A model generated the notes under the pieces. The model saw nothing but the letters and a program-made list of their open reading frames with translations. It was not told where the DNA came from and searched no databases. Below are positions 1 to 33,449 of a stretch of DNA of 33,449 nucleotides, in pieces. Source of the stretch: Nitrospirae bacterium RIFCSPLOWO2_02_FULL_62_14 (lineage in GTDB: Bacteria > Nitrospirota > Nitrospiria > Nitrospirales > Nitrospiraceae). Numbering within the stretch: position 1 is the first letter of the stretch; each line of letters begins with the position of its first letter. The stretch spans positions 1-33,449 of the forward strand of contig MHEU01000030.1 in the NCBI GenBank assembly GCA_001805245.1. The letters run 5' to 3'. Made by a program: the position numbers and the translations under genes.

Positions 1-627
1 GGCCGGGATGACCTTGAGCGCCGCCGCGTTGCTCATGCTGTATTCCACCGGCGCGCAGCAGGATCCGTCAGGCAGGGGATCGGACGAGGCCAGCCGCACG
101 ATCACGTCTCCGGATGTCGCATTGCCGGGCACCTCGACCTCGATCTTGTCATCGCGCCAGCGCCGGACTTTCGCCGTCGTGCCGCCGATGAGCACCTCGT
201 TCACTCCGAACATGGTATTGGGATCGCGCGAACCCGCCGTGGTGCCGAAATGCTCTCCCGCAATCTGCAGCACGGCGCCCGGCTCGACTTCCGCCGGCGT
301 CACCGTTTGAATCGTCGGCTGCTGAGCCGCGAATGCGCCGGCCATGATCGTCTTCCTGCCGACAATGACGGTCACCGGGCCGCTGGCCGCCCGCAACGGC
401 ACTTTGACGGCAATAAATTCGGAATCCCACTGCTGCACCAGCGCCGGCAGCCCGTTGAACAGGACGCGGTTGTCGCGTGTGGATTTAAACGGACCGAATC
501 CCTTCCCGGAAATCACGACGGTCGCGCCGGGCGGCGCAGCCTGGGGCGAGAGGCTGTTCCCGGCCAGCGCGGGCGAAGCCAGGCCGACCGCCGCACAGGC
601 CGCCACTATGAGCCGAATGTACCGCAT
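1..627 (-). CDS. Secreted IPT/TIG-domain protein (partial, runs off the left edge)
   Basis: The minus strand is open from an ATG at 627 through base 1 (209 codons, no stop), so the C-terminus lies outside the window. The first 22 residues look like a Sec signal peptide: basic MRYIR start, an alanine/valine-rich core and an SPALA-G cleavage site. Two Ig-like IPT/TIG modules follow. Each has the family signature in which a statement of proline, glycine and a small residue precedes a GxxFG turn: SPQAAPPGATVVISGKGFG near residue 27 and TPAEVEPGAVLQIAGEHFG near 107. The product is probably a periplasmic or surface protein that binds carbohydrate or protein, but the ligand cannot be read from sequence. 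A good ribosome site (AGGGGAG) sits 7 bases upstream of the ATG. The gene follows the RidA gene on the same strand but has its own promoter. Confidence 0.8.
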   Translation of the reverse strand, partial: MRYIRLIVAACAAVGLASPALAGNSLSPQAAPPGATVVISGKGFGPFKSTRDNRVLFNGLPALVQQWDSEFIAVKVPLRAASGPVTVIVGRKTIMAGAFAAQQPTIQTVTPAEVEPGAVLQIAGEHFGTTAGSRDPNTMFGVNEVLIGGTTAKVRRWRDDKIEVEVPGNATSGDVIVRLASSDPLPDGSCCAPVEYSMSNAAALKVIPA

Positions 628-745
628 ACTCGGACTCCCCTTTCTTTTCCCGATAAATCCTTCACCCGGGGCAGCCACCCTGATTCGACAGGAGAGACAA
701 CAATGACATCCAGGCGAGCGGTGGATCGAGTACGAACGTGAACGG

Positions 746-775
746 ACTATAACAAGCGCCCGTTTTTATTGTCAA
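746..775 (-). promoter_or_regulatory. Sigma-70-type promoter for the IPT/TIG gene
   Basis: On the minus strand TTGACA (775 to 770) and TATAGT (751 to 746) are separated by 18 bases. The -35 box is perfect and the -10 box matches five of six positions. The -35 box overlaps the stop codon of the RidA gene (772-774). Transcription would start near 739, leaving a leader of about 110 bases before the ATG at 627. Confidence 0.6.
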
Positions 776-1236
776 ACCGGATGCACCTGCACGATCAGCT
801 CGATTTCAACCGGCGCGTTGAGCGGCAATTCGGCCGCCCCGAGCGCGACCCGCGCGTGCCTGCCGGCCTCGCCGAAAATCCTGACCAGCAGATCGGAGGC
901 GCCGTTGATCACGGCCGGATGCTGAACGAACCCGTCGGCGGATGCCACATGGCCGGTCATGCGCACGATTTTCCTGACTCGATCGAGCGTGCCCAGTTCC
1001 TGGCGGATGATCGCCAGGGCGTTCAGGAGTGCGACTCCGGCGGCCTCGGCGCCCTGTTCCACCGTCAATTCCCGTCCGAGCTTGCCTTCGAACACCAAGT
1101 TGCCGTCCCGAAACGGAATCACCCCGCTCAGAAACAGCAGTTCGCCGGCCAGCACCGCCGGGATATAGGTCGCCACCGGCCTGGGAGGCGCCGGCAGCGT
1201 GATGCCGAGTTCTGTCAATCTATGCTCGAAGGACAT
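772..1236 (-). CDS. RidA/YjgF family protein (154 aa)
   Basis: A small RidA-superfamily protein. Canonical members form trimers that hydrolyse reactive enamine/imine intermediates from PLP enzymes such as threonine dehydratase; related subgroups have other or unknown roles. The start ATG at 1236 gives MSFEHRLTELG, the typical opening of the longer YjgF subgroup (about 150 aa) in which a helix precedes the core. Visible core elements are GELLFLSGVIP near 31-41, the central helix with LNALAIIRQELG near 71-82, and the C-terminal HARVALGAAELPLNAPVEIE around 137-156. The arginine in HARVALG sits where the carboxylate-binding Arg105 of E. coli RidA lies, and the late Glu pair is kept. It is the last gene of the deoB unit, 35 bases behind deoB. 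True enamine deaminase activity is inferred only. Confidence 0.88.
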   Translation of the reverse strand: MSFEHRLTELGITLPAPPRPVATYIPAVLAGELLFLSGVIPFRDGNLVFEGKLGRELTVEQGAEAAGVALLNALAIIRQELGTLDRVRKIVRMTGHVASADGFVQHPAVINGASDLLVRIFGEAGRHARVALGAAELPLNAPVEIELIVQVHPV

Positions 1237-1271
1237 CACAGGACCACGCAAACAATGACGCGTGCTGCCCG

Positions 1272-2447
1272 TTACCCCTGCATTACCACGTGCAGAAAGC
1301 TCTCGCCCCGCGCCAGGCGCTTGATCGCCAGGCTCTCGGCGATCGTCTGGCCGAGATCGGCAAAGCTTTTTCTCGTTCCCAGATTCACGCCCCGCGCCGC
1401 GCGCGCGCCATAGACCAGCAGCGGCACATATTCGCGCGTATGGTCGGTGCCGGACCTGGTCGGATCGTTGCCGTGGTCCGCCGTGATGCAAAGCAGGTCG
1501 TCCTGCTGCATCCCCCCGATGATGTCCGGCAGCCGCGCATCGAACGCCTGCACCGCCCGCGCAAATCCCGCCGCATCGTTCCGATGCCCATACAGCATGT
1601 CGAATTCGATCAGGTTCGAAAAAATCAATCCGCGTGGCACGGACTTCAGCGCCCGCAGGGTCTCCTCCACCGTCGCGGTATCGCTTTTCGTCGGCACGGC
1701 GCGCGTGAGCCCGCGCCCCTTGAACAGATCGTCGATCTTGCCGATCCCGATCACGGGATACCCTTCCGCCTTGAGGGAATCCAGCAGCGTCGGAGCCGTC
1801 GGCTCGACTGAAAAGTCCCGCCGTCCGTCCGTCCGCACGAACGCGCCGGGCTCGCCGGTAAACGGCCGCGCGATGACCCGCGCCACCTGATGCGGAGGAG
1901 ACAGGAGCTTTCGCGCTGTTCGGCACATGCCGTACAACTCTTCGGCAGGAATCACCTGTTCGTGCGCGGCGATCTGGAACACGCTGTCCGCGCTGGTATA
2001 GATGATCGGCGAGCCGGTCTGGAGATGCTGGATGCCCATCTCCTGAATAATGGCGGTCCCCGATGCCGCATAGTTGCCGAGCGTTTTCCGTCCGATCGCC
2101 TGCTGAAACGATTCGATGATCTCCGGCGGAAAACCGTTCGGAAACGTCGGGAATGGTTTCTCCAGCACCACGCCCGTCATTTCCCAATGGCCGGTCGTCG
2201 AGTCCTTCCCCTTGGACAGTTCCGCCATCCGGCCAAAACACCCGTCCGGCTGCGCCGTGCGGCGGACCCCCGCGAGAGGACCCAGATGTCCGAGTCCCAG
2301 GGCCTCCAGATTCGGCACGCGGAGTCCTCCGACCGCCTCCGCCACATGTGCCAGCGTATGAGCCCCCTCGTCGCCGTAGGCGTTCGCATCGGGCTGCGCC
2401 CCGACTCCAACCCCGTCGAGCACAATAAGAATGACCCGGTTGACCAT
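1272..2447 (-). CDS. deoB: Phosphopentomutase DeoB (391 aa)
   Basis: Interconverts ribose/deoxyribose 1-phosphate and 5-phosphate in nucleoside salvage, in the cytoplasm. It belongs to the alkaline phosphatase superfamily with two Mn2+ ions. The N-terminus reads RVILIVLDGVGVGAQPDA, with Asp11 as metal ligand. DSTTGHWE at 82-89 carries the phosphorylated threonine at 85, the same position as in Bacillus DeoB. The C-terminal metal motifs TADHGNDPT and GTDHTREYVP are both present. Length fits the family (about 390 aa). The gene starts only 7 bases after the cyclase-like gene ends, with no clear Shine-Dalgarno sequence, so it is probably translated by coupling. The neighbourhood gives no other nucleoside-catabolism gene (no deoA, deoC or deoD), so it may serve general pentose-phosphate salvage. 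Confidence 0.95.
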   Translation of the reverse strand: MVNRVILIVLDGVGVGAQPDANAYGDEGAHTLAHVAEAVGGLRVPNLEALGLGHLGPLAGVRRTAQPDGCFGRMAELSKGKDSTTGHWEMTGVVLEKPFPTFPNGFPPEIIESFQQAIGRKTLGNYAASGTAIIQEMGIQHLQTGSPIIYTSADSVFQIAAHEQVIPAEELYGMCRTARKLLSPPHQVARVIARPFTGEPGAFVRTDGRRDFSVEPTAPTLLDSLKAEGYPVIGIGKIDDLFKGRGLTRAVPTKSDTATVEETLRALKSVPRGLIFSNLIEFDMLYGHRNDAAGFARAVQAFDARLPDIIGGMQQDDLLCITADHGNDPTRSGTDHTREYVPLLVYGARAARGVNLGTRKSFADLGQTIAESLAIKRLARGESFLHVVMQG

Positions 2448-2454
2448 CGTCAGT

Positions 2455-4938
2455 TTAGAAACGAGGAGTCTGAGAAGACTTAAAGCCGAAGGCGGGCATT
2501 TTCATGGCGGTGGTTTCCATCTTGAGGCGTTCGCTGACGGCCGTGATCAGCTGATCGTTGCCGACGACTTCGTAGAATACCTGGCCGTTCTCCTTTCCTC
2601 TGTAGGAAGATTGCCGGTCGAAGAAACGAACGCGTCCTTCGTGGACGACCAGCCGGTGCATCGTGCCTTTCGTATCTGGAAAGCGGCCGGCGTGGAACGT
2701 GACCGCCTCCGGCATACCCACCACCGGCATTTCGAAGCTTTGCAGCGAGATCTCCTGCTTCAATTTTTCGAATCCGGCGGCGTCGAGTTCAATCCCGTTC
2801 ACATTGTACCGCAGCTCGACTTCGCCCTTCTCCCCCCGCAGGGGATCGCCTTCCGGAATTTCATAGACCTCGACGTTGAGCTGCGTGGCCCCCCGGGCGC
2901 CCTGCTGGCTTCGCTGCTTGCGCAGCATCCAGGAGCAGGAGGACGTCCGGTCGGCCTTGCCGATGGCGGAGGAAATCATGATCGGCGTCTCCCCGTCGAA
3001 CAGGTAGGCAGGCGGCTCCGCGCTGTAGACCAATCCGATGCCCACCTCCAATTCGGGGAGGCCGGCCTTCCGGCAGGCCACGTTCTGCAACTGCACCACG
3101 TCCAGCAGCCGCCTGGCCAGCCCGCAGGCTCGCGCCACGCTCATGTGCTGCTCCGACGCCTCCGCATATTCCATGATGGACAGGATGACCGCATCGCCCT
3201 CGATGAACACCTTGCCCGCCCCGTAAGTGTCCAGCATGGCGTTGATCGGTGTAAAAAAGTTCAGACTGAAATGCGAGGCCGGATTGAGCCCCTGCTTGCG
3301 CAGCGCCGCCGTCATGGTCGTGGACCCCCGCACGTCCGCCTTGAGAATCGTATGGCCGATCACCGTTTTGGAAGCCGTGCCTTCCTCCCTTGCCGCCAGA
3401 AATTCATTCAGCGTATTGTTGGCTTTCGACAGCTTGAGGTGGTTCGGGTCTTCCAGCAACTGAATCTGCGCCATGGCTTTCTGCATGAGATCATAGCCCC
3501 GGAGATCCCGCCGCAGCGTCAGAAAATCCCGCAGGAACCGCACCAGGCAGGCGCGACTCTTCCTGACGCCGGCCCAGGCCACGCGCTTTGCCGCATCGTC
3601 CAGTATCTCGAAGGTCTCGGTGCAATTGGCGGACGAAAACTTCTCCCTGATCCTCTGCTTGATCTCGCTACGCCTGGCAGGATGGGACAGGAACTGGTGC
3701 AGCTGCTGGGCCGTCACGACGCCGACCAGATTTTTGAAGGTGGCGGCGGACTCATACGAAGCCACGATCGGGGTGATCAATCCGCTGTCATACGCCTGCA
3801 CCTCCACGGCCCGAAACAGCCGCCGCTGGAACAGGCCGTGGACTTTCGAGGCGTCGGCCGCCTGCTGGTCCTTGGCCTTGCGCGCGGTCGAGAGCCGTTG
3901 CTGCGATTGCTCGACATCGAACAGCACCTCGACATTGGCCGGCACGTCCGCCCAGGCATAGCTTTCACGGGCATAGGCCATCTGCGCCTGTTCCAACAGC
4001 ACCGTGGCGTCCTTGATTTTCTCCTCCAGCACCGTGATCCGGGAATCGTACTCCCCGGACTTGGCCGTGCCGCTGATCCATCCCCGCTTTTTCTTGAGCC
4101 GGTTTTGCTCGGCAAGCAGGGCATTGCGATCCCGCGTGGCGCTCGCAAGCAGCCGCTCGGTCGCCGTCTCCGGCTTGTCCCGCCAGAACAGATAAAGCAG
4201 GAAGCGGTCCAGTTGGGCGAAGGAATACAACTGATCGGGTCCGTGCTCCACCAGCACGTAATGCTTCATGAGCAGTTCGTCTTCCATGGGGCTTTCGCCG
4301 AACAGCAGCGGGTTGATCAGCACGTGCTCGGGGAGCACCCACCGGTCCCCATGCAACGACTGGCGCAAATCTCCCAGCGGGCCGGCCTCCGCCTTGCGGA
4401 TCTGCTCCAGAACCTGGCTGCACACCGTGTAATGCAGCTTGGGGCGGTTCCGCGCGAACCAGACCGTCTGATCGGCGACCGCCTGCCGGTCGGCGTCGGA
4501 TGCCGTGGTCGCCGCCTTGCGCAACCGCTGTTTGGCCTGCTCCAGCGCGGCCTGCACGCAATTGAGGACGAACTTCAGCGTTGCGACCTGCGCCAGTTCG
4601 ACCAGCGGCAACGCACTCTGCTGTTTGGCGCGATGGATGACCGCTTGGATCATTTGACCGTAGGCGGTTTTGAACTCTTCCACATCGGGGGATTTGCCGC
4701 CCTGCCCGCGCCACAGCTGATATTCCAGAAGGCCGTAGACGAGCCTCATGGCCGCATTTGTGAACGTCGGGCTCAGCCGCACGTCCACGTGCACGTTGTC
4801 GATGCCCCGCGTAAATTTCTCGAAGCTGAGATTGACGGGCGCCGCCGTTTGGAGAGGCATGGTCGTGCCGGCAGGGGAAATGGGCCCCTGGAGGAGCACG
4901 AGAATTCTCTGGAAGGTTGTGACCAGCAGTCTGATCAT
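2455..4938 (-). CDS. Large protein with degenerate class III adenylate/guanylate cyclase-like domain (827 aa)
   Basis: The first 500 residues are mostly helical and unrecognised, with a charged heptad-like coiled-coil region around 270-345 and few hydrophobic stretches. No convincing transmembrane segment is seen apart from a weak N-terminal one (IRLLVTTFQRILVLL). Residues of about 525-670 resemble the class III cyclase catalytic fold. ILKADVRGSTTM contains Asp535 where the first metal ligand lies, and IEGDAVILSI contains Asp582 at the second metal position. Where active enzymes have the Asn-x3-Arg helix, this protein reads SSAIGKADR: Arg664 is kept but the Asn is not obvious. It may therefore be a cyclase with altered chemistry or a nucleotide sensor. 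The start ATG overlaps the mltG stop by 4 bases and deoB follows 7 bases later, so it is embedded in the operon. The 150-residue tail after the cyclase region is unassigned. Confidence 0.7.
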   Translation of the reverse strand: MIRLLVTTFQRILVLLQGPISPAGTTMPLQTAAPVNLSFEKFTRGIDNVHVDVRLSPTFTNAAMRLVYGLLEYQLWRGQGGKSPDVEEFKTAYGQMIQAVIHRAKQQSALPLVELAQVATLKFVLNCVQAALEQAKQRLRKAATTASDADRQAVADQTVWFARNRPKLHYTVCSQVLEQIRKAEAGPLGDLRQSLHGDRWVLPEHVLINPLLFGESPMEDELLMKHYVLVEHGPDQLYSFAQLDRFLLYLFWRDKPETATERLLASATRDRNALLAEQNRLKKKRGWISGTAKSGEYDSRITVLEEKIKDATVLLEQAQMAYARESYAWADVPANVEVLFDVEQSQQRLSTARKAKDQQAADASKVHGLFQRRLFRAVEVQAYDSGLITPIVASYESAATFKNLVGVVTAQQLHQFLSHPARRSEIKQRIREKFSSANCTETFEILDDAAKRVAWAGVRKSRACLVRFLRDFLTLRRDLRGYDLMQKAMAQIQLLEDPNHLKLSKANNTLNEFLAAREEGTASKTVIGHTILKADVRGSTTMTAALRKQGLNPASHFSLNFFTPINAMLDTYGAGKVFIEGDAVILSIMEYAEASEQHMSVARACGLARRLLDVVQLQNVACRKAGLPELEVGIGLVYSAEPPAYLFDGETPIMISSAIGKADRTSSCSWMLRKQRSQQGARGATQLNVEVYEIPEGDPLRGEKGEVELRYNVNGIELDAAGFEKLKQEISLQSFEMPVVGMPEAVTFHAGRFPDTKGTMHRLVVHEGRVRFFDRQSSYRGKENGQVFYEVVGNDQLITAVSERLKMETTAMKMPAFGFKSSQTPRF

Positions 4939-5978
4939 GTCGAGCGCCGAGCCGCCTTGACTACCCCGTGGCGTTGATATTTATCCACAGCTCGGTTGTG
5001 CTCTGCAAGCGTTGATGAAAATTGGTGCGTGCCGTCATTCCGGGATACGAAGTAGAGATTCCTGGTCGGGGCCGGATAGAGGGCGGCCCGGATCGAGCCC
5101 AGGCCGGGATTGGCGATCGGCCCAGGCGGAAGACCGCGATTTTTATAGGTATTATAGGGGCTCTTGGAATCGAGGTCTTTCTTCCTGAGATTACCGTCGA
5201 AATAGTCCAGCCCGTAAATCACCGTCGGATCGCTTTGCAGCGGGATGCCGCGCTTCAGCCGGTTGTGAAACACGGATGCGATCAACTCCCGCTCCTGTGT
5301 CACGCCGGTTTCCTTTTCGATGACGGAGGCTAGGGTCAGCACTTGATGAAGGCTCATATGTATCTCCTGCGCCCGCTGCTGAAACTCCGGCGTGAACACG
5401 CTCCGGAACCCCTCGACCATCTCTTTCAGAATCTCTTTCGGTTTCGTATGCCGCGCAAACTTGTAGGTATTGGGATAGAGATAACCTTCCAGGCTCGCCG
5501 CTTCGATAGACAGGGAACGGATGAAATCCCGGTCATGGGCCAGGCTGATCAGCGCTTCCGGGTCGGCGACGCCCTGCTGTGCGAAGACCTGCGCCAGCTC
5601 GACGATGTTGTAGCCTTCGGGGATCGTCACCTGATAGAGCACGACGCGCCCGCTCAGAAAGTCGGCCAGCATGTCACCGGGCCGCATCCCCGCGTGCACG
5701 GCGTACTCCCCCACTTTGATGCGGCGGTCGGCCGCCCGCAGCTTCCCCAGCAGCACGAAGGCCCATCGGCTGCGGATCAGCCGCTCCTGTTCGAGCCTGG
5801 CCGCCAGCTGGCGGAGAGTCATGCCTTCGGGGATTTCGATGATCCTGGTCGTGGGAGGGCGGGAAAAATCGGTGGCCGGCTCAACCGGCCCCAGCATCCA
5901 CTGGAAACCCAGGAAGGCGGCACAGGCACCCGCTGCCACCACTCCGATCAGCAGCCGGAATGTGCGTTCGCTCGTCAT
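4935..5978 (-). CDS. mltG: Endolytic murein transglycosylase MltG (347 aa)
   Basis: MltG (YceG) is an inner-membrane lytic transglycosylase that cuts nascent glycan strands and sets their length. The protein has a short cytoplasmic start, one transmembrane helix at about 8-28, a LysM-like subdomain with the repeated motifs EIPEGMTLRQLA (48-59) and TIPEGYNIVELA (118-129), the EGYLYPNTY motif (164-172), and ASVIEKET with the catalytic Glu221. The C-terminal half contains the expected PTVIYGL, SPYNTY and GLPPGPIANPG motifs. Length is normal. It overlaps both neighbours by 4 bases (ATGA), which couples it to ruvX upstream and to the cyclase-like gene downstream. Confidence 0.95.
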   Translation of the reverse strand: MTSERTFRLLIGVVAAGACAAFLGFQWMLGPVEPATDFSRPPTTRIIEIPEGMTLRQLAARLEQERLIRSRWAFVLLGKLRAADRRIKVGEYAVHAGMRPGDMLADFLSGRVVLYQVTIPEGYNIVELAQVFAQQGVADPEALISLAHDRDFIRSLSIEAASLEGYLYPNTYKFARHTKPKEILKEMVEGFRSVFTPEFQQRAQEIHMSLHQVLTLASVIEKETGVTQERELIASVFHNRLKRGIPLQSDPTVIYGLDYFDGNLRKKDLDSKSPYNTYKNRGLPPGPIANPGLGSIRAALYPAPTRNLYFVSRNDGTHQFSSTLAEHNRAVDKYQRHGVVKAARRST

Positions 5979-6436
5979 GCTTCGTCTGGTGCGGGATTGT
6001 CGGCAGCGGGCTGGAGCGAGGAAAGATGTTCCAGGTAGCTTTTCAGCAGCAAGGCGGCGGCCACGCGATCCACCGCGCCTTTGCGTTTCTTCCGGCTCAC
6101 GTCGGCTTCGATCAGCATCTGTTCCGCCGCCTTCGTCGTCAGACGCTCGTCCCAGGCCACGACCGGAATGCCGACAGCGGCTTGCAGCGCGTCCAAAAAC
6201 TGCTGCGCGCTCTGCGCGGCCGGTCCCACGCGTCCGCTCATTTGCACCGGCATCCCGACGACGACTTCACGAACCTCGTGGCGGAGGATCAGCTCCTTAA
6301 TGTGCGCGATGTCGGCCCCCAGAAACTTTCGCTCAAAGGTTTCCAGCGGCTGCGCCGTCCAGCCCAGTTCGTCGCTGAGCGCCACGCCGATGCGCTTGGT
6401 GCCGGGATCCAACGCGAGGATGCGTGTGGCCGCCAT
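5975..6436 (-). CDS. ruvX: Putative pre-16S rRNA nuclease / RuvX (YqgF) (153 aa)
   Basis: An RNase-H-fold nuclease family implicated in maturation of the 16S rRNA 5' end, also named as a Holliday-junction resolvase homologue. The acidic active site is complete: Asp10 in LALDPGTKRIGVA, Asp96-Glu97 in AWDERLTT, and Asp123 in KGAVDRVAA. VVVGMPVQMSGRVG near 58-71 is the conserved central strand and loop. Length is typical (about 140-155 aa). The gene begins 5 bases after the alaS stop and ends in an ATGA overlap with mltG. The alaS-ruvX-mltG order recalls alaS-yqgF neighbourhoods known from other phyla. Confidence 0.93.
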   Translation of the reverse strand: MAATRILALDPGTKRIGVALSDELGWTAQPLETFERKFLGADIAHIKELILRHEVREVVVGMPVQMSGRVGPAAQSAQQFLDALQAAVGIPVVAWDERLTTKAAEQMLIEADVSRKKRKGAVDRVAAALLLKSYLEHLSSLQPAADNPAPDEA

Positions 6437-6441
6437 CGCTG

Positions 6442-9069
6442 CTAGCCTGCCGACTGTTCCACGAGGGTGAAAATTTTGTCCAGCGCCGTCTGCAGTCCTT
6501 CCGGGTTCTTGCCACCGGCTTGCGCCATTTCAGGACGGCCTCCGCCGGTCCCGCCCACCGCTGCCGCCATCTCCTTGATCAACTCGCCGGCCTTGAGCTT
6601 CGCCGTCAAATCCTTGGTGACGACCACCAGCAGCGAGACCTTGTCGTCCTTGACGCCGCCCAGCACAATCACGCCGCTTTTCAATTTGTCGCGGAGCTGG
6701 TCGGCCAGGGTGCGCAGCTCGCCCCCTTCCATGCCGTCCACCCGCTGGGCATGGACCTGAACGCCCTTCACCGTGCGCACAATGGCCTCATCCTTGGCGC
6801 CGCTCGCCATCTTGAGCTTCACCTGTTCCAGCTCACGCTCCTTGTCTTTCAACTGCGCCAGCAGCCGCTTCGTCTTGGCCACCAGCTCAGACGGCGCAAC
6901 CTTCAGGAGTTCAGAGAGTTCTTGAACTTCATGATCGAGTTGCTTGATTTGCATGGAAGCGCCGCTCCCGGTCACGCACTCGATTCTCCGCACGCCGGCC
7001 GCCACGCCCGTCTCCGAGACCAGCCGAAAGACACCGATCTCGCCGGTCTGCTTGCAGTGTGTCCCTCCGCACAGCTCCCTGCTGAAGGAATCGACACTGA
7101 CCACCCGCACCTGATCCCCGTATTTGTCGCCAAAGAACGCCAGCGCGCCGGCGGCTACCGCCTCCTGGACCCCCATCACATCCGTCTTGACCGCCTGGTT
7201 CTTCCGGATCTGCTCGTTGACCATGGATTCGATGTCGTCGGTATCGCGTGACGAGAGCGGCCGGAAATGCGCAAAGTCGAAGCGCAGCCGGTTCGGCGCC
7301 ACCAATGAGCCGTATTGCTTGACGTGGGGACCGAGCAGCTCGCGCAGGGCGGCATGCACCAGGTGAGTGGCGGTGTGATTGCGCGCCGCATCCTGCCGCG
7401 TGACTCTGTTGACTGCGGCGTGAACCGCCTGCCCGACTGTTATTCGACCCACCGTCACGGTCCCCTTGTGCACCACGACGTTCGGCGCCGGCCTCGTCGT
7501 ATCCTTGATCTCCACCCGTCCCTCAGGGCCGGCCAGCACGCCCTGATCGCCGGCCTGCCCGCCGCCCTCCGCATAGAACGGCGTCACGTCCAGCACCAGT
7601 TCGATCTCGTCGCCCTGCCCCGCCTCGCGCACGACCCGATCGCCCTTGAGCATCGCCTGCACGACCGCGTCGGCTTCCAGCCGGTCGTACCCGACGAACT
7701 TTGCCGCCGGCACCGTCTTGCCGACCTCCACGACGCCGGGCCGGGCCGCCGCCACCTCGAACGCCGCCGATTTGCGGGCCCGCTCGCGCTGCTCGTCGAG
7801 GGCGCGCTGGAACCCGGCTTCGTCCACCGCCATGCTCTGCTCCCGGCAGGCCTCGGCAATGAGATCCATCGGGAACCCGTAGGTGTCGTACAGCTTGAAC
7901 GCCTGGTCGCCGGCCAGCACCTTGTGCGACGAGAGTTTGGCCTTCGTCACCATCTCGTTAAGAATCGGCAGTCCCTGGTCCAGCGTGGCGATGAACCGTT
8001 CCTCCTCGCCCTGCGTGATCTCGGCCACGGTCCCCGACGCGCGGGCGAGATCGGCATAGGCGCCGGACATTTGCGACACGACCGCGCCCGTCAATTCGCC
8101 CAGAAACGATTCCGCCACACCCAGCAGACGCCCGTGACGGGCGGCCCGGCGCAGGATGCGCCGCAGCACGTAGCCCCGCCCTTCGTTGGACGGCAGGATG
8201 CCGTCCGCAATCATGAATGTCATCGCGCGCAGGTGATCGGCAACCACGCGCATGGACCGGTCGTGAATGGCATCGACGCCGTACTGATGCCTGGTCCGTT
8301 TCCCGATCGCCGCCAGCAGCGGCTTGAACAGATCGCTGTCGTAATTGCTGTAGACGCCCTGCGCCACGGCGGCCAGCCGCTCGAGCCCCATGCCCGTATC
8401 GATGCTCGGCTTCGGCAGGGGATTGAGCGTGCCGCCGGCGTCGCGATCGTACTGCATGAAGACGAGGTTCCAGATTTCGATCACCCGGTCCCCGTCTCCA
8501 TTGGGCACGGCATCGCCCGGCACCGACGGCCCCTGGTCGAAATGGATTTCCGAGCAGGGCCCGCAGGGACCCGTATCAGCCATCTGCCAGAAATTATCCG
8601 TTTCGTCGCAGCGCACGATACGGGACGCCGGCACGCCGATCTTCTCCCAGAGTTTGAACGCCTCGTCGTCTTCGCGAAACACCGTGACCCAGAGCCGGTC
8701 CTTGGGCAGACCGACCGCCCTGGTCAGGTAATCCCATCCGTAGAAGATCGCATCGGTCTTGAAGTAGTCGCCGAAGGAAAAATTGCCGAGCATTTCAAAG
8801 AAGGTATGGTGCCGTCTCGTGTAGCCGACGTTTTCCAGATCGTTATGCTTGCCGCCGGCCCGCACGCACTTCTGCACCGTGACGGCCCGCTTGTATGGAC
8901 GCTGCTCTTCACCCAGAAACACCCGCTTGAACTGGTTCATGCCGGCGTTGGTGAAGAGAATGGTCGGGTCCGCCTGGGGGATCAGCGGCGAACTGGGGAT
9001 GGCCTGGTGCCCGTGCCCCTGGAAATACTTGATGAAGCCCTGCCGAAGCGATTCCGCCGTCTGGCTCAT
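6442..9069 (-). CDS. alaS: Alanyl-tRNA synthetase AlaS (875 aa)
   Basis: Charges tRNA-Ala in the cytoplasm and edits mischarged Ser and Gly. The open frame extends to 9090, but the ATG at 9069 (MSQTAESLRQGF) is preferred: it matches the family start and overlaps the recX stop by 4 bases (ATGA). The class II catalytic core is at the N-terminus, with SSPLIPQADPTILFTNAGMN-like motif 1 residues, followed by RRHHTFFEMLGNFSFGDYF. The editing domain holds the zinc ligands in NHTATHLVH (about 563-570) and CGGTHC (about 666-671). The last 120 residues form the C-Ala domain: a coiled coil rich in Lys and Glu, then a GGTGGGRPEMAQAGG glycine-rich motif. All domains and length are normal. Confidence 0.97.
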   Translation of the reverse strand: MSQTAESLRQGFIKYFQGHGHQAIPSSPLIPQADPTILFTNAGMNQFKRVFLGEEQRPYKRAVTVQKCVRAGGKHNDLENVGYTRRHHTFFEMLGNFSFGDYFKTDAIFYGWDYLTRAVGLPKDRLWVTVFREDDEAFKLWEKIGVPASRIVRCDETDNFWQMADTGPCGPCSEIHFDQGPSVPGDAVPNGDGDRVIEIWNLVFMQYDRDAGGTLNPLPKPSIDTGMGLERLAAVAQGVYSNYDSDLFKPLLAAIGKRTRHQYGVDAIHDRSMRVVADHLRAMTFMIADGILPSNEGRGYVLRRILRRAARHGRLLGVAESFLGELTGAVVSQMSGAYADLARASGTVAEITQGEEERFIATLDQGLPILNEMVTKAKLSSHKVLAGDQAFKLYDTYGFPMDLIAEACREQSMAVDEAGFQRALDEQRERARKSAAFEVAAARPGVVEVGKTVPAAKFVGYDRLEADAVVQAMLKGDRVVREAGQGDEIELVLDVTPFYAEGGGQAGDQGVLAGPEGRVEIKDTTRPAPNVVVHKGTVTVGRITVGQAVHAAVNRVTRQDAARNHTATHLVHAALRELLGPHVKQYGSLVAPNRLRFDFAHFRPLSSRDTDDIESMVNEQIRKNQAVKTDVMGVQEAVAAGALAFFGDKYGDQVRVVSVDSFSRELCGGTHCKQTGEIGVFRLVSETGVAAGVRRIECVTGSGASMQIKQLDHEVQELSELLKVAPSELVAKTKRLLAQLKDKERELEQVKLKMASGAKDEAIVRTVKGVQVHAQRVDGMEGGELRTLADQLRDKLKSGVIVLGGVKDDKVSLLVVVTKDLTAKLKAGELIKEMAAAVGGTGGGRPEMAQAGGKNPEGLQTALDKIFTLVEQSAG

Positions 9070-9542
9070 GACGATTCGCTCACGCCGCACACCTCTGCGA
9101 TGATGTCTTCCTCGAAACCGTACCGCCGCAGCAAACCCGCGCTCCGCCGGAGATCCCCTGTCGCCGTCCGTCCCAGCCGCTGCGCCAGAAGCGTCCGGGC
9201 CAGCGCCCGCTGGTTCGTCCCCTCATAGGCCTGCCGCACCGCCTTCGCAACCGTGGCCCGCTCGAATCCTTTCGCCAGCAGTTCCGCCTCCAACCTGGCC
9301 TGGCCCATCGGACATCGGGCCAGCCTGGCGCGCGCCCACCGGGCGGCATAGGCGTTGTCGTTGAGATACCCCTGATCGCGGAATCGGGAGAGCAGCGAAC
9401 GGATGCAGACGGCGGATGCGCCTGCCCGGCCGAGAAAGGCTTTGACCTGCGCCTCGGTGCGCTCCCGGCGCGCCAGATACCGTATGGCGGCCTGCTCATA
9501 TCCATCAGCCGCGGAACGTGGCGACGTGGTGCGGGACGGCAT
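9066..9542 (-). CDS. recX: Regulatory protein RecX (158 aa)
   Basis: RecX binds RecA filaments and modulates, usually inhibits, strand exchange. The protein is Arg/Ala-rich and helical, with the repeated three-helix modules of the family: AIRYLARRERTEAQVKAFL near 19-37, LLSRFRDQGYLNDNAYAARW near 50-69, and GLLRRYGFEEDIIAEV near 137-152. It lies 89 bases downstream of recA on the same strand, the usual recA-recX order, and ends in an ATGA overlap with alaS. The ATG at 9542 gives a slightly extended basic N-terminus; a start nearer the YEQAAIRYL helix is possible. Confidence 0.88.
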   Translation of the reverse strand: MPSRTTSPRSAADGYEQAAIRYLARRERTEAQVKAFLGRAGASAVCIRSLLSRFRDQGYLNDNAYAARWARARLARCPMGQARLEAELLAKGFERATVAKAVRQAYEGTNQRALARTLLAQRLGRTATGDLRRSAGLLRRYGFEEDIIAEVCGVSESS

Positions 9543-9570
9543 GGTTAAAATACCGCCGGACTCGGAACGC

Positions 9571-9635
9571 TGAATGATGAATGGCCGTGTCTCCGTTCAC
9601 CGCTCATCGTTCAGCATTCATCGGTCGCCGTTCAC
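9571..9635. repeat. Degenerate heptamer repeats with an inverted half, recA-recX gap
   Basis: From 9594 to 9635 the plus strand reads six consecutive 7-base units close to CGTTCAC: CGTTCAC, CGCTCAT, CGTTCAG, CATTCAT, CGGTCGC, CGTTCAC. The last unit contains the recA stop codon. Just before them, 9571-9584 holds two units in the opposite orientation (TGAATGA, TGAATGG). GATGAATG (9576-9583) and CATTCATC (9615-9622) are perfect complements, so the array can fold into a hairpin. It may attenuate or process the recA-recX transcript. Confidence 0.6.
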
Positions 9636-10717
9636 GCCCCTTTGCCTGCGTGGGACCGCTTGTCGTCGGACCGCTTCTCTTCGGTCTTGCCTTCGACCCG
9701 CTTCTCCGGCCCCCGGCTGGCCGGCACCCCGGACAACTCGCGCAGCTTGGCTTCGATTTCCCGGGCCACCGCCGGATTGGCTTCCAGATAGTCGCGCACC
9801 GCTTCCCGTCCCTGCCCGAGACGTTCGCCCTTGTAGGAATACCAGGCGCCGGACTTCTCCATGACTTTCCGCTCGACGCCGAGGTCCACCAGTTCGCCGG
9901 CCTTCGAAATGCCTTTGGCAAACAGGATGTCGAACTCAGCCTGCTTGAACGGCGGCGCCATCTTGTTCTTGACGACCTTCACGCGCACCCGGTTGCCGGT
10001 CACATCGTTGCCTTCCTTGATGGACTCGATGCGGCGGATGTCGAGACGCACGGAGGAATAGAACTTCAGCGCATTGCCGCCGGTCGTCGTCTCCGGATTG
10101 CCGAACATGATGCCGAGCTTCATGCGGATCTGATTGATGAAAATCACCGTCGTCTGCGACTTGGCGATGGCCGCCGTCAGTTTGCGGAGCGCCTGCGACA
10201 TCAGCCGCGCCTGCAGGCCCATGTGCGCGTCGCCCATTTCGCCTTCGATCTCGGCCCGCGGCACCAGCGCCGCCACCGAGTCCACTACGACCAGGTCGAT
10301 GGCGCCACTCCGTACCAGCGTTTCCGTGATCTCGAGCGCCTGCTCGCCGGTGTCCGGCTGCGATACGAGCAAATCGTCCACGTTGACGCCCAGCTTCTTC
10401 GCATAGGCCAGGTCCAGCGCATGCTCGGCGTCCACGAACGCCGCTGTGCCGCCGGATTTCTGCACCTCGGCGGTCGCGTGCAGGGTCAGCGTCGTTTTAC
10501 CGGATGATTCGGGCCCGAAGATCTCCACCACGCGGCCACGGGGAAGCCCCCCGACGCCCAGCGCCAGATCCAGGCCCAGCGATCCGGTCGAAATGGCGGG
10601 GACGTTCGCCGGCACTTCCGATGTGCCCAGCCGCATGATCGCGCCCTTGCCATACTGCTTTTCGATTTGCGCCAGCGCCAGATCCAGCGCCCGCTTCTTG
10701 TCGTCCTTCTCGGCCAT
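9632..10717 (-). CDS. recA: Recombinase RecA (361 aa)
   Basis: Central homologous-recombination ATPase and SOS co-protease. The Walker A motif GPESSGKTT is at 68-76, the Walker B strand [13 protein letters not shown] near 140-152, loop L1 around [10 protein letters not shown], and loop L2 is [15 protein letters not shown], all intact. The ATG at 10717 gives [20 protein letters not shown], the standard beginning, with a strong purine-rich ribosome site (AAGGGGGG) about 5 bases upstream. The tail after residue 335 is rich in Lys, Arg and Glu and ends basic (SHAGKGA), unlike the acidic C-tail of E. coli RecA. It is followed by recX and then alaS. No LexA box of a type I know was recognised upstream. 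Confidence 0.97.
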
Positions 10718-10840
10718 TGGTTCCCCCCTTTATACCAAGTCTCGCCTGAACCGTTCGCTCATGATCGCTTTATCGAGATGATCGAGAGCAGATAGAGCCT
10801 TCAATCTGCTTGCTTATCCGAAATATCTTCACCAGGACCC

Positions 10841-10846
10841 ATTATA
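10841..10846 (-). promoter_or_regulatory. Possible -10 element upstream of recA
   Basis: The 149-base gap between recA and thpR contains TATAAT on the minus strand (10846 to 10841), about 125 bases before the recA start. No good -35 hexamer is found at 16-18 bases, so this is only a candidate for a recA promoter. Confidence 0.25.
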
Positions 10847-10866
10847 CTCAACTGGTTTCGCAGGTT

Positions 10867-11460
10867 CTACGCTTCTTTCAGCGGAACATGGCACAGACGC
10901 GTGTACACCGGGCCGGAGGGTTTCAAGTCGCTTTTCATCAGCGACACGGCCGACACGGTGAACTCTCCCAGCTTGACCTCCGGCGTCAGCAATCCGCCGG
11001 CTGACATGGCACGCCCGACCTCGGGCGACCGTTCTTTGATTCTGGCGAGCGTCAGATGCGGATGGAAGGGTTTCTGCTCGGACGCAAACCCGATCGCGCC
11101 CAGCGCGGACTCGACATCGGCGGCCAGTCGTTTCACCGCGTCCGCCTGTGCCGTCATGCCGACCCATACCACACGCGGTGCGCGGAAATCGGGGAACACG
11201 CCCAGTCCCTCGACGGTCACCGTGAACCGGCCATGCCCGCCGGCCGCTCGAGTCAGCGCGGCCTGCACGTCCGGCACGCGGTCTTCCGGAATGTCGCCAA
11301 GGAATTTGAGAGTCAAGTGAACGGACTCCGGCTTGACCCACTGAATGCGGACATCGGGACCGAGAGTCCGTTGAAGCTGGCTGCGAAGTTTCGTCTGAGC
11401 CTGCGCAAGGGCCTGCCGCAGCGACGCGTCCAACTCGACCGCCACAAAGGTACGGATCAT
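10867..11460 (-). CDS. thpR: RNA 2',3'-cyclic phosphodiesterase ThpR (197 aa)
   Basis: A 2H-phosphoesterase (formerly 2'-5' RNA ligase LigT) that opens 2',3'-cyclic phosphates on RNA. Both signature HxTx motifs are present: HLTLKFLG with His48-Thr50, and HPHLTLARI with His135-Thr137, as expected for the two-lobed active site. The N-terminus MIRTFVAVEL is the family norm and the length fits (about 180-200 aa). The start overlaps the cinA stop by 4 bases (ATGA), so the two are translated as a pair; cinA-thpR-recA is a recurrent gene order. Confidence 0.93.
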   Translation of the reverse strand: MIRTFVAVELDASLRQALAQAQTKLRSQLQRTLGPDVRIQWVKPESVHLTLKFLGDIPEDRVPDVQAALTRAAGGHGRFTVTVEGLGVFPDFRAPRVVWVGMTAQADAVKRLAADVESALGAIGFASEQKPFHPHLTLARIKERSPEVGRAMSAGGLLTPEVKLGEFTVSAVSLMKSDLKPSGPVYTRLCHVPLKEA

Positions 11461-12719
11461 GTCTTATGTATCTGCGCCAGCGGCAGCCATTGCCGGAGGA
11501 GATTCAGCGCCGCCTGCGACGCGCGCAATTTGATGGTATCCCGCGGACCATGGAAGCGAAACTCCTTTGCCAGCAGGCCCGCCCCCCGGGCATCGAACCC
11601 GACATAGACCAGCCCGACGGGCTTCTGCGCAGTGCCGCCGCCGGGGCCGGCAATGCCGGTCACGCTCAGCCCCACGTCCGCACGGCTGCGCTCGCGGACT
11701 CCTTTCGCCATGGCCGCCGCGACTTCCGGACTGACGGCGCCGTGCCGTGCAAGGATCATCTTCGGCACATCCAGCAGTTCCATCTTGGCTGCATTGCTGT
11801 AACAGACCAGCACGCGATCGAGATAATTCGAACTGCCGGGCACCTGCGTCAGGCGGTGGCCGATCAACCCGCCGGTGCAGGATTCCGCCACCGCGAGCGT
11901 CATCCTCCGTGTCGTCAGGGCCCGCCCGACCACGTCCTCCATCGTCTCCGTGCCCTCGGCGTAGACCAGCCCGCCGAGTTCCTCCCGGACGGCGCGCGCA
12001 GCCTGCTCGAGCGCGGCCATCTCGGACGACCCGCCGCACACAGTCAACGACACCGTGACTCCGAGCGGCGATGCCAGGAGGCCGAGCCGGACTCCGCGGC
12101 GAGACTGCGCCAGCGGCCCCACTCGCGCGTCGAGATCGGCCTCCACGATCCCGAACGTATGCAGGAGGCGCCGCTCGATCCGCGCCTGCGCGCGAGTCTG
12201 CAACGGCTCCGCCACGAACCGTGTCGCTTCCTTGGTGAACATCGCCTTCGCTTCCGCCGGCACGCCGGGCAGCGCGATCAACTGGCAGGTTTTCCAGGAG
12301 AGGCAGAATCCGGGCGCCGAGCCGACGGGATTGTCCAGCACCGCCGCGCCGGTTGGAATCAGGGCTTGCTTCATTTGCGCGGCGGTCGGTGTCCGGCCCC
12401 TGGCCGCCAGGCGCTGCATCATGCCCTTCACCGTATCGGCATGCCGGCGCAGCGGACGGCCCGTCACGCGCGCCACGGCTTCCCGCGTCAGGTCGTCCCC
12501 CGTCGGACCTAGCCCGCCGGTCATCACGACGAGACCGGCGCGGCGCCCCGCGACGCGAATCGCGTCCATGATATCGGCTTCATCGTCGCCGACGATGGTC
12601 TTCCACCGCACTTCGATGCCGAGCGCCGCCAGTTCGTCCGTCAGAAAGAGCGAATTGGTGTCCAGCCGGCCGCCCAGCAGCAACTCCGATCCGATGGCAA
12701 GAATTTCAGCTCGCCGCAT
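11457..12719 (-). CDS. cinA: CinA: competence/damage-inducible protein, NMN amidohydrolase (420 aa)
   Basis: A two-domain CinA. The N-terminal MoCF-like (COG1058) domain opens with RRAEILAIGSELLLGG and contains TGGLGPTGDDLTREA (about 68-82); in characterised homologues it acts as an ADP-ribose pyrophosphatase. The C-terminal domain (COG1546, from about 255) carries AVAESCTGGLIGHRLT and VTGIAGPGGGTAQKPVG, the signature of nicotinamide mononucleotide deamidase (PncC). It probably recycles pyridine nucleotides. ATG 12719 is chosen for its fit to the family start; ATG 12728 (three residues longer) is possible, and the AGGA ribosome site lies between the ideal distances for both. The gene is divergent from the chlorite-dismutase-family gene and coupled to thpR. 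Confidence 0.92.
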   Translation of the reverse strand: MRRAEILAIGSELLLGGRLDTNSLFLTDELAALGIEVRWKTIVGDDEADIMDAIRVAGRRAGLVVMTGGLGPTGDDLTREAVARVTGRPLRRHADTVKGMMQRLAARGRTPTAAQMKQALIPTGAAVLDNPVGSAPGFCLSWKTCQLIALPGVPAEAKAMFTKEATRFVAEPLQTRAQARIERRLLHTFGIVEADLDARVGPLAQSRRGVRLGLLASPLGVTVSLTVCGGSSEMAALEQAARAVREELGGLVYAEGTETMEDVVGRALTTRRMTLAVAESCTGGLIGHRLTQVPGSSNYLDRVLVCYSNAAKMELLDVPKMILARHGAVSPEVAAAMAKGVRERSRADVGLSVTGIAGPGGGTAQKPVGLVYVGFDARGAGLLAKEFRFHGPRDTIKLRASQAALNLLRQWLPLAQIHKT

Positions 12720-12777
12720 GTTTCGCATCGTCCTGAAACAGGGCGCGACGGCCGGCTTCCGGGACGCGCCACAGGTG

Positions 12778-12806
12778 CCGATAACAGATCGTGCCACCCC
12801 TGTCAA
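12778..12806 (-). promoter_or_regulatory. Promoter candidate for cinA-thpR
   Basis: On the minus strand TTGACA (12806 to 12801) is followed after 17 bases by TATCGG (12783 to 12778). The -35 box is perfect; the -10 box is moderate. It is placed correctly for a leader of about 50 bases before cinA. Confidence 0.5.
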
Positions 12807-12823
12807 CGGCTGCCGGAGACCGG

Positions 12824-12853
12824 TTGACAACCTCCGCGACCTAGTGATAGAAA
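12824..12853 (+). promoter_or_regulatory. Promoter candidate for the chlorite-dismutase-family gene
   Basis: TTGACA at 12824-12829 and TAGAAA at 12848-12853 are 18 bases apart. It is back to back with the cinA promoter, the two -35 boxes lying only 17 bases apart, so one regulator could control both. A clear ribosome site AAGGAG is at 12894-12899. Confidence 0.5.
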
Positions 12854-12905
12854 CTCGTGTTCGCGCGCGGCAGATTTCCGGCGCGCAAGTCTCAAGGAGA
12901 ACCAC

Positions 12906-13616
12906 ATGGGCGGCGAGCAAGCGCAACCTCCAAAACGTCAATACGTCAATTTCGCTTTCTACAAGGTCGATCCGACCTGGCGCCGGCTTCCGGCCGATGA
13001 ACGGGCCCGGGGCAAGCAGGAATTCCTCCGCGTCATCGAGGAATACAGCGGGAAGGTTCTCGTCATCCCCTATACCCTGGTCGGCATCCGCGGCGAGGCC
13101 GACATCATGCTCTGGCGCATCAGCTACGAGCTGGAACTGTTCCAGGAGATGACCACGAAGCTGCTGGCGACCGGCCTCGGCAAGTACATGACCACCCCCT
13201 ATTCCTATCTCTCGATGACCAAGCGATCCATTTACGTGGATCATCACACCCACGAAGGCCAGGAGAGCAAGCGGCTGACCATCGTACCCGGCAAATGCAA
13301 ATACATCTTCGTGTACCCGTTCCTGAAAACGCGCGACTGGTTCCTGCTCACCAAGGCGGCCCGCCAGGGCATGATGGATGAGCATATCGAGATCGGCCAT
13401 CGGTTCCCGTCGGTCAAGCTGAACACGACCTACTCGTTCGGCCTGGACGATCAGGAATGGGTCGTGGCGTTCGAATCCGACAAGCCGGAGGATTTCCTCG
13501 ATCTGGTGATGGCCCTTCGGGAAACCGAAGGCAGCCGGTACACCCTCCGCGATACGCCGATCTTTACGTGCCTGCACAAGAGCATGAAGGAAGTGCTCGA
13601 CACGCTGGGCGGCTGA
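12906..13616 (+). CDS. Chlorite dismutase/HemQ-family heme protein (236 aa)
   Basis: Dimeric alpha-beta barrel family that includes true chlorite dismutases (chlorite to chloride and O2) and HemQ/ChdC coproheme decarboxylases. Family-typical segments are VNFAFYKVDPTWRRLP (14-29), TPYSYLSMTKRSIYV (97-111) and NTTYSFGLDDQEWVVAFE (173-190). His160 in MMDEHIEIGH is the likely proximal heme ligand. By counting back from the GLDD motif, the position of the catalytic distal Arg of chlorite dismutases (or Gln of HemQ) is Leu172 or Asn173 here, so efficient chlorite dismutation is unlikely and a HemQ-like or unknown role is more plausible. No signal peptide, so cytoplasmic. The start has AAGGAG 6 bases upstream. 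No heme-synthesis gene is next to it. Confidence 0.82.
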   Translation: MGGEQAQPPKRQYVNFAFYKVDPTWRRLPADERARGKQEFLRVIEEYSGKVLVIPYTLVGIRGEADIMLWRISYELELFQEMTTKLLATGLGKYMTTPYSYLSMTKRSIYVDHHTHEGQESKRLTIVPGKCKYIFVYPFLKTRDWFLLTKAARQGMMDEHIEIGHRFPSVKLNTTYSFGLDDQEWVVAFESDKPEDFLDLVMALRETEGSRYTLRDTPIFTCLHKSMKEVLDTLGG

Positions 13617-13697
13617 ACGGCCTGTTACGGACGACGTGCGGCTGTCGATCCGCCCAGCATGCTCCGTGAGACCACCTTCGACTGAAAGCGCCGTCAC

Positions 13698-13940
13698 ATG
13701 AAATGCCCCAAATGCACCGGACTCCTGATTCGGGAAGATATCCGCGAACAAAGCGGACGCTTCCAGGGCTGGCGCTGCATCCAGTGCGGTTTTCGTCTGG
13801 ATCACCTGATCGCCCAGAATCGCACCGCAACCCCTCCGGATCCGGCCGACGACGATACAGTCGAAACGTCGCCGCGCGCCGGCTCCACATCCCAACGACG
13901 GACCACAAGCCGAAACAAACGCGCTGCCAGCAAAGCGTAA
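13698..13940 (+). CDS. Small zinc-ribbon protein (80 aa)
   Basis: The first 30 residues hold two CxxC pairs, Cys3-Cys6 in MKCPKC and Cys27-Cys30 in RCIQC, spaced as in a zinc ribbon. The second half (about 45-80) is disordered, rich in Thr, Pro, Asp, then ends in a basic Arg/Lys cluster (RNKRAASKA). Such proteins often bind nucleic acid or a protein partner, but nothing here identifies it. The gene lies 81 bases after the chlorite-dismutase-family gene on the same strand and has only a weak ribosome site, so it may depend on upstream transcription. Confidence 0.65.
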   Translation: MKCPKCTGLLIREDIREQSGRFQGWRCIQCGFRLDHLIAQNRTATPPDPADDDTVETSPRAGSTSQRRTTSRNKRAASKA

Positions 13941-13957
13941 CCCTGCTTTCTTCCTCC

Positions 13958-14632
13958 ATGCCCGGTGATGCTCCCACGTCCGACGGCTTCCGCCGGCAGG
14001 CCGTTGTGTGCTCCGTCCTCCTTCCCGGACTAGGACAGGCCGTTCGCGGATACCGGGCCCACGCCGCCGGCATCTTTTTCACCACCGCCGCGCTTCTGGC
14101 CTGTGCGGCCCTGCTGGCGCGGGCCGGCGGAGGGGAATCCGCCGTGTTTTTTCTCATGCTGCTGGTCCTGCCATGGTGGGCGCTGCAAAGTTACGGCGCC
14201 TCCCTTCCCGGCCCCCTCGGCTGGAAACACACCCTGCAGGCCGCCTGGGCGAACAGTCACGACATTCGTTTCCTGGGCGCGCTGTTCCTGCTGACAGCCG
14301 TGACGGACCTCTACATTATTCTGGCGCGTCCCGACTATGCCCTCACGGTTTTCTGCCTGAAGCCCGGAGGCTTCTGGGGCATGCTGGCCAAGGCCCAGTC
14401 GCCGACGCTGCACCTGTTGATCGGCTACGGCTTCCTGCGTCTCCGCCGGTGGGGGCTGCTGCTCTATCTGGCCTATGCCGCATTCGGTGTCATGAACGCC
14501 TCGGCCAATTACGCCTGTTTCGGATATGGGCGGATCCGCATGGTCTTTCTGTTCACGCTCGTGGCGTTCACGCTCTACATCGTATGGCGCAGACGATGTT
14601 TTCCGCCTCCGGCGGCCCAACCGGCTCTTTGA
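13958..14632 (+). CDS. Multi-pass membrane protein of unknown function (224 aa)
   Basis: Not recognised. About five hydrophobic segments are visible: around 14-30, 37-55, 64-75, 108-123 and 165-215 (two helices). The first one contains LLPGLGQAVRGYRAHAAG, resembling the GLGQ-type start of small TM2-like membrane domains. The C-terminus is cytoplasmic-like and basic (WRRRC). The frame is open further upstream, but an upstream start would overlap the zinc-ribbon gene entirely and lacks coding character; the ATG at 13958, 17 bases after that gene, is preferred. Co-transcription with the zinc ribbon gene is likely from the short gap. Confidence 0.6.
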   Translation: MPGDAPTSDGFRRQAVVCSVLLPGLGQAVRGYRAHAAGIFFTTAALLACAALLARAGGGESAVFFLMLLVLPWWALQSYGASLPGPLGWKHTLQAAWANSHDIRFLGALFLLTAVTDLYIILARPDYALTVFCLKPGGFWGMLAKAQSPTLHLLIGYGFLRLRRWGLLLYLAYAAFGVMNASANYACFGYGRIRMVFLFTLVAFTLYIVWRRRCFPPPAAQPAL

Positions 14633-14658
14633 CAGCATCGCGGCGCCTATGCTATTCA
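14629..14658 (+). promoter_or_regulatory. Weak promoter candidate before the 72-aa gene
   Basis: TTGACA at 14629-14634 overlaps the stop of the membrane-protein gene; TATTCA follows after 18 bases (14653-14658). The -35 box is perfect, the -10 box moderate. It would start the 14702-16047 pair of genes. Confidence 0.4.
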
Positions 14659-14701
14659 ACATTGAATTGAGCATCCGCCAGGTGCGGCGGTCGGGATCGA
14701 T

Positions 14702-14920
14702 ATGGACGACAAAAACTACCTGTTTGCCATCCGGCATCGCGATGGCGGAGTGACCCTGTACATTGATGAAGCCTACGCCCAGGAACGGGGAGCCGACATG
14801 TCCAAGCTCGTGAAAATCGAGATTCCGAAGGACCTTTTTATCAACGGCACCGTCCAGCAGGTTCGCGAGTACGTGGCCAACTATTTGGAAGCGCTGGAAA
14901 CGGGCTCTGCAAAGGGATAA
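14702..14920 (+). CDS. Unrecognised small protein (72 aa)
   Basis: Not recognised. An acidic soluble protein with a possible beta-rich first half (YLFAIRHRDGGVTLYIDEAY) and a helical tail (VQQVREYVANYLEALE). No signal peptide, membrane segment or metal motif. It ends 8 bases before the 372-aa gene, so the two probably form one transcription unit and may act together. The ATG at 14702 is preceded by only a weak GGGAT ribosome site. Confidence 0.55.
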   Translation: MDDKNYLFAIRHRDGGVTLYIDEAYAQERGADMSKLVKIEIPKDLFINGTVQQVREYVANYLEALETGSAKG

Positions 14921-14928
14921 CCATTGCG

Positions 14929-16047
14929 ATGGCCGGACTACCCACCATGCCCAGCGCGTTAACCGGCGAGATGATCGAATCGGCGGTCAACGCCCTGCCG
15001 ATCCAGGGGCGGATCATGATGCGCCTGCTGCTCCTGCAATACCTGGATACCACGCAGGAAGACATCGACTATATGGCTGCGGACCGACCCGATCCCCGAT
15101 TTGTCTCTGGAGCCAAACCGCTTGTTCAGGTGGTAGCGCGAGAGACCGTCCAGGGGCTCGTCGATCGCGTGGCGCAATATCGCACCCAGACCCGCAAGAA
15201 ACGCGAACAGATCTGGATGCAGATTGGTTGCCTCAGAAAACAAATCACCTACGGCGAAGCCTTATGCGCCCAGGCTGAGCGACTGCTGCGCGAACGGTTC
15301 GGCCTGGATGCCGACGCCATGAAGCTGTTGCAGGCGCAGGCCCGCGCGGCCATTCCCAAACCGGCGACTCGAGAACTCGACCGGCAATGGGAGAAAGATG
15401 AAATTACGGAGCAGGACTACCGCTGCAAACGGCTCGGGATCGAATATCAAGCGGAGTTGCGCAAGCTCGATCGGGAACGGAAACGGCTTCAAACCGTCCT
15501 GCGCGACTACAGCATCGCCAGCCACGCTCCCTTGCAGGACCATGAAATCGGACATATTTGGGGCATCCCGGCCGGCTCATTGGCTGCAAGGAAAGCCAAA
15601 TTCCTGCATCAATATCTGCAGGGGCTCCAAGCCGCGCTCCCGCAAACCGGCCAGCCTCCCGTCGATCTCTGGAAAGAGACCTTCGTGGTTCTGTCCGGCC
15701 GGCCGGTCGAACGATCCGCTGTTGCCTACGACAACCTGGACCGGACCGAATCGTCATTGATGGAAAAGCTGACGTCGTTTGCCTTGAAGACGATGCCCGA
15801 GGACATGGAAAGCCGCGGCTGGCTGTCCATCTCGTTGTCGCTCTTTGCGCTTCAACGCCTGTCCGCGATCCAGGCTGAGCGGGACATGGATCCTGACGCC
15901 CTGGAACAGGCCCTGCTGCAGCGGTCAGCGCCGGCTCCGAAAGAACCGGCGTCATCACCGCAGCCGGAGGCCGGCACCCAGTCCATACAGTCCGATGACT
16001 GGCACGAACACATCCTGCGCAGCATGCGAGGTGAGGACCGGCGATAA
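14929..16047 (+). CDS. Unrecognised helical protein (372 aa)
   Basis: Not recognised. A soluble protein with no signal peptide. Residues about 75-205 are strongly charged and helical with heptad-like spacing (for example RKKREQIWMQIGCLRKQI and ELRKLDRERKRLQTVL), suggesting a coiled coil. Residues 210-320 appear to be a compact helical domain, and the last 50 are Pro/Ala/Ser-rich and probably flexible, ending in WHEHILRSMRGEDRR. A start at Met7 (14947) is possible. The partner is likely the 72-aa protein encoded 8 bases upstream. Function unknown; structural, scaffolding or regulatory roles are all open. Confidence 0.65.
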   Translation: MAGLPTMPSALTGEMIESAVNALPIQGRIMMRLLLLQYLDTTQEDIDYMAADRPDPRFVSGAKPLVQVVARETVQGLVDRVAQYRTQTRKKREQIWMQIGCLRKQITYGEALCAQAERLLRERFGLDADAMKLLQAQARAAIPKPATRELDRQWEKDEITEQDYRCKRLGIEYQAELRKLDRERKRLQTVLRDYSIASHAPLQDHEIGHIWGIPAGSLAARKAKFLHQYLQGLQAALPQTGQPPVDLWKETFVVLSGRPVERSAVAYDNLDRTESSLMEKLTSFALKTMPEDMESRGWLSISLSLFALQRLSAIQAERDMDPDALEQALLQRSAPAPKEPASSPQPEAGTQSIQSDDWHEHILRSMRGEDRR

Positions 16048-16057
16048 CTGCCGGAGG

Positions 16058-16086
16058 TTGCAATAGTTCATATCTATGAAGATAAT
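16058..16086 (+). promoter_or_regulatory. Promoter immediately before the OB-fold gene (possible leaderless start)
   Basis: TTGCAA (16058-16063) and GATAAT (16081-16086) are exactly 17 bases apart. A transcript would start about 7 bases after the -10 box, at or within a base or two of the ATG at 16093. There is no Shine-Dalgarno sequence in the six bases between. Confidence 0.5.
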
Positions 16087-16092
16087 AAATTT

Positions 16093-16521
16093 ATGACGAA
16101 CGCGGCTTCTTTCATCCGCCGGCACATCGGACAAAGCGCCCTGATACTGCTGCTCATCACCGCGGGCTATTCAGGATGGGTGCCCGCACTTCACGCCGGC
16201 AGCATGCTGGAATTGACCGATCTGCTGGCGCACCCCGAGCAATACGACAAGCAAACCGTGTCCGTGGTCGGAGAAGTGAGCAATCTGCAGCTGGCCACAA
16301 CCAGGGACGGACAGAACGCGTACGGGTTCCTGCTGAAATCCGGCAAAGGAACCGTCAAAGTCATCGGACTGGGAAAAACGCGCGTCCGCGACGGCGAGCA
16401 GGTGGTCGTCGAAGGAATTTTCAGCCGATTGCGCCAGGGCGGCCGGACCGCCGTCCTCAACGAAATCAAAGCCGAACTCGTTCGTCCCCTTGCGCAGCTG
16501 ACCCCAGATTTCGTCGGCTGA
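16093..16521 (+). CDS. Exported OB-fold-like protein (142 aa)
   Basis: The N-terminal 36 residues form a signal peptide or anchor: basic RRH, a hydrophobic core (ALILLLITAGYSGW), then ALHAG. The remainder (about 38-130) looks like a single OB-fold barrel of the kind seen in small periplasmic nucleic-acid-binding-like or CcmE-like proteins: LTDLLAHPEQYDKQTVSVVG, FLLKSGKGTVKVIGLG, and GEQVVVEGIFSRLRQGG. No heme-binding His motif of CcmE is seen, so a cytochrome role is not supported. The ATG at 16093 is required to include the signal peptide. Confidence 0.65.
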   Translation: MTNAASFIRRHIGQSALILLLITAGYSGWVPALHAGSMLELTDLLAHPEQYDKQTVSVVGEVSNLQLATTRDGQNAYGFLLKSGKGTVKVIGLGKTRVRDGEQVVVEGIFSRLRQGGRTAVLNEIKAELVRPLAQLTPDFVG

Positions 16522-16559
16522 CTCTCTGTTCCGTCCCTTCAGGTCAACGCCCCGCTTAC

Positions 16560-16587
16560 TTGACGGCCAGTCGTCCCGCTTGATACA
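16560..16587 (+). promoter_or_regulatory. tRNA promoter candidate
   Basis: TTGACG (16560-16565) and GATACA (16582-16587) with a 16-base spacer place the transcription start about 5 bases before the mature tRNA 5' end at 16599. Confidence 0.45.
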
Positions 16588-16598
16588 ACGAAAACCGT

Positions 16599-16674
16599 GG
16601 CGGTGTAGCTCAGTTGGTAGAGCAGCGGACTCATAAGCCGCGGGTCACCCGTTCAATCCGGGTCACCGCCACCA
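16599..16674 (+). tRNA. tRNA-Met (anticodon CAT), CCA encoded
   Basis: The 76 bases fold as a standard cloverleaf. The acceptor stem GGCGGTG pairs perfectly with CACCGCC, the D arm is GCTC-AGTTGGTA-GAGC, the anticodon loop is CTCATAA, and the T arm is ACCCG-TTCAATC-CGGGT. The discriminator is A and CCA is encoded (16672-16674). The last anticodon-stem pair is an A-G mismatch (position 31-39). A CAT anticodon with a paired G1-C72 end fits elongator Met; a lysidine-modified tRNA-Ile cannot be excluded from sequence alone. It is not the initiator, which would have an unpaired position 1-72. Confidence 0.93.
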
Positions 16675-16762
16675 TTCGACTCGCCCTTCGATGAACTCAG
16701 GGCTCGCTCATGGCAAGCCACGAGAATGATTCACCGGAACCACGCTGGCGAGTCGAATGGTG
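16670..16762. repeat. REP-like inverted repeat touching the tRNA 3' end
   Basis: A perfect 16-base inverted repeat: 16670-16685 (CACCATTCGACTCGCC) and 16747-16762 (its exact complement), with a 61-base loop. The left arm begins inside the tRNA (last acceptor base, discriminator and CCA). The loop holds CCCTTCGATGAACTCAGGGC (16684-16703), a form of the widespread palindromic CCCTTCGACAAGCTCAGGG-type intergenic repeat. It lies between the convergent tRNA and pilY1, so it may also act as a two-way terminator. Confidence 0.65.
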
Positions 16763-16852
16763 CCCCGAGCCCTGCCGATGGGCAATCCACTCAAGCCATC
16801 CCTCGCTTCGTGTGAGCCACCCGCTTCGAATTGATCTCCCCTCCCGTTCCTG

Positions 16853-19800
16853 CTAATCCCGCTGGTTGAGCCAGGACAGGTACCGGCTCCAGGATTGCCC
16901 GGTTCCCCCGCAGACCGTACTCGTCGCGCCGGAGCCGGACTGACCGATGAGACCCATGCGGCTCTGGCAGCCACCGCCGCCCGAGGTGCCGGACCCTCCC
17001 GTCCCTTGAGCGCCGATGTGCACCGCGAACTGGGACATCACGCCGACATTCCCGAGCGCCATGGATCGGTTCACGTTGGTATCGCTGCCGGCGACGGTCG
17101 TGCCGATGACCGACTCCTTGTACGCGGTTCCGGTCTGATAGAACAGCGCGTAGAGATTGCCGTCTCCCGCCGCGCTGCAGACGTCGTTCACCGGAATGAA
17201 CGAGGGGAAAAACACGGTGCCACCGATAAGGGTCGGGGCCACCACATCCCGCTCTCCCAGGGTCGGCAACAGCGTGAACCAGCCGTCCTTGCTTTGCATG
17301 AGTCCCATGAGTGACGTCGCGCCTGAGCCATCGAAAGTCGTGGCCCCGGCCACTCCGGTCACCTGGTCCGTTCCACCCGCGCAGACAATGCAGATGCCGG
17401 CGCTTGAAACATCGACGAGATCCCGCCGTTCGCAGTCGGTCATTGTGGATTGTATGCAGCCGCCGGTCACAACGGGATCTTTCACCCCGATAAAGTATTG
17501 GGGCTCGGAATTTGTCTTGTCAATGGAGTCAAAAAACCGTCCGGTTCCGAAAAAGACCCAGGTGTTGTTGCTGTCATCCATCGTGAGGGTCGGGGCGGCA
17601 GTGATCGGCCCGACTTGCGTAGTGCCGGAAACGGGAAAGCTGGACAACAGGACCGTCGGCACCCGGTTGATCCCCGAGGCAATCCCCCACGTCGCAGCAG
17701 AGCACGGGGCGGCACTGCAACCTGTTGTCGTCAAGCGGTAGAGCTTTCCGACCCAGGCCGGGGAAGAGCCGTTCTTGATGGTGTTGCCTCCGTAGATGGC
17801 ATCTGCCCGAAAATCGAGGTCGACATCGAGGGTGATCAGATTGCCCATGAAGGCATCGGCATCGCCCGTCGAAAACGTCGTGACCAGACTCAACCCCGTG
17901 GTCGGATCTTTCGGGCCGCGCTTCAGGTCGACGGCGAAGACCTGGGCAGTCTGGGCGCTGCTCCCGTCATACCCCGTCACGCCCGACCCGACCGCCATGA
18001 ACCATCTCGCATTCGCATCCGCGGTCTTCTGCTCGCTTGCCGGATTGACCCGCAACACGGTCGGGGCACTGGTCGTCAGCCCCAGGGAGGGGTCGGTAAA
18101 CACCCACAGGAGCTTGGGATCCGCCTCCGGATTCGTGATGTCCAGGACAAAATACGCGCTGTAAAACGTCCGCACATCGTCCGGATCGACAGTGTCCCCG
18201 TCCCCGTTGAAGTCCGCCGTGACCGTCATGGGCGGTCCGCCCTTGCCGGAGGTGCAGGCCTGGCAGCTCCCGCCCATCCGGAAGCCCCCTATCAGGATGG
18301 TGCCCCAGCCGTTGGGATGGTCCGCGTCCGGCGTGAAAATGCGGGCGTCCGTGATCTTGGGTTTCAAATCCACATAGTACACATGCGTGTAGTCCGTCTG
18401 GGTGAGCCATTTGAGATGCGGCAGGAGTTGGTAGGGAATGAAGGCCCACCGCTCCTGGCCCAGGAGCGGTCCTCCGGAATTATCGGACGGGGTCCGCGTG
18501 AACCACCCGTGCTCGGTAACGGTTGTCGTGGCCGGGTCATCGCCCCGCTGATAGAATCCGGCATTGAAAGCATGCAGCATCCCGTCATTGGCACCCACAT
18601 AGACCACCTGGCGGCGGCTTCGATACTGCTGGTAGAACGCCGTGTAGCTGGCGTCCCCGTAGATGACATCGAATCGCTCCCGTGGGGATCCCACCACGGT
18701 CGGGGTGGAATGAAGCGGGTCGCCGAGTTTCCAGACTTTGAGCGAGCCCGAAACGGTAATCTGGCGATCGCGGAGCCCGGAGATCTGCTCCCCTCGAATG
18801 AAATTGATGATGTTGTCTGCGGTAAAGGGAGCGGCTCCGGCGCGCACATAGGGAGACAGGGTGGCCGAATTGGCGGTCGTAAACGGAATCATTTCACCCG
18901 CATCCACCAGGCCGTCGTTGTCGCGGTCCACCCACGTCAGGATCTTCCGGGCGCTCGAGGCGGTCGACGCGAGTTGCTTGCCCGCCTCCCAGATGCCTTG
19001 GACTTCCCGGAGTCCTACGGTCATCAGAGGCGTCGCGGCATCCGCCCTGCCGTCACCGTCGGCATCCACGTAGCGATCAACCAGCACGTCACTGGTCGCG
19101 GAATCGGTCCTCGTCCGGATGATGTAGTCGCTCTGATACACCAGCTTCCCGTCCCCGTCGCTGTCCTCCCGCAGATTCCCGAAGGAGTCCAGGAAAAGGC
19201 CCTGCGTATGTCCGGTCCATTTGACTTCGCTAAGCCCCTCAAAGGTGCTGGGGAAAAAGTAGGCCTGGTAGAGTGCGCCCTCGCCGGTGCCGGATGCTGC
19301 GAGCACCGAGACCGAGGTGCCGGACGCCGATCGTTTCAGGATCTCGGCGATGGCGCTGGTCACGGTTGATTCCAAATCTCCGCCTTCCGACGCCTCGAAA
19401 TAGGTGTCCGGGATGCAGTCCTTGTCCTGGTCCCATTCGGCGTTGCTCGTGCCGGGCCCGCTCCCGAGCGAGGAGCCGGCAGGATAGGTGCAGGCTTGCC
19501 CCATAAGATCCACGGCGCCATTGCCATTCCTGTCCTCGAAACCTCCGTGCTTGGCCGCTGAGGCGAGGGTGCCTGCTCCCGCCGCTCCACCCATTGCATT
19601 GACCGAGTAAAATCCGACTTTTTGTGCTCCCGCCAGATACCCGATCACGCCGGACGCCTGGTCTCGGACATCGTGGGTCTGTCCGTAATAGGCGACGTCA
19701 TCGAGTCTGGTGGAGGTGAGTCCGACCTGGGATCCGGTGAAAAGATCGGCGAAGGGGGCCTGAAGATCAGGGGCATTGTCGTCGTTGCGAGGGACACCCG

Positions 19801-21115
19801 GACTGACCATGATGATAAAGCTCTTGCAGCAGGACACCAGCTGATTGCTGGTCGCAAAATAATAGGGGTCGCCCTGGGCGCCCACGCTGGCGGCAAAGTC
19901 GGCAGGGCTGTTGCTGTAACAGGACCCCTGCGAATTACGGAAGAGGCAGAGCCCTTCGTAAGTCGCTTCGGCGAGCGGAGCGTGAGACTTGATGCCCTCG
20001 TTGCGGATGTTCGTGATGGCCGAGGCGTTGAAATTGTCGTCGAACCTGAAGATGACCCTGCCGCCCTTGCCTCCGTTGGCGTCCGCGAACATGATCGCGA
20101 CGCGCATGTTGTCGGTCCGCAGTTTCTGGAACAGTCCGAGCGAGTGGTCGCGGCGATAACAGACCAGGTGGCCGGCAAAGGCCGGGTCACCGACCGTACA
20201 ATTGCCCGAAATGGATCCGGTCCCGGACGGCGCATCCGGCTCCGTCAGCAAATCGACTCTGATCGAATACTGATCGCCGGGTGCCGCGTCAAAGGGATCG
20301 GCGTCTGCATCGCTGTTGAGATAAATCTTGCCTTCCCCCGAGCCAAAGAACCGGCCCGGCGTCGCCAGCGCCGATCCCGCGGCATCGACCGGAAGCGACG
20401 CCGGCGCTCTGCCGGCCAGCGTGCTGTCCGGCACAAACTTCACATATCGCCAGCAGGGGTTGCTGTTGTTGCCGCAGGTGTTGGTTGAGCCGTCCTCACC
20501 CGTCTTGGTCTCGCTCGCCAGCGAGTTGGCCGTCCCGTCCGTGTTGGAGGAAGCGGGCAACGACGTGCCTCCGATGAGGACTTGATACGCGACGTCTTTC
20601 TTGCGCATGGCCAGCCAGTTCAAGAAATTGCCGTCCCAGTGGACGGCGCCGCAGACCTCGGACACCGTGGTCTTCACCGAACCGTAGTTGAAACTGTTTG
20701 AATCCGTCGTATAACACCGCAACGAATCGAACAGACCGTAATAGCTCTTCGCCGGATCGAAGGCATCGCCGGGAGTTGAAACGGTCGCTCCGTTGACGGT
20801 CACGCCGCCGTCGATCGAGGAAACCAGATCCAGACCGGGAGCGGAAACGAGATTCACGTTCGCCGCCAGTTTGCCGGCCGTCACCGTGCCGGTCTTTCTG
20901 GAAATCGGATAACTGCCGTACGCCGCGGGCAATGTCGCATTCGAGAGGTCCACGATGAAGAGAATGTTGGGCGGGACGGTTTTGTTGATGAATGGCGGAT
21001 ACGCGGTATAGTCCGCGAGACTCTGGGGATGAGCCTCCCCTGCCCCAAACAACCCCACCAGGAAACCTGTCAAAACCATCGCAAGTACCACGCACATGCG
21101 ACGAGAACGCGCCAT
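16853..21115 (-). CDS. pilY1: Type IV pilus tip/biogenesis protein PilY1-like (1420 aa)
   Basis: PilY1 sits at the pilus tip with the minor pilins, primes pilus assembly and acts in adhesion and mechanosensing. The start ATG at 21115 has AAGGAG 8 bases upstream and gives a signal peptide (basic RSRR, hydrophobic core, cleavage near EAHPQS). An N-terminal region begins PPNILFIVDLSNAT, resembling a degenerate von Willebrand A domain (the MIDAS DxSxS is not intact). The C-terminal PilY1 beta-propeller includes QVVYVGANDGMLHAFN near 838 and GDGNLYALFYQTG near 1320. Calcium-type loops rich in Asp/Gly appear near 650 (DSDGDGK), 684 (DADGDGRADA), 730 (DRDNDGLVDAGE) and 968 (DFNGDGDTVDPDD). Last gene of the minor-pilin operon, 30 bases after pilX. 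Confidence 0.9.
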   Translation of the reverse strand: MARSRRMCVVLAMVLTGFLVGLFGAGEAHPQSLADYTAYPPFINKTVPPNILFIVDLSNATLPAAYGSYPISRKTGTVTAGKLAANVNLVSAPGLDLVSSIDGGVTVNGATVSTPGDAFDPAKSYYGLFDSLRCYTTDSNSFNYGSVKTTVSEVCGAVHWDGNFLNWLAMRKKDVAYQVLIGGTSLPASSNTDGTANSLASETKTGEDGSTNTCGNNSNPCWRYVKFVPDSTLAGRAPASLPVDAAGSALATPGRFFGSGEGKIYLNSDADADPFDAAPGDQYSIRVDLLTEPDAPSGTGSISGNCTVGDPAFAGHLVCYRRDHSLGLFQKLRTDNMRVAIMFADANGGKGGRVIFRFDDNFNASAITNIRNEGIKSHAPLAEATYEGLCLFRNSQGSCYSNSPADFAASVGAQGDPYYFATSNQLVSCCKSFIIMVSPGVPRNDDNAPDLQAPFADLFTGSQVGLTSTRLDDVAYYGQTHDVRDQASGVIGYLAGAQKVGFYSVNAMGGAAGAGTLASAAKHGGFEDRNGNGAVDLMGQACTYPAGSSLGSGPGTSNAEWDQDKDCIPDTYFEASEGGDLESTVTSAIAEILKRSASGTSVSVLAASGTGEGALYQAYFFPSTFEGLSEVKWTGHTQGLFLDSFGNLREDSDGDGKLVYQSDYIIRTRTDSATSDVLVDRYVDADGDGRADAATPLMTVGLREVQGIWEAGKQLASTASSARKILTWVDRDNDGLVDAGEMIPFTTANSATLSPYVRAGAAPFTADNIINFIRGEQISGLRDRQITVSGSLKVWKLGDPLHSTPTVVGSPRERFDVIYGDASYTAFYQQYRSRRQVVYVGANDGMLHAFNAGFYQRGDDPATTTVTEHGWFTRTPSDNSGGPLLGQERWAFIPYQLLPHLKWLTQTDYTHVYYVDLKPKITDARIFTPDADHPNGWGTILIGGFRMGGSCQACTSGKGGPPMTVTADFNGDGDTVDPDDVRTFYSAYFVLDITNPEADPKLLWVFTDPSLGLTTSAPTVLRVNPASEQKTADANARWFMAVGSGVTGYDGSSAQTAQVFAVDLKRGPKDPTTGLSLVTTFSTGDADAFMGNLITLDVDLDFRADAIYGGNTIKNGSSPAWVGKLYRLTTTGCSAAPCSAATWGIASGINRVPTVLLSSFPVSGTTQVGPITAAPTLTMDDSNNTWVFFGTGRFFDSIDKTNSEPQYFIGVKDPVVTGGCIQSTMTDCERRDLVDVSSAGICIVCAGGTDQVTGVAGATTFDGSGATSLMGLMQSKDGWFTLLPTLGERDVVAPTLIGGTVFFPSFIPVNDVCSAAGDGNLYALFYQTGTAYKESVIGTTVAGSDTNVNRSMALGNVGVMSQFAVHIGAQGTGGSGTSGGGGCQSRMGLIGQSGSGATSTVCGGTGQSWSRYLSWLNQRD

Positions 21116-21145
21116 GATCAATTCTCCTTGTCCACCACGGCCGGG

Positions 21146-21772
21146 TTAGATCTTTTTCTGGCAGCTTTCCCCTGTCGACGTGCAGGAATAGACGGCGGTC
21201 ACCCGGCTCTTGGTGCTGCCCAGATTGCTTTTTGCCACGCAGTCGATGCGGTAGATAATATCGATGCCTCCGGCGGCGGAGCCGCTTCCCGGGCCGTCGT
21301 ACCCTCCTGACATCTGCATGGCGGTTCCCGCCCTGGCCTTGGCATAGAGCCTGTCCAGGTCCCCGTTGACGGTATAGCTGTTGACGGACATGACCAGATT
21401 CGGCACCGCACTGCCCCCTTCTGCGGCATCCGGGTTGTTGTCGGATTGACCGAGAATCTCCTGATTCAACGTGGCACCATTCGTCTGAGGTACCGGCCCG
21501 GCCGGGGTCGCATCGTTCAAAAATGCCGTGGGCAGCGAACCCTGATCGATCGTCTGCTGGATGATGTTGACGGCCGTGCCGATGCAGGACTCGGCTGCGA
21601 TTGCCGCCGTTTCGGTGTTCCGCGTCAACCCGGCCATGTTGTTTTCCAATCCGCTGACGGTCACGGCCGCCAAACCCAGCACGGTCAAGATCAACATCAG
21701 GAACAGGACCGTCATCAACGCGACGCCACGCTGATTGCCTGCCAGTGACTGATGCTGAATCCTGTTTCTCAT
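21146..21772 (-). CDS. pilX: PilX-like minor pilin (208 aa)
   Basis: A class III prepilin. The ATG at 21772, with AAGGGAA upstream, gives a 17-residue leader ending NQRG, then VALMTVLFLMLILTVLGLAA as the hydrophobic helix. The residue at mature position 5 is Thr instead of the usual Glu, as in PilX/GspK-type tip pilins that cap the fibre. The C-terminal half has paired cysteines near its end (RIDCVAKS and YSCTSTGESC), likely disulphide-bonded. The frame is open further upstream, but that would bury the leader peptide. It lies 16 bases after pilW. Confidence 0.83.
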   Translation of the reverse strand: MRNRIQHQSLAGNQRGVALMTVLFLMLILTVLGLAAVTVSGLENNMAGLTRNTETAAIAAESCIGTAVNIIQQTIDQGSLPTAFLNDATPAGPVPQTNGATLNQEILGQSDNNPDAAEGGSAVPNLVMSVNSYTVNGDLDRLYAKARAGTAMQMSGGYDGPGSGSAAGGIDIIYRIDCVAKSNLGSTKSRVTAVYSCTSTGESCQKKI

Positions 21773-21788
21773 CCGCAGATTCCCTTCT

Positions 21789-22847
21789 TCAGAACGCCAG
21801 ATTCCTGACATCAACCGTCCGGCTGAGCCCTCGCCGCCTGAACTGCGAATAGGTCGTCGCATTGTATCCGGCATCGCCCGACGGATCGTGGTCGCTCACC
21901 ACGACCGGCCCGAAGGAAACCGACATCGGCGCATGCCCTTCGCTGATCCCCCGGTCGGTGGAACGTTGCCGGGCTACCACCGCGATCCGGATCAGCCGGA
22001 TCGTCGAAGGGATGAAGGGAGGGCTTGACCATGTGCTGTTCGTAATAAAATCGGCGGCATCAAATGCGCCGGAACTGTCCTGGTCGTCGACGATGCCGTC
22101 GGGCACTCCTCCGTTGACCGCCACGTTGCACCCGTCGCATCCATACGCCACCTGAAAATCCTCGATTCCATCCACCATGGGCGTCCCGTTGCGCAGTAAA
22201 CATGGCGCCGAGTTGTCGCACTGAACCGGCGTGGTGCCCACCGTGTAGGTCACGCATTGCAGCAGATACACCTTCGTACCGGCCGGGAACGACGCCGGGG
22301 CGCTGACGGTGCGGGCAAAGGTCAACGTATCACCCGACACCGCGCTGACCGTCTCCGTCATGGCTCCATTGATCGAGATCTGGGCGGTGGGAAGAGTCGC
22401 GATCGAAAAACCTGCCGACATCATCTCGGCCACGGCTCCGGCGTGAAGCGTGATCTGGCTAAAGCCGGGGCCGACAGGATTCGCGAGGGACCAGCCCGGC
22501 GCTGCCGTGCTCGTGACGGGAACCACCAGAGAGATCGCATCGGGTCCCGTATCGGGACCGGCCGGATTGTTGTCGAGCGGGACGATCGGAGCGGGGATTC
22601 CGTTTGTCACACAGCCGCCAACTTGACCGCCCATCCCGAATCCAGCCGCCCGCACATCCCGTGCGATTAATTCCATTGCCATGCGGGCGTTTTGCTGCGT
22701 ATCGACGATCTGGTCATTCGTTCTGGTCGCCTGATCCGTCGCATAGAGCACGGTGAACCCCGCCGCGACTATCATGCTGGCGATCACCATCGCCAGCATG
22801 AGTTCAATCAACGTGGCTCCCTGTTCGTTGTGATGGAAAGTGGTCAT
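21789..22847 (-). CDS. pilW: PilW-like minor pilin (352 aa)
   Basis: A prepilin with a 10-residue leader ending in Gly10; the mature protein starts ATLIELMLAMVIASMIVAAG with Glu at position 5, as needed for assembly. The rest is the large globular domain of PilW (family about 320-370 aa), including the conserved QQNARMAMELIARDVRAAGF helix (about 51-70) and the four Cys near 200-240. It ends in a typical RNLAF tail. Located between pilV and pilX in one operon with gaps of 29 and 16 bases. Confidence 0.88.
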   Translation of the reverse strand: MTTFHHNEQGATLIELMLAMVIASMIVAAGFTVLYATDQATRTNDQIVDTQQNARMAMELIARDVRAAGFGMGGQVGGCVTNGIPAPIVPLDNNPAGPDTGPDAISLVVPVTSTAAPGWSLANPVGPGFSQITLHAGAVAEMMSAGFSIATLPTAQISINGAMTETVSAVSGDTLTFARTVSAPASFPAGTKVYLLQCVTYTVGTTPVQCDNSAPCLLRNGTPMVDGIEDFQVAYGCDGCNVAVNGGVPDGIVDDQDSSGAFDAADFITNSTWSSPPFIPSTIRLIRIAVVARQRSTDRGISEGHAPMSVSFGPVVVSDHDPSGDAGYNATTYSQFRRRGLSRTVDVRNLAF

Positions 22848-22876
22848 ATCGTTCCGCTCCCTGACACCGGCGGCGC

Positions 22877-23371
22877 TTACTCCGGCGCCATGACCGTCCT
22901 GAAAGTGAGGGTCCGGTTTCTCCTGGTGCTAGTTTCACCGCGGCTGGACCCGAACCAGTTGACCGTGATCGTCACCAGGGTCTGATTGAGGGGCGGGTTC
23001 GTTGGGCCCGTCGGCGAAACCGTCACATTCCCCTGCACGCTTGAAAGCCCGGACTCGCTGAGAAGGGCTCGCCACTGCGCGTAATCCCCCCTCGCCATCG
23101 GTTGCGTGCTTGGCGGCTGTGTCGCCACGTTCAGGGTATCAATGCCGTTGTAGGCCAGCGCGTTACGCCGGTTGAATTGGATGCGTTCAACCATCTCCGC
23201 CGCAAGGTTCGTGACTCGCGTGAGCTCGTTCGCATCCACATTCCGGCTGAAAGAAATGGTTTGCATCCCCGCCAAGGCAAGCAGACCGGTACCCAAAATG
23301 AGCGTGGCAATCATGCTTTCGAGCAGCGTAAAACCGGCTCTCTCCCGCAGGATTCCGTTCCAGCCGTACAT
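22877..23371 (-). CDS. pilV: PilV-like minor pilin (164 aa)
   Basis: The start ATG at 23371 has a strong GGAGGGAG ribosome site and gives MYGWNGILRERAG, then FTLLESMIATLILGTGLLAL, a prepilin cleavage site with Glu at mature position 5. The ESMIA(T/A)LIL run and the following GLLALAGMQ are characteristic of PilV. The frame extends upstream, but that part overlaps the previous gene and is not a leader. Downstream of the GspH/FimT-like gene by 19 bases. Confidence 0.87.
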   Translation of the reverse strand: MYGWNGILRERAGFTLLESMIATLILGTGLLALAGMQTISFSRNVDANELTRVTNLAAEMVERIQFNRRNALAYNGIDTLNVATQPPSTQPMARGDYAQWRALLSESGLSSVQGNVTVSPTGPTNPPLNQTLVTITVNWFGSSRGETSTRRNRTLTFRTVMAPE

Positions 23372-23390
23372 CGCGTCGCTCCCTCCTGCT

Positions 23391-23930
23391 TCAGGGACAG
23401 GTGGCCATGGGACACCATGTCGTTTTGCCGCCGGCTGCAACCTTGACGGCATAGGTCAGCCCCTGGTCATTGGACACTGAAATTACCTGATTGCCGACAC
23501 CACCATTGCTGGAGCGGAACCCCAGGGAGTTGAACTGAATCGTGCTCCCTCCCGTCACGCTGGCGTTCGTCACGTGCGCCATCATGACTGACTGAGTCGG
23601 CAGCACCTGGCTGCCTCCTGTATCGGTAGCGGCGATGGTCACGTGTCCCCCAGTGACTGCCACGCCCACTGTCACTGTGGTATTACGGTTCATGGCAGCC
23701 AGCCTCGCAAAACTGAGTTGTCCATGAATCTCGGTCGCCGCCTGCCTGAGTTGATAGCGCGCATTCCAACTCAGGTAATTCGGGATTCCGATGGTGAGAC
23801 TGATTGCGATCACGGAAAGCACTGTAATCAATTCGAGCGTGCTGAAACCTCGCTGCGCAAACCCTCTGCTTGTTGTTGGCACTCGCATTGATGACTGTGC
23901 AGTCGATTGCCTACATGTGAGATTGTTCAT
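23391..23930 (-). CDS. GspH/FimT-like minor pilin (179 aa)
   Basis: A prepilin: the cleavage site is RG-FSTLELITVLSVIAI, with Glu at mature position 5. The globular part resembles GspH/FimT/FimU pseudopilins (ATEIHGQLSFARLAAMNRNTT, a helix and then beta strands). The ATG at 23930 is chosen because AGGG lies 7 bases upstream; it leaves a long leader of about 28 residues. A shorter start at 23888 (MRVPTTSRGFAQRG) is also plausible and would be a more normal leader length. First gene of the minor-pilin operon, so it is the likely primer of the tip complex. Confidence 0.82.
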   Translation of the reverse strand: MNNLTCRQSTAQSSMRVPTTSRGFAQRGFSTLELITVLSVIAISLTIGIPNYLSWNARYQLRQAATEIHGQLSFARLAAMNRNTTVTVGVAVTGGHVTIAATDTGGSQVLPTQSVMMAHVTNASVTGGSTIQFNSLGFRSSNGGVGNQVISVSNDQGLTYAVKVAAGGKTTWCPMATCP

Positions 23931-24255
23931 ACACATGCCCTATGATTGAGCAATTATTGTTCCGCTGGAACTACTCACTAACTCCTTGCAATGACATGCA
24001 GTGACAAAAATTGACAGGCATTCTGTTCAAATCTGATCCAGCTAACCATTCAAGAGTGTCCGGAAACGTACAACTCAGCTTGGACTGACAGGACAACGTC
24101 GTGCCTGATAAACAATAATTTTTCGTAGGCGGCATGCCCTAATTAAAACTCCTCTGTTATTTTTCCACCGTTACGCTGGACCATTGTGAGAGCCTTCCCG
24201 GATCTCACAGTGGCAATCAGGCTTTGAGTTGGCGGTTGCGATATGATGCTGCGGT
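23931..24255. other. Intergenic region between pilus operon and the barrel fragment
   Basis: No gene is supported here. The AT content is higher than in the flanks. On the minus strand it must hold the pilus operon promoter, but no convincing -35/-10 pair was found; a small dyad GTTCC-GCT-GGAAC (23959-23971) lies about 30 bases before the first pilin ATG and could be an operator. A strong hairpin sits at 24181-24213. Confidence 0.5.
24181..24213. repeat. Hairpin just upstream of the truncated barrel gene
   Basis: CCATTGTGAGA (24181-24191) and TCTCACAGTGG (24203-24213) are complementary with one mismatch. Inside them CC and GG extend the stem around a 5-base TTCCC loop. No U-tract follows on either strand, so a simple intrinsic terminator is unlikely. 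It lies about 50 bases before the break point of the barrel fragment. Confidence 0.5.
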
Positions 24256-24726
24256 GTGAGCATGGAGCGACTCCCCGCAGCGAGATTTGGCGAGTTGGGA
24301 TTCACCGAGGGCCTGACGTTCCGCAAGAACAACAAGCCGTATCGAATCAGCGGCGGTGTGTACTACACCTATTCCGCTCCCGGCAGCGACGCAGGGCAGA
24401 CCACCTATGTCGACGACATTATCAACACGCGTCTTGCCTACGAACATTTTCTCGATGACAAGCAGGGGCTGGCTTTGAATCTTGAAGTGGCGACCCTTCA
24501 CACGACAACCTGGCGGGCCGACGGCCATTCCATCCATCGCGGGCAGCGCAGCGGAGCCACCGTGATGGGCGTTGAACCGGGCATTCACATGCGGCTGTCC
24601 GATTCATGGGTGGCCGGCATGGGCGTGCTCTTTACCGTGGCAGGCCAGAACGCCGCCGACGCCATTTACCCGAACTTCGCGATCCAGTGGTACTGGAACC
24701 AGGGCAAGAAGGTCATCATGCGGTGA
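24256..24726 (+). pseudogene. Truncated outer-membrane barrel gene (C-terminal half only)
   Basis: The 156-residue frame begins at a GTG and has no signal peptide. From ERLPAARFGELGFTEG onward it aligns without gaps to the C-terminal half (about residue 200 to the end) of the barrel protein encoded at 27270-28319, at about two thirds identity by eye, and also to the one at 31713-32738. Bases before 24262 show no similarity to the missing N-terminal half. It still ends in the barrel-like motif (AIYPNFAIQWYWNQGKK). Without leader or the first barrel half it cannot give a normal outer-membrane protein, so it is called a remnant. It is inverted relative to the intact mod-linked copy and its last 11 bases overlap the end of modC. 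Confidence 0.75.
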
Positions 24727-25810
24727 ACGCCGCATCGCGGCGAGGCACCAGATGCACCGCCCCCGCCTTGATCGACGCAGTGAGCGGCATGCCGAGCGAC
24801 AGGTGCAAATCCTCGACAGCTGACCGGGTCACGATGGCTGAGAGCGGGAACCCGCAGTCCAAGCCGACTTTGACGAGCGCACCCATCGAGGATATGTCCA
24901 CCACACTCCCCCGCAACTGATTCCTTGCGCTCGTCGTTCCGGCGCTGCCATGTGCGAGCACCACATCCTCTGCGCGGATGCACACGAACACATCCGGTCC
25001 GACCTCATCTCCCGCCAAAGCATGAAGTATCACTCCGGCGACCTCGACCGTCGCAAGCCCCTCGACCGACTCACGCACCCGTCCCTGGAGCGCGGTCTCG
25101 ATTCCGACGATGCGCGCCACCTCCTCCCCATTCGGACGATTGAAGACTTCCTGCGGTGTGCCCACCTGCAGAACACGTCCCGCACCGATGACCGCCATCT
25201 GATCACCAAGCGCCAACGCCTCGCCCCAATCATGGGTCACGACGATCGACGGGATCGCGAGATGCTTCAAGAGATGCCGCAGCTCGCCTTGCAGCCGCAA
25301 CCGGGTCGGCGTATCCAGCGCCGACAATGGTTCATCGAGCAGCAACAACTGGGGATGCCGGGCAATCGCTCTGGCAAGCGCGACGCGCTGCTGCTGGCCA
25401 CCGGACAATTGGCTTGGCGTGAGCTGTTCCAACCCCTGCAGCTTCAGGAGTGTAAGACTCTCGGCAACACGTCGCTGTTTTTCATCGGCCGTTAACCCGC
25501 CAAGCCCAAATCCGATATTTCCGGCAACCGAATAGGTCGGGAACAGGGAGTAATCCTGGGACATATACCCGACTCCCCGCTCCTGCGGGGGAACGTCAAT
25601 CGCCTGCTCCGCATCAAACCACGTGCGGGAGATAAATCGAATGCGGCCCTCTTCAGGCCGCTCCAACCCGGCCAGGCACCGGAGGATCGTGGTCTTGCCG
25701 GACCCGGATGGTCCGAAAAGAATCAGGACGGTTGATGGCCCCAACGAGATCGCTAAGCGGGCTCGTAGAGTGAACCCACTTGGAAATGTTTTGGTAATAT
25801 CCACCGTCAT
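24716..25810 (-). CDS. modC: Molybdate ABC transporter ATP-binding protein ModC (364 aa)
   Basis: The ATPase of the molybdate importer. Walker A is GPSGSGKTT, the Q-loop is YMSQDYSLFPTYS, the signature is LSGGQQQRVALARA, Walker B is LLLLDEPLSALD and the switch is VTHDWGE. The C-terminal part (about 235-355) has the Mop/TOBE fold that binds oxyanion: SARNQLRGSVVDISSMGALV. The ATG at 25810 (MTVDITKTF) is preferred over upstream starts because it overlaps the modB stop as ATGA. Length agrees with the family (about 350-365 aa). The final residues (DAAFTA) are encoded within the 11 bases shared with the convergent barrel remnant. Confidence 0.92.
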   Translation of the reverse strand: MTVDITKTFPSGFTLRARLAISLGPSTVLILFGPSGSGKTTILRCLAGLERPEEGRIRFISRTWFDAEQAIDVPPQERGVGYMSQDYSLFPTYSVAGNIGFGLGGLTADEKQRRVAESLTLLKLQGLEQLTPSQLSGGQQQRVALARAIARHPQLLLLDEPLSALDTPTRLRLQGELRHLLKHLAIPSIVVTHDWGEALALGDQMAVIGAGRVLQVGTPQEVFNRPNGEEVARIVGIETALQGRVRESVEGLATVEVAGVILHALAGDEVGPDVFVCIRAEDVVLAHGSAGTTSARNQLRGSVVDISSMGALVKVGLDCGFPLSAIVTRSAVEDLHLSLGMPLTASIKAGAVHLVPRRDAAFTA

Positions 25811-26481
25811 TTCTGCGGCCATACCGCCCACACCTTTCGATTCATCGCGTACACGGACAATAAGATCAGATAAGACACGGCCAGCAGGAACAGGGCCGTC
25901 ATGGCTGCGCCCGCGTAGTTCAACGCCTGGACTTCATCATAAATATCGATGGACACCGTACGCGTCACGCCCTCGATGTTGCCGCCGACCATCAGGACAA
26001 CGCCAAACTCTCCGAGCGTGTGCGCAAAGCTCAGGACAAATCCCGTCACCACGCCCGCCACGGACATCGGAAGAATCAGCTTGAAGAACGTGCCGGCACG
26101 GGACACGCCGAGCGTCCAGGACGCCTCAATCAGACGTCGATCCACCTGATCGAACGCCGCGGCAAACGGCTGAACGGCAAACGGCAGGCTGTATAGCACG
26201 GAAGCAATCAGCAATCCTTCAAAGGTAAATGGGAGCGGATGGCCGACGAGGTCCGTATAGAGCCGCCCGAACGGACTGTGTGGTCCGATGGCAACCAGGA
26301 TATAAAACCCCATCACGGTTGGCGGGAGCACCAAAGGCAGCGCCACCACCGATTCGACCAGAAACTTCCAGCGCCACCGTGAAAAGCTCACCCAGTAGGC
26401 GATCGGCAGCCCGATGACGACCAGGAGCAGCGCCGTCAGCATCGCCAACTTCAGTGTGACTCCGATCGCAATCCAGTTCAT
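25807..26481 (-). CDS. modB: Molybdate ABC transporter permease ModB (224 aa)
   Basis: Inner-membrane permease with five or six hydrophobic helices. The ABC-permease EAA loop is EASWTLGVSRAGTFFKLILP (about 120-139), the site that contacts ModC. ESVVALPLVLPPTVMGFYIL is the ModB-typical helix. Family size is normal (about 225 aa). Both ends overlap their neighbours by 4 bases (ATGA): the modA stop at the start and modC at the end, so the three are translated together. Confidence 0.95.
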   Translation of the reverse strand: MNWIAIGVTLKLAMLTALLLVVIGLPIAYWVSFSRWRWKFLVESVVALPLVLPPTVMGFYILVAIGPHSPFGRLYTDLVGHPLPFTFEGLLIASVLYSLPFAVQPFAAAFDQVDRRLIEASWTLGVSRAGTFFKLILPMSVAGVVTGFVLSFAHTLGEFGVVLMVGGNIEGVTRTVSIDIYDEVQALNYAGAAMTALFLLAVSYLILLSVYAMNRKVWAVWPQK

Positions 26482-27254
26482 GGTTGAGCCGCATCCGGGA
26501 GAACAAATCCGTACCGGCGAAGGATTTCCCGGCCCTCACGTTGTTGAAGAAATGAGAGAAACGCCTGCGCACCCTCGCGATTCCGTCCGTTCTTCAACAC
26601 CACTGCTCCCTGTTCGATTGGCGGATAGGCTTCCTGCGGAATCTCCCAATACTGACCGGCCTGCTGCATCGCCGGGACCATGGCCAGCGACAGCGCGATC
26701 AACCCCGTGTCAGCTGCTCCGGACTCGACGAACTGAGCCGCCTGCGAAATGTTTTCACCCTGGACCAGCTTGCCCTTGACCGCTTCGTAGACGCCGGCAT
26801 GTCGCATGGCCTCCACAGCCGCCCGACCGTATGGCGCATGCTTCGGATTGGCAATGGCGATTTTTTTGACGGCGGGATCGAGCAGCGCCTGTAGACCCTG
26901 CCGCAGGGACGGCAACCCGGCCCGGTTCGGCACCCAGAGCACGAGCCGTCCGATGGCATATCGATACAGGGAGCCGGGCACCGCCTGACCGGACTCTTCC
27001 AGTTTTTGAGGATAGCGAACGTCTGCAGAAAAATACGCGTCGAACGGCGCCCCGTTCTGGATCTGCGAAAAGAGATTGCCCGATGAGCCCAGCGTGATCT
27101 TCGCGCGGGTTCCGGTCTGCCGCTCGAACTGGCTTGCAGCCTCTTTAAACGCAAAGCTCAAATCGGACGCAGCGGCCACCGTAATCTCCTCCGCCTGCGC
27201 AAATCCGCTCCCGCATGCGACCGCAAGCACTATGGCACAGCCGAACAACTTCAT
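26478..27254 (-). CDS. modA: Molybdate-binding periplasmic protein ModA (258 aa)
   Basis: Captures molybdate or tungstate in the periplasm for ModBC. A signal peptide of 21 residues ends FAQA-EE. The oxyanion-contacting segments are VAAASDLSFAF with Ser30, and LGSSGNLFSQI with Ser57 and Ser58. The hinge strand NPKHAPYGRAAVEAM and DTGLIALSLA follow. The closest general class is the ModA/WtpA type; sequence alone does not separate molybdate from tungstate. It starts 15 bases after the barrel gene stop. Confidence 0.93.
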   Translation of the reverse strand: MKLFGCAIVLAVACGSGFAQAEEITVAAASDLSFAFKEAASQFERQTGTRAKITLGSSGNLFSQIQNGAPFDAYFSADVRYPQKLEESGQAVPGSLYRYAIGRLVLWVPNRAGLPSLRQGLQALLDPAVKKIAIANPKHAPYGRAAVEAMRHAGVYEAVKGKLVQGENISQAAQFVESGAADTGLIALSLAMVPAMQQAGQYWEIPQEAYPPIEQGAVVLKNGRNREGAQAFLSFLQQREGREILRRYGFVLPDAAQP

Positions 27255-27269
27255 GATCGCGATGGACTC

Positions 27270-28319
27270 CTACGGCATCTGGGCTTTTTTCCCCTGGTTC
27301 CAAAACCACCGAAAGGCAAAGTTCGGATAGATCGCATCGGCGGTGTTCTGCCCGGCGACAGTGAAGAGCACGCCCGCGGCGGCCACCCACGAGTCTGAAA
27401 ATCGCCATTGGACGGCCGGTTCCATGCCAATGACCGTCGAACCACTGGGTGAACCGCGGTTGATCGAGTGCCCATCGGCTCTCCATGTTGCAGCGCTGAC
27501 AGTGGTCAGCTCGATGTTGTACGCGAACCCCTGTTTGTCATCCAGAAAATGCTCGAACGACAACCGGGTGTTGATGACATCACCGGTATAGGTCGTTTGA
27601 CCGGCATCGCTGCCGGAAGTGGCATAGGTATAAAACAGTCCGCCGCTGATCCGGAACGGCTGAAAATTTTTCCTGAACGTCATGCCTTCGGTCAAACTCA
27701 ATTCTCCGAATCGGGTCGCCGGCAAACGGCCGAGCGGGGCAAATCCGCCTGGCGGCCGCTCGGTGCCGGTCACCCACCGGCTGGTCGGCAGCACGAGTTG
27801 CTGATAGAGAGTGATGGACGGCCGGGCGCTGTCCGGATCCTGGACGATCGGTCGATATTTCATTTGGAGGGACACGTCGCCCATCCCGGTGTCCGTCGTC
27901 CAAGGGCCGCCCCTGCCCTTGTTGAATGAGTCCGAATCCTTGGTCCAAAAGGCCTGCCATGACGTCGCCACTCCCAGTTCCACGTGATTGGTGAGCCCAT
28001 AGGTCAGCACGACAAGGGGCGCCACCGAGTACGTATGGACAGGACCATCCTTTCTATTATTTGGAAGGGAGAGCGTGTTGCCATAACCTTTTTCACTGAC
28101 CTGGGAAAAGACAAACGGTCGAATGGACAACTGGCCCTTCGGATGAATGTCCACGGATTGGATCAACAGCGGGCCTTCTGACAAAGGATTCCAGCTCTTG
28201 CGGTACTTTCGAATTTCCTCATCCGTCGGCACCCATTCCCATGCTCTGGCAGTTGCAGCCGGAATGAGGCAGGCAGTGAGCAGCACCCCGATAATCAGCA
28301 CACCCGCGCGTCGGATCAC
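27270..28319 (-). CDS. Outer-membrane beta-barrel-like protein in the mod operon (349 aa)
   Basis: A signal peptide of about 26 residues (hydrophobic VLIIGVLLTAC, cleavage near ATARA-W) is followed by a conserved N-terminal block, WEWVPTDEEIRKYRKSWNP (27-45), and then alternating aromatic/polar strands typical of an outer-membrane barrel (SIRPFVFSQVS, VSLQMKYRPIV, FRISGGLFYTYAT). It resembles the MetA-pathway/DUF-type transporter barrels. LTAC (14-17) also fits a lipobox, so lipoprotein processing is possible. The ATG at 28319 overlaps the regulator stop by 4 bases (ATGA); modA is 15 bases downstream. Location suggests a channel or gate for molybdate/tungstate, which is inference. A remnant copy and a second full copy lie nearby. 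Confidence 0.75.
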   Translation of the reverse strand: MIRRAGVLIIGVLLTACLIPAATARAWEWVPTDEEIRKYRKSWNPLSEGPLLIQSVDIHPKGQLSIRPFVFSQVSEKGYGNTLSLPNNRKDGPVHTYSVAPLVVLTYGLTNHVELGVATSWQAFWTKDSDSFNKGRGGPWTTDTGMGDVSLQMKYRPIVQDPDSARPSITLYQQLVLPTSRWVTGTERPPGGFAPLGRLPATRFGELSLTEGMTFRKNFQPFRISGGLFYTYATSGSDAGQTTYTGDVINTRLSFEHFLDDKQGFAYNIELTTVSAATWRADGHSINRGSPSGSTVIGMEPAVQWRFSDSWVAAAGVLFTVAGQNTADAIYPNFAFRWFWNQGKKAQMP

Positions 28320-29491
28320 AGCGCTTGCAGCTTTCCGGTCTCGCGCGTGTCATACCCGCCCAGCGCGTCGATCTCGCTCCGGAACTGGTTGCTGACGATC
28401 GTGTCCAGCAGCATGGAAAGCCCGCGGTGCGATGAGAGATACGCCGTCGGCATCACCAGGTCGTACCGTTCCTCCTGAAGCGGAATGAACACAAGCCCCA
28501 GCAGCCTGGCGGCGGACCGCACGCCAATTCCCGCGTCGGCCCGGCCCTCGGCAATTGCCCGGGCGACTTCAAGGTGCGATCCTGCAAGCTGTTCATAGCC
28601 GTGAACCTGATTGGGACGTACGCCGGCAACAGCGAGTTGTCGATCCAGCAGCAACCGCGCGCCCGCGCCCGCCTCCCGATTGATCAACGCCACATTTTTC
28701 CTGGCCAGATCTTCGACGGCCCTGATCCCCTTCGGATTCCCCTGCCGGGCCATCAAGCCCTGCTCCCAGGTCGCGAACGTCACCACCGTGTATTCCCCCC
28801 GCGTCAAATGACGACGCAGATAGGGCAAATTGCTTTCGCCGGACCGTTCATCCACCACGTGGAGGCCGGCAACATGCACCTCCTGACGCCTGAGAGCTTC
28901 CACGGCGGCGGTGCTCCCCATCGTCCAGCCCACCACCGTTCCGCCATCGTGCCGGCGGCGCAAATGCTCGCCGGCCAGGTAGATAGCCGGATCGCAGCCG
29001 GCCACGACGACCTCTTCATCCACAGTTCGTCGGTCTCGAAGCAACTGCACCCGGACACGGTTAGTTCCTTTTACCGATTTGCGGGACGACGTGGCAGGAC
29101 CAAGAAGTAACCCGTCGGCTCCCACGGTAAAGTTCAGCACGTCGCCGAGCAGGGCCACCGGGTGAACGACCATCCGCCCCCCGACATTCGCCACCTTGAC
29201 GCGGATCCGGCCTGCACCGGATGGAACCGCACCGACGAGATCTCCTTCCACAACCGCTCCCGTGGACACAAGGCTGAACAACTCCTCCACGCGACATTCG
29301 AGCGCCCCGGCGAGACGCAACGCCACCGCCGTTGTCGGCAGGTACTGACCGGCCTCGATGGCATAGATCGCCTGCCGCGTGACGCCGGACCGCCGGGCCA
29401 ATTCTCCCTGCGACAGACCCTGTTGCCCTCGCACAGTCCTGAGACGGTTCTCGAAATGACTGATCGGTTCGGCTTGATGTTTGATCCCCAT
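28316..29491 (-). CDS. One-component molybdate-sensing regulator: XRE HTH plus PBP-like domain (391 aa)
   Basis: The N-terminus holds a Cro/XRE helix-turn-helix, LSQGELARRSGVTRQAIYAI (about 25-44), with the LECRVEELFSL tail. The C-terminal half is a periplasmic-binding-protein-like ligand domain (PBP_like family, related to ModA folds), with INREAGAGARLLLDRQL and GRADAGIGVRSAARLLGL. Regulators of this build are known to sit beside mod/tup transport genes and sense molybdate or tungstate. Here it leads the operon and its stop overlaps the barrel gene, so it probably controls its own operon. It has no Shine-Dalgarno site, and its predicted transcription start lies within a few bases of the ATG. 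Confidence 0.85.
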   Translation of the reverse strand: MGIKHQAEPISHFENRLRTVRGQQGLSQGELARRSGVTRQAIYAIEAGQYLPTTAVALRLAGALECRVEELFSLVSTGAVVEGDLVGAVPSGAGRIRVKVANVGGRMVVHPVALLGDVLNFTVGADGLLLGPATSSRKSVKGTNRVRVQLLRDRRTVDEEVVVAGCDPAIYLAGEHLRRRHDGGTVVGWTMGSTAAVEALRRQEVHVAGLHVVDERSGESNLPYLRRHLTRGEYTVVTFATWEQGLMARQGNPKGIRAVEDLARKNVALINREAGAGARLLLDRQLAVAGVRPNQVHGYEQLAGSHLEVARAIAEGRADAGIGVRSAARLLGLVFIPLQEERYDLVMPTAYLSSHRGLSMLLDTIVSNQFRSEIDALGGYDTRETGKLQAL

Positions 29492-29501
29492 GGCGAATTG
29501 G

Positions 29502-29546
29502 AGATATCAGAATACATTACATACTGTCAAGTATACAGACATTACA
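29502..29546 (-). promoter_or_regulatory. Promoter and likely operator of the mod operon
   Basis: On the minus strand TTGACA (29530 to 29525) is followed after 17 bases by ATATCT (29507 to 29502). Two identical TGTAATGT octamers, at 29546-29539 and 29521-29514, are 25 bases apart and flank the -35 box; the inner GTATAC...GTAT adds dyad symmetry. Binding of the regulator here would block RNA polymerase, consistent with autoregulation. Confidence 0.5.
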
Positions 29547-29686
29547 GGAGTCGCTCGGGTGGGCGGTCAGCCTCAACCGGATCGGTCCGACCCCTCGCGC
29601 CGGTTGCTTCCTGCAGGCGCAGGATCCTTTGGATTCAGGCGGCATCCCGCCGCTTCAGAGATGGGCGGCGTTCCAGACGGCGCGTC

Positions 29687-29715
29687 TTGACAATCCCTCG
29701 TGGGGGGCGTAGAGG
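29687..29715 (+). promoter_or_regulatory. Promoter candidate for the c-type heme protein gene
   Basis: TTGACA (29687-29692) and TAGAGG (29710-29715) are 17 bases apart. Transcription would start near 29722, leaving a 40-base leader that carries the GGAGG site before the ATG at 29761. Confidence 0.4.
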
Positions 29716-29760
29716 AGGCTGGTGTTCGGTCTGAGCAACCGCTCCTTACCCGGAGGCCAT

Positions 29761-30306
29761 ATGCATAGCCCTTCCTGCGGCGGACGAACCCTTGTCGCAG
29801 CACTCACCGTATGTGCGCTGTCCTGCCCGGTCGGCGTGGGCGCCGGCGTGTCGGAGGAACTGGCGGTACAGTCCATTCTCGAGGCGGTCAAAGCCTTCCG
29901 GATCGTGTATTCCAAGGGCGTCGTCGAACAGGTGCGGAAATCCGGCATCAAGCCGAGCGAAAACTGGAAGGCCGACGACCACGCGATCATGCTCAACGCC
30001 CAGTTCGTGAAGGCAGCCGGCGCCGAGATCAAGGAATTTGAACTGGGATTGATCGGGCTGACTCCGCTCTACAAATCCAACATGCCCAAGACCCAGGCGG
30101 AGACCGATGCTCTGAAGAAGATGGAAAACGACCCGGAGTTGAAAGTGCTGACGTTCGTGGACGGAAATCAGTTCAAAGGACTTGCGGCGGACTATGCGAT
30201 CGTCCAGGCCTGCGCGGACTGCCATAACACCCATCCGAACAGCACGAGGAAGAATTTCAGGCAGGGCGATCTGATGGGCGCGATCGTGGTGAGAATCAAA
30301 CGGTAG
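29761..30306 (+). CDS. Exported single-heme Tll0287/DUF3365-like protein (181 aa)
   Basis: The ATG at 29761 has GGAGG 4 bases upstream; a GTG at 29722 would put a 13-residue extension before the signal peptide and falls at the predicted transcription start, so it is not preferred. The signal peptide ends near VGVGAG. The C-terminal CADCHNTH supplies one covalent c-type heme site (Cys151, Cys154, His155), followed by RQGDLMGAIVVRI, both characteristic of the DUF3365/Tll0287 heme family, in which a haem sits in a PAS-like fold. The family is linked to redox or gas sensing, often as domains of kinases or cyclases, but here it stands alone. No partner cytochrome is next to it. Confidence 0.78.
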   Translation: MHSPSCGGRTLVAALTVCALSCPVGVGAGVSEELAVQSILEAVKAFRIVYSKGVVEQVRKSGIKPSENWKADDHAIMLNAQFVKAAGAEIKEFELGLIGLTPLYKSNMPKTQAETDALKKMENDPELKVLTFVDGNQFKGLAADYAIVQACADCHNTHPNSTRKNFRQGDLMGAIVVRIKR

Positions 30307-30308
30307 GT

Positions 30309-30345
30309 GCGACGCGTCGCGGAGGTGGGGGGGGCCTGAAATTTT
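30309..30345. terminator. Palindrome, G-tract and T-run between two convergent genes
   Basis: The 43-base gap between convergent stops holds a perfect 12-base palindrome GCGACGCGTCGC (30309-30320), an eight-G run near 30327-30334 and TTTTT near 30341-30345. The T-run is too far from the stem for a standard intrinsic terminator, so this is only a candidate. Confidence 0.25.
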
Positions 30346-30349
30346 TCCC

Positions 30350-31543
30350 TTAGTCCGATTCACTCTTTACAGTGAGTGAATTCTTGAACGTGCCATCCCC
30401 TAGCTGGCCGTCCTCGTTCTCTCCCCAACAGGTAATTGTTTTGGAATCCATCGCGCAGGTATGCTGCCCCCCAGCTGCTATCGCGATGCTTCGACCCGGC
30501 ACCATGACCACATCCACGGGAGCCTTCCGATCGATCCCCGTTCTGTCGCCCAACTGCCCGTCGTGGTTCCCCCCCCAGCATTTGACATCGCCGTTTGAAG
30601 TGAGCGCGCAGACATGCCGCCACCCCGCCGAGATCGCTTTCACCCCGCTCGTCAGCTCGACGACCTCCGTCGGCGTATTGGCATCGTTTCGTGTGCCGAG
30701 GCCCAACTGCCCGTCGTGGTTCCCCCCCCAGCATTTGACCCCGCCGGCCGTGGTCAGGGCACAGGTATGCCGCCATCGCGCCGAAATCGCCGTCACCCCG
30801 CTCGAGAGCCCGGCGACGTCCACCGGTGTCTGCCGGTCGGTCTCCGTGCCGTCCCCCAACTGGCCGTCGTGATTGTTCCCCCAGCATTTGACCCCGCCGG
30901 CCGTGGTCAGGGCACAGGTATGCCGCCATCCCGCCGAGATCGCTGTCACCCCGCTCGTCAATCCAACAACATCCAGGGGGGTGACTCGATCGACTTTCGT
31001 TCCATCCCCCAACTCGCCGTCGTGATTGTTGCCCCAGCATTTGACTCCCCCGCTAGTGGTCAGCGCGCAGGTATGCCGCTCTCCCGTCGCGAGTGCCGTG
31101 ATGGCGCTCATCAACCCGAGAACATCCTCCGGTTTCTTCCGGTCCACCCTTGTTCCATCGCCCAGTTGCCCGTCATGATTGTTGCCCCAGCAGACGACCC
31201 GGTCGGCGGTGGTGACAGCGCACGTATGCCGCCACCCCGCCGAGATCGCTTTCACCCCGCTCGTCAGCCCGACGACATTCACCGGAGTGCCATGGTCGGC
31301 GTGTGTCCCGTCTCCCAACTGACCATCGTGATTGTTGCCCCAGCATTTGACGCCGGCGGCGGCGGTCAGCACGCAGGAATGTCGCTCACCGACCTTGATG
31401 TCGACCAACTGAACTGGGGAGGACGGCGCTTCGCCCATCGAGGCGCAGGAAACCATGCTGTAAAGGACGACTGCCGCTGCGCCACTCGTCACTCTCCACC
31501 CCTGACGCAACGCCAGAGGGTGCAACAGAGCCATGTCTGTCAT
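30350..31543 (-). CDS. RCC1-like seven-repeat lipoprotein (397 aa)
   Basis: A signal sequence with a possible lipobox (SMVSC) at about 29-33 leads into seven RCC1-type repeats of 51 residues, each reading like GWRHTCALTTAGGVKCWG followed by NNHDGQLGDGT and a TPVDV segment. Seven repeats are expected to close a seven-bladed propeller, as in eukaryotic RCC1. Each blade keeps one Cys pair (HTC and KCWG). The start ATG at 31543 has an excellent AAAGGAGG site. Substrate or partner unknown; surface or periplasmic binding is likely. It is divergent from the barrel-P-II-RND operon and convergent with the c-heme gene. Confidence 0.88.
   Translation of the reverse strand: MTDMALLHPLALRQGWRVTSGAAAVVLYSMVSCASMGEAPSSPVQLVDIKVGERHSCVLTAAAGVKCWGNNHDGQLGDGTHADHGTPVNVVGLTSGVKAISAGWRHTCAVTTADRVVCWGNNHDGQLGDGTRVDRKKPEDVLGLMSAITALATGERHTCALTTSGGVKCWGNNHDGELGDGTKVDRVTPLDVVGLTSGVTAISAGWRHTCALTTAGGVKCWGNNHDGQLGDGTETDRQTPVDVAGLSSGVTAISARWRHTCALTTAGGVKCWGGNHDGQLGLGTRNDANTPTEVVELTSGVKAISAGWRHVCALTSNGDVKCWGGNHDGQLGDRTGIDRKAPVDVVMVPGRSIAIAAGGQHTCAMDSKTITCWGENEDGQLGDGTFKNSLTVKSESD
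30420..31400. repeat. 153-bp tandem repeat array inside the RCC1-like gene
   Basis: The motif CAGCATTTGAC recurs at a strict 153-base interval (about 30576, 30729, 30882, 31035, 31341), with a diverged copy at 31188. Neighbouring units share runs of more than 40 identical bases, for example around 30735-30778 and 30888-30931, so the copies arose by recent duplication or conversion. Confidence 0.85.
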
Positions 31544-31615
31544 CGCCTGCCTCCTTTTACAACTACACCTGAATACGCAGTATCGATTACGCCCGATTCA
31601 CGCCCTCGCCGGCCC

Positions 31616-31645
31616 ATGATAGGATATATATATAATACGCTTCAA
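31616..31645 (-). promoter_or_regulatory. Promoter for the RCC1-like gene (overlaps a plus-strand TATAAT)
   Basis: On the minus strand TTGAAG (31645 to 31640) and TATCAT (31621 to 31616) are 18 bases apart. Between them lies an alternating TA tract with TATAAT on the plus strand (31631-31636), usable as a -10 for the barrel gene. No good plus-strand -35 was found. The two divergent units may compete for polymerase. Confidence 0.4.
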
Positions 31646-31650
31646 TCGGA

Positions 31651-31680
31651 ATGATCTGTTGGTTTATAAGAACAGATCGT
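31651..31680 (+). promoter_or_regulatory. Perfect hairpin in the leader of the barrel-P-II-RND operon
   Basis: GATCTGTT (31653-31660) and AACAGATC (31671-31678) are perfect complements around a 10-base loop; one G-T and one A-T pair extend the stem to ten. It lies 35 bases before the start at 31713 and downstream of the likely -10. It could be an operator or an RNA element. Confidence 0.45.
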
Positions 31681-31712
31681 GTAAGAGATAATAATTTGGA
31701 GGGTCGCCCGCC

Positions 31713-32738
31713 ATGGCCCGACATGCCGCTGCACCGATCCTCTTGACCATCATACTCGCTGCCCCCGGGGCCGTTGAGGCGCTGGACTGGGTCCCCACCG
31801 AAGAAGAGATTCAGAAATACCGGAAGAGCTGGAATCCCCTGTCGCACGGCCCGATGTTGATTTCCTCCCCCGACATACAGCCGAAGGGCCAGTGGTACAT
31901 CCGCCCGCTGATCTTTGCGCAAATCGGCACCAGCAGCTTCGGGAATCAATTGGAGTTTGCCACGGGCGCAAAAGGTGGCCCGGTGCATCTCTACAGCGCG
32001 CAACTGCCGTTTGTCCAGACCGCCTACGGGTTGAACGATCATTGGGAGGTGGGCGCGCAGACGGCCCTGAACACATTCTGGGCGAGGGAGAACGGGCAAT
32101 CCACGAGCGAAGTCGGCTGGGGCGACACCTCATTTAGCCTCAAGTACCGGCCTGTCGTCCAGGATCCCTACACCTGGGTTCCAAGCATCAACTGGTTCAA
32201 TCAGATTGCGTTTCCCACGAGCAAGTGGGCGGATACGGACAAGCCGCCAGGCGGGTTCTCTCCGATCGGCCGCTTTCCTTCGACACGTTCCGGCGAAATC
32301 AGCATGACGACCGGCATCGCCTTTCGGAAAAACCTTCAGCCGTACCGCTGGAGCGGCGGCGTCTATTACACCTACTCCGCCCCCGGCCTCAGGGACAAGC
32401 TGGGCCAGACGACCTACGCCGGCGACTTGATCAACACGCGGCTCGTGTTCGAACACATCCTGAGCGACAAACACGGGTTTGGGTACAACCTGGAATTCGT
32501 GTCGCTCCACGGTCTCACGCACCGCATCGACGGACACCGCCTCAATTCCGGACAGAAAGACGGATTCTCGGTGTTCGGCGTTGAGCCGGCCGTCCAATGG
32601 CGGTTCGGCGACTCCAATTTCCTGGCCGCAGGCGGTGTGCTCTTTACGATCGCCGGCCAGAATGCCACCAATTCGATGTATCCGAACTTTTCAATCTTCT
32701 ATTATTGGAGCAAATCCGGAAAGGTACTGATGCGATGA
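31713..32738 (+). CDS. Outer-membrane beta-barrel-like protein, RND-linked paralogue (341 aa)
   Basis: Homologous along its whole length to the barrel protein at 27270-28319. The signal peptide (ILLTIILAAPGAVEA) is cleaved before LDWVP. The conserved N-terminal block DWVPTEEEIQKYRKSWNP follows, then barrel-like strands (WYIRPLIFAQIG, FSLKYRPVVQD, YRWSGGVYYTYSA). No lipobox cysteine, unlike the mod-linked copy. The ATG has GGAGGG about 11 bases upstream. The stop overlaps the P-II-like start by 4 bases (ATGA), tying it to that gene and, through it, to the RND exporter. Likely a channel or outer-membrane accessory; the solute is unknown. Confidence 0.75.
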   Translation: MARHAAAPILLTIILAAPGAVEALDWVPTEEEIQKYRKSWNPLSHGPMLISSPDIQPKGQWYIRPLIFAQIGTSSFGNQLEFATGAKGGPVHLYSAQLPFVQTAYGLNDHWEVGAQTALNTFWARENGQSTSEVGWGDTSFSLKYRPVVQDPYTWVPSINWFNQIAFPTSKWADTDKPPGGFSPIGRFPSTRSGEISMTTGIAFRKNLQPYRWSGGVYYTYSAPGLRDKLGQTTYAGDLINTRLVFEHILSDKHGFGYNLEFVSLHGLTHRIDGHRLNSGQKDGFSVFGVEPAVQWRFGDSNFLAAGGVLFTIAGQNATNSMYPNFSIFYYWSKSGKVLMR

Positions 32739-33040
32739 AGATGCTGATGATCGTGTTCCGCGAGTCTCTTGAAGAAGAGGTTCTGAAATTATTGAAGGAG
32801 CTGGGCGTCAAGGCGTTCACGGAACTCCCTTCAGTGGTCGGGGCCGGCGAGGCCGGTGCCGCCTTCCACACTTTCGCCCTGCCGCAGACCAATTCGATGG
32901 TGTTGACGGCCCTGACGGACCATCATGCCGAGCAGGTCATCAAAGGCCTGCACGCCTACCGCGATCAATTGACCCAACGGCAACACGGCGCTTACATCCC
33001 CCTGCGCGTCTTCACCCTGCCCTGTGAACAGGTCGTTTGA
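32735..33040 (+). CDS. P-II-like signalling/metal-type protein (101 aa)
   Basis: A small protein of the P-II/GlnB-like superfold: MKMLMIVFRESLEEEVLKLL opens with the strand and helix, and VVGAGEAGAAFHTFALPQTN resembles the flexible T-loop segment, then MVLTALTDHHAEQVI. Related small P-II-like proteins are found beside RND metal exporters in other bacteria (DUF3240-type), where they are thought to sense metal or ligand. The start is fixed by the ATGA overlap with the barrel gene. The RND gene begins 54 bases downstream. Confidence 0.7.
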   Translation: MKMLMIVFRESLEEEVLKLLKELGVKAFTELPSVVGAGEAGAAFHTFALPQTNSMVLTALTDHHAEQVIKGLHAYRDQLTQRQHGAYIPLRVFTLPCEQVV

Positions 33041-33094
33041 GAATGATCACCGTAATCATTTCGTAACACGGCTGTGTTAGCCTGACATCAGACT

Positions 33095-33449
33095 ATGATC
33101 CGTGCGGCGCTCAAGAATCCCTATGCGGTGGTGGCGATCAGCCTGATCGTCGTGATCCTGGGGGCTGTGTCCTACCAGAATATGGTGGTGGACATCTTTC
33201 CGGAGATCAACCTGCCCGTGGTGGCGGTGGCCACCTTCTACAAGGGCATGGGGCCCTCCGAGATCGAAGGCGCCATCACCCTGCGCCTGGAGCAGCTCTT
33301 CCTGCAGGCCTCCTACGTCGAGCACATCGAGTCCCGCTCGCTGCCCGGCGTGAGTCTCATCAAGATCTATTTTCATCCTTCCTACGATGTGAATGCCGGC
33401 ATGGCCGAGATCACCAGCCTCACCTATTCAGCACTTCGGTATCTGCCTC
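33095..33449 (+). CDS. RND-family efflux transporter (partial, runs off the right edge)
   Basis: The first 118 codons are in the window. After the ATG, the first membrane helix (YAVVAISLIVVILGAVSYQN) is followed by DIFPEINLPVVAVATFYKG and MGPSEIEGAITLRLEQLF, the hallmark start of the AcrB/CusA-type RND pumps. The product would be an inner-membrane proton-driven exporter. No membrane-fusion protein precedes it, which is unusual because that gene normally lies upstream. The substrate cannot be assigned. The ribosome site is weak. Confidence 0.88.
   Translation, partial: MIRAALKNPYAVVAISLIVVILGAVSYQNMVVDIFPEINLPVVAVATFYKGMGPSEIEGAITLRLEQLFLQASYVEHIESRSLPGVSLIKIYFHPSYDVNAGMAEITSLTYSALRYLP

Follow-up and report, generated by a model that had tools for sequence, protein, structure and literature searches.

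A class III cyclase-fold protein family with an apparently remodeled active site in Nitrospirota and Proteobacteria

Gene X lies in the window, the whole stretch of 33,449 nucleotides analyzed here (contig MHEU01000030.1 of Nitrospirae bacterium RIFCSPLOWO2_02_FULL_62_14), and encodes an 827-residue protein, protein X, with the fold of a class III nucleotidyl cyclase in its C-terminal part (Table 1). Homologs covering most of its length are present in the Nitrospirota and the Proteobacteria. Across these relatives the active site looks remodeled rather than dead, and given this altered site protein X may produce an uncommon signal or, alternatively, act as a sensor of nucleotides. The reading we favor, tentatively and with chances that we judge close to evenly balanced, is that protein X would be an enzyme that acts on nucleotides with the help of metal ions, perhaps as a cyclase with an unusual specificity, under the control of its helical N-terminal region; this reading draws on sequence comparison and a structure model.

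Table 1. Positions of gene X, its neighbors and the protein features discussed in the text (window coordinates; row counts refer to the 83-row family alignment)
Feature	Position	Strand	Basis
Gene X, 827-aa class III cyclase-fold protein	2455..4938	minus	ORF and translation, ATG start
mltG (YceG-like)	4935..5978	minus	PF02618, E 9.8e-93
deoB, phosphopentomutase-type metalloenzyme	1272..2447	minus	PF01676 Metalloenzyme, E 4.4e-39
Residues 1-503, almost all-helical, no known family	3430..4938	minus	Model, no database match, conservation
Residues 2-16, amphipathic first helix that may anchor the protein peripherally to the membrane	4891..4935	minus	Helix in model
Residues 504-799, class III nucleotidyl cyclase fold	2542..3429	minus	Structure model, Foldseek, VIA-align, hhalign
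Lys533, two before first metal Asp, invariant (83/83)	3340..3342	minus	Counts
Asp535, first metal Asp, 82/83 rows	3334..3336	minus	Translation, hhalign, counts
Phe578, first purine-selecting position (4 before second metal Asp), F 83/83	3205..3207	minus	Rv1625c spacing (excerpt of PMC4174876), hhalign
Glu580, two before second metal Asp, invariant (83/83)	3199..3201	minus	Counts
Asp582, second metal Asp, 83/83 rows	3193..3195	minus	Translation, hhalign, counts
Ile653, seven residues ahead of the Asn column at the second purine-selecting position; I in 81 rows, V in 2	2980..2982	minus	Rv1625c spacing (excerpt of PMC4174876), hhalign
Gly660, column of the ribose-orienting catalytic Asn	2959..2961	minus	hhalign, counts
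Arg664, column of the transition-state Arg (four after Asn)	2947..2949	minus	hhalign, counts

The cyclase fold and its detection

The assignment of the fold rests on structural and on profile comparisons. A structure model of protein X built from 75 aligned rows (mean pLDDT 89.8, pTM 0.82) returned class III cyclases at the top of a Foldseek search (2bw7_B, E 2.9e-7; 93 matches at E<=0.001), and VIA-align paired it with 6aoa at Z 16.6 (175 aligned, 2.8 A) and with 2w01_A at Z 16.3 (183 aligned, 2.8 A), the alignments spanning model residues ~504-799. In an earlier model from 9 rows, the cyclase part had for the most part stayed at pLDDT <50. Comparison by hhalign with six canonical cyclase domains from the window's own genome gave P 5.5e-5 for the full family profile and 9.5e-6 for the domain alone, the latter with a score of 43.2 as against at most 21.0 for 100 column-shuffled controls, 14.3 for the reversed target and 14.2 for the N-terminal region. 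The family profile also matches two canonical Guanylate_cyc proteins (E 2e-7 and 5e-5, both one-genome E values), the second of these being weak after correction since 274 genomes were searched. An earlier note, made from the sequence alone, had proposed a class III cyclase-like domain and had named the fold at residues 525-670 as the point on which the proposal would stand or fall; the fold is present there in the model and the hhalign scores lie above those of the shuffled controls, so that the domain itself stands, but the limits given for it were too narrow, the real span being ~504-799.

Standard domain models miss this relationship. Protein X has no significant match in Pfam, where the best candidate (WcbI, E 0.016) lies below the family cut-off and was taken as chance, and none in NCBIfam or among PDB sequences, which agrees with the earlier description of the N-terminal ~500 residues as unfamiliar. 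PF00211 does not match protein X at E up to 1 or any of seven scanned family rows at E up to 0.1, the other relatives scanned likewise give no match to it, and NCBIfam assigns none of six relatives to the cyclases. A HMMER search of PDB sequences with the 75-row family profile found no cyclases; a multidrug-operon repressor (1lnw, E 0.41) seen in this search was again taken as chance. The relation between the family and the cyclases is too distant for plain HMMER. Neither a name for the family (Pfam, NCBIfam and the literature searched) nor an activity of any member (literature searched) was found, and a literature search on cyclases lacking the Asn or on pseudo-cyclases yielded nothing.

Chemistry other than cyclization is also carried on this fold, as in GTP cyclohydrolase III (MJ0145), and protein X might catalyze a different reaction of this sort, e.g., NTP hydrolysis or ring opening. 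GTP cyclohydrolase III (2qv6) is among the weak Foldseek matches of a shallow model (E 0.12, 0.14), and Lys533, Glu580, Asp648 and Asp663 are invariant in the family; however, the similarity in fold is distant and weak, and canonical cyclases match protein X far better. We consider such a reaction improbable.

A class III-type domain is likewise common to protein X and the pyrimidine cyclases of Pycsar defense (PycC), and the relative at L080 weakly matches two PADLOC models of PycC (E 0.0025 and 0.022). Protein X itself matches 0 PADLOC families at E up to 0.1, the relative at L061 similarly has no PADLOC match, and no effector with a cyclic-pyrimidine receptor is evident among the Pfam-scanned neighbors (mltG, deoB, ruvX, alaS, recX, recA, a CinA-type and a YjgF-type gene); unlike PycC, protein X has 827 residues with a long helical N-terminus. 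Assignment to a Pycsar system was dropped in view of the PADLOC result.

Family members and their active sites

Gene X is present in 11 of 61 whole genomes (its own included), all 11 within the same family; full-length matches in the other genomes show 48-83% identity, and in two genomes the gene is in two pieces. Of 395 genomes in the phylum, 7 matched a profile of nine Nitrospirota members, its own genome again among them. Relatives were not found when genome contigs were scanned with the single protein; scanned with the nine-member profile, the contigs gave 503 pattern matches, 455 of which encode relatives by tblastn. The best 80 of these 455 belong, by the titles of their records, mostly to Gammaproteobacteria (Beggiatoa-type, Sedimenticola, Chromatiales, Pseudomonadales), and also include Nitrospirota, Zetaproteobacteria and Desulfobacterota. 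The class sample around one Sedimenticola genome (G414) contained matches in 13 of 274 genomes and a family member in 12 of 274, with a fragment only in G629, a gene in two pieces in G453 and G508, and a canonical cyclase only in G658. In one Nitrospirota assembly (G002) the homolog, L023, is split between two frames around 6906-6912, through either an assembly error or a real break.

Some divergent members differ in their N-terminal architecture. An LspA-like (Peptidase_A8) membrane domain is found at the N-terminus, in frame ahead of the conserved part, in L120, L044, L122, L123 and L125 (30.4-60.4 bits against a cut-off of 25; weaker in L119/L040, at 23.1), where it occupies 14-151 of the 926-aa frame of L120, and both Asp of what we take to be the LspA motifs seem, by eye, to be kept. 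While four divergent members carry a domain like LspA (signal peptidase II) above the Pfam cut-off, protein X has no LspA match and a short amphipathic helix only.

To compare active sites we used a set of 83 rows, consisting of the window and 74 of the best 80 of the 455 loci (75 rows) together with 8 further rows; the set counts two organisms twice (L040/L119 and L044/L120). L023, L059 and L074 were left out as their match is not in one open frame, L031 (partial), L066 and L089 were left out of the 75 rows, and L124, L127 and L128 (split or partial) were left out of the tree. Positions in protein X were set by alignment and not by the geometry of the model. The reference for the purine-selecting positions was Rv1625c, for which the excerpt of PMC4174876 gives Asp256 and Asp300 as metal ligands, Lys296 and Asp365 as substrate-specifying residues, and Asn372 and Arg376. 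PMC9223806 describes a contact from the catalytic Asn of cyclases to the ring oxygen of the ribose, and assigns the Arg to the triphosphate and the transition state.

Protein X shares with class III cyclases (CyaC, Cya2, CyaB, Rv1625c; PF00211) the metal Asp pair, the Arg and the order of motifs in addition to the fold, and differs from them in Gly for the Asn, in Phe and Ile at the purine-selecting positions, in its invisibility to PF00211, in its own N-terminal region of ~500 residues and in additional family-invariant residues. Asp535, Asp582 and Arg664 are present in the translation, as had been noted earlier, and the remark that the catalytic Asn was not obvious finds its explanation in Gly660, which hhalign places in the Asn column. 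The term degenerate, which the same note used for the domain, holds only with qualification: Asn has become Gly in the window's branch, but in the family the Asn column reads G 46, N 33, S 2 and A 2 and the metal Asp residues are nearly invariant; the column of the transition-state Arg reads R 65, Q 17 and E 1. The positions invariant in all 83 rows comprise His529, Lys533, Arg537, Ser539, Lys576, Phe578, Glu580, Asn619, Asp648, Ser656 and Asp663. Only in L071 is the first metal Asp replaced by Gly; this locus is labeled as a Klebsiella pneumoniae MAG and groups in the tree with Pseudomonadales MAGs, and the label may be wrong.

The Asn is lost in 50 of the 83 rows and the Arg in 18, neither is lost in 15 (e.g., L062 and L088 have both), and no row has lost both. 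That at least one of the two is kept in every row seen would fit selection for catalysis or substrate positioning and not a relic. The tree needs only three changes between Asn and not-Asn and four between Arg and not-Arg, and the absence of double losses therefore reflects few independent events; this is a quick tree with several long branches that are possibly misplaced. A formal reciprocity of the two losses finds no support in the independent-pairs test, which has no power here (2 pairs, p 1).

These patterns bear directly on the main rival, a non-catalytic nucleotide sensor (pseudocyclase) in which NTP and metal would report energy or nucleotide state through the N-terminal region with no cyclization. 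Such a role would suit a protein in which Gly replaces the Asn and the purine contacts are absent; across the family, 68 of 83 rows carry another residue in place of the Asn or the Arg, and the domain has diverged too far for PF00211 to see. Against it stand the 15 rows that keep all four residues, the lack of any row without both Asn and Arg, and the retention of the metal Asp residues. Between the two we hold a remodeled enzyme to be likelier than a dead sensor, on account of a metal site that hardly varies across several phyla and of an Asn and an Arg that are never lost together in the rows seen. Neither point is proof, and we regard the sensor as somewhat unlikely. Weighing against an enzyme are the absence of the ribose-orienting Asn in the window's branch and the hydrophobic character of both purine-selecting positions.

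The purine-selecting pair is Lys/Asp in adenylyl cyclases and Glu/Cys in guanylyl cyclases. At the first position, the canonical domains of the window's genome, six in number, carry K 4, Q 1 and R 1, and at the second T 5 and A 1, and since these positions vary even there, Phe578 and Ile653 are a weaker sign.

The window's genome (2.66 Mb) has 10 matches to the cyclase model PF00211 and 4 to the cNMP-binding model PF00027, which makes cyclic-nucleotide signaling plausible in this organism. It also brings in a further scenario, in which protein X would act as the metal-Asp half of a mixed site, paired with one of the cell's own canonical cyclases, which would provide the Asn and the base-reading residues; in mixed cyclase sites C1 contributes the Asp residues and C2 everything else, according to the excerpt of PMC4174876. 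Protein X does keep the metal half, and the homolog at L030 adjoins a canonical cyclase. However, this adjacency is seen at one locus only, and the Arg kept in protein X would be superfluous for a C1 half, so that we find the arrangement hardly probable.

Compared with L022, its nearest full-length relative (83% identity), gene X has a dN of 0.095 and a dS of 0.659 over its whole length (dN/dS 0.14), the corresponding values being 0.124 and 0.751 for residues 1-500, 0.044 and 0.534 for residues 504-799, and 0.018 and 0.417 for residues 525-670 (dN/dS 0.04), all from this single pair. Purifying selection is strongest in the cyclase core, the part likeliest to carry the chemistry.

Gene neighborhood

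In the window, the end of mltG (4935) overlaps the start of gene X by 4 nt (ATGA) and deoB starts (2447) 7 nt after the gene X stop, so that the coupled position between mltG and deoB described earlier reads as stated; the recombination genes mentioned with it apply in a wider sense only, with ruvX, alaS, recX and recA upstream of gene X. A YjgF-type gene follows downstream of deoB.

Among the 11 Nitrospirota loci examined (the window and L022-L031), deoB lies directly downstream of gene X in 10, the exception being L030, and mltG lies upstream in 9, either directly or across deoC; at L031 mltG is not visible because the locus begins inside the gene X homolog. As deoC and gene X stand together between mltG and deoB in L024, L025, L027 and L028, with deoC between mltG and gene X, the idea that gene X had replaced deoC was dropped. 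At L030 (1800-7842) a metallo-beta-lactamase-fold protein is encoded upstream of the homolog and a CHASE2-Guanylate_cyc-PilZ protein downstream; the former gives a match to class II cAMP phosphodiesterases as well (E 9.3e-10). This arrangement speaks for a nucleotide-cyclizing enzyme but is a single case.

The same gene order exists without gene X. Matches to deoB were found in 32 and to mltG in 59 of the 61 genomes; all 11 genomes with gene X have both, and a further 21 of the 61 have both without it. From genomes lacking gene X, eight regions were chosen (L133-L140), in which the order is mltG-deoC-deoB (L133, L135, L136), mltG-deoB alone (L134), or mltG-deoC with deoB ~1.4 and 3.8 kb further on (L138, L139); L137 and L140 contain no deoB, a gene for which their genomes (G007, G011) give no match anywhere. 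Gene X is therefore a lineage-specific member of the mltG/deoB order, and its adjacency to these genes occurs only in the Nitrospirota among the loci examined.

Other neighbors are evident in the wider sample of 77 loci, Nitrospirota included, for which neighbors were called. In 25 of them (e.g., L080 5466-5912) the gene immediately upstream, on the same strand, is for an Rsd/AlgQ-type sigma-70 regulator, and a gene for an SLT-type lytic transglycosylase lies nearby in 25 of the 77, in 21 of these 25 convergently on the opposite strand; the loci outside those patterns have unrelated neighbors. These clusters come from blastp comparison; a Pfam scan covered one member of the Rsd/AlgQ cluster (L080) and two of the SLT cluster. 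Literature searches combining mltG with deoB and cyclase, or Rsd with AlgQ and cyclase, returned nothing.

These neighborhoods speak to whether protein X might work with mltG and deoB as a helper in cell-wall or nucleoside metabolism, a link to peptidoglycan synthesis having been raised in the earlier note. The conserved placement in the Nitrospirota and the SLT-type neighbors would be in keeping with such a role, but the latter mostly lie on the opposite strand, other loci have unrelated neighbors, and the 21 genomes match mltG and deoB but not gene X. With mltG/deoB adjacency confined to one phylum among the loci examined and an Rsd/AlgQ-type gene upstream in 25 of the 77, a specific link to peptidoglycan finds no support, and we regard a helper of this kind as very improbable.

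The N-terminal region and a possible mode of action

The N-terminal region contains a conserved motif, GIDNxHxDVxLSPxF, near residues 45-59 of protein X and ends in the model in a long helix (458-490). Foldseek with a shallow, low-pLDDT model returned mostly cyclases together with generic helical matches, and no known fold for residues 1-500. No transmembrane-like window was seen; residues 2-16 have a hydrophobic moment of 0.49, the best of 12 windows, and among 2000 shuffled versions of these residues 73 score as high.

For the metal-dependent enzyme that we favor, these features suggest the following scenario. The helical region of ~500 residues would sense an input, perhaps at the membrane, which it could contact through its amphipathic first helix, and would alter the dimer formed by the cyclase-fold domain, with NTP and metal ions bound at the interface. 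The site would still do chemistry, most likely a slow or substrate-altered cyclization, on a nucleotide that would not be read by the usual purine contacts. A more far-reaching version holds that this unnamed family has rebuilt its pocket around the invariant Lys533, Phe578 and Glu580 and the near-invariant Ile653 so as to read neither ATP nor GTP but a different nucleotide, the product being a cyclic nucleotide or another compound not yet known to signal in the Nitrospirota and the sulfur-oxidizing Gammaproteobacteria; this we consider clearly unlikely.

The family comprises hundreds of candidate loci that standard domain models have missed, despite the fold being that of a central signaling enzyme. 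Its members are natural variants that carry all four catalytic residues, or lack the Asn, or lack the Arg, on an almost invariant metal site, and this series lets one ask what roles the Asn and the Arg each play, whether other nucleotides are read by class III folds, and at what point a cyclase turns into a sensor.
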